NCBI GenBank assembly: GCA_001657315.1
Contig: LYSV01000070.1
Coordinates: 1-51,954 of the forward strand
Length of the DNA: 51,954 bases
Source: Flammeovirgaceae bacterium BBD 1991-12
GTDB lineage: Bacteria; Bacteroidota; Bacteroidia; Cytophagales; Cyclobacteriaceae
Direction: 5' to 3'
In this document: positions 1-51,954 of the stretch, one piece after another
How the letters are laid out: each line of letters opens with the position of its first letter
How positions within the stretch are numbered: position 1 is the stretch's first letter
Made by a program: the position numbers and the translations under genes
The notes under the pieces: generated by a model
Databases searched by the model: none
Seen by the model: only the letters and a program-made list of their open reading frames with translations
What the model was told of the DNA's origin: nothing

Positions 1-2
1 AT

Positions 3-527
3 ACCAAAAATGCCTGGCTGGGCGTGGCGGTGCACCATCTGAATACTCCCAATCAGGCGTTTGATGACGGTTCTGACCCCAACGAGCTGCCACGGAAACT
101 TTCCTTTCACGGGGGAGTAAAGATCCCTTTTAAGCCCGGGGTCATGGGTAGCGGGCTTTATGCCCGGCCACAGGAGCGAAGCCTTAGCCCTACCTTCCAG
201 TACAAAAGCCAGGGTGAATTTGATCAGTTGGACCTGGGACTTTACCTTACCCTGGAGCCCCTGATCATTGGTACATGGTATCGTGGATTGCCCTTCAAAT
301 CGATCGAAGGCTTTAGCAACAACGAATCCATTGTTTTACTGGTTGGGTTCACCAAAAAAAGACCATCGGATGCATTAAATATTGGCTATAGCTATGATTT
401 TACCATCTCAAGACTGGGCTCCGGTAGTGGAGGGGCACATGAGGTGTCAATATCCTATACATGGTCTACCAAAGACCCGCGTAAGCCCCCCAAACACATC
501 ATGCAGATCCCATGTCCTGACTTTTAA
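3..527 (+). CDS. PorP/SprF family type IX secretion membrane protein (3' part)
   Basis: Only the C-terminal part is present; the reading frame is open to the left edge of the window, so the start lies outside. The visible 174 residues alternate short beta-strands typical of an outer-membrane barrel, with phrases characteristic of the PorP/SprF family, such as LGVAVHHLNTPNQAF, followed by a run of strands ending in GYSYDFTISRLG and HEVSISYTW. Family knowledge: PorP/SprF proteins sit in the outer membrane, accompany the type IX secretion or gliding machinery, and often occur as many paralogs next to large adhesins. The partner gene, if there is one, would be upstream of this window. The C-terminus ends in a short Pro/Cys-containing tail. 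Confidence 0.85.
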   Translation, partial: TKNAWLGVAVHHLNTPNQAFDDGSDPNELPRKLSFHGGVKIPFKPGVMGSGLYARPQERSLSPTFQYKSQGEFDQLDLGLYLTLEPLIIGTWYRGLPFKSIEGFSNNESIVLLVGFTKKRPSDALNIGYSYDFTISRLGSGSGGAHEVSISYTWSTKDPRKPPKHIMQIPCPDF

Positions 528-652
528 TGGCCATGTGTGCTGAATTGGATTGTGCCTGATGTAACTTTGAATTCACAGGCTTTGTGGGAATAATGATGTG
601 TGTCACAGACCTGTGGGAGACTATCAAATTTACATTCATCAGTCAGAAAAAT

Positions 653-997
653 ATGGCGAAGAAAAACAATTGGAAGAACAGAGATGGCGTGGTATATTCC
701 ACCAGTGAAGATTTTGACTACAGCTATCATGAGGAAGAAGAGCCTGAGACCCTGGATCCTTCAGAGCAGAATCTCAGGGTGCAATTGGACAAAAAGGCGA
801 GAGGCGGCAAGCAGGTCACACTTGTTAACGGTTTTGTTGGATCATCTGATGATCTTGCTGCGCTGGGCAAACTCCTGAAATCCAAATGCGGGGTAGGGGG
901 CTCTGCCAAAGATGGTGAGATCCTCATTCAGGGAGATTTCAGAAAGAAAGTAGCGGACATCCTCGTGAAAGAGGGATACAGGGCCAGATCAATATGA
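653..997 (+). CDS. SUI1/eIF1-like translation initiation factor
   Basis: A 114-residue protein beginning MAKKNNWK. An in-frame ATG 69 bases upstream exists, but the residues it would add do not resemble the family, so I chose the internal start. Residues about 45-114 form the SUI1 fold: a basic segment (KKARGGKQVTLV), the loop GFVGSSDDLAALGKLLKSKC, then GVGGSAKDGEILIQGD and a C-terminal helix. Bacterial homologs (the YciH group) are related to eukaryotic eIF1, which acts in start-codon selection; their bacterial role is less certain. The N-terminal 40 residues are acidic and low in complexity. It appears to stand alone, 126 bases after the PorP/SprF stop. Confidence 0.88.
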   Translation: MAKKNNWKNRDGVVYSTSEDFDYSYHEEEEPETLDPSEQNLRVQLDKKARGGKQVTLVNGFVGSSDDLAALGKLLKSKCGVGGSAKDGEILIQGDFRKKVADILVKEGYRARSI

Positions 998-1135
998 TCC
1001 TGCCAGGTACTGATCATTTCTTATGGACTGAAAATCAGTTTGGTAACTGTTTTCGATCTCAAAAGATGACCGGGCAGATGCGAAATCCTGAGTTGTTTCG
1101 TTATTTTAGGGTATAATATTAAACCCAGCATCCAA

Positions 1136-1756
1136 ATGAAACTTACCCCTGCGCTTTTGGCAATCTTCATGATCGTCGCAGTTTCATCAGGTTATGCCCA
1201 GCTTCAATATGGAGTACATGCCGGGATCGGCCTGAGCAATATGACAGACCCGGACCTTCCCACACCAGATTTTCCCGATAACTATCACGAAGCTGCTCCA
1301 GGCTTTCTGGCAGGAACCTTTGGAGAGTATGAGCTTTCTGATCGGTTGGGATTGTACACAGAAGTAAACTTCGAAAGACGTGGCGCAGACTACGAGCTGG
1401 GCGTTGATGATTTTACGATCCGCTTTAATTACATCACGGTACCCGTTCAGGTCAACTATTCCTTTCTTGACAAGTTTGGGATACGATTAGGGCCCCAGAT
1501 CAATTATGCTTTGTCAAAGTCCAGCGATGAGGCTGCTGATTTATTTCTTGATGCCTACGAAGATTTTGACATCGGAATAAACCTTGGAGCTTCTTATAAT
1601 ATTTTCAAACAATTGGCACTGGACCTCAGGTATTATCATGGGCTAAGGAATCTGAACCGGTTTCTTTTTGTAGATGAGGAGTTTAACTCCAGTAACGAAA
1701 TAGAGTATGCTCAAAATCGTAACTGGGGTGTAGGGCTTCGGTATTATCTGAATTGA
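1136..1756 (+). CDS. Outer membrane beta-barrel protein (PorT-like family)
   Basis: 206 residues with a clear signal peptide (about residues 1-21, ending SSGYAQ). The mature part begins LQYGVHAGIGLSNM, the usual opening of the small outer-membrane beta-barrel family common in Bacteroidota, and continues with alternating strands such as LGLYTEVNFERRG, YITVPVQVNYSF and FGIRLGPQINYALS. It ends in WGVGLRYYLN, with an aromatic residue near the C-terminus as expected for barrel insertion. The size fits an eight-stranded barrel. The role is unknown; members of this family are often annotated as PorT-like, without evidence that they all act in secretion. No operon partner is obvious. Confidence 0.8.
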   Translation: MKLTPALLAIFMIVAVSSGYAQLQYGVHAGIGLSNMTDPDLPTPDFPDNYHEAAPGFLAGTFGEYELSDRLGLYTEVNFERRGADYELGVDDFTIRFNYITVPVQVNYSFLDKFGIRLGPQINYALSKSSDEAADLFLDAYEDFDIGINLGASYNIFKQLALDLRYYHGLRNLNRFLFVDEEFNSSNEIEYAQNRNWGVGLRYYLN

Positions 1757-1889
1757 CAACGGTAAATAGTGTCATCACATCGACAGGCAGGATCAGTTTT
1801 GGTAGCTGCATATCCCGATTCGGTCTGATTATTAGCACGTTTGGAGGAAGAACAAAACCTTTCTGCTCATAATTACGCTACTTTGTAAT

Positions 1890-3158
1890 ATGGCAGTAAT
1901 TGATACCATAATCCTTATCCTTGAGAAATATAAAAGATCCCTGCAACTGGGTATAGGTGTGGCCGTAGCCATTTTGATCACTATGCTGGAGGCCCAGGCT
2001 CAGAATACGGAAGGTTTCATCTACGGCAAGGTTTACACCCGGGAGAATGTTTATCAGGGACAGATCCGCTGGGGCAAGGAAGAGGCATTCTGGAATGATC
2101 ATTTTAATGTTTCCAAGGTTTCGGGCCGGCACTATGATCACCTGCGTAAGGAGCGCGATGGAGACAATTCGTGGACCGATTTTGACTGGAATTTTTTGAG
2201 CATATGGGAGAACAAGGGAAGTACAAACCATCAGTTTGTAGTTCAGTTCGGTGATATAAAAGCTATAGAGAACCTTGGCAGGAAAAGCGCCATAGTTGTG
2301 CTAAAAAACGGTAGTGAAGTAAAGGTCAGTGGCAGTGGTTACAATGATCTGCAGCCTAAGATCCGTATTCTTGACGATGAGATAGGAGAGATGTCCATTA
2401 GCTGGGATCGTATAGACAAAGTGGAATTCATGCCTACACCCAAAAATCTTCAGCCCAATTTTGGAAAAGCACTTTATGGTACGGTGGAGGTTTACCGAAA
2501 AGGAAATTTAACCGGTTACATACAGTGGGATCATGATGAAAGGCTTGGTAATGATAAGCTCGATGGAGACACCCGTGATGGCAATGCTTCTATGCGTTTT
2601 GAAAACATTAAATCCATTGAAAGCCAACGTGACGGAAGTAAGGTGGTGCTTCATAGTGGCAGGTCATTTTATCTGACAGGCTCCAATGATGTGAATTCCG
2701 GGAATCGGGGTATTATAGTCACCATAGAAGGTGTGGGTAAGGTGGATATACCCTGGAAGGCATTTATTATGGCGAATTTTGAGAAGCAACCGAATAAAAG
2801 CGGTCAACCTTATTCTTCCTACAAGGCTCCCCGGGGCCTGTCAGGAACGGTTTATACCTATAACGATGAAAAACATACAGGCCGGATCGTATACGATCTT
2901 GACGAAGCGTTGGAAATAGAATTTCTGGAAGGAAAAGATGATGAGCTGGAGTACCGCATCCCGTTCCGGAATATCAAACGCATTACCCCAAAAAATTATA
3001 ACTACTCTCAGATAGAACTAAGGAACGGACAAAAACTCATCCTGGGTGACGGCCGTGACGTGTCTGACAGTAATGACGGTATTCTCGTTTTTCAGCGAGG
3101 AAAACAAGATCCTGAATACATAGCATGGAAAAAAGTAAGTGAGGTCGTTTTTGATTAG
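1890..3158 (+). CDS. Secreted threefold-repeat protein, paralog 1 (unknown function)
   Basis: 422 residues, not a family I recognise. A hydrophobic N-terminus (about 17-37, ending EAQAQ) looks like a signal peptide. The rest is three related units at about 42-182, 194-298 and 317-422. Each starts with G-x-V/I-Y...G-x-I-x-W/Y-x-x-D/E-E, carries an acidic loop (for example DKLDGD), continues with F-x-x-I-K-x-I, then a V-x-L-x-x-G strand, and ends W-K/D-x-x-x-x-V-x-F. The pattern predicts all-beta modules. It is clearly homologous over its whole length to the gene at 5464-6726, and the two flank a LytS/LytTR pair. Probably periplasmic or surface-located (inference). Confidence 0.85.
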   Translation: MAVIDTIILILEKYKRSLQLGIGVAVAILITMLEAQAQNTEGFIYGKVYTRENVYQGQIRWGKEEAFWNDHFNVSKVSGRHYDHLRKERDGDNSWTDFDWNFLSIWENKGSTNHQFVVQFGDIKAIENLGRKSAIVVLKNGSEVKVSGSGYNDLQPKIRILDDEIGEMSISWDRIDKVEFMPTPKNLQPNFGKALYGTVEVYRKGNLTGYIQWDHDERLGNDKLDGDTRDGNASMRFENIKSIESQRDGSKVVLHSGRSFYLTGSNDVNSGNRGIIVTIEGVGKVDIPWKAFIMANFEKQPNKSGQPYSSYKAPRGLSGTVYTYNDEKHTGRIVYDLDEALEIEFLEGKDDELEYRIPFRNIKRITPKNYNYSQIELRNGQKLILGDGRDVSDSNDGILVFQRGKQDPEYIAWKKVSEVVFD

Positions 3159-3352
3159 GGAGGATACATTGAAATTTCAAAGTTTTATGTTCTGCGTTTC
3201 GGCATTGAACATTTCTTCATCTGCTTAGGCTTTATTTTACCAACTTAAAATTTATCCGGTTTCAACTTCAACGGGGATGGATATTTTGTATTTTTCATGA
3301 TCAACAAATCATATAATCCAATAACAAATAGTGTAACAACCGATAACCCAAA

Positions 3353-4384
3353 GTGATCCGAATCAAAAAAATCAATCGCTGGTACATTTTAATACTATTG
3401 GTCCTGCTGCTTGAGCTGGCAGCCTATATCTTTGCAGATACCCTCGGCATTGAATTGACTACGGTGATCACTGCGGTATGGTTTACAACCGTCATCATCC
3501 TGCTATTATTAGGCAACCGCCTGATCACCCGGCAGTTTAACCGGTACTTTCCGTGGTTGCAGTTTGGTACACGCAGGTTCTATGCGCATTTGATTGTGGG
3601 TATTATCTATTCTCTGATCGTCATTAACCTTGCCTATGTGTTTTTTAAGGTTCTGCTTACACAGGATCCTCCGGTTTTTGAGCAGATTGTAGTAATGAAT
3701 GCATGGGGGATCGTGATATTCATTCCATTGTTTTCCATCTACTTCAGCCTGTACTTTCTGAATCACTGGAAACGGTCCGAACTGGTAGCTGAAAAATTCA
3801 GGAAAGAGACCGTTCAGGCGGAGCTTACCTCTCTCAAAAACCATCTCGATCCCCATTTTCTGTTTAATAACCTGAATATTCTGTCCTCTTTAATTGACAG
3901 GGGGAAAAGTGAGTCAAAGGCCTTTCTGGACAAGTTTTCAGAGGTATATCGCGTCATTCTCAGGTCGAAGGATGAAGACCTTATTACACTGGAGGAGGAA
4001 TTGGAGTTCATACAGGCCTACATTTACCTGATCAAAACACGGTTTGAAGAAAATATTAAATTTGAGATGAAAATTGATCCTGCGGACAGGTTTAAGGTAC
4101 TTCCACCACTAACATTGCAGATGTTGATAGAGAATGCGATCAAGCATAATATTGTAAGTGAGAAAAATCCTCTGGTGATCACCGTAGCCTCAGAGAGCGA
4201 CCGGTCTCTTCTGGTTCGTAATACATTATATCTCAAACCAGACGACCTTAAAGATGGAGGGGGCAGCGGTCTTGACAATATCAGAAAAAGGTATGCATAT
4301 TTTACGGATGATCAGGTGAAAGTGTCGCAGGATGAGGATACTTTTAATGTGCAAATACCCCTGTTGGAACTGGAGACGGTATGA
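3353..4384 (+). CDS. LytS-type sensor histidine kinase
   Basis: 343 residues starting at GTG. Four hydrophobic helices lie at about 11-28, 37-53, 79-103 and 114-137, followed by a coiled linker and the His_kinase domain. The phospho-acceptor is His168 in LDPHFLFNNLN, the N-box is LIENAIKHN (about 258-266) and the ATP-lid glycine motif is GGGSGLDNIRKRY (about 302-314). All key motifs are intact. Its stop overlaps the start of the response regulator gene (ATGA at 4381-4384), so the two are translationally coupled. There is no recognisable extracellular sensor domain; the signal would have to be sensed in or near the membrane. Its target genes may include the flanking paralogs (inference). Confidence 0.92.
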   Translation: MIRIKKINRWYILILLVLLLELAAYIFADTLGIELTTVITAVWFTTVIILLLLGNRLITRQFNRYFPWLQFGTRRFYAHLIVGIIYSLIVINLAYVFFKVLLTQDPPVFEQIVVMNAWGIVIFIPLFSIYFSLYFLNHWKRSELVAEKFRKETVQAELTSLKNHLDPHFLFNNLNILSSLIDRGKSESKAFLDKFSEVYRVILRSKDEDLITLEEELEFIQAYIYLIKTRFEENIKFEMKIDPADRFKVLPPLTLQMLIENAIKHNIVSEKNPLVITVASESDRSLLVRNTLYLKPDDLKDGGGSGLDNIRKRYAYFTDDQVKVSQDEDTFNVQIPLLELETV

Positions 4385-5139
4385 ATGTATTGATACTTGA
4401 AGATGAAACGCTGGCGGCAGAAAAAATATCCGGCCTGCTGAAAGAGGTTGATCCTGAAACGGAAGTCCTTGATCAGCTTAAATCCATAGAGTCCGCTGTG
4501 GAATGGTTCGATGGGCATGAACCTCCTGACCTTGTGATCAGTGACATCCGGTTACTGGACGGGCTGAGCTTCGAGATTTTCAGCCGTATCAGCTATCAGG
4601 GTCCGGTCATTTTTACTACTGCCTATGATCAGTATGCGATCAAGGCATTTGAAGTGAACAGCATTGATTATCTTTTGAAGCCGGTGCAAAAAGAGCGGCT
4701 CGAGGCCAGTCTGGAAAAGCTCAGGTCGCTCAACAAACCTATCGAAGATCCGGTGCCCTATGAGGATCTCATCTCCATGATCAGGGATCAGAAAAGAGAG
4801 TATAAATCGCGCTTTATGATCCGCTCAGGACAGAAGATACTGGCTGTGCCGTTGGAAAAGATAGCTTATTTTTACAGTCAGAACAAGCTTACCTATATTG
4901 TAACACACGATGATAAAAAATACCCACTGGATCAACCTCTGGAGGTGATAGACCCACAACTGGATCCCAAACTGTTTTTCAGGGCCAACCGGCAGTTCAT
5001 CGTAAAATTTGATGCTATTGATGAGATACACCCTTATTTCAAAGGCAGGATCAAGATCAATCTGAAGCCCGCTGCTGACCAGGACATCGTTATTAGCTCG
5101 GATAAAAGCCCGGAATTCAAAAAGTGGCTGGATGCTTAG
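4381..5139 (+). CDS. LytTR-family response regulator
   Basis: 252 residues. The receiver domain has acidic residues Glu7-Asp8, the phospho-acceptor Asp55 (VISDIRLLDG), Thr79/Thr80 (FTTAYD) and the conserved Lys100 (LLKPV). The C-terminal part, about 145-250, is a LytTR DNA-binding domain with the usual phrases FMIRSGQKILAV, IAYFYSQNKLTY and FFRANRQFIVK. LytTR domains bind pairs of short direct repeats in promoters. It is the cognate partner of the kinase immediately upstream. A very similar pair occurs again at 19-22 kb in this window, so cross-talk between them is possible. Confidence 0.93.
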   Translation: MNVLILEDETLAAEKISGLLKEVDPETEVLDQLKSIESAVEWFDGHEPPDLVISDIRLLDGLSFEIFSRISYQGPVIFTTAYDQYAIKAFEVNSIDYLLKPVQKERLEASLEKLRSLNKPIEDPVPYEDLISMIRDQKREYKSRFMIRSGQKILAVPLEKIAYFYSQNKLTYIVTHDDKKYPLDQPLEVIDPQLDPKLFFRANRQFIVKFDAIDEIHPYFKGRIKINLKPAADQDIVISSDKSPEFKKWLDA

Positions 5140-5158
5140 TTGTCGTTAGTTCTTCAGC

Positions 5159-5305
5159 CCTCAGTAGTAAGTCTTAAGTCGGCAACAGGCAATTTGCAGT
5201 AAGCAAATAGAAACAGGCCATTTCATATCGCTTGCCTACTGCCCTTGCCTGTTGCCGACCTGATCATATTTATATTGAAGCATTACTTATGATTTACTAC
5301 TGAGG
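5159..5305. repeat. 147-bp imperfect inverted repeat built from 7-bp words
   Basis: This fills much of the 324-bp gap between the response regulator and the next gene. Outer arms: CCTCAGTAGTAAGTC (5159-5173) against GATTTACTACTGAGG (5291-5305), 14 of 15 bases complementary. Inner arms: GTCGGCAACAGGCAA (5178-5192) against TTGCCTGTTGCCGAC (5245-5259), perfect over 15. Much of the left arm reads as consecutive heptamers ending in CAG/AAG/CAA, and the right side (5284-5325) as heptamers beginning ACT. No gene is seen in it. It could fold into a long hairpin in RNA, or be a small mobile or repeat-derived element. Confidence 0.75.
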
Positions 5306-5463
5306 ACTTGCTACTAAAGACCCACCATTTCCCGATTCAGTAACCCTATAGTCCGACTCATCCGGTTTTCATTTATTAATAGTGTACTGATCCCCAAATT
5401 TGAGTCAACAACATGCGAAACGGTCATCAACCATTTCCAAGTCTAAACTCAAAAACAACAACG

Positions 5464-6726
5464 ATGAAAATTCAGAACTCAATCAAAACAATCCCGGCAG
5501 TGCTGCTATTCTTCCTCAGTTCAGGGTTGGTCGCCCAGGACAGTGGATTTCTTTATGGCAAGGTCACTACCATAGACGGGTCTGCCTATGAAGGGCCCTT
5601 ACGCTGGGGTAAGGAGGAGGCTTACTGGACGGATATGTTCAATGCTTCCAAGGATGAAAATGCAAACATAGATTATCTCTCCCGTGAGGACATGCGACGG
5701 TTGGAGCGATACTACTATGAAAACCGTGACCGTGACTGGGGTGACAGGATAGCCGGCTGGTTTGGAGGTGGATGGCACCATGAGCGTTGGGGCCGCGACT
5801 ATGTGCATCAGTTCAACTGTCAGTTTGGAGAGATCCGGTCACTACGACTGTCCGGAAGAAGCTGGGTGGATGTTGAGCTTCAGAATGGGGATAAGTTTGA
5901 AGTAAAAGGCGATGGATATAATGACATTGGTACACACGTTAAAATTCTGGATAAGGAAATCGGGGAGATCGAGCTGAAGTGGTCAAGAATTGATAAGGTA
6001 GAATTCATGGAAACACCCAATAAGCTGGCAAGAAAATTCGGTGAACCCTTGTTCGGCACAGTGGAAACCTATGGTGGAACCTTTACCGGATACGTCCAGT
6101 GGGATCATGATGAGCGTGTAGATACTGATAAACTGGATGGAGATACCTATGATGGGGATGTGGCCATTGAATTTGGTAAGATAAGGTCCATTGAACGGTC
6201 AGGAAGTCGAAGCGTGGTAGTTTTAAAATCAGGCAGGGAAATGGAACTAAGAGGAAGCAACGATGTGAACCCCGAAAACAGGGGCGTTATAGTCACCCAT
6301 GAGAAGTACGGCAGGGTGGATATCCCGTGGCGGGAGTTTAAAAAAGTTACCTTCTCCGATGACGGATTTAAGATGAAATCATACACTGACTTCAAAACTC
6401 AGAAAGAGCTGAGTGGAGTAGTGAAAGTGGCCAATGGCGATACGTATTCAGGACGGATCATATATGACCTGGATGAGGCGTATGATTATGAAGTTTTGCA
6501 GGGTAAGGATGATGATATAGAATACATTATACCGTTTAGATACATCAAACGCATTACTCCCAAAAACTACGATTACTCGAATGTGGAATTAAAGTCGGGG
6601 GACCGGCTCACGTTGGGAGAAGGACAGGATGTATCGGATAGAAATACAGGTATCCTGGTCTTTCAGGGATCAGGGGACCCAAAATATCTTTTGTGGAATG
6701 ATATCGATGAAGTGACCTTTAATTGA
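5464..6726 (+). CDS. Secreted threefold-repeat protein, paralog 2 (unknown function)
   Basis: 420 residues from the ATG at 5464; an in-frame upstream ATG at 5413 would put 17 polar residues before the signal peptide, so I prefer the later start. The signal peptide ends at about SSGLVAQ. The body has the same three modules as the gene at 1890-3158, with matching phrases such as GKVTT...LRWGKEEAYW, GYVQWDHDERVDTDKLDGD, FRYIKRITPKNYDYSN and GQDVSDRNTGILVF. It differs most in the first module, where a segment rich in Arg, Trp and Gly (about 78-105) replaces the shorter loop of paralog 1. Function unknown. A good terminator follows, so it is probably the last gene of its unit. Confidence 0.87.
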   Translation: MKIQNSIKTIPAVLLFFLSSGLVAQDSGFLYGKVTTIDGSAYEGPLRWGKEEAYWTDMFNASKDENANIDYLSREDMRRLERYYYENRDRDWGDRIAGWFGGGWHHERWGRDYVHQFNCQFGEIRSLRLSGRSWVDVELQNGDKFEVKGDGYNDIGTHVKILDKEIGEIELKWSRIDKVEFMETPNKLARKFGEPLFGTVETYGGTFTGYVQWDHDERVDTDKLDGDTYDGDVAIEFGKIRSIERSGSRSVVVLKSGREMELRGSNDVNPENRGVIVTHEKYGRVDIPWREFKKVTFSDDGFKMKSYTDFKTQKELSGVVKVANGDTYSGRIIYDLDEAYDYEVLQGKDDDIEYIIPFRYIKRITPKNYDYSNVELKSGDRLTLGEGQDVSDRNTGILVFQGSGDPKYLLWNDIDEVTFN

Positions 6727-6756
6727 CTACGTGATTACTTCTTCGTTTCATGAGAG

Positions 6757-6783
6757 GCCATGTCTTTGAGGCATGGCTTTTTT
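6757..6783 (+). terminator. Intrinsic terminator after the second repeat protein
   Basis: GCCATG (6757-6762) pairs with CATGGC (6772-6777) around a 9-base loop, followed directly by six T residues. It lies 30 bases after the stop of the + strand gene ending at 6726. Confidence 0.8.
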
Positions 6784-7093
6784 ATTGTGGGTATCAATGT
6801 GGGATCGAACTGTATGCTACATCATTTGTTCAAAATATGATCATAATTTACCATGAAACGCTGCCATTTGTTTGGAAGTGACCCGGGTATGATGGATGAT
6901 GGTAAGGTGAGACAGGAACATTTGCCTGCTCTTCATAGCTAAAGTATATGTGAAGATAACCTTCCTCCCTGATGACCAACTCGTCTATCGAGAGTTTTTC
7001 CCGAACAAAATTTGCTTCGATCGATGTTTTGCACCAACCAATCATTCATATATATTGCTCGTTTGACTCACCATCCATCTTCAGTTGGTCAAG
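6784..7093. other. Gap without a convincing gene
   Basis: Between a + strand terminator and the 3' end of a minus-strand phosphatase gene. A 65-codon minus-strand open frame (6848-7045) is possible, but it has no recognisable motif, no signal peptide and no homology that I can recall. I see no repeat or RNA here. Confidence 0.5.
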
Positions 7094-8422
7094 TCACTCA
7101 TCATCAGGATCCATTAATGTGTTGGTAAATCTGCGCTCTTCTTGAATGTCCGTGGCCAATTCATGAATTTTATTAGGCCCACTGGGATTTTTAACCAGTT
7201 TGAAGGCATCGTATACGGCGCCGGTGGTAGTCAGGGAACGGTAGATGAGATGATCATGGAACACCTCAATGATCTGGTAGAGCTGGGTGTTTTCTGCGGC
7301 ACGGCTCATCCAGGGCTGCTCCGTAAGCGGGTACATCTTGGTCCCACTCACCGATACCACATAGACGGTCCCTGAATTCTTTTCATACTTGTTGGTACCT
7401 GTGATCAGGCTCTGCCCACGACCATAGGTGTGATCATGCCCCTGCAGGACAAGATCTACCCGGTATTTGTCCAGAATGGGTTTCCATTCCTGTAAGACCG
7501 ACTCATTTACGCGACCCTTTGCCGCCGAAACTACCGGATGATGAAAAGTAACAAACGTCCACCGGTTGGTATTGGTGGCGATGGTTTTCTCCAGCCATAC
7601 CGCCTGACGATCGATGTCCTCATTGGAATTCAGGGAAATAATCCGTGTGTTTTGAAAATCCACGTAGTAGCATTGGTCTTCCAGTCCTTCTGGACCGTTT
7701 TTTGGAAAGTTGAACTGTTGGGCCCAAAAAGGGCTGATGCCCAGCTTTTGTCCCTCCTGACCCTCGATGTATTCATGGTTTCCCGGAGTAGTTATGGTGG
7801 GGATCATGCGGTGCAGGAGGCCTCCGGCTTCAAACCATTCTCCCCATTCGTAGTCATTCTGACTGTGGTTGATCAGATCACCGGCATGAAGGAAGAAGCT
7901 GGCTTTGGGAGCATCACGCCACGCTGCCCGGATGGCCCTCGACCAGTGGGAGTAGAGCTTATTCTGAGCATCACCAAGGTAAATAAAGGAAAAAGGTTCA
8001 AAGGTTGTACCTGCTGTTCTGAACTGTATCCACTCACTCCAATAATCACCGGAGCCTACCCTGTAGGTATACTGAGTGTCTGGTTTTAGCCCTGTAAAGA
8101 TGACCTTATGATATGCTGCCAGGCTAAAATCATTGAGTAAAAGACTTGTTTCTGCCTGGTATCTTTTGGCACTTTTATGAAAATCAGGAGACGGATCTGC
8201 CTGTGAGATCTCGGCATAGGCAATGGTAACTGTGGTATCTGTACGCCAGGTCACCGTTTGCGTAGAAGAAGGATCATCTGACCAGGTGAGCAGGATGCGG
8301 TCAGGACGCTGTGAGGCTTGAAAGTTGAATTGAGGATGTTGTGGCGGCCGGTTTTTCTCCGGAGACTGGGCCAGCGTATACAGGCTTGAAAAAAACAACA
8401 GGCCGATGAGTATATTTTTCAT
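7094..8422 (-). CDS. Purple acid phosphatase-like metallophosphoesterase
   Basis: 442 residues from the internal ATG at 8422, which places a clean signal peptide (KNILIGLLFFSSLYTLAQ) at the N-terminus; the ATG at 8437 adds five residues. An N-terminal fibronectin-like domain (about 35-140) precedes the calcineurin-like core. The dinuclear metal motifs are all present in order: GDAQN (about 150), AGDLINH (about 182), GNHEY (about 214), FHHPVV and GHDHTYGR. This arrangement is that of purple acid phosphatases. It should be exported and release phosphate from organic esters. It lies downstream of the TonB receptor and lipoprotein genes on the same strand, but behind a strong hairpin, so it may be only partly co-expressed with them. 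Confidence 0.9.
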   Translation of the reverse strand: MKNILIGLLFFSSLYTLAQSPEKNRPPQHPQFNFQASQRPDRILLTWSDDPSSTQTVTWRTDTTVTIAYAEISQADPSPDFHKSAKRYQAETSLLLNDFSLAAYHKVIFTGLKPDTQYTYRVGSGDYWSEWIQFRTAGTTFEPFSFIYLGDAQNKLYSHWSRAIRAAWRDAPKASFFLHAGDLINHSQNDYEWGEWFEAGGLLHRMIPTITTPGNHEYIEGQEGQKLGISPFWAQQFNFPKNGPEGLEDQCYYVDFQNTRIISLNSNEDIDRQAVWLEKTIATNTNRWTFVTFHHPVVSAAKGRVNESVLQEWKPILDKYRVDLVLQGHDHTYGRGQSLITGTNKYEKNSGTVYVVSVSGTKMYPLTEQPWMSRAAENTQLYQIIEVFHDHLIYRSLTTTGAVYDAFKLVKNPSGPNKIHELATDIQEERRFTNTLMDPDDE

Positions 8423-8550
8423 ATCAGGATTGTTCATTACGTACTTTGTGAAAGTAGCTTGTTAAAAGGACTCAGTCGTAGGGAAGAAGACTGATGACTA
8501 CTGTAATGATCGCTTTTTCTGGAAGTCTCACGGTAAAGTCCGGGATTAAA

Positions 8551-8580
8551 GACTTCCGAAGCTTTTAAACTTCGGAAGTC
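8551..8580 (-). terminator. Hairpin terminator between lipoprotein and phosphatase genes
   Basis: GACTTCCGAAG (8551-8561) and CTTCGGAAGTC (8570-8580) form a perfect 11-bp stem with an 8-base loop. Read on the minus strand it is followed by TTTAAT. It lies 23 bases after the stop of the lipoprotein gene. Confidence 0.7.
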
Positions 8581-8602
8581 TGTTTGGAGAGTACTTAGGT
8601 CT

Positions 8603-10504
8603 TTATTCCAGGTTAGATGTCCAGCCTGCAGTCCAGTCATTGGAGTCATCAAATGCGCCAATGTACAGCGCAGCATCAAACCAGGCATCAATTGAACTTG
8701 GGTCAAAAGCTGATGCCTGAGTAGTTGTTGGCATCCAGACAGTAGGTGTTATCCCGGGAATTGGAGTGTCTATGACATTGTTAAAGACAGGGTTATTCGA
8801 GGGATCAAAATGATCTCCGTCATCTAACCAGTTATTTGTACCTCCACCATTGTTGTTCCACAAATACGAGTAGGCCAAAACGCCATCACTGGTAGCGAAA
8901 TCATCAGTAAAAAGAGCCCCCTTATCTTCCTCAATATCCAATCCAGCTGTTTCCCATTCAGTGAAAATTGCATTGTAGATCTCGAATACCGGCTTGTCAT
9001 CCACCCTGCCTGCTTTTCCTTTAACTCCTGAACCGTCTCCCGGGCCTATAACAGATATATTGGCAATTTTTGGATCGAGATCGTCATTTCCATCTAAGGC
9101 GCGATCTCCTCGCCCAAATCCGCCCTTATCACTTTCCTGGCCTACAATCAGCCAAAACTGTCCAAATCCAGCCCATTCGTCCCAGTTGATATCACCGTCA
9201 AGACAGTTACCCGCTACAATATATTTAACATTGACCGTGCCACCATCCAGACGCAGGCCCTCATCACCACCCGCATAGATCTGGATATGGTGTATTTCAG
9301 CCTCTGAGCCAATTTCTTTTAAATCCAACGATTCATATCCTCTAACGCCACCGTTGTCGTTGAATGATATAAATCCCCCGGCATAGTTGATCTGAACATA
9401 GGAAAATTCAATCTCAGGATCATTATCGACTCCATTTCCATTGATCTCTACTCCACCCCAGTCACCGTGCGCCGGTGTTTCCCCTGTAAGTTCTTTCAGG
9501 CTCGTAAAGACGATAGGATTATCGGATGATCCGTTGGCCTTTATTATACCTCCTGTTTCCACCTGTAGAGCGCCTGCAATACCTGTTGAGTCTGGGTCTG
9601 TCTGTCCATAAATAGTCTGCCCGGCCGTTATTGTAAGTACGGCTCCGGCTTTGATCTCCACCTCATCATACAGGAGGTAAGGTCCGTTGTCCATGGTGAA
9701 GTCAGCATCGAAATTGCCTCTTATTCTTTTTACCATAGTGCCACCGATCTGAACATCTGAGATAAAGAATTCGGGTGTATTGATGACACCTGCGATCAGA
9801 TCCAGTGTATCGCCGGAAGTACGGTCCAGCAGATCGATCAATGCTACTCTGAGCTGATAAATATCACTGGCGATGGCCGTATCCGGTACATTGAACTGGA
9901 AGGTATAGTTACCTGCAGAAACCCCGGAGAGATCGACGGGATCCTGTTCATCACCATTCACCTCGAGATAGAGGCTTTTGGGCCCGGCCTCAGCCGTAAG
10001 TGTAAGGTCGAAATCAGCCGTACCGCTTCGCTCTCCCTGAGCTGTTTCCAGACCGGCCAGTGCAATAGCAGGAGGCGCTGCATCGGAAGCAGAAACGGTG
10101 GCGTTGACTATCAGCTCCTCAGTTGGGCGATCCAACTGGTCGGTGAGTTCAAAAGTGACCGTGAACGTGGTCCCTTCGGCTGTAGTTATGGCAGGTGTGA
10201 AGGTGTATTCAAAAGTTGTGGAGGTAACGTCGGCCGTGTAGCTTTCGGTCATATTGCCATCTGTCGAGAGGCTGTTGGTAGCTGTGAGAGTCTTTAAGCC
10301 TGCCGGAGCAGTAAGATCCAGACTCACGGACATTTCTACGCCCGCTTCTATCGTCACCGTACCTGAGCCTGAGCTAAAGCTGAGCTCAGGTGCTGCAGGC
10401 GTATCGTCATCATCGTCGCTGCACGCACTAAATAGTACGATATGACCGAGCGCCAGGGCCATACCTATCCATTTGAATGATCGGATCAGTCTATTGTTTT
10501 TCAT
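8603..10504 (-). CDS. Surface lipoprotein, predicted beta-helix, paralog A of a tandem pair
   Basis: 633 residues from the ATG at 10504. A lipoprotein signal ends in LFSAC (Cys28), followed by SDDDDD, an acidic stretch of the kind that exports lipoproteins to the cell surface in Bacteroidota. Residues about 40-250 look like two Ig-like or cadherin-like beta modules. The remainder has repeated short strands (TITAGQTIYGQ, IKANGSSDNPIVFTS, GDWGGVEING, INYAGG) that suggest a right-handed beta-helix. The C-terminus reads YIGAFDDSNDWTAGW. The downstream half matches the next gene, so the two are paralogs. Position after a TonB receptor, where SusD would sit in other loci, suggests a substrate-binding partner (inference). 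I do not know the substrate. Confidence 0.82.
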   Translation of the reverse strand: MKNNRLIRSFKWIGMALALGHIVLFSACSDDDDDTPAAPELSFSSGSGTVTIEAGVEMSVSLDLTAPAGLKTLTATNSLSTDGNMTESYTADVTSTTFEYTFTPAITTAEGTTFTVTFELTDQLDRPTEELIVNATVSASDAAPPAIALAGLETAQGERSGTADFDLTLTAEAGPKSLYLEVNGDEQDPVDLSGVSAGNYTFQFNVPDTAIASDIYQLRVALIDLLDRTSGDTLDLIAGVINTPEFFISDVQIGGTMVKRIRGNFDADFTMDNGPYLLYDEVEIKAGAVLTITAGQTIYGQTDPDSTGIAGALQVETGGIIKANGSSDNPIVFTSLKELTGETPAHGDWGGVEINGNGVDNDPEIEFSYVQINYAGGFISFNDNGGVRGYESLDLKEIGSEAEIHHIQIYAGGDEGLRLDGGTVNVKYIVAGNCLDGDINWDEWAGFGQFWLIVGQESDKGGFGRGDRALDGNDDLDPKIANISVIGPGDGSGVKGKAGRVDDKPVFEIYNAIFTEWETAGLDIEEDKGALFTDDFATSDGVLAYSYLWNNNGGGTNNWLDDGDHFDPSNNPVFNNVIDTPIPGITPTVWMPTTTQASAFDPSSIDAWFDAALYIGAFDDSNDWTAGWTSNLE

Positions 10505-10543
10505 AATTTCCAATGGGTTATGGTTTCAATTTGAATTAAGTGG

Positions 10544-12202
10544 TTATCGTATGCTGTCATCCAGGTTTTTGCACCATGATCCGTCCGAGGTCCAGTCATT
10601 GGCTTCATTTTCTACAGCCCCTATGAAAGGTGCCTCCAGGAACCATGGGTCCAGGGTAGTGGGGTCTATGGCCCCTTCACTTCTGGAACCGACAAAATCC
10701 CCGATCCCAATGCCAGGAACTACCTCCTGCGAATTATTGTAAACGGCATTGGCCGGGTCACTGCCGGGGTCGTCCGGGTCGTAGATGTAGTATTTTCCAT
10801 CCAGGTCGTAGTTGTCCTTGTTGTTGAAAGAGAAGGTGTGGGAGATCACCAGGTTACCATCCGGCCCTGTGATGTCCCCCCGGTCAAACGCCTGCTCCAC
10901 ACGCACGCCATCATCGTTGAATTGCGTCACAATGAAGTTGTACATCCGGCCGTGGGTGCTGTTGGTCATCCGCATCCCACGGTTATTGAAGGGCACCATG
11001 TTGTCGTTAAACTCAAATTCAGCGTTTTCACCAGGACCCAGAATGGTTACGTTGGAGAAGATGGGGTTGGATTTGGGCTCCAGGTTCTGAAAGTTCTTTC
11101 CGTAAAAGCTGATCTCAGACTGCCGCTCCGTATCACTTTCAAATACCCAGAACTGACCTTTTCCACGGAAGCCATTTTCCCACTCCATATTGTCGTCATA
11201 AATGGCTGTAGCTACAATATACCTCATGTAGCAGGTACCTCCCGAGATCTTAAACCCTTCACCCGTACTTCTGTATAGCTGGATATACTCCAGGGTGGTG
11301 CCACTGCCAACCCCTTGTAGCCGAAAGGCGTCACTGCCATTCTTGCCGGTATATTCGATCCGTACATAGCGCATAATACCTGCATCATGTTCCGGCTCCT
11401 GGCCTCCATAGGGGCCTGCCAGTATTACTCCGTCGATCCCGCCATTCACTGGTGACCTTCCTCTGAGGTTGAAGGAGCCCCAGTCTCCGGCAGCGGCATT
11501 GCCCGTAAGTACCCTTTCACTGGTAAATACAATAGGAGCATCTTTCGTACCTTCTGCTTCTATCCTGGCATCTCTCTCGATGGTAATGCCTGAAGATTCA
11601 CCCAGATCATCGAAGGTTTTCATGTAAACGGTGGTTCCCGGTTCTATTTTTAAGGTAGCCCCGGCCTGAACACCTAAATCACCCTGTACCAGCCATGCTG
11701 TATCAGCCGTCATGGTGAATGCGGTATCTATAGTGCCTGTGATGCCTTTAAGCACCTGACCATTCACTTCCGTGTTTTCTATAAAAAACAGGCGGTTCAA
11801 AAGCTGAAGAGTGACAGGCCGTTCGGTAACCTGCCCCAGTTGATCCGTTAGTTTAAAGTTGAACAACACCGCATCTCCGGCCTTCAAACCATCTTCAATG
11901 ATGTATTCGTATTCGTAGAGATGGGAAAAATCATCAGTAAAGGTGAGCTCGTCCACAACTTCTCCATTTTTGGTCAGCTCAAAAGAGGCAAGCCCTTCAC
12001 TGGCTGCCAGCCTGATATTTATGGGTACCGGTACAGTATCTCTCACATTTTTTTCGATAAGATCAGTACCCTGGAGTATTTCAATGATCGGTGGCTCTAT
12101 CTCAAGCACGTCCAGTCCGTCGTCACAGGCTACCAAGGTTGAAAAGACCGTTACGATCAGAACCACTTCAGGCAAACCAAATCTGCAGTTGATCATTTTC
12201 AT
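10544..12202 (-). CDS. Surface lipoprotein, predicted beta-helix, paralog B of a tandem pair
   Basis: 552 residues from the ATG at 12202; a TTG at 12247 would overlap the receptor gene and spoil the signal peptide. The lipobox is STLVAC (Cys26). The body parallels its neighbour: FFIENTEVNGQVLKGITG, IEPGTTVYM, APIVFTSERVLTG, GDWGSFNLRG and a C-terminus FIGAVENEANDWTSDG. It has only one Ig-like N-terminal module where paralog A has about two. The start lies 5 bases after the stop of the TonB receptor, so the receptor and this gene are in one transcript. Probably surface-exposed and involved in ligand capture for the receptor (inference). Confidence 0.82.
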   Translation of the reverse strand: MKMINCRFGLPEVVLIVTVFSTLVACDDGLDVLEIEPPIIEILQGTDLIEKNVRDTVPVPINIRLAASEGLASFELTKNGEVVDELTFTDDFSHLYEYEYIIEDGLKAGDAVLFNFKLTDQLGQVTERPVTLQLLNRLFFIENTEVNGQVLKGITGTIDTAFTMTADTAWLVQGDLGVQAGATLKIEPGTTVYMKTFDDLGESSGITIERDARIEAEGTKDAPIVFTSERVLTGNAAAGDWGSFNLRGRSPVNGGIDGVILAGPYGGQEPEHDAGIMRYVRIEYTGKNGSDAFRLQGVGSGTTLEYIQLYRSTGEGFKISGGTCYMRYIVATAIYDDNMEWENGFRGKGQFWVFESDTERQSEISFYGKNFQNLEPKSNPIFSNVTILGPGENAEFEFNDNMVPFNNRGMRMTNSTHGRMYNFIVTQFNDDGVRVEQAFDRGDITGPDGNLVISHTFSFNNKDNYDLDGKYYIYDPDDPGSDPANAVYNNSQEVVPGIGIGDFVGSRSEGAIDPTTLDPWFLEAPFIGAVENEANDWTSDGSWCKNLDDSIR

Positions 12203-12206
12203 CGCT

Positions 12207-15200
12207 TTAAAATTTGTAAGAAACCCCAAATCTGTTCCACCAACCAATATATTCGATCTCAGCCACGCGATTTCGCTGTCCGATATATTCGATCTGTGGG
12301 GTGTTGGTAACGTTCAAAAACTCTACAAAGGCGCTGATCCGTTTTGTAATTTGCTGGCTGGCGGAAATGTCCAGCTGGTAACGGCCCTCCCGATAACGGT
12401 CAAGCTCTCCTCCCACTTCGTCGGAGATAGACAATATCACCCCACCGATATAGTTGAGAGAGGCTCTTCCTGTAAATCCTTTCAGATCGTAGGTCAGCGC
12501 AAAATTCCCAAAGTGATCGGTCTGATTTGGCAGTCTTATTTCCCGGCCGTCATTTAATTTTGCGCGTGAGTAGACATAGGAATAATTGAGGTATACGCCT
12601 ATACCGCTTAAAACTCCCGGTAGAAAGTCCAGCTGTGTCTGGATATTTAATTCTGCACCGTAGACAGTGGCGGCATCCCCGTTTTGTTTCTGATCGAATC
12701 GGAAGTTAAGGAGTGTAGGGTCCGTGACGAATTGCTCGAAATTCGAGCTATCCAATCTAAAACTTTGATCTACCTCAAAATCAGCGATGGATTTGTAGAA
12801 CAATCCCCCTGAAATGATACCTACGTTACTAAGATATCTTTCAAACATCAGGTCGATATTCATGGATTGCGCCGGCAGCAGGTTGGGATTGCCTCTTTCA
12901 ATCCTCCTGCTGTTCAAGTCTATATTGTCAAAAGGCACAAGATCGCTGAAATTCGGCCTTCCATAGGACCATGTAAGGGCTGCCCGCAGGTTGGTCAATG
13001 GGTTCAGGCTGTACTTTGCGTGCACATTGGGAAGGATGAAATTGAAATCGGATGTGCCGGATACCGGATCAGTACTTTCCCATGCCCCCTGGTTGCGTCT
13101 CACCACGTTGGCATTGTAATCCACTGAAGTAAACTCGGCACGTAAGCCCCCCAGGAGCATAAGTTTGTCCAACTGGACTCTGGTCATTAAATAAGTTCCT
13201 GTTACCTGCTCTGTGGCATCGTAATCGGCCTGGTCACTGTTGATCCGGGAGTTACCCACATCCAGGTTAAAATCATCAAAATTCTCAGCAAAGAAATTCT
13301 GGACCTTGTCCGGGTCAAGACTGGGGCCAAACCTCACGTTTCCGTTCATGTACCGGGAATCCTCAAAATCATCGATCAGGTTGGCAAATACGTCGTCATC
13401 ATCAAAGGGTGAATAGAGGTAGACATCACTTTCTCTCTGGCGCGAGTTTTTGATCTGACGATGCTTCGCCCCTGCTTTTACAGTTGCCTTGTTTCCGGCA
13501 ATCGTATAAGGTATTTCAATGTTGAATTTGGCTACAGCATTTGAACCTTCATTCAGGGTTTCATCTCTTTCAAAACGGTTAAGGGCATTGTACAGCACCG
13601 GGTTGTGGATGCTTCCAGGAAACTCCAATGGCCTGAATGTGGGAAAGTCTGTATTGAGGCCAATAATCTCCATATCGAATACCCTGCGGTCAAACAGAAT
13701 GAAGTCACTGGTGCCCTCACGCTTCGAATCGGTGTAGAAAAGTCCATAGTCCAGTACCAGACCGCTGAATTTATGTCTGCCTTCCAGGTTATAAGTGATG
13801 TTTTGTTTTGTGTTTTCCCTTATGCTAAGGTCTCTCCGTATCCGTGCATTTTGTGAGATGGTGGGGGTAACAAAGGTGCCCACGTCCGGATCATACCTTG
13901 CGCGGCTCCTGAGGTCATCATCAGCCCGGCGGCTGTACATGACATTGAAGATCAGGTCATGGCGGTTATTGAATTTATAGTCCAGCGTAACGGATGCCCC
14001 GCTCCTTGTACGGACATTGAACAGATCGCGATAGCGGTAGTCCATAATGGAGAGTACGGAGTCCTGATCCTGGTTTTGTATGCGGGGGTAGTCCCATACA
14101 GCCTCTCCAATGTCCTGGACATTGTCCGTACGGTATATACTTCCGTTCATGATAATGCCCAGCTGTCCTTCATCCACTTCGTCAGTGGGGAAGAATCTTT
14201 TTCCATATTTTACGCGTCCCAGGCCGTTCAGTCCGCGGGACATGTCATTGTATCCTCCACCTGCTTCTACCTTAAGGGAGGGATCCAGATCTCTGGCAAT
14301 GGGTGTTCTCAGGTTAATAGCCCCGCCCACGGCGTCGCCATCCATATCAGGAGTAAGCGCTTTGGTCACCTCCAGAGAGGACAGAATATCAGAAGGGATC
14401 AGGTCCAGTGACTCATTTCGTACACCGCCTTCTTCCGTAGAGGGGATCTGCTCACCATTGATACTAATAGTGGTAAAATGGGCCGGTGTGCCTCTGATCT
14501 GAACGGTAGAGCCTTCTCCACGTTCCCGGTTGATCGTAATTCCGGGTACCCTTTGCAAGGCTTCGGCAACGTTGAGATCGGGAAAACGGCCTATGAGGTC
14601 TGCAGAAACAATGTTCTTTATATTGTCAGCGGTACGTTGCTGATTCAAGGCTTTTTCCTGCCCTTCGAGGCTTCCTTTTACCACTATTTCCTGAAGCGTG
14701 GATACCTTGCTGGTGAGCCGGGCATTATGGCTGATGATGGTTTTGGCCTCTACCTCTATCTCTGCCTCATATTCTTCATAACCTATGTAACTGACTACGA
14801 TGGTTTGTTTACCCGCCGGTGCATTGAGAATGAGATAGTTGCCATCAATTTCCGTAGAGGAGCCGATCGTGGTCCCTTTGATATACACTGAAGCTCCGGG
14901 TAAAGGCTCTCCGTCCGCAGTATCGGTTACCTTACCTTCTATAGCTCCGAATTCTACTCTTTCAATGGTTCTGGTCTCTTTTTCAGACTTTTTTATTACA
15001 ATCTGATTATTGTTACGGTGGAACTGTACCCCTGACCTTCGGGCAAGTTCTGTCAATACCTGCTCCAGAGAAACATCTGCATAGCTGATGTCTATGTCAT
15101 TTTTCTTTTTTACCTGCTCGTCCAGGTAGAAGAACGAAAGCCCGGTCTGCCTTTCTATCTCCAGCAGTACTTCCTTAAGACTGGCATTGCTGGCGTCAAT

Positions 15201-15305
15201 GTTCACTCTGATGTCCTTGAGCTTAACCTGTGCATATGCAGGTAAAGACAGCAACAGAAGAGAAGCGATCAGGTGTGTGACCTTGCCGGGGCTTTGGGAT
15301 CTCAT
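12207..15305 (-). CDS. TonB-dependent receptor with STN signalling domain
   Basis: 1032 residues. Signal peptide 1-26; STN domain (about 33-105) of the type that talks to an anti-sigma factor; a carboxypeptidase-regulatory-like beta domain (about 121-205: AIEGKVTDTADGEPLPGASV); plug with IVSADLIGRFPDLNVAEALQ and RGEGSTVQIRG; then a barrel ending in FGVSYKF with the terminal aromatic. The plug wording resembles the TonB-Xanth-Caul receptor subfamily rather than SusC. Its ATG overlaps the stop of the FecR gene (ATGA at 15302-15305). Context with a phosphatase and two surface lipoproteins points to uptake of an organic phosphorus compound, but iron or carbohydrate remain possible. Confidence 0.95.
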   Translation of the reverse strand: MRSQSPGKVTHLIASLLLLSLPAYAQVKLKDIRVNIDASNASLKEVLLEIERQTGLSFFYLDEQVKKKNDIDISYADVSLEQVLTELARRSGVQFHRNNNQIVIKKSEKETRTIERVEFGAIEGKVTDTADGEPLPGASVYIKGTTIGSSTEIDGNYLILNAPAGKQTIVVSYIGYEEYEAEIEVEAKTIISHNARLTSKVSTLQEIVVKGSLEGQEKALNQQRTADNIKNIVSADLIGRFPDLNVAEALQRVPGITINRERGEGSTVQIRGTPAHFTTISINGEQIPSTEEGGVRNESLDLIPSDILSSLEVTKALTPDMDGDAVGGAINLRTPIARDLDPSLKVEAGGGYNDMSRGLNGLGRVKYGKRFFPTDEVDEGQLGIIMNGSIYRTDNVQDIGEAVWDYPRIQNQDQDSVLSIMDYRYRDLFNVRTRSGASVTLDYKFNNRHDLIFNVMYSRRADDDLRSRARYDPDVGTFVTPTISQNARIRRDLSIRENTKQNITYNLEGRHKFSGLVLDYGLFYTDSKREGTSDFILFDRRVFDMEIIGLNTDFPTFRPLEFPGSIHNPVLYNALNRFERDETLNEGSNAVAKFNIEIPYTIAGNKATVKAGAKHRQIKNSRQRESDVYLYSPFDDDDVFANLIDDFEDSRYMNGNVRFGPSLDPDKVQNFFAENFDDFNLDVGNSRINSDQADYDATEQVTGTYLMTRVQLDKLMLLGGLRAEFTSVDYNANVVRRNQGAWESTDPVSGTSDFNFILPNVHAKYSLNPLTNLRAALTWSYGRPNFSDLVPFDNIDLNSRRIERGNPNLLPAQSMNIDLMFERYLSNVGIISGGLFYKSIADFEVDQSFRLDSSNFEQFVTDPTLLNFRFDQKQNGDAATVYGAELNIQTQLDFLPGVLSGIGVYLNYSYVYSRAKLNDGREIRLPNQTDHFGNFALTYDLKGFTGRASLNYIGGVILSISDEVGGELDRYREGRYQLDISASQQITKRISAFVEFLNVTNTPQIEYIGQRNRVAEIEYIGWWNRFGVSYKF

Positions 15306-16312
15306 TGCTGTTTAATTTTTACTGTTTTATCCTCTATGGTATACTGTATGGGAATAAGTGTACTCATCAGATCCAATATTCTTTCCAGCGACTCTTCCTG
15401 CACAGTGAAGGTCATGTTGTCGTCCTCCAGGTTATTGCTCCACGTTATCTCCACACCGTACCATCTCTCGAGTTTCCTGATCACCTCATGGAAAGGAGTA
15501 TCACGGAATATCAATCGGCCGTCTTTCCATGAGGTGGAAAGTACGGGGTCAACATCCCTGATGGTAAAGGATTGGATTTCCTTGCTGTAGGAAGCTTTTT
15601 GGTTGGGTTCCAGCATCAGGAAATCTTCGTTACTATTGGCTTTTTTTAACGCTACCCTGCCTGTGACCAGCGTAGTTTCCACCAGGTTGCTCTCGGGAAA
15701 GGCATTTACATTGAATGAGGTGCCCAATACGGTAACATCGATAGTTCCCGTTTTGACGATAAAAGGTAGATCCGGATCTTTGATGACTTCGAAAAACGCT
15801 TCTCCTTCAAGTAAAACCTCCCTGCTGTGGTTCTCAAATTTTTCTGGGAATTGCAGCTTGCTTTCTGCATTCAGCCATACTACCGATCCGTCCGGCAACC
15901 GGACACGGGATCGCTGGCCGGGCTCATTCTCCACCATAGACAGGGCAACCGGAGTAGTCGTTTTGACAGACCGCTTAAAATTATAATACAATCCCGTAAA
16001 GAGTATGGGTAGTACTATTACTGCTGCTACTTTTAACCATTGATAGGCATGCCGTGGTCTTCTTTTGCTCTCAGATACATCGCCATGCTTAATGTGTATG
16101 GACTCATGAATTCTCCCAAGTAACAGATAGGGATCTGTTTCATTTTCAGAGTTGCTGGTCCCAGAGCTTTCCCATTGTGACCTCATGACCTGATCTGCAT
16201 CAGCCCTGTTCTCAGGGTCTGCCAGCCAGTTTTCAACTCTTTCTATTTCTTCAGGGGTACATTCGTTGTTCATGTACCTGCGGATCAGCCTGTCTGTAAT
16301 CTCTTTTTTCAT
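15302..16312 (-). CDS. FecR-family anti-sigma factor
   Basis: 336 residues from the ATG at 16312; the frame is open further upstream but those residues do not fit the family. The N-terminal cytoplasmic part (KKEITDRLIRRYMNNE...EEIERVENWL) is the sigma-binding region, a single membrane segment follows at about 89-106 (VAAVIVLPILFTGLYYNF), and the periplasmic FecR domain includes RVRLPDGSVVWLNAESKLQFPE and VLLEGEAFFEVIKD. The C-terminal region, about 255-336, resembles the STN-like domain found at the end of Bacteroidota FecR proteins. It should relay the ligand-bound state of the receptor next to it to the sigma factor encoded upstream. Confidence 0.94.
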   Translation of the reverse strand: MKKEITDRLIRRYMNNECTPEEIERVENWLADPENRADADQVMRSQWESSGTSNSENETDPYLLLGRIHESIHIKHGDVSESKRRPRHAYQWLKVAAVIVLPILFTGLYYNFKRSVKTTTPVALSMVENEPGQRSRVRLPDGSVVWLNAESKLQFPEKFENHSREVLLEGEAFFEVIKDPDLPFIVKTGTIDVTVLGTSFNVNAFPESNLVETTLVTGRVALKKANSNEDFLMLEPNQKASYSKEIQSFTIRDVDPVLSTSWKDGRLIFRDTPFHEVIRKLERWYGVEITWSNNLEDDNMTFTVQEESLERILDLMSTLIPIQYTIEDKTVKIKQQ

Positions 16313-16574
16313 TCTTTTTTGGTTGCCATCTGACCGGGTATACACGCAGAGACAGACCATACCCCTATTGGGTATATAGAAAAATTCCAAAATGTAATAA
16401 TGGAACGGGAGAGAGGGCAGATGATTGAAGAACCAATGAGCTGAATCTCTGAGGAAAAACTTTACCTCTTTCTTAAAGAACCAGACTTAATGTTGTGCAA
16501 AAAACAGTTTTATGCGCTGGGGTACGTCATTTTGCATCCAGGAACCAATTAAGTGTTTTCTACTGGTGGCCGGA

Positions 16575-17183
16575 CTACAGAATGTTGGTGATCATCAAAA
16601 AAGAGGCAGGCAACGAGATCTCTGCATGTCTCTGAAGGTAGTTGCGGAGTGTTTTCAGGGTCATGGTCATCTGGTTTTCCACGGTTTTTCTGGAAATTCC
16701 CAGTGTTCGTGCAATCTCTTCGTAGGTCATGCCCTGCTCCCGGCTCATACGAAATACCTGTTTTCTTTTGGGAGGCAGCGCATCTATGGCATCCTGAGAT
16801 ATTTCCAGCAATTCATTATAGTCAATCTGTTCTTCTGTGGTGAAGTCATGAAAAATCTGATTGGAGGAGAGGCTGTTCAGATATTTCCTTTCATAGACCC
16901 TTTTACGGATAAGATTAAGTACTTTATTTTTGGTAACGGTAAAGATGTAGCTGTTAAAAGAACAGGTTGGATCCAGACGGCTGCGATTTTCCCAGAGCTG
17001 AGTGAATACTTGCTGTACAGTGCCTTCTGCTTCTTCACGGGATTTGAGGAATCCGTACGAAAAACTGTAAAGCTTTTGCCAGTACTTCATGAAGAGGATA
17101 TCGAAAGCTTCATGATCACTTTCCCTGATCCTGGTGACCAGATCCCTGTCATTATTTAGCTCGATGATCTCCGACTTGCTCAT
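16575..17183 (-). CDS. FecI-like ECF RNA polymerase sigma factor
   Basis: 202 residues. Region 2 (about 28-95: AFDILFMKYWQKLYSFSYGFL...AEGTVQQVFTQLWENR) and region 4 (about 125-185: AIDALPPKRKQVFRMSREQGMTYEEIARTLGISRKTVENQM) are both complete. It is of the Bacteroidota FecI-like group that pairs with FecR and an STN-bearing TonB receptor, all three of which follow in the same direction. The gap to the FecR start is 262 bases, in which a sigma-dependent promoter for fecR and the receptor could lie. The C-terminus has a hydrophobic tail (ISLPASFLMITNIL) beyond region 4. Confidence 0.93.
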   Translation of the reverse strand: MSKSEIIELNNDRDLVTRIRESDHEAFDILFMKYWQKLYSFSYGFLKSREEAEGTVQQVFTQLWENRSRLDPTCSFNSYIFTVTKNKVLNLIRKRVYERKYLNSLSSNQIFHDFTTEEQIDYNELLEISQDAIDALPPKRKQVFRMSREQGMTYEEIARTLGISRKTVENQMTMTLKTLRNYLQRHAEISLPASFLMITNIL

Positions 17184-17790
17184 TTATCACAGTACTAAGC
17201 TCCAATATTAACTGACCAGTGTTACCTTATGATCATGTGAAAATGAAGTTTCAATAAAGTCATACACATCTGTGTCCAATACCCATAGATCCTTTGTGGA
17301 ACATATGCTTTTTTAACAAAAAAGTGTACGAAATTACCCTCCAATATGTAAATATACCCTCTCATCCGGTTCTTGCAAGAATAAATATCATGCATTGATA
17401 AATTTCTTAGGATCAAGGTTTTAGTTGTGACGGATGGTCGTCCGTTTACCCTGTCATTATGATGAGTAGTCTTTTTCAGTAGGGGTAGGGCCTGTATCAG
17501 GTGTATACTTTTTAATATCAAATGTACTGTAGGCCATACGGAATCAGTGAATGTAGAAAATATGGGATCAATGTGCGGGGTGATACTCTTAACGATGTCG
17601 ATATTGAAATGCCCTGCACATAGTTTACTGGTACGAAAATGACGTGTCAAAATGAGTGCGGGGAATGGTTTTGTGATAAAGTTTACTTCTGAAGGTGGAG
17701 AATAACTTTGTAGCTCTGCCGGTTTCAAGGTCAAAAGCCTTATAAACGATTTTTATTTTATAATAAATTCTATCTGTTAAATGTGAGTAA
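17184..17790. other. 607-bp gap between divergent genes
   Basis: This separates the minus-strand sigma factor gene from the + strand sulfatase gene and presumably holds both promoters. A TAACTTTG at 17703-17710 matches the Bacteroidota -7 consensus TAnnTTTG for the sulfatase, but no well-spaced -33 TTG was found. A 170-codon minus-strand open frame across the gap has no protein-like features. The dyad ACACATCTGTGT at 17264-17275 also occurs at 35533-35544. I see no RNA gene. Confidence 0.5.
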
Positions 17791-19218
17791 ATGAAGTTCC
17801 TTTTCCTGCCAACCGTGTTTCTTCTGTTTTTTGGGTGTACATTCAGTACGAGTGATGATAAACCTGCAGAGCGACCCAACATCCTGCTTTTCCTGGCAGA
17901 TGACTGGTCATGGCCACATGCCGGGGCTTATGGGGATTCTGTTGTGTCAACACCTGTTTTCGATAACCTGGCAGCAGAAGGGCTTTTGTTTGACAACGCT
18001 TTTTGTGCGACATCTTCATGCACAGCTTCAAGGGCGGCTTTACTAACCGGCATGTATCCGCATCAGTTGGAGGCAGGGGCTAATCTTTGGGGTTTTTTGC
18101 CGGCTAAGTTTCCCAACTACACTTCCATTCTGGCGGAACAGGGCTATCTGGTCGGACATGAACGCAAAGGCTGGGGCCCAGGGGACCATGAAGCCGGGGG
18201 TTACGAACATAATCCTGCAGGGAGACGTTTCAAAAACTTTGAAGTCTTTTATGATAGTCTGGAAGAAGATCAGCCCTTCTGTTATTGGTTCGGGAGTAAG
18301 GATCCCCATCGTCCCTATGATAAGGTGGATCAGTTACAAAACGGAGCTATGGCCGATGCAGTAAAGGTGCCGGACTTTTTGCCGAATGTGCCGGAAGTAA
18401 GGCAGGACATGCTGAATTACTATGCCGAGGTAGAACGCTTTGACCATGAGGTAGGTGAGATCCTGTCTTTTCTGGAAAAGAAGGGAGCTCTGGACAACAC
18501 CCTGATCGTGGTGACCAGTGATAACGGTATGCCTTTTCCAAGAGCCAAGGCCACTGTGTATGATGCCGGTGCACGTATGCCTATGGTTATGGCATGGAAA
18601 AACCAGCTCAGGGAGCCGAAAGTGGTTACCGCATTTGTCAATCTGATTGATCTGGCACCTACATTTTTAAAGGCGGCGGAGGTGTCCATACCTCCTGAAA
18701 TGGAGGGTAAGGACCTTTTTGATATTATTGACGGTAAGGCTGAAAACAGAGAAAACGTTTTCCTTGAGCGGGAAAGACACGCTTACGTTAGGAAGGACAA
18801 TGCCAGCTATCCGGTACGCGCTGTTCGCAATAAGGATTTTCTATATGTTAAAAATCTTGATCCGGAGCAGTGGCCTGCAGGTGATCCCGTACTGGTATAT
18901 GCCGTGGGACCTTACGGCGATGTGGATGGTTCTCCTTCCAGGGATTATATTCTGACCAACAAAGATCTGTCTTCCGATAGTCTGTTCTATAAGCTGGCTT
19001 TCGGAAAACGAAGCCGGGAAGAGTTGTATGATCTTAGTAAGGATCCATGGCAGTTGAAGAATGTGGTACATGACCCTGCCTATGACGGAGAAAGACAAAA
19101 ACTTGACGCCGTGCTGGAGCGTTGGAGAGATGAAAGCGATGACCCACGTTTGAATGGTGAATGGATCGATTTTAAGGATTATCCTTATTTTGGTCGCCCT
19201 GCCAGGGCAAAGCAATAG
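17791..19218 (+). CDS. Sulfatase (lipoprotein, formylglycine type)
   Basis: 475 residues. A lipoprotein signal with FFGC (Cys16) is followed by a short linker and the alkaline-phosphatase-fold sulfatase domain: RPNILLFLADDWSW with metal ligands Asp37-Asp38, the formylglycine-forming motif C-T-A-S-R at 77-81, LLTGMYPHQLEAG, and the second metal site VVTSDNGMPF. The C-T-A-S-R version, with Ala where many sulfatases have Pro, is accepted by anaerobic sulfatase-maturating enzymes; none is encoded in this window. It resembles the heparan N-sulfatase-like branch (inference from SCTASRAALLTG). It stands alone, with no glycoside hydrolase or SusCD neighbours, and ends 2 bases from the convergent regulator gene. 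Confidence 0.92.
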   Translation: MKFLFLPTVFLLFFGCTFSTSDDKPAERPNILLFLADDWSWPHAGAYGDSVVSTPVFDNLAAEGLLFDNAFCATSSCTASRAALLTGMYPHQLEAGANLWGFLPAKFPNYTSILAEQGYLVGHERKGWGPGDHEAGGYEHNPAGRRFKNFEVFYDSLEEDQPFCYWFGSKDPHRPYDKVDQLQNGAMADAVKVPDFLPNVPEVRQDMLNYYAEVERFDHEVGEILSFLEKKGALDNTLIVVTSDNGMPFPRAKATVYDAGARMPMVMAWKNQLREPKVVTAFVNLIDLAPTFLKAAEVSIPPEMEGKDLFDIIDGKAENRENVFLERERHAYVRKDNASYPVRAVRNKDFLYVKNLDPEQWPAGDPVLVYAVGPYGDVDGSPSRDYILTNKDLSSDSLFYKLAFGKRSREELYDLSKDPWQLKNVVHDPAYDGERQKLDAVLERWRDESDDPRLNGEWIDFKDYPYFGRPARAKQ

Positions 19219-19220
19219 AC

Positions 19221-19994
19221 TTAATCCAGCCCGCTGAACCAATCCTTAAATGCATGCACCTTTTCGCGGCTTACGATGATCTCCTTGTCGAAATCGAGAC
19301 GTGGTACTACTTTAAGGCGGCTGTTGGAGTACACCACCACATCGGTGATGCCGTCAATATTCAGGACAAAGGAGCGGTTTGCCCTGAAAAAAACTTTGGG
19401 GTCCAGCATTTCTTCAAGGTCTTCCAGCTTGAAGTCAATGATAAATTTCCTGTTCTCATCGGTAACAAGGTATACATTACGTCCTTCAGCATAGAAAAAC
19501 GCTACTTTGTCTGTGGTGATCGACTTAATATGCTCCCCAAGCTTCACCATGAACCGGTTTTTATAGCTTTTTTGTTGCAAATGGGACAAGACGGCATTGA
19601 TATCAATATCCGTTTTGTGATTTGATCCAAGGTTCCTTTTCAGGTCATCAAATTTTTCAAGGGAAGCGGTCAGATCAGTGAAGGTGATCGGTTTCAACAG
19701 GTAGTCAATACTGTTCACTCTGAATGCATCGATAGCATATTCATCGAAGGCAGTGATAAAAATGATAGGTTTGTGGATCCTGATCCGGTCAAAAATATCA
19801 AAACTCTTACCATCCAGTAGTTGAATATCCATAAAGATCAGATCAGCTCTTTCCTGATGATCCTTCAGCCATTCTACGGATGATTGTACCGAATTCAGTT
19901 TATCAAGAACCTCAATTTCCTGATCATATCTTTTCAGGTATCTTTCCAGCTTTTCGGCAGCCGGCACTTCATCTTCAATGATGAGAACGTTCAT
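19221..19994 (-). CDS. LytTR-family response regulator
   Basis: 257 residues. Receiver: Glu7-Asp8, phospho-acceptor Asp56 (LIFMDIQLLDG), Thr81 (FITAFDEYAI) and Lys101 (LLKPITF). The LytTR DNA-binding domain covers about 150-250 (FMVKLGEHIKSI, VAFFYAEGRNVYLV, FFRANRSFVLNI). Its ATG directly follows the stop of the pseudokinase gene (TAA-ATG at 19994/19995), so it is the last gene of a compact unit of kinase, pseudokinase and regulator. It is closely similar to the regulator at 4381-5139. The stop codon is only 2 bases from that of the convergent sulfatase gene, so there is no room for a conventional terminator. Confidence 0.93.
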   Translation of the reverse strand: MNVLIIEDEVPAAEKLERYLKRYDQEIEVLDKLNSVQSSVEWLKDHQERADLIFMDIQLLDGKSFDIFDRIRIHKPIIFITAFDEYAIDAFRVNSIDYLLKPITFTDLTASLEKFDDLKRNLGSNHKTDIDINAVLSHLQQKSYKNRFMVKLGEHIKSITTDKVAFFYAEGRNVYLVTDENRKFIIDFKLEDLEEMLDPKVFFRANRSFVLNIDGITDVVVYSNSRLKVVPRLDFDKEIIVSREKVHAFKDWFSGLD

Positions 19995-21059
19995 TTAATT
20001 CTGTGATTCTAATTCCAGTGGTTCCTCCACTTCCTCGAGCAAAGGTATTTTAATATAGCTAAAATCATAGGCCTTCACACATACTACCGGTTTGTCACTG
20101 TAGAAGGCATATGACTTTTGAATGGTTTCCAGGGCGTTATCAGCGAAGTCGAACCTGCTTAACCGATCATTGAGCTCATGCTGAATGACCATATAGCCAT
20201 CACTCTCCTCCAGGGTCAATTCTATCTTCAGCGGCCTGAACCGGTTAATGATCGTAGTACGTACGATCATTTCGATCAGGTTGGGGAAAGTACCCGGTAC
20301 TACCGGAGTATCTTCAAAACTGCCGGGGACATTCACTTTCAGGCTGATCTGATCATCAAACTGATAGTTAAGCAGATAAACGATGTTCTGCGCTGCTCTT
20401 GTTTCCTGCCGAAGGGTGGAGAGTTCCACCTTTCTATGGCTCAGAATATAGCGGTAGACCGACGAGAGATGATCGATATAGTCTTCACTTTCTTCCACAT
20501 TGCGGTGGATAAGTGTGATCAGCATCTCCAGGCTTTCGTACAAAAGCTGAGGGTTCACCTCATTTTTGAATTGTGTGAGCTCCGATTCGAGCGCCTCGGT
20601 TTTGATCTGCTCGTTTTCCATCATCCGCGCGTTCTTCTTGTGCACGTAGATGTTGCTGAAATACAAAAGGTTGTACAACAGGCTTGCTACACCATAAATG
20701 GCATTAAAAACGATCAACTGACTTTGGGCAATGCTGAAATTATAGACCCATTTAAAGTACAGAGATATAGCCAGACTAATGACGACTATGGAGAGTACAA
20801 GACCACCAAGAACCTGAGTAATGATCCTGCTTTTCAACACTTGTGGAAAAAACCGCTCCAAAAGCACCACATTCATCCTCAGTACCTCTGACAGCAGATA
20901 GGTCAGCCCTATACAAACATAGACTTCCTGATTGGTGAATGTGGAACTAAGCTGGGCCAGGTCATTGTTGATCAACAATATGAGCAGATAGGTGAGTATA
21001 CCAAAAACAGCCGGGGTCAGCAAACGGAAAAAGGCATTATGGATGAAGATCTTTTTCAT
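19995..21059 (-). CDS. LytS-like pseudokinase lacking the phospho-acceptor His
   Basis: 354 residues with four predicted membrane helices (about 13-31, 46-60, 80-103, 115-136) and a linker like that of LytS kinases. At the place of the phospho-acceptor the sequence is FKNEVNPQLLYESLEML: residue 171 is Gln (codon CAG) where active members have His in NPHFLFN. The N-box is also lost (LIEMIVRTTIINRF instead of LxENAxKH) and there is no glycine-rich lid before IQKSYAFYSDK. The frame is intact over full length, so this is a maintained protein, not a pseudogene. ATGA overlap with the kinase gene at 21056-21059 and direct abutment with the regulator gene suggest a regulatory partner for the kinase (inference). 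Confidence 0.85.
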   Translation of the reverse strand: MKKIFIHNAFFRLLTPAVFGILTYLLILLINNDLAQLSSTFTNQEVYVCIGLTYLLSEVLRMNVVLLERFFPQVLKSRIITQVLGGLVLSIVVISLAISLYFKWVYNFSIAQSQLIVFNAIYGVASLLYNLLYFSNIYVHKKNARMMENEQIKTEALESELTQFKNEVNPQLLYESLEMLITLIHRNVEESEDYIDHLSSVYRYILSHRKVELSTLRQETRAAQNIVYLLNYQFDDQISLKVNVPGSFEDTPVVPGTFPNLIEMIVRTTIINRFRPLKIELTLEESDGYMVIQHELNDRLSRFDFADNALETIQKSYAFYSDKPVVCVKAYDFSYIKIPLLEEVEEPLELESQN

Positions 21060-22141
21060 GCCGACTTTGCTATTTCGTTTATTACGGGCAGTTGTATGGT
21101 GAATTTACCGCTGTCTTCTACCTTGATCTGCCTTTTCGTGAAGTATTCGTACCTTTTTTTAATGTTTTCCAGTCCTACGTGGAATGAACTCACATTGGCA
21201 GGGGCGGTGGTCTTGGTATTGGTGACCCTTATGTCCGTGTTGTCTATCGCATGTATATAGATGCTCAGTGGCTGCTCACGGGTTATCGTGTTATGTTTCA
21301 CGGCATTTTCCACCAGCATTTGCAAGGTCAGGGGCGGCATTTTACTTTTCATCACATTACGGGGCAGATTGATATCAATTTTGAGGTTGTTCTCAAACCT
21401 GACCTGCAGGAGGTAGTTGTAGGATTTTACAAACTCCACTTCTTCTTCAAGGGTAACAAACTGCTTTTCATTGTTGCTAAGGATGTACTGATAGGTCTCC
21501 GCCAACCTCCTGATGAAGTCCTCGGCAAGGTCCGGGTCTTTAAAGATCAGCGAGGAGATCGTGTTCAGACAATTGAACAGGTAGTGCGGACTCAGTTGAC
21601 TTTTCAAGGCTTCAAACTGAAGCTGAAGCTGCTTACGACGCCCCTTTACATGATCAATTTGTACGATGGCGTATTGTTTGTAGGAAAACAGTGCAAAATA
21701 GATGATCGTATAAATGATCACTCCGGCCAGCGTGATGATCCATAGCTTAAGAATGGTCTCATGATGAGTTACCCATAGCTCGCCAAGCCGGGCATTGGCA
21801 TCAAATGAGAGAAGAAATATACCCCCAAACAGTAAAATAATGGTGATGGCAATGAAGGAGTTGATCACAATACCCAACAATAGTCTCCCCGCCATATACT
21901 TCCGCCATGGTATCCATTTGTCCAGTTTTTTATCGGAAAGGAAGATCAGTACTCCAATAACATTGGCCACCAGAATACTTAGCAGTGCATAGGAATAGTT
22001 GCTGTCTACCCCTGGCGCCACACCTTTTACACTGTAGTACAGATAGGTATAATATAACAGACCGATGGAGGTGGAGATTGTCAGGCCCAGCCAGAACTTA
22101 CGCATAGTGTTTGAGTACAGTATTGTCCGGTTCACCCCCAT
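21056..22141 (-). CDS. LytS-type sensor histidine kinase
   Basis: 361 residues; an alternative start at the ATG at 22105 would remove 12 residues. Four membrane helices (about 16-36, 50-68, 88-112, 133-152) are followed by the His_kinase domain. His186 in LSPHYLFNCLNTISSL and the N-box MLVENAVKHN are intact; the lid motif is HVGLENIKKRY, with His in place of the first Gly. It should autophosphorylate and pass phosphate to the LytTR regulator two genes downstream. The intervening gene encodes a degenerate copy of the same architecture, so a heteromeric sensor is plausible. The solenoid repeat gene lies just 59 bases upstream on the same strand. Confidence 0.92.
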   Translation of the reverse strand: MGVNRTILYSNTMRKFWLGLTISTSIGLLYYTYLYYSVKGVAPGVDSNYSYALLSILVANVIGVLIFLSDKKLDKWIPWRKYMAGRLLLGIVINSFIAITIILLFGGIFLLSFDANARLGELWVTHHETILKLWIITLAGVIIYTIIYFALFSYKQYAIVQIDHVKGRRKQLQLQFEALKSQLSPHYLFNCLNTISSLIFKDPDLAEDFIRRLAETYQYILSNNEKQFVTLEEEVEFVKSYNYLLQVRFENNLKIDINLPRNVMKSKMPPLTLQMLVENAVKHNTITREQPLSIYIHAIDNTDIRVTNTKTTAPANVSSFHVGLENIKKRYEYFTKRQIKVEDSGKFTIQLPVINEIAKSA

Positions 22142-22200
22142 ATCGCTCTCAATCTAATCAAATTAGAGATCAAATTGAAGTTCAGGAGGTAGTTGCTTAA

Positions 22201-23712
22201 CTAATCAATGGCTCTTATTGTTCTTCCGTAATAGGTATCCGAACGTATCTCCTGGGCGGCACTTCTGTAGGCGTTTCGAAGCTCACTGTCTCCACTCCGT
22301 ACCTGAGGAGCCAGCGCCTGCAGCGCCTCTGCACAGTAATAGTCCGAATTGATCTCCGATGCTGAGTGGATCAGGGAAAGCAGTGTAGCCTTATTGAGGT
22401 CTTTCCGGGCCGCTTTTTTGATGATGGAGGAGGCATAGTGCGATGAATTGATGTCGGATATAGCATCTGCCAGGTCGCCTGTGGCCATTTCAGTAAGGTC
22501 CTGCTCATCAAGCATCTTACTTAAAACTGCGGCGGAGTAGTAGTCCGATGACAGGCGCTCGTCCACCAGCTTAATGATCTTTACCTGTATCTCATTATTC
22601 AGCTGGTTTTCGAGGAGTTCTGAAAAAACACTGGCCATTTCGTAGTCAGAACTTATATTGGCCACCGCTTCTATCAGGTTTTCGAAGGACTTGGAAGACA
22701 GATTGTCGAGTTCCATTGCCTTTTTGAGTATCTGGCTCTGATAGTAGTCGGAGTTGATATCCTCGGATGTTTCGATGATCTCATCCAACGTCTCCCCTGT
22801 AACATTTCTCAGTTCGAGCACTTCAGAAAGTACTGCTGCCTGATAGTAATCAGAGTTGATATCCCGGACAGCCTCCATGATTTTGGTCAGTGAACCCGAA
22901 GAGGGTTCATAGTGCTCAATCGCGTCTTTTAATATGGAAGAGGAGTAATGATCACTGTCGATGTTTTTTACCGCGCCAAGATAAGCCTCAGCCAGTTGAT
23001 CATTTCTAAGAAAGAGGTCGCTGTTTTCCTTTAATATCTGTGAGAGGTAATAGTCAGAATCGATCTCATCTCCGAACTCTTTCACTGCTTTGGCAAGATC
23101 GTTGTTGGACAGTCCTTTCTTAGCCAGCAGCTTCTTTGCATAGATAGCTTTCACATAGTCACTGTCCAGCCTCGATATTTCATTGAGCACAGCATCTACG
23201 CCCCCCTTCTGATAATACCGGTTGACACGACTTTCGGAAGCAATGCCGGTAGACCTGACAATATCCGGGAGGATCTCGGCGAGCCATTCCCGCCCATTGG
23301 GCTCCCATTCCAGTTCCTTTCTTCCTTCAAAGTATTGCTTTCGCAGTCCGCCGGAGCGGGATTCGATAATGATGGACCGTTTGCTGCCAAAGGTGGTTTT
23401 GCTGACTTCAAAATACCCGCCTGAGGAAATACTTTTAATGTCCTTGTCATCATCCGTAACTTCAATATCACCTTTGTATTCGATATTGAAGCTGTTCATT
23501 ACCCCGGATCGTCTCGAGTGGTGGACCTTGTTGTTGGAGATGATGACCCTTTTGTCACTGCTGGTAATTACAGTGCGCTGTCCCATGGTTTGTGCTGACC
23601 AGGCAACCAACAGGACAGCAATCATCAACGTGGTTACCATTGATCCGAAAGTTGACCGCTTTCGGAATCCGTGTGCAAGTTTTTGACCCTGAAAATGCAT
23701 GTTGTTATTCAT
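22201..23712 (-). CDS. Exported alpha-solenoid repeat protein (INSDYY repeats)
   Basis: 503 residues from the ATG at 23712 (a longer frame begins at 23760). A membrane or signal segment lies at about 25-45 (MVTTLMIAVLLVAWSAQTMGQ region). Residues about 46-130 are beta-rich and polar, resembling DUF4097-like adhesion domains (VRSSD-type strands such as VIISNNKV). From about 183 to the end there are nine or ten repeats of about 34 residues, each containing I-N/D-S-D-Y-Y followed by a short helix pair, for example DINSDYYQAAVLSEVLEL and EIDSDYYLSQILKENSDL. This predicts a HEAT-like alpha-solenoid. The function is unknown; the 59-base gap to the downstream kinase suggests shared transcription. 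Confidence 0.8.
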   Translation of the reverse strand: MNNNMHFQGQKLAHGFRKRSTFGSMVTTLMIAVLLVAWSAQTMGQRTVITSSDKRVIISNNKVHHSRRSGVMNSFNIEYKGDIEVTDDDKDIKSISSGGYFEVSKTTFGSKRSIIIESRSGGLRKQYFEGRKELEWEPNGREWLAEILPDIVRSTGIASESRVNRYYQKGGVDAVLNEISRLDSDYVKAIYAKKLLAKKGLSNNDLAKAVKEFGDEIDSDYYLSQILKENSDLFLRNDQLAEAYLGAVKNIDSDHYSSSILKDAIEHYEPSSGSLTKIMEAVRDINSDYYQAAVLSEVLELRNVTGETLDEIIETSEDINSDYYQSQILKKAMELDNLSSKSFENLIEAVANISSDYEMASVFSELLENQLNNEIQVKIIKLVDERLSSDYYSAAVLSKMLDEQDLTEMATGDLADAISDINSSHYASSIIKKAARKDLNKATLLSLIHSASEINSDYYCAEALQALAPQVRSGDSELRNAYRSAAQEIRSDTYYGRTIRAID

Positions 23713-23973
23713 TTGAGTTTCTGAATGAATTACACTACAATTATCCCTGATTTGTTGCACACCTTATTATGGAGATGTAGTCAACTGTAGAACCTATGTA
23801 TTGAAATGTGGGAATTTTGTAGCTAAGAAACAGGTGGTTTTTGGTGAAAAAGATTCTGTGGAAGCTACATCCGTTTTGGATCTTCCACCTGGGCTTGCTC
23901 ATTTGATGAATCTATCAAAGCACCTTTCATTCAAACATGCTGTCTCATAAACTTTTCTATATGTTACGTCGGC

Positions 23974-24603
23974 TCAATGATTTCCATTGTTTATGGATCC
24001 AAGATTAAACAATCCTATGTAAAACAGACCGGTCAAATACATGGTAAATGCTATCAAACCGGTGTAACCACCGAAAGCTACTGCCAATGCATAAATGGAT
24101 GCACCGGCCATTATCATGATCACTGCGGCTTTAGGAAATAGTCTGGTCTTTAACCACGCTGTTCCCAGCAGCACAAAGCCGAGGGCAAAGGTCAGCGAGA
24201 AGAGTGAATATAGCAGCACAATGGATCGTGACTGGAGGAATACGCCTTCCGTTATAAGAAATACTGCCTTGATATTGTCTGCTATTTCCGGCCAGATGAA
24301 AGTTTCCCAGCTGAGTAAACAACCGTGAATAAAGAATGCTGATATTACCAGAATGAAGCCTGACCGTCCTGACCACCCCACATTCTTCTCATGACTGTGA
24401 TGTAAAGACACTATGGCAAAAATACCGATGGGAACAGCTATCCAGCCGATAGTGTTAATGAGTGGCCAGTATTCATGACTAACCATGTCTCTGTAGTTTG
24501 CGAGGTCGCCATGAAAAGGCAGTGCAAAATGCCACAGACATGCAAAAGCAAGCATCATGGTGGCATAAACCATGAGCAGAATACCGGAATTCCTTTGGTT
24601 CAT
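23974..24603 (-). CDS. Six-helix integral membrane protein, unknown function
   Basis: 209 residues with about six or seven hydrophobic helices, beginning NSGILLMVYATMMLAFACLW and ending IAFTMYLTGLFYIGLFNLG. There are no charged catalytic motifs that I recognise. Its ATG is 2 bases after the stop of the AraC-type regulator gene, so the two form an operon, and the membrane protein may be a target or effector of that regulator's ligand. DUF4386-type proteins have a similar size and hydropathy, but I cannot claim membership. Confidence is high that it is a gene and low for any function. Confidence 0.8.
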   Translation of the reverse strand: MNQRNSGILLMVYATMMLAFACLWHFALPFHGDLANYRDMVSHEYWPLINTIGWIAVPIGIFAIVSLHHSHEKNVGWSGRSGFILVISAFFIHGCLLSWETFIWPEIADNIKAVFLITEGVFLQSRSIVLLYSLFSLTFALGFVLLGTAWLKTRLFPKAAVIMIMAGASIYALAVAFGGYTGLIAFTMYLTGLFYIGLFNLGSINNGNH

Positions 24604-24605
24604 GG

Positions 24606-25505
24606 CTATGATTCTTTTACGGGTATAAAGATCTCCATTTCCGAATCAGGATGATCCGGCCCGAAATACTTAGCCGCGTCATAACGCTCAAAATCATCCC
24701 TTGTGTCCAGCTCATAGGCTGAATTCATCAGCCATGTGCCATAGGCATAGTCAAATGACATCTGGATATTGGCCATGGAACCCTTGTGTATGAAGACTGC
24801 GTACCTGCCCCCGCTCAATGTATGGACCTCCATACCATCGGGTACACTTTTCGTGTCATTTACTTCTACCGCAGCCCATTTTTCAAACTCCATAGTTTCC
24901 GTAAAGCCTTCCATCCTGAAATCAGGGTCATAAGGATGTACTTCGTAGTAACCGGTGTGCTGGTCATCTTTGATCTCATTCATACGGGCCATGAACTGAA
25001 TCCATAGTTCAGGTATCCGGTTGTTTGCCAACGAGGTTTTGGTGCGTATTCCAACAAGCTTTCTTTCGGGGACTTCTACAATTTTTGGTTCCATAGTAAT
25101 ATTGCTTTTTAGATGGCGTAATCTTGAAACAGATAATTTGCTCCGTCCGTAGGCAATCTGATGTACGTTGTGCTTTCGATACATGCCAGGGGTTATACGA
25201 TAAACACGTTTGAAGGAACGGGTGTAGGCCTCCTGTGATTCAAACTGATAATCCATAGCTATCGAAAGGATAGACCTGCCGGATGATATCAGATCCACCG
25301 AGGATCTCGAGATCCTTCGACGCCGGACATAGCTGCCCACTGTTTCACCCGTCATCGTAGCAAAAACCCGGATAAAATGATACTTTGAAAAGCATGCCTT
25401 CTCTGCGATCAGGTCTACCGGGAGTTTGTTTTTCAGATTGTTTTCAATGAACTCTACGGCTTTTTCTATACGTTGAACGTAGTCGCTCTTTATCGTTTCA
25501 TTCAT
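24606..25505 (-). CDS. AraC-family regulator with GyrI-like effector domain
   Basis: 299 residues from the ATG at 25505 (a TTG two codons upstream is also in frame). The N-terminal AraC DNA-binding domain with its two helix-turn-helix units covers about 8-110 (AVEFIENNLKNKLPVDLIAEKACFSKYHFIRVFATMTGETVGSYVRRRRIS; SIAMDYQFESQEAYTRSFKRVYRITPGMYRK, given here in shortened phrases only: KLPVDLIAEKACFSKYHF and DYQFESQEAYTRSFKRVY). Residues about 140-299 form the GyrI-like small-molecule-binding domain (VEVPERKLVGIRTKTSL ... MEIFIPVK). This architecture matches the Rob/SoxS-like multidrug sensors. It heads a two-gene unit with the membrane protein downstream. Confidence 0.92.
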   Translation of the reverse strand: MNETIKSDYVQRIEKAVEFIENNLKNKLPVDLIAEKACFSKYHFIRVFATMTGETVGSYVRRRRISRSSVDLISSGRSILSIAMDYQFESQEAYTRSFKRVYRITPGMYRKHNVHQIAYGRSKLSVSRLRHLKSNITMEPKIVEVPERKLVGIRTKTSLANNRIPELWIQFMARMNEIKDDQHTGYYEVHPYDPDFRMEGFTETMEFEKWAAVEVNDTKSVPDGMEVHTLSGGRYAVFIHKGSMANIQMSFDYAYGTWLMNSAYELDTRDDFERYDAAKYFGPDHPDSEMEIFIPVKES

Positions 25506-25705
25506 TGACAATGTTAAGGGTTATGCCTTCCGGTTTTTTGATAATTATTGCGAAGTCCGAACGATTGTGGGGCGGCCGGATGTAAACGATCAATTACTTT
25601 ACTGCTATCGTCCCGGCAAAGGTATTACAGTCAGGCTTACTCTCACATGCCTGTGTCCTGATCAGGGATTGAGAGGGGTATAAACGAATGGTCCTGGTCT
25701 AAAAG

Positions 25706-28069
25706 CTATTCATTCCGCAACGAACGCGCAGGATTTGCCCTTGCCGCCCTGAATGCCTGATTGCTTACGATCAACAGGGCGAAGGTCAATGCCGCAGCAC
25801 CTGTGAGCGGAAATATCCACCACTGCAGCGATATTCTGAGTGGATAGCGATCAAGGTAATTGTCCAGCAACCACCATGAAAGGGGGGCAGCAATGACGAA
25901 GGCGATCAGGACGAGTTTGGTAAAGTCTTTTGAGATCAGTGAGATCAGATGAGCGACAGAGGCTCCCATAACCTTGCGTATGCCAATTTCCTTTGTACGC
26001 TGCTCAGCCGTATAGGCAGCCAGCCCGAAAATCCCCAGACCTGTAATAATGATCGTCAGAATGGCATAGATATTGGCCAGCTTCTGAGTCAGCCTGATGT
26101 TGGTAAATTTCTTTTCAAATTCCTCGTCCATAAAGCGGTAGTCAAACGGATAGGCCGGGTTGTGTTTCTTCAGAATACTCTCTATAGTGTTCAGGGAAGT
26201 CTGTATATCCTGATTGCCATTTAGGCGTAGAGTGATCACACCGCCCCAGTCATCCATAACCACAAAAAGTGGTTTTATCTCCCGGTAAAGAGATTCCATA
26301 AGTACATTTTCAATTACACCGATCAGCTTGCGCTTTTTACCCCACAGGTCCAGCTCCGTGCCGATGGGATCTTCCAGTTGCATAAGATCGAGCCCGGCCT
26401 TGTTGATCAGGATAGCAGTACTGTCGCTGACAAAATCCTCAGAAAAATCCCTTCCTTCCAGTACACGGATGCCCATGGTCTTTGTATAGTCATATTCAGC
26501 AGTGATGGTCGAGAAGATCACTCTCAGCTCCTCCGGTTTACCGGGCCACCCAAGGAAGTTATTGGAGCTTACCTGAGTAATGGAGCTGTTCGACCTCGTC
26601 ATTGACTGCACTGCTCCGGATTGCAGCAATTCATTTTTAAGTGGTTTGTAATTTTTGCGCAGCTCCTCTGTAAAGTCGATGGTGATCAGACGTTCCTTGT
26701 CGTATCCCAGGTCCCGCTGTCTGGCCAGGCCAATTTGCTGGTAAATGACCACTGTGCCTGCCATCAGGATCATGGCCACACCAAATTGCAGTACTACCAG
26801 TATCCTTCTGGGCAAACTGGCGTTCCGACCTGTGGAGATCTTACCCTTCAGCGTAGCCGCAGGACGAAATGATGAAAGATAGAAAGCCGGATAACTGCCT
26901 GAAAGAAGCCCTGTGCCAAGAATAATACCGAGGCAGGAGTACCATAGGACGGGATCAGTAAAGTCCAGTGCCAGTTCTTTGTCCACAAGATCATTATAAA
27001 GGGGCAGCAGCGTTAAAACAAGAATAAAGGCAATAACAAACGCGATACAGGTGATAAGAACTGATTCTCCCAGAAACTGAAGAATGAGCTCACCTCTTCG
27101 TGAGCCCACAGTTTTCCGGATGCCCACCTCCCTGGCGCGATGCTCCGAGCGTGCCGTAGCCAGATTCATAAAGTTTATGCAGGCGACAATGAGGATGGCA
27201 AGGGCGATTACGGTGAAAAGCTGTACATATTCTATCATCCCTCCCTTTTCCACACCATTTTCAAAGGTGGAATACAGCCGCCAGCGCGGCATAGGATACA
27301 GAAAAAAGGTACTTTTCATATCTTCTTCTCCATTTTCCGCCAACATTCCTTTAATAATGTCTTCAGTAGCCTGTTCATTTACAGCATCATTGAGCTCTAC
27401 AAACACCTGAAAGGAGTAATTTCCCCAGTTATCCTTGTTATCACGCACCCATTCATTAACACTTTCCCGGTATTTCCATGGTATGAGTATATCAAACTCA
27501 AAAGAAGAATTTCCGGGTACGTCCCTGAGAATACCTGTTACCTTAAGGTCATCATCGTTGTCGATCCGGATCAGTTTATTGATAGGGTCTTCATCGCCAA
27601 ACAAAGCCTGAGCTGTGGATTCGCTGATCACAATGGAAGCAGGATCGTCCAAAACAGTAGCTGGATCGCCGTAGATCAGTGGGAATTCGAACATTTCGAG
27701 GAATTCTTCGCTTACATAGTATCCTTGTTTGTATATACGTTTTTCATCCACGGTAAGCAGATGCTCATAGCCCCAGTCGCAGACCACGGAGTTCACGATA
27801 TTGTGGTCTGCCGTTTTCATAGCTTCGTAAGTGGGTAAGGGCACGGATTGCCAGCTGTTTATTTTGCTGTCAAAGTCAGCATTGACCCACACCTGGTACA
27901 GGCGATCGTTTTTGGGAATGAACCGGTCGTATGAGACTTCGTCAGCCACCCATAGCAATATAAGCATGCTGCATACCAGTCCTATAGAAAGTCCGGTGAT
28001 ATTGATGACGGAATAGACAGCGTTTTTGAGGAGGTTTCTGAAGGTGATACGAATGTAGTTTTTGAACAT
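25706..28069 (-). CDS. MacB/FtsX-type ABC transporter permease
   Basis: 787 residues. The N-terminal membrane helix (about 15-45: NAVYSVINITGLSIGLVCSML) is followed by a periplasmic MacB core domain, three helices with an FtsX domain (about 285-430), a second core domain, and a final FtsX domain (about 670-780, including AYTAEQRTKEIGIRKVMGAS). This duplicated layout is the standard Bacteroidota form, usually found in many copies and associated with peptide or lipoprotein export or with stress sensing. The matching ATPase gene is not adjacent. The gene stands alone on its strand, with 180 bp or more of non-coding sequence on both sides. Confidence 0.94.
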   Translation of the reverse strand: MFKNYIRITFRNLLKNAVYSVINITGLSIGLVCSMLILLWVADEVSYDRFIPKNDRLYQVWVNADFDSKINSWQSVPLPTYEAMKTADHNIVNSVVCDWGYEHLLTVDEKRIYKQGYYVSEEFLEMFEFPLIYGDPATVLDDPASIVISESTAQALFGDEDPINKLIRIDNDDDLKVTGILRDVPGNSSFEFDILIPWKYRESVNEWVRDNKDNWGNYSFQVFVELNDAVNEQATEDIIKGMLAENGEEDMKSTFFLYPMPRWRLYSTFENGVEKGGMIEYVQLFTVIALAILIVACINFMNLATARSEHRAREVGIRKTVGSRRGELILQFLGESVLITCIAFVIAFILVLTLLPLYNDLVDKELALDFTDPVLWYSCLGIILGTGLLSGSYPAFYLSSFRPAATLKGKISTGRNASLPRRILVVLQFGVAMILMAGTVVIYQQIGLARQRDLGYDKERLITIDFTEELRKNYKPLKNELLQSGAVQSMTRSNSSITQVSSNNFLGWPGKPEELRVIFSTITAEYDYTKTMGIRVLEGRDFSEDFVSDSTAILINKAGLDLMQLEDPIGTELDLWGKKRKLIGVIENVLMESLYREIKPLFVVMDDWGGVITLRLNGNQDIQTSLNTIESILKKHNPAYPFDYRFMDEEFEKKFTNIRLTQKLANIYAILTIIITGLGIFGLAAYTAEQRTKEIGIRKVMGASVAHLISLISKDFTKLVLIAFVIAAPLSWWLLDNYLDRYPLRISLQWWIFPLTGAAALTFALLIVSNQAFRAARANPARSLRNE

Positions 28070-28264
28070 GTTCCAACTGCTTTTTAAAGGATTACTCCAT
28101 TTTTTGGAAAAGGTATCGGTTAAGTAACCGAATTTTTTGACTCTTGCAATTTAAAGACCTGAAGAGCAGGTCAGGGTTGCATGTTAGATAACGATAAACG
28201 TTGATACTTCCAAAAAAGCATGAGGAACTTTTGAACATTTTCCCAAAAGAGAACCAAATCCAAT

Positions 28265-28282
28265 TTGAAACGTTTATTCCAA
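28265..28282. promoter_or_regulatory. Putative TetR operator 1
   Basis: TTGAAACGTTTATTCCAA, an imperfect dyad ending one base before the tetR start codon at 28284. Near-identical sequences lie before the downstream dehydrogenase gene, which supports autoregulation of the TetR-type gene. Confidence 0.65.
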
Positions 28283-28283
28283 T

Positions 28284-28862
28284 ATGCCAAAGTCCGTATT
28301 ATTCGACCGGGAAGAGGTGTTGCGTAAGGTGACCACACTGTTTTGGGAGAAGGGTTACCATGGTACCTCCATGCAGGATCTGGTGGATGCCACAGGATTG
28401 AACCGCTCCAGTATTTACAATTCATTTGGTGACAAGTTCCAACTCTATGAAGAGTCTCTGAAGTACTATCAGGGACTACAAAGCGAATTGGTTAACTCGT
28501 ACTTTGCTCAGGCACAAAGCCCAAAGCAATCGATCATTTCCTTGTTTGAAGGTATCCGGGATGAAATTATTAAAGGACCTGGGGAAAAGGGGTGTTTTTT
28601 ATCCAATTGCACCACCGAACTAAGCCATAGTGAACCCAGGATCCACGATTTTCTGGTAAAGAACAAGGAAAGGATGACCCGGATGTTCTCTGCACTTATC
28701 CAAAAGGCACAGCAGACGGGTGAGATCGCCTCATCAAAAAATGCCAGACATCTGGCTCTTTACCTTTTTTCCAGCCTGCAGGGACTGCGGGTTACAAGTA
28801 TGCTGGACAAAAAAAGGTCTGATATTCAGGGTATTACCGATCAAATCCTAAGCGTACTGTAA
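28284..28862 (+). CDS. TetR-family transcriptional repressor
   Basis: 192 residues. The helix-turn-helix is at about 8-55 (DREEVLRKVTTLFWEKGYHGTSMQ, DLVDATGLNRSSIYNSFGDK). The C-terminal ligand domain includes the phrase GCFLSNCTTELSH, seen in the TetR subgroup that senses electrophiles or small organic compounds, with two Cys residues 4 apart. The start codon is directly after an operator-like dyad, and the same dyad occurs twice ahead of the short-chain dehydrogenase gene 80 bases downstream. The likely role is repression of itself and that dehydrogenase until an inducer, perhaps the dehydrogenase substrate or an electrophile, binds (inference). Confidence 0.93.
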   Translation: MPKSVLFDREEVLRKVTTLFWEKGYHGTSMQDLVDATGLNRSSIYNSFGDKFQLYEESLKYYQGLQSELVNSYFAQAQSPKQSIISLFEGIRDEIIKGPGEKGCFLSNCTTELSHSEPRIHDFLVKNKERMTRMFSALIQKAQQTGEIASSKNARHLALYLFSSLQGLRVTSMLDKKRSDIQGITDQILSVL

Positions 28863-28877
28863 AATTTTAAAATTTAT

Positions 28878-28895
28878 TTGAAACGTTTGTTTCAA
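28878..28895. promoter_or_regulatory. Putative TetR operator 2
   Basis: TTGAAACGTTTGTTTCAA, an almost perfect palindrome (TTGAAAC...GTTTCAA), 48 bases before the dehydrogenase start. It is the best-conserved of the three copies. Confidence 0.7.
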
Positions 28896-28906
28896 TATAT
28901 CGTTAT

Positions 28907-28925
28907 TTGGAATGTACGTTTCGAA
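28907..28925. promoter_or_regulatory. Putative TetR operator 3
   Basis: TTGGAATGTACGTTTCGAA. Its reverse complement matches operator 1 over GAAACGT..ATTCCAA. It lies 17 bases before the dehydrogenase start codon. Confidence 0.55.
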
Positions 28926-28942
28926 TAAATTATTTTATAGCA

Positions 28943-29692
28943 ATGGGAAAATTAGAAAGTAAAGTAGCGCTGATCACTGGAGGTAACAGTGGCATAGGGC
29001 TGGCCACGGCGAAGTTGTTTGCCAACGAAGGGGCCAAAGTAGTAATTACGGGAAGACGACAGGAAGCCCTTGATGAGGCTGTAGGTCAAATTGATGGAGA
29101 GGTAACAGCCATACTTGCCGATGCCTCTGATCTTGACGCAGGTAAACTGGCCGTGAAGAAAGCGGTTGAGACTTATGGAAATATTGATATTTTGTTCCTC
29201 AATGCCGGTATAGCGCCGTTTTCGCCTATGTCAGACATTACCGAGGAGCATTTTGATGAGCTTTTTGATATCAATGTAAAAGGGCCTTTCTTCACGATTA
29301 AGGAAGCAATCCCTCATTTGAACGAAGGGGCGGTGATCATAGGCAATACGTCCGTGGTTAACCAAAAAGGTTTTCCGGGTACTGGTGTTTATTCAGCCAC
29401 CAAGGCGGCACTCCGGTCTTTGTCAAGGGTACTGGCCAATGAACTGGCCGAAAAGAAAATACGTGCGGTAAGCGTGGCACCGGGCCCCATCGATACCCCT
29501 ATCTATGGAAAACTTGGCCTTCCGGAGGAGCAGGTGCAGCAAATGGGTGCCGGCTTTTCTGAAATCGTGCCGTTAAGCAGATTTGGTTCGGCGGATGAGC
29601 TGGCCAAAACAGTACTGTTCCTGGCATCTGATGAAGCCTCCTATATCAACGGGGTGGAGCTGGCTGTAGACGGTGGCCTGAGCCAGGTGTGA
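28943..29692 (+). CDS. Short-chain dehydrogenase/reductase (SDR)
   Basis: 249 residues from the ATG at 28943; a TTG at 28907 is in frame, but it lies inside an operator and the added residues are not SDR-like. Classical SDR features are present: cofactor motif TGGNSGIGLATA (about 13-24), NAG (LFLNAGIAP, about 85), active-site Ser in NTSVVNQKG and the Tyr-x-x-x-Lys pair in VYSATKAAL (about 150-154), and the C-terminal SYINGVELAVDGGLS. The Arg residues at TGRRQEALDE favour NADP(H). The gene is adjacent to a TetR-type repressor with shared operators, suggesting an inducible detoxification enzyme. Confidence 0.93.
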   Translation: MGKLESKVALITGGNSGIGLATAKLFANEGAKVVITGRRQEALDEAVGQIDGEVTAILADASDLDAGKLAVKKAVETYGNIDILFLNAGIAPFSPMSDITEEHFDELFDINVKGPFFTIKEAIPHLNEGAVIIGNTSVVNQKGFPGTGVYSATKAALRSLSRVLANELAEKKIRAVSVAPGPIDTPIYGKLGLPEEQVQQMGAGFSEIVPLSRFGSADELAKTVLFLASDEASYINGVELAVDGGLSQV

Positions 29693-29717
29693 TGACTCTC
29701 ATAATTTCAAAATGGAT

Positions 29718-29757
29718 AACTGCAAAGGTCTTCGGAGCTTTGTAGTTTTTTTATTTT
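29718..29757 (+). terminator. Intrinsic terminator after the dehydrogenase
   Basis: AACTGCAAAG (29718-29727) pairs with CTTTGTAGTT (29738-29747, one G-U) around a 10-base loop, followed by a T tract (TTTTTTATTTT). It lies 25 bases after the stop. Confidence 0.85.
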
Positions 29758-29791
29758 AATCAACTGCGAAAACAAAACTCCAGGATGGAGA

Positions 29792-30169
29792 TCATTTCCT
29801 CTTTTTTGTGGCAGAAAAACTTTCAATTTTATTCATATACTCGTCAACTTCAATTTGACAAATATTATCATACTCTTTTTTTAACTGCTCCTTTTTGTAT
29901 GTTGAGGTGTGGGGATCTTCTATTTGCTTTTTGAGATTTTGCTTGGTTTGCCGGATATATAGCTTAAAGCTAATAAAGTCCGCTAGTCTGTCAATCTTTT
30001 GGAAGAGCCTGGATGAAATATAAGTCAGTGTTGGGGATATAAGGGTAACAAATTCAATCCAGAATTCTGAATCAATGAACTTTGTTGACCAAACAGCCAA
30101 GGTTCCTAAACCGACTCCACCTGCATTGGAATATCTCTTCCAGTTTTTGCTATTGCCATGATTGGACAC
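29792..30169 (-). CDS. Small membrane protein with coiled-coil tail, unknown
   Basis: 125 residues from a GTG start. Two hydrophobic stretches (about 17-32 and 37-55) are followed by a basic, coiled-coil-like tail rich in Lys, Glu and Gln (FKLYIRQTKQNLKKQIED...). The layout is two helices plus a cytoplasmic coil. The base composition is clearly more AT-rich than the neighbours. It is 37 bases downstream of another small membrane protein gene on the same strand, so the two are probably co-transcribed. I do not recognise the family; a superficially similar two-helix-plus-coil layout occurs in SLATT-like conflict-system proteins. Confidence 0.55.
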   Translation of the reverse strand: MSNHGNSKNWKRYSNAGGVGLGTLAVWSTKFIDSEFWIEFVTLISPTLTYISSRLFQKIDRLADFISFKLYIRQTKQNLKKQIEDPHTSTYKKEQLKKEYDNICQIEVDEYMNKIESFSATKKRK

Positions 30170-30206
30170 TAGGGCAATATATACAAAAATTTAAAAGTCA
30201 GGCAGA

Positions 30207-30398
30207 TCAATCTGCTTTAAGATATTTAATTATCTTTCTGGCGTCATTTTCATTTGCCTTTTCAGAAAGTGTAAAGCTTTTGTCGCCCACTTTTAAGTGA
30301 ATTTTTGTTGGTCCTTTTATAGAGATCAGCCTTTTGATTAGCTGTACAAGGAAGGTAGCTAAGAGGACTATGGATATTATTAGAGCAATTGTTTCCAT
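30207..30398 (-). CDS. 63-residue membrane-anchored protein, unknown
   Basis: An N-terminal transmembrane helix (about 3-22, ALIISIVLLATFLVQLIKRL) is followed by a compact domain with a beta-hairpin and helix pattern: KIHLKVGDKSFTLSEK then NENDARKIIKYLK. This strand-turn-strand-helix outline resembles the short effector-associated constant component (EACC1) proteins described beside NTPase-based conflict systems, but the similarity is from memory and weak. Low GC. It is paired with the 125-residue membrane protein downstream. Confidence 0.55.
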   Translation of the reverse strand: METIALIISIVLLATFLVQLIKRLISIKGPTKIHLKVGDKSFTLSEKANENDARKIIKYLKAD

Positions 30399-30567
30399 AT
30401 TATAATTATAACGAATCAGGCGAATAACTTGTTATGTTTTACCGGTCTACTCCAATTCTTGATTGTCCTAATTTACTAATGCCAATCACGCAAAACAAAT
30501 CAGGATACCATAATCATAAAATAAGGCATTTGTAAATACGGTAGTCCTTGTTTAATAGCCTTAAATC

Positions 30568-30600
30568 AAAAAAGCCCCGCCGGTCCGGCAAGGGCTTTTC
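30568..30600 (-). terminator. Intrinsic terminator after the YceI gene
   Basis: AAAAGCCC (30570-30577) and GGGCTTTT (30592-30599) form a stem with an inner GCCGG/CCGGC stem; on the minus strand it is followed by TTTTTTG. It lies 18 bases after the YceI stop and could also work in the + direction. Confidence 0.8.
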
Positions 30601-30617
30601 AATACAATACGCTCCTG

Positions 30618-31196
30618 TTACTTATTGGCGACGATCTTTACTTCCATGCGGAATTCGTTGGAAAGGATGGCATTTTCCAACTTCCAGCCATACATGACCT
30701 TATAGTCTGTTCTGTCTACCTTTATATCCGCTATGGCTACAAGTTTACTGTCGCTGGCCTCTTCAACAGTTGTCTGGAATTCGATCTCTTTTGTTATTCC
30801 CCTGATGGTGAGATCACCGGTGGTTTTTCCGGACGCGTCACTTTTTTTGATGACCAGTCTGGCTTCCGGATGGCTTTGTACAGCAAAGAAATCATCTGAT
30901 TTCAGATGCCCTACCAGTTTTTCGTTGTCCTTTTCCTTTTCTACATCCACATTGGAAATGCTGTTCATGTCAATAACAAATTCCCCTGATGTGATCTTTC
31001 CGTTTTCAACATTTACCTTTCCTGATTTAAGCTTCACATACCCCCAGTGTTCGTAGGATTTAGCCAGATGGTAACCAGTCCATTTCAATTGACTGGCGGA
31101 TGTGTCGACGTTGAAGGAGGTTTCTGCAGTCCTGAAGGACAAAAGGCCAACAATCAGCATTGTTGCCAAACCGAAAATTCCAAATTGTTTTTTCAT
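30618..31196 (-). CDS. YceI-family periplasmic lipocalin-like protein
   Basis: 192 residues. Signal peptide 1-24 (KKQFGIFGLATMLIVGLLSF). The YceI domain runs from about 27 to the end: FNVDTSASQLKWTGYH, GKITSGEFVIDMNSISN, KLVGHLKSDDFFAVQSHPEA, GDLTIRGITKEIEF. The pattern of alternating long strands gives a lipocalin-like barrel that, in the family, binds isoprenoid quinone-type or other amphiphilic ligands. Transcription stops at the hairpin just downstream. It lies on the same strand as argH, but the intervening 193 bp contain 7-bp repeat arrays, so it likely has its own promoter. Confidence 0.93.
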   Translation of the reverse strand: MKKQFGIFGLATMLIVGLLSFRTAETSFNVDTSASQLKWTGYHLAKSYEHWGYVKLKSGKVNVENGKITSGEFVIDMNSISNVDVEKEKDNEKLVGHLKSDDFFAVQSHPEARLVIKKSDASGKTTGDLTIRGITKEIEFQTTVEEASDSKLVAIADIKVDRTDYKVMYGWKLENAILSNEFRMEVKIVANK

Positions 31197-31300
31197 AGTA
31201 TGCTTTGATTTAAATTCGATGTTGTAACATCTATTGACGTAGAAGGCCCGGATCGTGTTGTCGTTATTGTAAGAAAATGTCGGCTGGAGGACAAAAAGTG

Positions 31301-31388
31301 CTGGATACTGGTTACTGGATACTGGCTACTGGTAACTGGTGGCTGGTGAGCATTTAATTTTGAACGTGGAATGTTGAACATTGAACGT
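31301..31388. repeat. 7-bp-period arrays: CTGGnnn x7, then nGAAnnT x4
   Basis: 31301-31349 is seven consecutive heptamers each starting CTGG (for example CTGGATA, CTGGTTA). After 11 bases, 31361-31388 is four heptamers of the form (T/G)GAA(C/T)(G/A)T. The array ends 2 bases from the argH stop, so it fills the argH-yceI junction. A 66-codon open frame through it is an artefact of the repeat. Confidence 0.85.
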
Positions 31389-31389
31389 T

Positions 31390-32673
31390 TCACCCCATAG
31401 CGCGTTCCATTTTTTCCTGGATCTTGTCGTTGGCCAGATTTCCTATGCTGCCGATATGGGTATGTTCCAGATCTCTTTCAGGTTTGTATGTTCCTTCTTC
31501 AATGTCTTTTCCCACCTGTCTGTAGGCATCGCGGAATGAAAGGCCCTGTTTGACGAGGGTATTAACCGCTTCAACGGAAAATATGTAATCGTACTTCGGG
31601 TCATTGATAATCTGATCCGTAATAATGATGTGCTGAAGCATATATTCCGTAATGAACAGACAGGATTTTAAGGATTCGATAGCTGGCAGAAGACTTTCTT
31701 TAAGTAGCTGAAAATCACGATGATAGCCACTGGGCAGGTTATTTGTTATGGACATTAGCTCTGTGGGTAGCGCCTGTACCTTATTGCACCGGGCCCGCAC
31801 CAGCTCAAACACGTCCGGATTCTTTTTGTGTGGCATAATACTCGAACCGGTGGTGAGCTGGTCAGGAAAAGAGATAAAACCAAAGTTCTGACTCATGTAC
31901 AGGCATGCATCCATGGCGAGTTTGGACAATGTGCTGGCCACGCTGCTCATGGCAAAAGCCATGGTTCTTTCCAGTTTGCCTCTGCTCATTTGTGCGGCTA
32001 CTGAATTGTATTTCAGCGTGCTAAATCCCATAAGCTCCGTAGTCTGCTGACGGTCTACCGGGAATGAGCTGCCGTACCCTGCCGCCGAACCCAAAGGGTT
32101 TTGATCTGCCACCTGAAAGGCAGCATTGAGCAAATAGACATCATCCACCAGTGATTCTGCGTATGCTCCAAACCACATTCCGAAGGACGAAGGCATGGCT
32201 ACCTGTAAATGAGTATACCCTGGAATAAGCACATCCTTGTACTTGTTACTCAGCGTAATTAACCTGTCAAACAGTGATCTTATCAGTTCTTTGATCTTTT
32301 TGATCTCATCTTTGGCAAAAAGGTGCAGGTCAACCAGAACCTGATCATTCCGGGAGCGTGCCGTATGGATCTTCTTGCCGGCCTCTCCGAGTTTTTCGGT
32401 AAGCACATATTCTATTTTCGAATGGATATCCTCAAAAGATTCCTCAATGGTAAAATCACCCTGCTCTATCTCTATCAGTAGCTGGTTCAACTCCCTTTCA
32501 ATACCTGGTAACTCCCCCTGATCGATCAGTCCAACGGAAGTCAGCATTGTAGCGTGTGCCAGAGACCCAAGCACATCATATCTGGCCAGTTGCAGGTCCA
32601 GCACCCGGTCATTTCCTACTGTAAACTGTTCTATTAAGGTTTCCGTATTTGTTCCCTTGTCCCAAAGTTTCAT
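31390..32673 (-). CDS. argH: Argininosuccinate lyase
   Basis: 427 residues. This is the last step of arginine synthesis, splitting argininosuccinate to arginine and fumarate. The fumarase/aspartase superfamily signature GSSIMPHKKNP is present (about 280-290), together with KIHTARSRNDQVLVDLHL near the N-terminus and YTHLQVAMPSSFGMW. The protein is shorter than many ArgH proteins (about 460) because the C-terminal extension is reduced. It is the final gene of the arginine cluster, separated from argE by 67 bp that contain a heptamer array. Confidence 0.97.
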   Translation of the reverse strand: MKLWDKGTNTETLIEQFTVGNDRVLDLQLARYDVLGSLAHATMLTSVGLIDQGELPGIERELNQLLIEIEQGDFTIEESFEDIHSKIEYVLTEKLGEAGKKIHTARSRNDQVLVDLHLFAKDEIKKIKELIRSLFDRLITLSNKYKDVLIPGYTHLQVAMPSSFGMWFGAYAESLVDDVYLLNAAFQVADQNPLGSAAGYGSSFPVDRQQTTELMGFSTLKYNSVAAQMSRGKLERTMAFAMSSVASTLSKLAMDACLYMSQNFGFISFPDQLTTGSSIMPHKKNPDVFELVRARCNKVQALPTELMSITNNLPSGYHRDFQLLKESLLPAIESLKSCLFITEYMLQHIIITDQIINDPKYDYIFSVEAVNTLVKQGLSFRDAYRQVGKDIEEGTYKPERDLEHTHIGSIGNLANDKIQEKMERAMG

Positions 32674-32678
32674 ATGAT

Positions 32679-32755
32679 AGTCTTTAGTATTGAGTCCTGA
32701 GTCTTAAGTCTTTAGTAATGAGTTATCTCCAATTTCCAACTTACGGCTTCCAGCT
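32679..32755. repeat. 7-bp-period arrays: AGTnnnn x7, then TCCnnnT-like
   Basis: 32679-32727 is seven consecutive heptamers beginning AGT (for example AGTCTTT, AGTAATG). It is followed without a break by four heptamers of the TCC(A)nnT type (32728-32755, one of them TACGGCT), which run into the last codons of argE. The array fills the argE-argH junction. Confidence 0.8.
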
Positions 32756-33817
32756 TCCCAATTCCATCGTCAATCCTTTGAGAATCCTGATATACCCTTC
32801 AATTCCTTCCCCAATCTCTTTAAGATAAATGTATTCATCAGCCGTGTGCGAGCGTGCCGAATCCCCTGGACCTATCTTTACACTGGGGAAAGGCATTAAT
32901 GCCTGGTCGGAGAGGGTGGGGGAGCCGAATTTTTGTATCCCGAGTTTGTCGGCTACTGAAATGATCGGGTGATTCGGTGCAATACCTGAAGGCTGCAGGC
33001 GAACAGAACGAGGCTTCACCTCACAGTTCACCTGATTCCGGATGATTTCCAGAGTATCCTCCAGGGTATAGGCATCGGTGACCCGTACATCCACCACAAA
33101 ATGACATTCGTCAGGTACTACATTATGCTGGCTGCCGGCGCTGATCTGAGTCACGTTCATTTTTACCTTGCCCAATGCGTCCGAAACTTTCTCAAACTGA
33201 TAGGCCCTGAACCAATGGATATCTTTCATTGCCTTGTATAGGGCATTTTCACCTTCGTCTCTTGCGGCATGGCCTGCCTTTCCATGAGCGATGCAGTCCA
33301 GTACCATAAGTCCCTTTTCCGCCACGGCCAATTGCATTAGGGTAGGTTCGCCAACGATGGCCAGATCAACTTTTCCCAATTGTGGCAGGATACTTTCTAT
33401 CCCGTCTCTTCCGGATATTTCCTCTTCAGCAGTTCCGGCAAAGACAAGGTTAAAAGGAAGTTCTTCCTGTTCATAATAGTGAAGAAAGGTGATTATCAGC
33501 GAGACCAGCGCTCCTCCGGCATCATTGCTTCCGAGGCCATATAATTTTCCATCTTCCACCTGCGCGGTAAACGGATCCTTGGTATATCTCTGGTTTGGCT
33601 TGACCGTGTCATGGTGAGAGTTGAGCAGCAGGGTAGGCTTTGAAGGCGCAAACCCTTTGTTCCGGACCCAAACGTTGTTGCCCGTACCATGGACTTTGAT
33701 ATTCTTACTTTCAAAGTATTCTTTTATAAGCCGGGCAGTTCTGTCCTCTTCCCTCGATAGTGATGGTGTGCCAATAAGCGATTTGAGCAGTGAGATGGCC
33801 TCTTCCTTTATCATCAT
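32741..33817 (-). CDS. argE: M20 deacylase of arginine synthesis (ArgE type)
   Basis: 358 residues of the M20/ArgE/DapE zinc peptidase family. Metal ligands are seen at His68/69-Asp70 (SHHDTV), Asp99 (GSNDAGG), Glu131-Glu132 (GTAEEE) and in AIVGEPT. Because the operon carries an N-acylornithine carbamoyltransferase, its substrate is expected to be N-acyl-citrulline rather than N-acetylornithine (family knowledge from Xanthomonas and Bacteroides; inference here). The start overlaps the argB stop by 4 bases. The last few codons are formed by a heptamer repeat, so the C-terminal residues may vary between relatives. Confidence 0.9.
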   Translation of the reverse strand: MMIKEEAISLLKSLIGTPSLSREEDRTARLIKEYFESKNIKVHGTGNNVWVRNKGFAPSKPTLLLNSHHDTVKPNQRYTKDPFTAQVEDGKLYGLGSNDAGGALVSLIITFLHYYEQEELPFNLVFAGTAEEEISGRDGIESILPQLGKVDLAIVGEPTLMQLAVAEKGLMVLDCIAHGKAGHAARDEGENALYKAMKDIHWFRAYQFEKVSDALGKVKMNVTQISAGSQHNVVPDECHFVVDVRVTDAYTLEDTLEIIRNQVNCEVKPRSVRLQPSGIAPNHPIISVADKLGIQKFGSPTLSDQALMPFPSVKIGPGDSARSHTADEYIYLKEIGEGIEGYIRILKGLTMELGSWKP

Positions 33818-34587
33818 GCTACAAGTGTAGTGCCGATTTCATTGTTCAGGTTCAGGGCATCTTTAATTACAACCCTGATCCCACTATGTAATGCATTAAA
33901 AGCATTGTCCAGTTTGGGGATCATACCATCGACAATGATCCCTTCTTCTTTAAGTTGAAGATAGTATTGCCAGCTGAGCTCAGGCACTAGTGAGCTTTGA
34001 TCTTCCACATCCAGTAATACCCCGGCCTTTTCAAAACAGTAGATCAATGAAACCTCAAAATGTGAGTGCAGGCTCACGGCTATTCCGGAGGCGAGGGTAT
34101 CTGCATTGGTATTGAGCATATTCCCCTTTTGATCATGGGTAAGAGCGCAGAAAACAGGTGTGATCCCACTGTCCAGCAGGTTTTGGAGTAGTGCCGAATT
34201 AATGTCTTCTACTTCGAAATCCCCTACAAAACCATAGTCAATGGTCTCATGTATACGTTTATGAGCGGGAATGATATTGCCATCGGCACCGCTCAGTCCT
34301 AGGGCATTGTGCTTCAGCGCCTGCAACCGAGCGACGATATTCTTATTCACCAGACCTCCATATACCATAGTGACCACCTCCAGTGTCTTCTCGTCCGTTA
34401 CTCTTCTGCCTTTGATCAAATGTGGTTCAATACCGAGCCTTTTGGACATCTCAGAAGCTTTTTTGCCTCCTCCATGGACCAGTAACTTTTTGCCTTCGAG
34501 TGCCACAAACTGGTGAAGAACAGTATCCAGCTTGAAAGGGTCGTCAATGACCTGTCCTCCGATCTTTACTACTGTAAGTTTATCCAT
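33814..34587 (-). CDS. argB: N-acylglutamate kinase
   Basis: 257 residues of the amino-acid kinase family: VVKIGGQVID at the N-terminus, the phosphate loop HGGGKKASEMSKRLG (about 39-53), and near the C-terminus EEGIIVDGMIPKLDNAFNAL, the region that binds acylglutamate and ATP. No N-terminal extension is present, so the arginine-feedback type with an extra N-terminal helix is unlikely. It phosphorylates N-acetyl- or N-succinylglutamate for ArgC. It overlaps argF' by 8 bases and argE by 4, consistent with tight coupling. Confidence 0.95.
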   Translation of the reverse strand: MDKLTVVKIGGQVIDDPFKLDTVLHQFVALEGKKLLVHGGGKKASEMSKRLGIEPHLIKGRRVTDEKTLEVVTMVYGGLVNKNIVARLQALKHNALGLSGADGNIIPAHKRIHETIDYGFVGDFEVEDINSALLQNLLDSGITPVFCALTHDQKGNMLNTNADTLASGIAVSLHSHFEVSLIYCFEKAGVLLDVEDQSSLVPELSWQYYLQLKEEGIIVDGMIPKLDNAFNALHSGIRVVIKDALNLNNEIGTTLVA

Positions 34588-35518
34588 GACTTTCCAGTAT
34601 ATTTTTCAGTACCGCCTGTGCTGAACATTCCCGGTTTTTTGCCTGCTGGTAAACAATGGAATGGTCAATGACCTCGTCAGTAGCCACTACATTTCTGCGT
34701 ATCGGCAGGCAATGCATGAATTTGCCCTGCCGGGTCACATCCATTTTGTCTTTTGTTATGGTCCAGTCTTCCTCCACCGGCAGGATCTTTCCGTAGTCAT
34801 GATAGCCGGACCAGTTTTTGGCATAAATAAAATCGGCCTTTTCAAAGGCCTCGTATTGATCGTGGATCACTTCCACTCCGTTCATGAATTCATCTGCCAG
34901 CTCGTACCCTTTCGGACATGTTAGCACCACATGGGCATCTGTTTTTTTTATCCATTGTAAAAAGGAATTCGGGACAGCCTGTGGCAATGCCTTCGGGTGT
35001 GGCGCCCAGGAAAGCACTACTTTGGGCTTTTTTATCAGGTACTCTTCAATAGTGACCAGATCGGCCAGGGATTGCAGAGGATGAAGGGTGGCTGACTCAA
35101 GGCTGATAACCGGTACCTCGGAGTATTCCATGAATTGCCGGAGAACTTTCTCTGAATAGTCGTCCTCTCTGCTTTGTAGTTCAGGGAATGTCCTTACGCC
35201 CAGTACATCCACGTAACTACTGATCACCTTTACTGCATCCCTGATGTGTTCCTGGCTGTCGCCATTCATCACAGCGCCGTCTTCAAACTCTATTTTCCAG
35301 CCGTCTTTATCTACATTCATAACGATCACATTCATGCCCAGATTATAGCCTGCCTTTTGTGCGCTGAGACGTGTTCGCAGGCTGGGGTTAAAAAAGATGA
35401 GGCCAAGGGTTTTGTTATGGCCTATCCTGCTCTGTAATGGATCTGCCTTGAGCCGGATGGCTTCTTCAACAAGTTTCGGTATGTCTTCTGCGTCGTGTAC
35501 GGATGTAAAGTTTTTCAT
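34580..35518 (-). CDS. argF': N-acylornithine carbamoyltransferase (ArgF')
   Basis: 312 residues from the ATG at 35518; an in-frame ATG at 35536 adds six residues. The carbamoyl-phosphate motif is FFNPSLRTRLSAQKAG (the S-L-R-T-R form), HPLQS and FMHCLPIRRN complete the site. The overall sequence follows the AOTCase/SOTCase branch, which acts on N-acetyl- or N-succinylornithine, not ordinary OTCase. In the 80s-90s loop the residues are GDSQEH; from memory, SOTCase has Pro and AOTCase Glu at the Gln position, so the substrate cannot be settled here. A 223-bp gap and a KilA-N gene separate it from argD. Confidence 0.93.
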   Translation of the reverse strand: MKNFTSVHDAEDIPKLVEEAIRLKADPLQSRIGHNKTLGLIFFNPSLRTRLSAQKAGYNLGMNVIVMNVDKDGWKIEFEDGAVMNGDSQEHIRDAVKVISSYVDVLGVRTFPELQSREDDYSEKVLRQFMEYSEVPVISLESATLHPLQSLADLVTIEEYLIKKPKVVLSWAPHPKALPQAVPNSFLQWIKKTDAHVVLTCPKGYELADEFMNGVEVIHDQYEAFEKADFIYAKNWSGYHDYGKILPVEEDWTITKDKMDVTRQGKFMHCLPIRRNVVATDEVIDHSIVYQQAKNRECSAQAVLKNILESHG

Positions 35519-35741
35519 ATTGTTGATATTCCACACATCTGTGTTTAGTCACTTTATTTCTGCGGACAAAACCAAATGTCAGTTCTTATGACCCTTTGGT
35601 TGGGATACAGGTTTTGGGTGGTTTAGATTATTGTTCAATGTTCAGGTTCTGCTTTTAGCTTTTATTTTATTTGTCTATATCCACATAAGTTGTTTCGGAT
35701 AATTTTTTAAGGGATTTTATAAAATCCTTACCATCAAGTGT
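35519..35741. other. Junction between KilA-N gene and argF'
   Basis: AT-rich gap. It contains the palindrome GGATTTTATAAAATCC (35712-35727), the dyad ACACATCTGTGT (35533-35544) just ahead of argF', and a short loosely heptameric stretch around 35630-35665 (TTGTTCA, ATGTTCA, then CTTTTAG, CTTTTAT). It may hold a promoter for argF' made necessary by the inserted gene. Confidence 0.45.
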
Positions 35742-36530
35742 TTAGAGTTGTGTTTTTGCCAGAATTGTCAATTGTTTAAATCGGTCAGCCTTGTCTACCT
35801 TCTGACTGATCAAAACAGCATTGGTATTTTCTAGATTCGACATTACTACAAGTTCATTTATACTTGCAAAGTCTCTGATATTCAGTCCTTTTTCTGCATG
35901 TTTCTTATTTGCTTCTCGCCAGTCCTTTGCAGTACAATTGAACAAAGCCACATTAAGTAGATCGGCTTCTTCTGCATAAATAATCCATTCGGCGTCTTTT
36001 CGGTAGTCTTTTTTAGGAATTATATGATTTTTAATGGCGTCTGTATGCAAATGATAATTGGTTTTAGTCAGGATACGTTTAACATTCCATTCCAGGTTGT
36101 ACTTATTGGTTTCAATTTCCTTCAGACGTTGGAATTCTTTAATAAGCAGGAGTTTGAACATGGGGCTTATCCAGGAACCAAATTCAAATGCAATATCCTT
36201 ATGGGCATACGTTCCACCGTATCGACCGGATTTTGAGAAAATACCGATCGCTCTGGTTGCATCAACCCACTTTTTCGGCGTCAGGTTAAAGCTGTTGAGC
36301 CCGGCTTGTTTCCTAAAGGTGTCGAATTCGACAGGTTTAAAATTTGGGTTATGGATTGTCTCCCAAAGTCCAATGAACTCAACTGTGTTTCGGTTTCTCA
36401 TCCAGTTGCGGATATGGTTATCTCCTTCCTCATCTTTGACCATGTCCGTCAGGCATATATAATCTTCTTCGTTCTGTTTTGCGATAGAAATTATTTTGTC
36501 CTGTACTTCAATGGTATTGATAGTAGTCAT
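35742..36530 (-). CDS. KilA-N domain protein
   Basis: 262 residues. The KilA-N domain fills about 20-130: YICLTDMVKDEEGDNHIRNW, VEFIGLWETIHNPNFKPVEF, LTPKKWVDATRAIGIFSKSG, YAHKDIAFEFGSWISPMFKLL. The C-terminal half is polar and unrecognised. KilA-N is a DNA-binding module typical of phage and accessory genes. Here it lies inside the arginine operon, in the same direction, between argD and argF', with AT-rich gaps on both sides (125 and 223 bp), and is itself richer in A+T than its neighbours. It is probably an insertion of foreign origin with no role in arginine synthesis (inference). Confidence 0.88.
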   Translation of the reverse strand: MTTINTIEVQDKIISIAKQNEEDYICLTDMVKDEEGDNHIRNWMRNRNTVEFIGLWETIHNPNFKPVEFDTFRKQAGLNSFNLTPKKWVDATRAIGIFSKSGRYGGTYAHKDIAFEFGSWISPMFKLLLIKEFQRLKEIETNKYNLEWNVKRILTKTNYHLHTDAIKNHIIPKKDYRKDAEWIIYAEEADLLNVALFNCTAKDWREANKKHAEKGLNIRDFASINELVVMSNLENTNAVLISQKVDKADRFKQLTILAKTQL

Positions 36531-36654
36531 CTGCTCTGATTTTCAGAGACCGAATTTATGCAATTAATGACATTTTGCCCGGGGTTGAAGAAACAATAGC
36601 CATAAGGTTTATATTCTTTGCAATTTAACCAGTAGAATAATCGGTGCATACTAC

Positions 36655-37812
36655 TCAAACCGATACCCCCGGGCTTTTCATTTGACCAATTACCTCTTTC
36701 AGACTTTTTACAAAAAGGTCGGCTTCTTCAACAGAAAGTGTCAGTGGGGGGAGGAGCCGCAATACATTCGGATTGGAGGCAACACCCGTAAAAATATGAT
36801 GCTCCCTGAGTATCTTTTTTCTCATTTCAGCTATAGGGTGATCAAATTCAATGCCTATCATGAGTCCCTTACCCCTTACTTCCTTTGCCTCTCCTATCTC
36901 CTTCAATTTCTGTATGAAATAGTTGCCAACATCTGTGACATTTTGGAGCAGGTTTTCGTTTTCCATGATGTCAAGTACGGCTATACCAGCGGCACATGCC
37001 AGATGATTTCCTCCAAAGGTAGTTCCTGACATACCAAACCACCCTTCGATATCCGGCCGGATTAATATGCCGCCGATGGGAAAGCCATTTCCCATACCCT
37101 TGGCTATGGTGATCACATCTGGCCTTAGCCCAGGGACATACTGATGTGCAAAGAATTTTCCCGATCTTCCGTACCCGGATTGGATCTCGTCCAGGATCAG
37201 AAAAGCTCCATATTTCTCTGTAAGAGATCTCAGTCCCATGAGAAATTCTGCCGACGGTTCATAGATACCCCCGAGGCCTTGTATACCCTCGATGATCACT
37301 GCACATACATCATCATTTTGCAGTGATTTTTCAACGCCTTCAAGGTCACCCAGCTCAAAAAACGCTACATTATGTACGGCATCTGCCGGAGCCCGGTATT
37401 TTGGACTGTCCGTTACGGCTACAGCTCTTGAGGTTCTTCCATGAAATCCTCTGCTAAAGGCGATGAACTTACTTTTTTCATTCTGAAAGGAAGCTATTTT
37501 TAACGCATTCTCGGTGGCTTCGGCACCCGAGTTGCACAGGAACAGCTGGTAATCGTCATAGCCTGACAGTTTGCCCAGCTTCTCTGCCAGCTCAAGCTGT
37601 AGCCGGTTGATCACAGAGTTGGAATAAAACGAGATCTTGTCCAACTGGTCCCTGATCCTTTGTACGTAAAGGGGATGCGTATGACCTACGGAGATCACGG
37701 CATGACCCCCATACAGATCCAGATATTTTTGTCCATCACTATCATACACCCAGCAGCCCTCTCCTTTGACCAGTTCGATGTCCATTAAGGGATATACATT
37801 GAAGAAATTCAT
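36655..37812 (-). CDS. argD: N-acylornithine aminotransferase
   Basis: 385 residues of class-III PLP aminotransferases. Seen are LYGGHAVISVGHTHP, LFLCNSGAEATENALKIA, FHGRTSRAVAVT, the Asp that pairs with the pyridine N in LILDEIQSGYGRSGKFFA and the Schiff-base Lys in ITIAKGMGNGFPIGG. It converts N-acylglutamate semialdehyde to N-acylornithine. A 7-bp repeat array begins only 5 bases upstream of its start codon. Gene order places it between proC and the KilA-N insertion. Confidence 0.96.
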   Translation of the reverse strand: MNFFNVYPLMDIELVKGEGCWVYDSDGQKYLDLYGGHAVISVGHTHPLYVQRIRDQLDKISFYSNSVINRLQLELAEKLGKLSGYDDYQLFLCNSGAEATENALKIASFQNEKSKFIAFSRGFHGRTSRAVAVTDSPKYRAPADAVHNVAFFELGDLEGVEKSLQNDDVCAVIIEGIQGLGGIYEPSAEFLMGLRSLTEKYGAFLILDEIQSGYGRSGKFFAHQYVPGLRPDVITIAKGMGNGFPIGGILIRPDIEGWFGMSGTTFGGNHLACAAGIAVLDIMENENLLQNVTDVGNYFIQKLKEIGEAKEVRGKGLMIGIEFDHPIAEMRKKILREHHIFTGVASNPNVLRLLPPLTLSVEEADLFVKSLKEVIGQMKSPGVSV

Positions 37813-37817
37813 GTGTC

Positions 37818-37859
37818 AGTTATTAGTCTTGAGTAATGAGTCATAAATCACAAGCGGAG
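37818..37859. repeat. 7-bp-period array: AGTnnnn
   Basis: Six consecutive heptamers, the first four beginning AGT (AGTTATT, AGTCTTG and so on), the last two weaker (AAT, AGC). It lies 5 bases upstream of the argD start codon. A second, weaker run of ATTnnnn heptamers occurs at about 37870-37890. Confidence 0.7.
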
Positions 37860-37903
37860 AAAGGGAAATTATTCAACATTTATAATTCAGACATTAAAAA
37901 TTT

Positions 37904-38713
37904 TCATTTGCCCTTCATCGCATTGATGCGTTCGAAAGAAGTGACCAGCCCCTTGATAAGGGCTGAGCTCAGGCCATGATGTTCCATTTCATTAAGCCCG
38001 GAAATGGTACAACCCTGGGGAGTAGTTACCCTGTCGATCTCTTTTTCCGGGTGTCCTCCGTTACCGGCCAGCAGGCTCGCGGCGCCCTTACAGGTTTGCA
38101 CAGCTATTTGCTGAGCGTCCTCTGCATCGAAGCCCAACTGAACTCCACCCTGAGTGGTAGCCCTGATGAACCGCATCCAGAAGGCGATACCGCTGGCACA
38201 GACAACGGTAGCTGCCTGCATCAGCTCTTCATGTATTTCCATGGTCTTTCCCACACAGTCAAATATGGAATGCACCAGACTAAGTTTGGCCTTTCCTTTA
38301 TCATTGCAGGCAATACAGGTCATGGACTCAAGTACTGCAATGGCCGTGTTTGGCATAGCCCGCACGACTGCACAGCTTTTTCCTATCGTTTGTTCTATCT
38401 GCTCAATCGTTACCGCGGTGATCACGGATATCAGTGTATGACGTTCCGGATCCACATGATCTCTGATCTCTTCCAGTAATCCAGACAACTGTTTCGGCTG
38501 TACAGCAAGTATGATCAGGTCTGAAGACTGTACGGCCTGTACATTGTCAGAAGTGACCATCACTTGCTGATGCTTTATTTTTTCAAGAGAAGAGAGTTCA
38601 CGCCGGGTGAGGATCACCTTGTTTGTGGCCAGCAGCCCACCTTTCTCGAGGCCTTTGAAGATGGCCAGCCCCAGGTTTCCCGCTCCTATGATGGCTATCG
38701 TTTGATTATCCAT
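37904..38713 (-). CDS. proC: Pyrroline-5-carboxylate reductase
   Basis: 269 residues. N-terminal dinucleotide motif GAGNLGLAIFKGL, the LILAVQPKQL strand, VVRAMPNTAIAV, and the C-terminal dimerisation region with TTQGGVQLGF, TPQGCTISGLNEMEHHGLSSALIKGL. It makes proline from pyrroline-5-carboxylate, which can come from ornithine-linked pathways. Its presence inside the arginine operon ties proline supply to arginine control; the gene starts 5 bases after the argC stop. Confidence 0.95.
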   Translation of the reverse strand: MDNQTIAIIGAGNLGLAIFKGLEKGGLLATNKVILTRRELSSLEKIKHQQVMVTSDNVQAVQSSDLIILAVQPKQLSGLLEEIRDHVDPERHTLISVITAVTIEQIEQTIGKSCAVVRAMPNTAIAVLESMTCIACNDKGKAKLSLVHSIFDCVGKTMEIHEELMQAATVVCASGIAFWMRFIRATTQGGVQLGFDAEDAQQIAVQTCKGAASLLAGNGGHPEKEIDRVTTPQGCTISGLNEMEHHGLSSALIKGLVTSFERINAMKGK

Positions 38714-38718
38714 AATTC

Positions 38719-39693
38719 TTAAAACATTGAAGCTTTTAGTCCAAGCCCAAGCCTTTGGTCGAGACTGAACATGAGGTTCATATTTTCAACTGCCTGGCCG
38801 GAGGCTCCCTTCAGGAGATTGTCTATAACACTGGTGATCAGTAGGTAATCCCCATGTTTTTCAAGGTGCAGCAGACATTTGTTGGTGTTAACCACTTGTT
38901 TGAGGTGGACGGGTTCATCTGCCACAGTAGTGAACGGAGCATTTTCATAGTAATTGTGGTATACATTTTTCATCTCTTCAACGTTCTGAGGAGTGTGCGT
39001 GTAAACTGTGGCGAGGATACCGCGTGTGAAATTGCCTCTCACCGGAATAAAATTCACGGGCTCATCAAACCATGGCTGCAGGCTTTTTATGCTCTCGGTG
39101 ATCTCGGCCAAATGCTGATGACTAAAGGGTTTGTAAATGGACACATTGTTGTTCCTCCATGTGAAATGAGTAGTTGAGGTCAGGGACTGTCCTGCTCCTG
39201 TGGAGCCTGTAATGGCATTTACATGTACTTCATTCTCCAGCTTTTCCTCATGGGCCAGCGGCAGCAGGGCCAGCTGGATAGCAGTGGCAAAGCAGCCCGG
39301 GTTAGCGATATTCCGGGCCTTTGTGATCTGTGTTCCGTTCAGTTCGGGAAGGCCATAGACAAAACTTCTGCCATTGAAGGTAGAACCCTTCTTTAAACGA
39401 AAGTCATTGCTCAGGTCTATGATCCTGGACCCGTTCATCGGATTTTTTTCAAGATATTCCCTGCTTTTTCCATGCCCGAGACACAGGAAGACTACATCGG
39501 AGTCAGAGTCAGGTTCCTTGCTGAACTTCAGGTTGGTTTCGCCCACCAGATCATGGTGTGCTGCATGAACAGGCTGACCCGCATGACTTTGGCTTACAAC
39601 GGACAGGGTTTCTACCTCCGGGTGGTGGATCAGTGTTCTGATGAGCTCGCCGGCAGTATAACCGGCCCCGCCTATAACTGCTGCTTTTATCAT
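38719..39693 (-). CDS. argC: N-acyl-gamma-glutamyl-phosphate reductase
   Basis: 324 residues. The NADP motif GGAGYTAGELIRTLIHHPEVE opens the protein (about 8-27; written here in part), the catalytic Cys is in IANPGCFATAIQLALLPL (about 136), and the His-containing substrate region HQHLAEI is present. Length is normal for the short ArgC type. It overlaps argG by 4 bases (ATGA). Confidence 0.95.
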   Translation of the reverse strand: MIKAAVIGGAGYTAGELIRTLIHHPEVETLSVVSQSHAGQPVHAAHHDLVGETNLKFSKEPDSDSDVVFLCLGHGKSREYLEKNPMNGSRIIDLSNDFRLKKGSTFNGRSFVYGLPELNGTQITKARNIANPGCFATAIQLALLPLAHEEKLENEVHVNAITGSTGAGQSLTSTTHFTWRNNNVSIYKPFSHQHLAEITESIKSLQPWFDEPVNFIPVRGNFTRGILATVYTHTPQNVEEMKNVYHNYYENAPFTTVADEPVHLKQVVNTNKCLLHLEKHGDYLLITSVIDNLLKGASGQAVENMNLMFSLDQRLGLGLKASMF

Positions 39694-40898
39694 TTTTTCG
39701 TTATCAATGGATTTTGATTAATGGCATGATGGATCTTGGTCTGATTGGCCAGTATTTTTGTAAAACCTTTTACATCTTCTCCCGTCCATGCATTATTCAT
39801 TTCACCATAGTCACCAAACTTTGAGTTCATGAGATCATAGTCAGATTGAACACCTATGACCTCGAACCGGTAGGGTGAAAGTTCTATCTCCACACTACCC
39901 GTTACATTGCCTTGTGTGTCTTCCATGAATTTTTCAATATTCCGCATGACCGGATCGAGGTACTGTCCCTCATGCATGAGCATACCATACCACTCCGCCA
40001 GTTGATCTTTCCAGTATTGCTGCCACCTGGTGAGTACATGCTTCTCAAGAGTATGATGTGCCTTGATGATGATCATGGGGGCTGCTGCTTCAAAACCTAC
40101 CCGGCCCTTGATGCCAATGATGGTATCGCCAATGTGAATATCCCTGCCTGCGGCATACTGACTGGCCATACTTTCCAATTTCCGGATAGCCTGAACGGGG
40201 GAATACTCGATGCCGTTAAGGCCTGTTAGCTCACCTTTGTGGAAGTACAGTGAGATCTTTTCTGTGTCCTGTTTTCGCAGGGGGCTTGGGTACGCACTGT
40301 CCGGTAAGGACTGGTGAGAGGTGAGGGTTTCCGCACCACCAACACTGGTGCCCCACAGGCCTTTATTGATCGAATATTTTGCTTTTTCCCAATTCATCTC
40401 CACACCATGCGACTTAAGGTACTGTATTTCCTGTTCACGGGAGAGCTGCTGGTCGCGAATAGGTGTGATCACCTCTGTCTCAGGGGCCAGGATGTTGAAT
40501 ACCAGGTCAAACCGCACCTGATCATTGCCGGCGCCGGTGCTGCCGTGAGCAATGTAGCCGCTTTCGATCTCTTTCGCATAGTTGGCGATGGCAATGGCCT
40601 GGAAAACACGTTCCGCACTTACGGATAGCGGATAGGTGTTATTCTTGAGTATGTTGCCGTAGATCAGGAATTTTACTCCCTGCTGGTAAAATTCATCTGT
40701 GACATCAATGGTCTTGTGCTGGTGTACTCCAAGGGATGTTGCCCTTTGTTCGATTTGCTGTACCTCTTCAGCATCGAAACCACCGGTATTTACAAGAGCC
40801 GAGTAGACCTCGAGCCCAAGTTCATGGGTCAGATATTTTACACAATAGGAGGTATCCAAACCGCCGGAGAAGGCCAGTACAACTTTTTTATTGTTCAT
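39690..40898 (-). CDS. argG: Argininosuccinate synthase
   Basis: 402 residues. The PP-loop ATP motif VVLAFSGGLDTSYCVKYL is at the N-terminus; downstream are YIAHGSTGAGNDQVRF and WGTSVGGAETLTS, the citrulline- and aspartate-binding segments. It condenses citrulline with aspartate. The start codon is 1 base after the stop of the GNAT gene, so GNAT and argG are the first two enzymes of the operon, read right after the leader. Confidence 0.96.
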   Translation of the reverse strand: MNNKKVVLAFSGGLDTSYCVKYLTHELGLEVYSALVNTGGFDAEEVQQIEQRATSLGVHQHKTIDVTDEFYQQGVKFLIYGNILKNNTYPLSVSAERVFQAIAIANYAKEIESGYIAHGSTGAGNDQVRFDLVFNILAPETEVITPIRDQQLSREQEIQYLKSHGVEMNWEKAKYSINKGLWGTSVGGAETLTSHQSLPDSAYPSPLRKQDTEKISLYFHKGELTGLNGIEYSPVQAIRKLESMASQYAAGRDIHIGDTIIGIKGRVGFEAAAPMIIIKAHHTLEKHVLTRWQQYWKDQLAEWYGMLMHEGQYLDPVMRNIEKFMEDTQGNVTGSVEIELSPYRFEVIGVQSDYDLMNSKFGDYGEMNNAWTGEDVKGFTKILANQTKIHHAINQNPLITKK

Positions 40899-40899
40899 G

Positions 40900-41553
40900 T
40901 TAAAACATTTTAGCTTTTAATCCTGCCCGCATCTTTCTTTTGGCTTTCAGACTGTGGAGCATTACAAATCGTTTAAACCGTTGCCAGCGCAGCTCCTTGT
41001 CCCGCATCTTTGGCTCAGGTTTTACCTTAAGCGGATCATACAACATGCCTGTGCACAGGCAGTGGGATCTTTCGGTACGGGTAAGAATGTCATAGTTTTT
41101 ACAGCTCTGGCACCCGGACCAAAAATTTTCATCTGTAGTGAGCTCTGAGAAGGTCACCGGCTTGTAGCCAAGATCGGAGTTGATCTTCATGACTGCCAGA
41201 CTGGTGGTAATACCAAATATTTTGGATCCCGGGTATTTTTCCTTTGAAAGATTAAAAACTGCTTTTTTGATCCTTTTGCCCAGACCTGTTCCTCTGAAAT
41301 CCGGATGTACAATAAGACCGGAATTGGCGACATACTTGTGATGACCCCAGGTCTCTATGTAACAAAAGCCTACCAGTTTTCCATCTTTTAAGGCAATAAT
41401 GGCCTTCCCTTCCATCATTTTTGCTTTGACGTACATGGGCGACCTCTTGGCTATTCCTGTGCCTCTTTGTAAGGCAGCCTGCTCCATGAGCAGGCATATA
41501 TCTTCTGCAAATTGCAAATGGTCCTCACTTGCGGTTTTAATTTCGACGTCCAT
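40900..41553 (-). CDS. GNAT acyltransferase, candidate N-acylglutamate synthase
   Basis: 217 residues from the ATG at 41553; the frame is open further upstream, but those codons belong to the leader region. The GNAT core has the acyl-CoA pyrophosphate loop GLIVHPDFRGTGLGKRIKKA, preceded by AIIALKDGKLVGFCYIETWG. After the core comes an unusual cysteine cluster, C-x2-C-x13-C-x-C (SGCQSCKN ... HCLCTG), that could bind zinc or a cluster. As first gene of the arginine operon with no other ArgA or ArgJ in sight, it is the obvious candidate for the first step, acyl transfer to glutamate (inference). Confidence 0.85.
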   Translation of the reverse strand: MDVEIKTASEDHLQFAEDICLLMEQAALQRGTGIAKRSPMYVKAKMMEGKAIIALKDGKLVGFCYIETWGHHKYVANSGLIVHPDFRGTGLGKRIKKAVFNLSKEKYPGSKIFGITTSLAVMKINSDLGYKPVTFSELTTDENFWSGCQSCKNYDILTRTERSHCLCTGMLYDPLKVKPEPKMRDKELRWQRFKRFVMLHSLKAKRKMRAGLKAKMF

Positions 41554-41630
41554 TTTCGAAATAATTAATGGATATGCTTCAGGAGCACTTTGTGTTTTTG
41601 AAATGAGATTTAAGAACGAGATGAGAGAAT

Positions 41631-41676
41631 GCAGTGGGCGTACCACCGCTTGAACAACGCTACCCCAAAAGGGGCC
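41631..41676 (-). promoter_or_regulatory. Leader hairpins between arg leader ORF and first arg gene
   Basis: On the minus strand, CCCC-TTTT-GGGG (41663-41674) covers the last codons and stop of the leader peptide, and a second hairpin with a 7-bp stem including one G-U pair (GCGGTGG/CCCACTGC-type, 41631-41649) follows. A stretch GGTAC in the second hairpin can instead pair with GTACC inside the leader ORF (around 41706-41711), giving an alternative structure. No U-run follows, so the mechanism (Rho, intrinsic or translational) is open. Confidence 0.55.
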
Positions 41677-41764
41677 TGGTTGTCCTAATCCTGGCACATG
41701 GAGCCGGTACCGCACTCGGGAAGAGAGCGAGAGAGTTGAAGATATTCGTGTCAGAATTAGCCAT
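41660..41764 (-). CDS. Putative arginine-operon leader peptide (34 aa)
   Basis: ATG at 41764, stop TAG at 41660, too short to be found by usual length cut-offs. The first 24 codons contain no Arg; then three AGG Arg codons fall within six codons (residues 25, 27 and 30; the end reads CARIRTTRPLLG), immediately followed by the GC-rich hairpin at the stop codon. It is on the same strand as, and 106 bases ahead of, the first arginine-operon gene. A ribosome slowed at AGG by arginine shortage would sit on the hairpin region, which is the classical logic of amino-acid attenuation. No homologous leader is known to me. Confidence 0.65.
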   Translation of the reverse strand: MANSDTNIFNSLALFPSAVPAPCARIRTTRPLLG

Positions 41765-41774
41765 TAGAAGGTAC

Positions 41775-41804
41775 AAAGGATGTGATTTAATTTTTTAAAT
41801 GCAA
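41775..41804 (-). promoter_or_regulatory. Candidate promoter of the arginine operon
   Basis: Minus strand TTG (41804-41802) is spaced 19 bases from ATCCTTTG (41782-41775), near the Bacteroidota -33 TTG / -7 TAnnTTTG pattern (TA replaced by AT). Transcription would begin only a few bases before the leader ATG at 41764. Confidence 0.35.
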
Positions 41805-41884
41805 GACTTACCCAAATTTTTGTTTCTGTTTGACAGCCGGTCCATGGTTTTTCACGTTGTAGATAAAGGATGTAGTTTTACGAT

Positions 41885-42370
41885 ATGAGATTACTGATTT
41901 TGTTGCTGCTTTTCACCACAGCTATCGCCAACGCACAGTCGGCGAAGGAGCTGTTGGAAATAGGTTACAGGAATTATGAATTGGGAGATTACAAGGAAGC
42001 CATTCGGTATTTTGATCAGGCCAGTGAGTTGAAATCGGATGATCCCGAGCTTTTCTACCTGAGGGGGGTGTGCAAATCACAGTCAGGCAGGAACAACGAG
42101 GCTCTTGGGGATTATGAGATAGCACTTTCACTGGACCCGGACTATGCAGAGGTGCACTATGAAAAGGGGTATGCCTTATTTTTACTGGACAAGCTGGAAG
42201 AATCCGTCAAATCATTTGACAAAGCAATAGAGTTAAACCCCCGGTATGCCGAGGCGTGGTTTAACCGTGGGAGTATCAAATGTATACAGGGTGATACAAA
42301 AGGGGCAAAGGAAGATTGGGACCAAGCCCGTGCCTTGGGAGCGCATATACCGGATCAGGAATGTGAGTAG
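41885..42370 (+). CDS. Secreted tetratricopeptide (TPR) protein
   Basis: 161 residues. Signal peptide 1-18 (RLLILLLLFTTAIANAQ), then four TPR units from about 22: GYRNYELGDYKEAIRYFDQA, FYLRGVCKSQSGRNNEALGDY, VHYEKGYALFLLDKLEESVK, AWFNRGSIKCIQGDTKGAKED. The protein consists of little else, so it is probably a periplasmic scaffold. It is divergent from the arginine leader across a 120-bp gap and convergent with the hydroxylase gene, with an AT-rich inverted repeat between. Confidence 0.9.
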   Translation: MRLLILLLLFTTAIANAQSAKELLEIGYRNYELGDYKEAIRYFDQASELKSDDPELFYLRGVCKSQSGRNNEALGDYEIALSLDPDYAEVHYEKGYALFLLDKLEESVKSFDKAIELNPRYAEAWFNRGSIKCIQGDTKGAKEDWDQARALGAHIPDQECE

Positions 42371-42379
42371 TAGTATTCT

Positions 42380-42451
42380 GTTATTAAGGTATTGAGTTAA
42401 TAAATTATTAAGGAACAACCTAATAACCAATAACTTAATATACTTAATAAC
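42380..42451. repeat. AT-rich inverted repeat between convergent genes
   Basis: GTTATTAAGGTATTGAGTTA at one end and TAACTTAATATACTTAATAAC at the other are nearly complementary, with ATTATTAAGG / CCTAATAA nested inside. It overlaps the last codons of the hydroxylase gene by 8 bases. It may serve as a bidirectional terminator and has some 7-bp periodicity like the other arrays. Confidence 0.55.
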
Positions 42452-43520
42452 CACCCTTCCAATGGTCCAATCGCTTATCCATTACCGAAAACCATAACGG
42501 AGGCACAAGGCACAATATGACCATTGCCGAATAGCCCGTGGGTAGCTGGGGGCTTTCTTCATAATGATACAATACCTGATATCGCTTTATCGCATTTGCA
42601 TGATGGTCGGAGTGGCGCTGAAGCTGGAAAAGGAAGAAGTTGCTCACAATCTGGCTGGCATTCCATGAGTGCATAGGAGTGACTCTTTCGTATCTGCCGG
42701 TGGCTATCTCTTTTCTTACTATCCCATAGTGTTCGATATAATTCACCTGTTCCAGCAGTGTGAAAGCCAGTATGCTCTGAGCGAAGAAAAACGCTGGTAT
42801 CTGCCATATAATATGTCCCGAGTAAATGCTAAAACCCATGGTTACCATGGTGCAAAATACCAATGGTATCAAAGTGAACCAGATCATGTTGTTGTGAACA
42901 GAAAACGTGCTATATCCTTTTCTCTTCATTCGTTCATTTTCCAGTTTCCATGCATGGAAATAGCTATTGAATACGGATCTTACCCAGAAGGCATAGAATG
43001 TTTCTCCTTTTTTTGCCGTGGCGGGATCTTCCGGAGTGGCAACGTGTACATGATGACCGCGATTGTGCTCGATGTAGAAGTGCATATAGCTCACCATCAT
43101 GAGCAGCACTTTGCTGTAGAACCTTTCCATGCGGGACTTTTTATGCCCCAGCTCATGAGCTACAGTGATCCCTATACCACCTGTTACCAGAGCAAAGGAC
43201 AGGATAAATCCAAGCCACTCCCACCATAAGCTCAACGTGCCAAAGGCAACGACGTAAAACCCCCATGCCATAAAGGCCAGTTGGAAATAAACCCAGCAAT
43301 ACAGTACAAAACGATAAAAGAAATCTTCGGAAACGAGCTTTACCTTATCCTTGGGTACGTTTTCAGGATCTGTACCGAACAGAACATCCAGTGCAGGTAT
43401 GATCAGAAATGAAAACGAAACGGCAAGGTAGTTCCATCCGCCTCCCAGATAGTATCCTGTTATGACTGCAGCCGGGATCAAAAAGGCGGTAAAGAATCCT
43501 ATTTTTTTTGCCCACTTCAT
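42444..43520 (-). CDS. alkB: AlkB-like alkane/fatty acyl hydroxylase
   Basis: 358 residues, an integral membrane non-haem diiron enzyme. Helices occupy about 9-24, 30-46, 70-93, 98-120, 213-231 and 238-255. The His boxes are HELGHKK (122-128), EHNRGHHVH (151-159) and QRHSDHH (301-307), with NYIEHYG (260-266) specific to AlkB and not to fatty-acid desaturases. The expected reaction is terminal hydroxylation of an alkane or alkyl chain, with rubredoxin as donor (none encoded nearby). Eleven perfect copies of a 7-bp repeat begin 2 bases upstream of its ATG and no Shine-Dalgarno site is seen, so repeat length could change expression (inference). Confidence 0.93.
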   Translation of the reverse strand: MKWAKKIGFFTAFLIPAAVITGYYLGGGWNYLAVSFSFLIIPALDVLFGTDPENVPKDKVKLVSEDFFYRFVLYCWVYFQLAFMAWGFYVVAFGTLSLWWEWLGFILSFALVTGGIGITVAHELGHKKSRMERFYSKVLLMMVSYMHFYIEHNRGHHVHVATPEDPATAKKGETFYAFWVRSVFNSYFHAWKLENERMKRKGYSTFSVHNNMIWFTLIPLVFCTMVTMGFSIYSGHIIWQIPAFFFAQSILAFTLLEQVNYIEHYGIVRKEIATGRYERVTPMHSWNASQIVSNFFLFQLQRHSDHHANAIKRYQVLYHYEESPQLPTGYSAMVILCLVPPLWFSVMDKRLDHWKGGY

Positions 43521-43522
43521 TG

Positions 43523-43599
43523 TTCTGGTTTCTGGTTTCTGGTTTCTGGTTTCTGGTTTCTGGTTTCTGGTTTCTGGTTTCTGGTTTCTGGTTTCTGGT
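43523..43599. repeat. Perfect 11 x 7-bp tandem repeat before alkB
   Basis: Unit TTCTGGT on the + strand (CTGGTTT in another phase; ACCAGAA on the coding strand), 11 exact copies over 77 bases. It begins 2 bases upstream of the alkB start codon. The unit belongs to the same CTGGnnn family as the degenerate array at 31301. No stop codon occurs within the repeat in any frame of the coding strand, but in-frame stops lie just upstream of it. Confidence 0.95.
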
Positions 43600-43682
43600 T
43601 TAATTTAACTCGATAAGTTACGGATTTATGAACATTAGGCCAATACAAATCTGTTCACATGATCAACTCAGAGGTTTAACTT

Positions 43683-44165
43683 CTAGAGCGGTTTAAACTG
43701 TTCGAAGGTTTCCCTGCAGTCTTCACAATGATGAATGGAGCGGCAGGCGGTAGGGCCAAAGGGTGTTTTTAATGTAGTATTGGTGCTGCCACAGTTGGGG
43801 CACTCTACATGTTGAAGGATATCGATATCGACGATAAGATCATGTTTTGGAGGTGGGGCAAGACCGAATTTCTTCAACGCTTTCCTTCCCTTTTCGGTGA
43901 TCATATTGGAGTTCCATTGCTTGTCAAAGGTGACGTTCACCTCCACTTTGTCAACCCCGTGTTTTTGAAGCACTTCTACAATGTCCTTTTTCATGTAGTC
44001 GATTGCCGGGCAGCCTACGAATGTGGGCGTCATAGTCACTTTTACCTGATCCCCCTGAGTATCAATCGCTGTGATCACCCCCAGATCTACCAGTGACAGT
44101 ACCGGTATTTCGGGGTCCTTCACCTCATCCAACCATTCAGTTATTTGTTCTTCAGTGATCGTCAT
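43683..44165 (-). CDS. paaD: Phenylacetyl-CoA epoxidase subunit PaaD
   Basis: 160 residues. The N-terminal MIP18/DUF59-type domain (about 3-75: ITEEQITEWLDEVKDPEIPV, VGCPAIDYMKKDI) is followed by a C-terminal zinc-ribbon-like part with Cys pairs (HVECPNCGSTN, TACRSIHHCEDCRE). PaaD is thought to help assemble metal centres of the epoxidase. It is 33 bases downstream of paaC. The next gene on the strand is alkB rather than the reductase paaE, which is missing from the window. Confidence 0.93.
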   Translation of the reverse strand: MTITEEQITEWLDEVKDPEIPVLSLVDLGVITAIDTQGDQVKVTMTPTFVGCPAIDYMKKDIVEVLQKHGVDKVEVNVTFDKQWNSNMITEKGRKALKKFGLAPPPKHDLIVDIDILQHVECPNCGSTNTTLKTPFGPTACRSIHHCEDCRETFEQFKPL

Positions 44166-44198
44166 TACTACTCTAACATACCTGCCCCGTTCATGGTT

Positions 44199-44957
44199 CT
44201 ACCATTCTGCGGCAGGATCAATCTTAAATACCTCGGACATTTCATCCAGCAGGGGCTGCAGATGCCCGGTGTGCTGTCCTTTTCTGCCTCCATACAAGGG
44301 CTCAATGGACTGAAGGTCAGGCAGTTCAAGGTCAGTAGAACTCATGATGGAGTGTATTCTTTCCGTCCAGCGCTCTTTCAATGCCTCTTCTCCTTCAAAT
44401 ATTTTGTCGGCACGTAACTGATCTTCGTATTCGGAAGGTTCAAAAATACCCAGGGCATAGGGCAATGCCTGGTCCAGGGAATTCTGCAAACGACGGATAC
44501 TGTCTTCGGTAGCGGTACCTAACTGCTTTATCCAGGTATCTGCGTGCATGGTGTGATAGCGTAATTCCCCTTTTATTTTTCTTGCCAGCAGGGCCAGCGG
44601 CTCATAGGAAGAGGTGCTCAGCATCTCAAAGCGCAGTGCGTCGGAAGTGTCGAACAGAAAGTGGCGGATCAGGCTGAAATCGTATTCACCGATGGGCAGT
44701 TCTACGAATTGACAGTTATGGAACTGTACTGCGTTGCGCATAAAAGCTACTGTATCAGGATCGTTTTCACCAAGCTCGTTCAGCATCTGATAGAGGGCGT
44801 AGCTTTGACCTACTTTGTCCTGTGCCATGGATGAAAAGGCAATATCTTCTTCCAGAAGTGGCCCCAGACCGGTCCATTCTGAGTTGCGGTGTCCCAGGAT
44901 CAGCAGGTCATCTGCCATTTTGTAAAGCAATTCCTTCAGCGCTCCTTCGTCAGTCAT
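44199..44957 (-). CDS. paaC: Phenylacetyl-CoA epoxidase subunit PaaC
   Basis: 252 residues, all-helical ferritin-like structural partner of PaaA. Recognisable are KMADDLLILGHRNSEWTGLGP, LEEDIAFSSMAQDKVGQSY and LRYHTMHADTWIKQLG. PaaC lacks a catalytic diiron centre but forms a heterodimer core with PaaA. Its ATG overlaps the paaB stop (ATGA at 44954-44957). Confidence 0.94.
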   Translation of the reverse strand: MTDEGALKELLYKMADDLLILGHRNSEWTGLGPLLEEDIAFSSMAQDKVGQSYALYQMLNELGENDPDTVAFMRNAVQFHNCQFVELPIGEYDFSLIRHFLFDTSDALRFEMLSTSSYEPLALLARKIKGELRYHTMHADTWIKQLGTATEDSIRRLQNSLDQALPYALGIFEPSEYEDQLRADKIFEGEEALKERWTERIHSIMSSTDLELPDLQSIEPLYGGRKGQHTGHLQPLLDEMSEVFKIDPAAEW

Positions 44958-45568
44958 AGTGTTTGTTGTCTTTCCTTGAATTCCCTGATCTTGTCCGAGG
45001 CTTTATAAGCTATGGCATCCCTGAATTTTTTATCGGGGAGAGTATCCCAGATGATCTTGTCTTCTTCATTGTTAAACAGTATATCGGAGGTTTTTACCAC
45101 CCACACATTATATACCGGCTTGTCATTTATGAATTCAGGCTTTGCCAGAGCCAGCACTTCATCATAATTCCTGGCCTCTACCGCACCCATATGCTCGTGT
45201 TGCTTCCCCCTCTTGTTCAAATGAAAAACTTCAAAGGACTGCATTTCTCCTTCTTCAGGAAAGGTATTGCCGATGTAGTTGTAGACTGTATCTTCACCCT
45301 CTGTAAACTGCGTGACCCTTACATTTCTGGTTTCCACCACGAAAAGCCCCGAACAAACAAGTCTCCGGCTGAACTGCTCCTTGGCAAAAACAAACGCCAT
45401 TTCATTGTTAGGCGCATGTACAGCTCCTACGTGCATATAAGGCTTGCCTTCCCTTAGCTGAAGGAATACCTCGAAGGTGCCCAGCTGGTCCATTGATACC
45501 TTGGGCTGAAGCTGGTCCGGCTGGTCCGGTATACTCAGGCGATTTATTCTGGGGTCAAGTGATTCCAT
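44954..45568 (-). CDS. paaB: Phenylacetyl-CoA epoxidase subunit PaaB, tandem form
   Basis: 204 residues where single-domain PaaB has about 95. Two copies of the domain are visible: about 30-85 (TFEVFLQLREGKPYMHVGAV ... FVVETRNV) and about 110-165 (SFEVFHLNKRGKQHEHMGAV ... WVVKTSDI). PaaB bridges PaaAC dimers in the known complex; a fused pair may replace a homodimeric bridge. Codons are in one frame throughout, and no frameshift is needed. A 13-bp hairpin lies just upstream of the start, and paaA lies 86 bases further upstream. Confidence 0.9.
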   Translation of the reverse strand: MESLDPRINRLSIPDQPDQLQPKVSMDQLGTFEVFLQLREGKPYMHVGAVHAPNNEMAFVFAKEQFSRRLVCSGLFVVETRNVRVTQFTEGEDTVYNYIGNTFPEEGEMQSFEVFHLNKRGKQHEHMGAVEARNYDEVLALAKPEFINDKPVYNVWVVKTSDILFNNEEDKIIWDTLPDKKFRDAIAYKASDKIREFKERQQTL

Positions 45569-45586
45569 TAATTCAAGATGAAATGA

Positions 45587-45614
45587 AAAATGACATCTTC
45601 AAAGATGTCATTTT
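45587..45614 (-). terminator. Perfect hairpin between paaA and paaB
   Basis: AAAATGACATCTT and AAGATGTCATTTT form a perfect 13-bp stem with a CA loop. On the minus strand it is followed by TTTTTCATTTC. It could be a partial terminator or an RNase processing element setting the paaA to paaB ratio. Confidence 0.65.
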
Positions 45615-45622
45615 CATAAATG

Positions 45623-45638
45623 TTATGCAATCGTTTTA
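45623..45638. promoter_or_regulatory. Repeated 16-bp motif upstream of paaB
   Basis: TTATGCAATCGTTTTA; exactly the same 16 bases occur at the paaA start (46641-46656). Possibly a binding site for the TetR-type regulator or a shared promoter element. Confidence 0.5.
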
Positions 45639-45654
45639 AATTGATATATTCCCA

Positions 45655-46641
45655 TTATGCCAATGGCGTGACATATTCACTTTTTGGCGCCAAAAGCGCT
45701 TTTCTTACCCATCTGCCTCTTTCTTCTGCTGTTCGCCTTACCGCCAGGCGTTCCTTGTTGCAGGGGCCGTCTCCATTGATCACCCGTTTGAATTCTTCCC
45801 AATCAGGCTCAGTGTACTCCCACCGGCCGGTTTCCTCGTTCTTTTTCAGGAGAGGGTCAGGAATGGTGAAGCCCAGCTCCCATATTTTGGGCACATACAT
45901 GTCAAGGAACTGATTTCTCATATCATCATTGGAGCCCATTTTTACCTTCCATCGCATAAGGATCTCCGTATGTACGGATATCTTGTCTGATGGGCCGAAG
46001 AAGTGCATCATAGGTGGCCACCACCGATCGATCGCTTCCTGCATCATTTGACGTTGTTTCTGTGTACCCGTTGCCATATGGATCACGCAATGATGTCCGT
46101 ATTTAAGATGGAATGACTCCTCAGCACATATCCTTTCCAGGGCGCGGCAGTAGGGGCCATAGCTTCCCCGGGCATTGGCCAGTTGATTCACAATGGCCCC
46201 GGCATCTACCAGCCATGAGATAAAGCAGGAATCCGCCCATGTAAAAGCCGGGTAGTTGAAAATGTTTGAATACTTTGATTTGCCTGAAATAAGGTCATCG
46301 ATCATCTGCTCGCGGGACTTGCCCAGGGTTTCAGCCGCGCTGTACAATAGCTGAGCATGGCCTACCTCGTCCTGCACTTTTGCCATCAAGGCCAGCTTTC
46401 GTTTAAAACCCGGGGCGCGGGTGATCCACGTACCTTCCGGCAGAGCCCCAATGATCTCACTGTGGGCATGCTGCTCTATCATTCGTATCAGCTGTTTCCG
46501 GTAAAGCTGTGGCATCCAGTCGTGGGGTTCTATTTTTTCGCCTCTGTCTATGCGGGCTTCAAATTGTGCCAGTTTTTCAGGGTCTTCATTTTCAAGGCCG
46601 TTGGACTTGATGTGTTCAAACGTATTTCCTCCTCCGTACAT
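45655..46641 (-). CDS. paaA: Phenylacetyl-CoA epoxidase catalytic subunit PaaA
   Basis: 328 residues, the diiron oxygenase subunit that epoxidises the aromatic ring of phenylacetyl-CoA. Diiron-ligand segments are seen: [33 protein letters not shown] and [25 protein letters not shown]-type C-terminal region [20 protein letters not shown] is also family-typical. It is 44 bases downstream of a TetR-type gene on the same strand. Subunits B, C and D follow; E is absent from the window, so electron supply must come from elsewhere. Confidence 0.95.
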
Positions 46642-46656
46642 TATGCAATCGTTTTA
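46641..46656. promoter_or_regulatory. Repeated 16-bp motif at paaA start
   Basis: TTATGCAATCGTTTTA, whose first base is part of the paaA start codon on the minus strand. Second exact copy of the motif at 45623-45638. Confidence 0.5.
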
Positions 46657-46685
46657 GTGACCTAAATTTACAACAAATGAATGAC

Positions 46686-47270
46686 TTATTTGTTCTTCAG
46701 GCCGTCAATTAGCATGTCCGCAAGTTGGTTACCAAGGTCAGAAGGGTTGATGATACCGGACGGGTCGTACCAGTTAGGCATCCAGTTCAAAGATGAGAAA
46801 AGTGTCATTACCGCCAGCTTGGTGTCGATCTTCCTGAATTCATCCGATGCTATACCACCTTCAATGATCTTTTTGAAACGATTGATGTAATTGATCCTGA
46901 GGAGCAGGAAGTCGCGCAGGTAGGGTTGGCTGAGATGGCGGTGTTCATTCATAAATACCGCCGAGGCGATCAGGTCTTTGGCCATCACCTGAATATGACC
47001 TGTAATTCCTCTTCTCAGTTTTTCAGAAAAGCTGATGTCCATGGCCTCTACCTTGTTGAGTGAATCCCGGAACAGATCTGCCATGCCAAAGCACAGGCTT
47101 TGCAGTATTTCTTCCTTTGACCTGATATGGGAATACAAGGATGCAGCCTCTATGCCGAGGGCGTTGGCAAGGTCTCTCATTGAGGTAGCGGCATATCCAT
47201 ATTCACGAAATAATTCCGCCGCCTTTCTGATCACCTGTTCTTTACGACTCAGGTTTTCCACGGATAACAT
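46686..47270 (-). CDS. TetR-family regulator, likely of the paa genes
   Basis: 194 residues. The helix-turn-helix is at about 8-55 (REQVIRKAAELFREYGYAA, DLANALGIEAASLYSHIRSK). The C-terminal domain is of the TetR_C type seen in fatty-acid and CoA-thioester regulators. It is directly ahead of paaABCD on the same strand, as PaaR-type regulators are in other bacteria, and could sense phenylacetyl-CoA (inference). A dyad at 47303-47318 just upstream of its start is a candidate self-operator. Confidence 0.92.
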   Translation of the reverse strand: MLSVENLSRKEQVIRKAAELFREYGYAATSMRDLANALGIEAASLYSHIRSKEEILQSLCFGMADLFRDSLNKVEAMDISFSEKLRRGITGHIQVMAKDLIASAVFMNEHRHLSQPYLRDFLLLRINYINRFKKIIEGGIASDEFRKIDTKLAVMTLFSSLNWMPNWYDPSGIINPSDLGNQLADMLIDGLKNK

Positions 47271-47302
47271 GGTACAAAAATAATGATTATTGTCTTTGAA
47301 TG

Positions 47303-47318
47303 AAGTAAATACTTACTT
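47303..47318. promoter_or_regulatory. Candidate TetR operator upstream of paa regulator
   Basis: AAGTAAATACTTACTT: AAGTAA and TTACTT are perfectly inverted around ATAC, 33 bases before the regulator start on the minus strand. Confidence 0.5.
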
Positions 47319-47394
47319 TTGGATTCCCAGGGGATGATATGACGAGGTAATCAGGATGACGGTAAGCAATGTTTCAGTGAAATGAGCAAGGATA

Positions 47395-47910
47395 ATGCAA
47401 AACAAGTCGCAGGATAGTGCCGAGGCGTTCCATCAGCGTATCAGTCTGCTTTTTCATTTGATGATCGCCTTACCCCTTGCCGTTTTTATCTACCTCTTCC
47501 TGGAGATGAAACACCATAGCCTTGCCCCTGTAATAGCCACTATATGGCTTCAGCAGGTGATCAATTTTGGGATCGTACTGATCTCTATTCTGACAGTTAC
47601 TTATGTTTATACCAGGTTCCGGAGGGAATTGGCAGGTATCCGGGGATTGTCCGGATTGAGGACTAAATTGGGAGAATACCTCAGCCTTTGCCTGAGGATG
47701 TATCTGATATTGGGCGTTCTTGCCGGTTTACTGGTACTTGGGCTGTTTCTCACTACTTCACCGGTTCTGATCGTCGCCTACGTCATTTTACTGTTCCTGC
47801 TATCCCTTCACAGGCCTACGCCCCGAAAGTATGTCAGTGACCTTAATCTTGAAGGAGAAGAGAAGGAGGCTATTCTTAAAAAGCAGCAATTGCCTTTGGA
47901 AGATAGTTAA
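47395..47910 (+). CDS. Four-helix membrane protein, unknown function
   Basis: 171 residues. Hydrophobic helices at about 18-37, 51-71, 97-120 and 123-138 are followed by a charged cytoplasmic tail (RPTPRKYVSDLNLEGEEKEAILKKQQ). No family motif recognised. It is divergent from the paa regulator with a 124-bp gap and is followed by a 7-bp repeat array. The reading frame has normal composition for this genome. Confidence 0.75.
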   Translation: MQNKSQDSAEAFHQRISLLFHLMIALPLAVFIYLFLEMKHHSLAPVIATIWLQQVINFGIVLISILTVTYVYTRFRRELAGIRGLSGLRTKLGEYLSLCLRMYLILGVLAGLLVLGLFLTTSPVLIVAYVILLFLLSLHRPTPRKYVSDLNLEGEEKEAILKKQQLPLEDS

Positions 47911-47932
47911 TTGTTAATGGATGCCGGTTTCT

Positions 47933-47967
47933 ACTTAATACTTATGACTTACGACTAAATACTAACT
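47933..47967. repeat. 7-bp-period array: ACTnnnn x5
   Basis: Five consecutive heptamers beginning ACT (ACTTAAT, ACTTATG and so on), the reverse-complement type of the AGTnnnn arrays at 32679 and 37818. It lies 22 bases after the membrane protein gene and 3 bases before the end of the convergent DUF4097-like gene. Confidence 0.75.
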
Positions 47968-47970
47968 TGC

Positions 47971-48834
47971 TCAAAGCTGTGACATGTCATTTAACCGGAT
48001 ATGAGCGTCGTCGGCACGGATCTTCACTTTTGCTGAGCCATCTCTAAGCCTGAGACGGGTTTCATCTTCTTCTTCACGCAGGACCTCGAAGTTTCGGGAG
48101 TAGGAAACGCGGCTGTCGTCGTGGTACATTTCGAAATTCCCACCTCCGTTGGTGATGTTCAGGACAATATCAGCATCATTGGCTCTGAAGTAGTATTCAC
48201 CGTTCTCTGCCAGTGAAGTTTCTATTTCCACATCTCCGTCATCTACACTGGCTTCAACGTCATAGAAATTGGCATTGGTTATCCTCAGATTGCCGTCATC
48301 CGCGCGGCTGTAAAGTTTTCCCGCCCCTTTATCCATTTCTATATCGCCGTCATCAAAAGCGAAATAGAAGTCCTTGCCGCCGCAGGAGTTAAGTTCTGCA
48401 TCTCCATCATCTATTCTCAGGGCGATCGACCCGTCGATCCTTCGGATAAGGTAGTCATCGTCATCTCCGTTGATATCCAGACTAACATCAGATGGTGCTT
48501 CGATGTCGATGGTATACTCTTCTCTCATGTAGCCCATCATAGACACACCACCTCGGCTTCTTTCCCTGATGACCAGATCCCCTTTGTCGGCATATACTTC
48601 TACTTCAAAGTTCTCTTCCCCGAACTTCAGGCCCCTGACGGTGACCCTTCTGCGTATTGTTACGTGAACATCGGACCTGTCGGACCCGCTGATGGTGATA
48701 TCGGCATCGTTGGTACGCATTTTTATGGTACCTCCGCGATCGATACTGTAGGTTTTGTCCAGGTTGAATTCATGATCCTGGGCATAAAGAGAAGCGCACA
48801 AAAATAATGGAGGGATCAGTAAAGTTGCTTTCAT
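47971..48834 (-). CDS. Secreted DUF4097-like beta-strand repeat protein
   Basis: 287 residues with a signal peptide (KATLLIPPLFLCASLYA). The rest is a chain of short beta strands with recurring D-D-G/A-D phrases (MRTNDADITISGSDRSDVHV, IDDGDAELNSCGG, ADDGNLRITNANF, VDDGDVEIETSL), the pattern of DUF4097 domains that form a single-stranded beta helix or solenoid. It is highly acidic. Its start overlaps the stop of the small membrane protein gene upstream (ATGA), so the two are made together. Role unknown; such proteins are found near stress or envelope regulators in Bacteroidota. Confidence 0.85.
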   Translation of the reverse strand: MKATLLIPPLFLCASLYAQDHEFNLDKTYSIDRGGTIKMRTNDADITISGSDRSDVHVTIRRRVTVRGLKFGEENFEVEVYADKGDLVIRERSRGGVSMMGYMREEYTIDIEAPSDVSLDINGDDDDYLIRRIDGSIALRIDDGDAELNSCGGKDFYFAFDDGDIEMDKGAGKLYSRADDGNLRITNANFYDVEASVDDGDVEIETSLAENGEYYFRANDADIVLNITNGGGNFEMYHDDSRVSYSRNFEVLREEEDETRLRLRDGSAKVKIRADDAHIRLNDMSQL

Positions 48835-49037
48835 GGTTTGATCTGATTGAGGTGACTGACAATATACTTAATTTTTTCCTTCAACGAAATGTCATGCAGC
48901 CGGATCTGCGGCTTATCCAGCCTCTCAGTGGGGTTGGCAGCCGGCAGCGCCATCATTCTCGAACTGATGAGTATGATAATCACCACGATGAACCCGAGTA
49001 TGAGCGTAAAATTCCGTTTGTTTAAAATTCGTAACAT
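48831..49037 (-). CDS. Small single-pass membrane protein
   Basis: 68 residues from the ATG at 49037; a longer frame begins at 49163, but its first 42 residues do not look like a protein N-terminus. One transmembrane helix (about 9-28, FTLILGFIVVIIILISSRMM) is followed by an extracytoplasmic polar tail (PAANPTERLDKPQIRLHD). Overlap with the DUF4097-like gene suggests a functional pair. Confidence 0.6.
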   Translation of the reverse strand: MLRILNKRNFTLILGFIVVIIILISSRMMALPAANPTERLDKPQIRLHDISLKEKIKYIVSHLNQIKP

Positions 49038-49217
49038 TGGCAGTTTTCCCTGATCAATTACAGTACCATAATGCAAAATGCCTGAAAAAGGTACATTTTT
49101 GAAGTCAAGTGATCGAATGCGCACTCTCTGGGTGTTCATAACCGAACGCATGTTCATCCACATTCAACTACAAGACTACCTTTAGACTGGAATGGTTGCC
49201 ATAGGTTCAATAAAAAG

Positions 49218-49889
49218 ATGAAAAAAATTTCAGTTATTATCCCCGTGTTGAATGAAGAGACCACCATTGGGGGTTTACTGGATTGCCTGGCCGCTGAGCG
49301 TACTGATTTAGAGATAATTGTGGTGGATGGTGGTAGTACTGATAATACGGAAAAACTCATACGGTCCTATGTCAATGTGGTATTCCTAGAGGCAGAAAAA
49401 GGAAGGGCCTGTCAGATGAATGCCGGTGCCAGTGTGGCAAGCGGAGAGATCCTGTGGTTTTTGCATGCTGATTCACTGATCCATGCCCGATCACTGGATC
49501 TGATCCGAAAGGAGATGAATAATGGAATGGGAGGAGGCAGCTTTTACCTGCAGTTTGATAAAAGGAATATCTTGTATTCTTTTTTTTCCACCATGAGCAG
49601 GATCAACCTCAGCATTTTTACTTACGGAGATCAGGGTATTTTCATTTTGAAGACGTTGTTTTTTCAACTTAATGGGTTTAAAATCATTCCAATAATGGAA
49701 GACATAGATCTGGTCAGAAGGATCAAAAGACGCAGCAGGTTTAAAAAACTTGGTGTACCCGTAGTCACTTCTGCCAGAAGGTTTGAGAAAAATGGCGTGG
49801 TACGCCAGGAACTGAAAAATGTGGTACTTGTACTGTTCTATCTGATGGGCGTGTCACCGAACTCCCTGGCCAGATTTTACAGAGATTGA
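49218..49889 (+). CDS. Family 2 glycosyltransferase, TIGR04283 type
   Basis: 223 residues of the GT-A fold: ISVIIPVLNEETTIGGLL at the N-terminus, VVDGGSTDNTEKL (about 36-47), KGRACQMNAGASVASGEILWF and LHADSLIH with the Asp motif. The wording matches the glycosyltransferase group often annotated as rSAM/selenodomain-associated transferase 2, though no radical-SAM gene is nearby. It is 50 bases ahead of a sugar aminotransferase gene and likely co-transcribed with it, suggesting surface glycan or lipid-linked sugar synthesis. Confidence 0.9.
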   Translation: MKKISVIIPVLNEETTIGGLLDCLAAERTDLEIIVVDGGSTDNTEKLIRSYVNVVFLEAEKGRACQMNAGASVASGEILWFLHADSLIHARSLDLIRKEMNNGMGGGSFYLQFDKRNILYSFFSTMSRINLSIFTYGDQGIFILKTLFFQLNGFKIIPIMEDIDLVRRIKRRSRFKKLGVPVVTSARRFEKNGVVRQELKNVVLVLFYLMGVSPNSLARFYRD

Positions 49890-49939
49890 GGTAAGTTCAA
49901 TGCGACCATGTGCGGTTTGCTTATTACCATGTGATTTTT

Positions 49940-51064
49940 ATGAAAATGATAAAGTTTCTTGATCTGAAAGCGCTTCATGCTCCCATACAGGATGAACTGA
50001 GCGAGGCCGTTCAAAGAGTAGTTGCCAGTGGCTGGTATATAGGAGGGGAGGAGGTACGTCAATTCGAAGAAGACTTTGCCAGCTACCTGAAGGTGGGACA
50101 TTGCATAGGATGTGCCAGTGGAACAGACGCTCTGGAGTTGATATTAAGGGCCTTTGGGATAGGCCCTGGCGATGAAGTGATCGTGCCGGCCATGACGTGG
50201 GTATCCGATGCAGAGGCGGTGAAACTTGTTGGAGCTACACCGGTATTTGCTGATGTTCTGGAAAATGAATATACGATAGACCCCCGTTCGATATCCGGTC
50301 AAATCACTGAAAGAACAAGGGCCATCATTGCTGTGCACCTCTACGGGCTGCCCTGCCGGATGACGGAGATCATGGAACTGGCAAAAAAAAGAGATATTAA
50401 AGTGATCGAGGATTGCGCTCATTCACATGGCGCCACTTTGGGAGGGATGAAAACAGGTGGCCTGGGAGATGCTGCGGCATTAAGCTTTTATCCCACCAAA
50501 AACCTGGGAGCTCTTGGAGATGCCGGAGCGGTAACTACCAATGACCCTGCAGTGGCAGAAAAGATCCGTCTTTTGTCAGACCATGGGCAGCCCACGCGTG
50601 ATAAACACGTGCTTATTGGTAAAACCAGTCGCCTGGACCCGATACAGGCAGCTGTGCTCAATGTGAAACTGAAGTATCTGGATCAGTGGAACGAGGTACG
50701 GGCCTCTAATGCACGCCATTTTCTGGAAGCTTTGCAGGACACAGGACTTAAACTACCTTATGTTCCGGAAGGAGTTACTCATGTTTATCACCAGTTTGTG
50801 ATCCAATCGAAGCAACGTAATCGCCTGAGAGATTATTTGCTGACTCAGGGTATCGAAACGGCTATTCATTATCCTAAGGCGCTGCCTGACCTGCCGATAT
50901 ACAATTGTGAGAGATATAGGGCAGGGGATTTTCCTGTATCAGAAAGATTATCACAGACGGCATTGTCCCTTCCCATTCTTGCAGAAGCATCAATGCAGAA
51001 TCATCTTGTAAAACAAATAAAAGATACTATCAAACACCCAGATCACAACAACCCGGGTGTTTGA
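49940..51064 (+). CDS. DegT/DnrJ/EryC1 sugar aminotransferase
   Basis: 374 residues from the ATG at 49940 (GTG at 49910 is also in frame; ATG at 49946 is an alternative). PLP-enzyme features of the DegT family: IGCASGTDALELILRAFGIG, GDEVIVPAMTWVSDAEAV, VIEDCAHSHGA, and the Schiff-base Lys187 in LSFYPTKNLGALGDAGAV. The family transfers an amino group to a nucleotide-linked keto-sugar. It probably works with the glycosyltransferase upstream. The last codons overlap a CACCCGGGTG-type dyad near the end of the gene that may help termination. Confidence 0.93.
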   Translation: MKMIKFLDLKALHAPIQDELSEAVQRVVASGWYIGGEEVRQFEEDFASYLKVGHCIGCASGTDALELILRAFGIGPGDEVIVPAMTWVSDAEAVKLVGATPVFADVLENEYTIDPRSISGQITERTRAIIAVHLYGLPCRMTEIMELAKKRDIKVIEDCAHSHGATLGGMKTGGLGDAAALSFYPTKNLGALGDAGAVTTNDPAVAEKIRLLSDHGQPTRDKHVLIGKTSRLDPIQAAVLNVKLKYLDQWNEVRASNARHFLEALQDTGLKLPYVPEGVTHVYHQFVIQSKQRNRLRDYLLTQGIETAIHYPKALPDLPIYNCERYRAGDFPVSERLSQTALSLPILAEASMQNHLVKQIKDTIKHPDHNNPGV

Positions 51065-51076
51065 TAGTTTCCCCTG

Positions 51077-51954
51077 TTATTTAGACAATATCAATCTTTT
51101 GCTTGAGATCTCGTTTCCATCGGCGATCAGTGTATAAATGTAAAGTCCCGCCTCCAATTCTCCGGGGTCTATGAAAATACTACTGTTACCTGTTTTGGTG
51201 AGTGGAAAGACCTTCAACTGTTTTCCATTAATGTCATGTATGAAAATGCTGGCATTTACCGTATTTTCAGGTAAAGTATATCTGATTTCGGTTCTGTTAC
51301 TGAATGGATTGGGAGCATTTTGTTCAAGAGATGCTACCAGAGGGCTCTCGTTATCACTGCCTTCATTGGACAAGGTGGATTCCATTTGTTGTATTTTAGC
51401 CTCTTGCCTGGCGATAACATTCTGTTGCTCTTTTAGAGCCTCAATAATTACGGGGATAAGTGCAACATAGTCAACAGACATAAAACCACTGGCATCTTCA
51501 TGAACCAATTCGGGGAAAACCTCATGGACCTCCTGAGCCACGAGACCTATATGGTTTCGTGAATCAAAACCTTTGTCTGCATAGGATTGTTGATTCATGC
51601 TGTATGACACTCCTCTAAGTGACAAAAGTTTGGCGTTGGCGCCTTCAAGTTGCTTTATATCCTTTTTGAATCTTCGGTCAGAACTGGTTAGGAAGGCGTT
51701 TGCCAGTACAGATCCTGCGACATGTAATTTTTCACTTGGTGAAGTTGTACCAATACCTACATTTCCGTTACCTACGATGGTTAATCGGGTCTGCTGATCG
51801 GTTCGCAAATAAATAGGATTGGCACCATAGTTATTCAGGTGAACTGAAAGATCGTCTTGTTGAAGTAAACTTCCGTAATCAGCTCCAAGTAAGTCTCCAT
51901 TTGAAGCATCAAAATAAACCCCGGCCTTGCCAGTCGATGTAGCTGAGAATACTC
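51077..51954 (-). CDS. Endosialidase-chaperone (S74) protein with T9SS sorting domain, 3' part
   Basis: The 5' end lies outside the window; the frame remains open to the right edge, and the 243 residues from an internal TTG at 51808 are preceded by more repeats of the type GNVGIGTTSP. Two domains are seen at the C-terminal side: the peptidase_S74/intramolecular chaperone module (SDRRFKKDIKQLEG ... HIGLVAQEVHEVFPELV ... YVALIPVIIEALKEQQ) and, after a Ser/Asn linker, a type IX secretion C-terminal sorting domain (PNPFSNRTEIRYTLPE ... GLYIYTLIADG ... KRLILSK). The protein is presumably a large surface or secreted adhesin. Confidence 0.92.
   Translation of the reverse strand, partial: VFSATSTGKAGVYFDASNGDLLGADYGSLLQQDDLSVHLNNYGANPIYLRTDQQTRLTIVGNGNVGIGTTSPSEKLHVAGSVLANAFLTSSDRRFKKDIKQLEGANAKLLSLRGVSYSMNQQSYADKGFDSRNHIGLVAQEVHEVFPELVHEDASGFMSVDYVALIPVIIEALKEQQNVIARQEAKIQQMESTLSNEGSDNESPLVASLEQNAPNPFSNRTEIRYTLPENTVNASIFIHDINGKQLKVFPLTKTGNSSIFIDPGELEAGLYIYTLIADGNEISSKRLILSK

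Follow-up and report, generated by a model that had tools for sequence, protein, structure and literature searches.

The window, by which we mean the whole 51,954-nucleotide stretch of Flammeovirgaceae bacterium BBD 1991-12 DNA that was analysed (contig LYSV01000070.1), carries a cluster of arginine biosynthesis genes at positions 31390 to 41553, identified by profile searches. All the genes lie on the minus strand, in the order GNAT (argA-like), argG, argC, proC, argD, a KilA-N ORF, N-acetylornithine carbamoyltransferase, argB, an argE/dapE-like gene and argH, which ends at 31390, and their layout suggests that they form one operon. The products of argC, proC, the N-acetylornithine carbamoyltransferase gene, argB and argH scored above the NCBIfam cut-offs; argG scored 260.8 bits against a cut-off of 268.2, argD and the argE/dapE-like gene also fell just or well below theirs, and the GNAT gene is named from Pfam only. 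The KilA-N domain protein is encoded at 35742-36530 (minus strand), between argD and the N-acetylornithine carbamoyltransferase gene, and proC (pyrroline-5-carboxylate reductase) sits at 37904-38713 (minus strand), within the arg cluster. Elsewhere in the window, positions 43523-43601 hold a perfect tandem repeat of the 7-bp unit TTCTGGT in 11.3 copies.

Upstream of the cluster lies a 34-codon ORF on the minus strand (41660..41764), which starts with an ATG at 41764, stops with a TAG at 41662..41660 and encodes MANSDTNIFNSLALFPSAVPAPCARIRTTRPLLG; we identified it from the ORF list and by comparison with relatives. The first-pass annotation had read it as an arginine leader with three late AGG codons, a CCCC-TTTT-GGGG hairpin at its end, a second hairpin beyond and 106 bases between its stop and the arg genes, and rereading the sequence bore out all of these features. 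Codons 1 to 24 contain no Arg, and the three AGG triplets, at codons 25, 27 and 30 (41692..41690, 41686..41684 and 41677..41675), all fall within the last ten codons. Hairpin A, GCCCC-TTTT-GGGGT (41662..41675), overlaps the last Arg codon by one base and the stop codon by another, its first. It is followed, also on the minus strand, by a 12-nt linker (41650..41661) and by hairpin B, GCGGTGG-TACGC-CCACTGC (41631..41649), whose pentaloop fits a URYGY consensus. From there a C-rich, G-poor spacer (41554..41630), judged rut-like from its base composition, extends to the GNAT ATG at 41553.

A putative sigma-A promoter (41774..41804, minus strand) precedes the leader, consisting of TTG at 41804..41802, a 20-nt gap and ATCCTTTG at 41781..41774. 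The latter is a near match to TAnnTTTG, given in the main text of one study as the flavobacterial −7 box (PMC9723704), and this −7-like box ends 9 nt upstream of the leader ATG. A loose TAnnTTTG-like box was found at most 30 nt from the ATG in 18 of 44 leaders and was missing from the other 26; by the same loose pattern it lay 7 to 9 nt before the ATG in 12 of the 44, the 41764 leader included. Since the box ends so close to the ATG in these cases, the leader mRNA, which would start within a few nucleotides of the ATG, may be nearly leaderless. According to the main text of the same study, leaderless mRNAs are uncommon in Flavobacterium psychrophilum, making up 5.5% of mRNAs (PMC9723704).

We searched 117 genomes for homologues of the GNAT gene, found a match in 93 and took the upstream DNA of 90 loci, the window's among them. 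The resulting 171 loci comprised the window's own region twice (L001 and L002), 89 regions from relatives and the best 80 of 574 confirmed stretches; G099, G111, the weak G036 and second copies lay outside the set, and some genomes were represented in both sources. De-duplication reduced the 171 upstream regions to 165 (exact) and then 147 (k-mer). A leader was counted where an ATG-started ORF of 12 to 60 codons had three or more Arg among its last 14 residues and a stop 35 to 300 nt before GNAT. By this strict rule a leader was present in 91 of the 147 upstreams and absent from 56, while 20 rounds of dinucleotide shuffling gave a mean of 10.5 (maximum, 17) and the opposite strand gave 17. The same test on all 20 residues gave by far the largest excess for Arg (91 against 12 expected), followed by Pro (22 against 7.7) and Thr (19 against 8). 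The first-pass annotation had held that the absence of a conserved small ORF with Arg codons from related genomes would count against the leader; with such an ORF in 91 of 147 upstreams, the comparison instead strongly supports an arginine leader peptide before the arg cluster.

Arg was the most conserved leader residue across 53 overlapping alignable pairs, at 84% (Met, 79%), a figure inflated because the leaders were selected for Arg. Arg codons in the same pairs showed 27 synonymous changes against 145 identical codons, and the rest of the leader peptide drifts between relatives; the Spirosoma-type leaders have common HTTPFRFRSERT-like ends. AGG made up 98 of 184 Arg codons in 44 hairpin-B leaders, compared with 29 of 154 in 12 genes of the window (Fisher p = 4e-11, with leaders related to each other and a comparison set from one genome). 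Thirteen independent leader pairs had 57, 59 and 74 changes at the three codon positions and 38 synonymous codons, against 31.7 at random (random maximum, 44), a slight excess. Because these 13 pairs do not favour strong selection on the peptide, we prefer codon sensing over a nascent-peptide sensor.

To look at the RNA structure with the ORF ignored, we searched for a GC-rich 5-bp hairpin 5' of a pentaloop hairpin, with any gap of 3 to 25 nt permitted. This A-B module was found in 60 of the 147 upstreams by structure alone (63 of 165 in the exact-de-duplicated set) and in none of the other 87 by this strict search, compared with 0.1 per 147 in shuffled sequence and 1 on the opposite strand. 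It consists of hairpin A (5 bp), a linker and hairpin B (7 bp, with a mostly URYGY pentaloop), and despite the permitted range the best gap between the hairpins was 10 to 14 nt in all 60. Fifty-four of the 60 had an ORF carrying two or more Arg among its last 14 codons and a stop from −9 to +6 nt of the end of A, starting with ATG in 46 cases, GTG in 5 and TTG in 3; the remaining six (L064, L087, L091, L092, L102 and L106) had no qualifying ORF at A. The same ORF test gave 5.4 (maximum, 10) on shuffled sequence, and moving its window by −120, −80, +40 and +80 nt gave 2, 4, 9 and 2 of 60. The leader together with the A-B module is thus well supported by comparison.

The loop and stem of hairpin B were tested separately in 92 leaders, with stops up to 320 nt from GNAT. 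When the best pentaloop hairpin beyond the stop was picked on its stem only, 58 were obtained, 42 of which had a URYGY loop; picking sites by the loop alone gave 57, whose flanks paired in 380 of 456 cells, against 177 to 235 when slid by 1 to 3 bases. The loop of hairpin A is variable. Of the 60 modules, 47 were predicted to fold A and 52 to fold B. A covariance model from nine sequences gave 36 matches in 100 loci, one per locus, and in the model-fitted alignment 97.4% of cells were paired, against 73.2% in shuffled controls. Nine of the 12 pairs in that alignment changed on both sides; 4 of 500 shuffles reached this count and none of the 500 reached the covariation score. Two further ideas about loop B were discarded: as a strict anticodon mimic (ACG of tRNA-Arg) it is contradicted by UAUGY and UGCGY loops, and pairing of the loop with its flank is no general feature, the loop complement occurring in 12 of 57 with 6.3 expected.

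The Arg ORF enrichment and the covariation argue against a chance ORF. An N-terminal extension of GNAT would account for the frame, which is open from a GTG at 41715 and runs for 271 aa through GNAT. We rejected it because the frame is not kept in a 90%-identical relative, whose open frame, at 225 aa, extends little beyond the 217 matched residues, and we consider either account of the ORF, chance or extension, barely credible.

A second covariance model (R2) gave a single strong match in this genome, the arg site (E = 1e-8; next, 0.33). Across 38 genomes it gave 15 matches below 1e-6, all directly 5' of GNAT, with a next best of 0.003; they comprised one in each of the 13 genomes of the same genus (Fulvivirga, Cytophagales) that have GNAT, plus G020 and G023. 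Neither of the two genomes of the genus that lack a GNAT match (G010 and G011) had a strong module match (best in G011, 0.006). Since the model had been built with nearly all of these 15 sequences, what is informative in this search is that no strong match turned up elsewhere; eight genus sequences lying outside the first model were nevertheless found by it (L005-L007, L009-L012, own-genus neighbours). Eighteen of the 38 genomes had no match at E 0.05, including family members that carry another form of the module at arg. No module was found upstream of hisG, ilvD or carA (30 of each, oriented).

Taxa carrying the module include Spirosoma, Larkinella, Emticicia, Rudanella, Persicitalea, Telluribacter, Aquimarina, Spongiivirga and Flavobacteriales MAGs. 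A further locus, L103 from a Chitinophagales MAG, carries the leader with hairpin B and is hit by both models, and it fails the strict search. None of 10 Flavobacterium loci had the module; two of that genus (L090 and L117) pass the rule of three Arg in the ORF, and chance can explain both. Run on the loci, R2 gave 50 matches, some of the weakest (e.g., L101 and L065) misplaced or on the wrong strand, and it scored the Arsenicibacter locus L082 at 14.7 bits. In a phylum draw of 395 genomes R2 matched this genome and two weak sites, which we judged to be chance, as the loci read held no arg gene; because R2 favours the Fulvivirga-like form and the filters were strict, this draw is no measure of spread.

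At the gathering cut-off, Rfam 15 gave no match in the whole window and 20 relatives, and at E values up to 10, window positions 41500-41900 and 13 relatives gave three rows each, none of which reached gathering or bore a related name. Covariance models for Bacteroid-trp (RF01692), guanidine-II and T-box gave no match in the arg regions scanned. These searches bear on the idea that A-B is mainly a binding element, whether for a regulatory protein, for arginine or for a different guanidinium compound, and that the leader supplies a second input. Its narrow A-B spacing and a loop B conserved on variable stems (42 of 58 URYGY) would suit such an element, and loop B recalls guanidine-II RNAs, which have ACGR loops. 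Loop B usually ends in a pyrimidine, however, loop A is variable, no Rfam match of that kind appeared at E values up to 10, and an Arg ORF is the usual companion of the module (54 of 60), so we regard this as an unlikely account.

The first-pass annotation had noticed no obvious U-run, and the wider set agrees: terminator-like sites were found in just 1 of the 60 module-bearing arg regions and in 2 of 147 arg regions overall, and a T4 run lay within 10 nt of hairpin B in 10 of the 60 modules. The same scan found sites in 14 of 16 hisG upstreams with a His-run frame and in 16 of 30 hisG, 5 of 30 ilvD and 23 of 30 carA upstreams, the last perhaps being the ends of preceding genes. In the genus, his leaders have runs of 3 to 6 His and are mostly followed by a U-run terminator among the loci listed, so that the his attenuator in Fulvivirga is apparently classical. 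Genus trp leaders (L234-L245) have WWW (AWWWH-type) and, again among the loci listed, are mostly followed by U-run hairpins. We also observed His leaders at hisG in L173, L175-L177, L180, L183, L184, L188, L189, L192, L194 and L199, a trp terminator of the form GCCCGCTGTTC..GAACAGCGGGC-U-run, and a tandem pair of trp leaders in L235, L237, L238 and L245. Leader-like ORFs were few upstream of ilvD; five such regions outside the genus (L208, L218, L220, L224 and L226) had Ile/Leu/Val-rich small ORFs resembling branched-chain leaders.

A classical attenuator, in which B would be the intrinsic terminator and an antiterminator would form when the ribosome stalls, is suggested by the leader ORF with its cognate codons and by the similar his and trp leaders of the genus. 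The scarcity of T4 runs and terminator-like sites near B speaks against it, as does the lack of any alternative helix longer than shuffled sequence gives. An alternative pairing of GTACC with GGTAC had been proposed in the first-pass annotation, but in 59 modules the alternative helices of the A and B arms were about as long as in shuffled sequence (5.59 against 5.30 for the 5' arm of B, the other arms being closer or below), and that proposal did not hold up. No mutually exclusive antiterminator was found by this simple ungapped helix test, a weak negative. We consider a classical attenuator very unlikely here.

Downstream of B, C exceeded G in 59 of 60 modules, with a C/G ratio of 3.07, compared with 0.87 on the promoter side and 0.92 to 1.23 before hisG, ilvD and carA; the final 40 nt before GNAT were less extreme (1.50). 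In 46 loci the spacer from B to GNAT was 43 to 268 nt long and showed no excess folding (mean z, −0.26). This genome encodes a Rho RNA-binding domain. ArgR, searched with the PF01316 model only, was above the cut-off in none of the 117 genomes and positive in 9 of 14 control genomes, including Bacteroides ihuae; two sub-cut-off matches were ArgR-like, one of them in this genome (24.1 bits; cut-off, 27).

The C-rich composition at most suggests that Rho may load on the spacer, and Rho would be the likeliest terminator because no intrinsic terminator was seen. The C-rich spacer with no excess folding, the Rho domain and the absence of ArgR above its cut-off in 117 genomes together lead us to favour Rho-type termination that depends on ribosome position. 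The first-pass annotation had left the output as Rho-dependent or translational, which fits the C-rich spacer and the scarcity of terminators. An output through translation or mRNA decay, with initiation at the GNAT cistron or RNase access being controlled rather than transcription, is compatible with the missing terminator, and an Arg-codon leader of Staphylococcus aureus, rbfL, acts on translation initiation in the available text of its report (PMC13009471). The range of spacer lengths is nevertheless unlike direct occlusion of the start site, and the spacer is not unusually folded; we hold this reading to be rather doubtful, though a more serious contender than the binding element.

We infer that the locus works by attenuation, as a cis-acting arginine sensor in which the position of the leader ribosome would probably govern Rho-dependent termination in the spacer. 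The leader ribosome would report the charging of Arg-tRNA. With ample arginine it would reach the stop codon, melt A and depart, and transcription would end early in the spacer. With scarce arginine it would stall on the Arg codons, altering whether A, and hence A-B, is folded; that fold state would matter while RNA polymerase and Rho travel past, and transcription of the operon would go ahead. A-B could act in this scheme as a Rho antagonist, a Rho helper or a pause signal. In the 54 modules with an ORF at A, the stop is placed so that a ribosome terminating there, with a typical footprint, would cover A largely or completely. The first clustered Arg codon lies less than 14 nt from A in 23 of the 54 leaders (7 nt in the Spirosoma type), where a stalled ribosome would also cover A, so a rule that stalling leaves A folded cannot be universal.

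A bolder form of this Rho-dependent model can be offered only tentatively, and we would not yet bank on it. A-B, bound by a factor that recognises the URYGY loop, might block or license Rho according to ribosome position, and the leaders might represent a new class of attenuator that takes over the role of ArgR, one that is widespread in Cytophagales and extends to Flavobacteriales and Chitinophagales.

ArgR controls arginine biosynthesis in many bacteria, and the leader with its module is a candidate for control of arginine synthesis in bacteria with no detectable ArgR. The A-B module is also a conserved structured RNA for which Rfam 15 has no matching family. No arginine leader peptide of an arg operon in Bacteroidota appeared in the titles and abstract openings searched, a scope that left out most subscription journals. 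An account of F. psychrophilum describes strong clues that leader-peptide attenuation operates ahead of operons for amino-acid biosynthesis; its available text names neither an arginine leader nor such a module (PMC9723704). The available text of a study of Bacteroides thetaiotaomicron notes that long 5' UTRs contain short ORFs resembling leader peptides (PMC7366714). In the accessible text of the rbfL report, a short leader detects arginine limitation through rare Arg codons (AGG/AGA), and rbfL reduces the translation of a biofilm regulator by blocking the regulator's ribosome binding site; the arg leader differs in preceding a biosynthetic operon, and that text mentions no module for rbfL (PMC13009471).

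Ribosome-mediated attenuators of the his and trp type likewise combine a short ORF, clustered cognate codons, hairpins and biosynthetic genes. Bacteroid-trp (RF01692) is counted with the ribosome-mediated attenuators of amino-acid operons. We know of no counterpart of the A-B module among Rho-dependent leader attenuators. The arg leader has the leader ORF and C-rich, G-poor untranslated stretch of tnaC and mgtL, which are Rho-dependent leader attenuators without an intrinsic terminator; it too has no intrinsic terminator, and its own dependence on Rho is putative. Bacteroid-trp itself is listed in the available text of PMC2864571. Compared with his/trp-type attenuators, the arg leader had no intrinsic terminator or antiterminator that we could find and has instead a narrowly spaced module, a conserved pentaloop and a C-rich spacer. 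The his and trp leaders of the genus precede U-run terminators, whereas its arg leader does not; this contrast suggests that in a single lineage one kind of sensor is coupled to two different output devices, and it makes Rho-linked attenuation in Bacteroidota directly testable.
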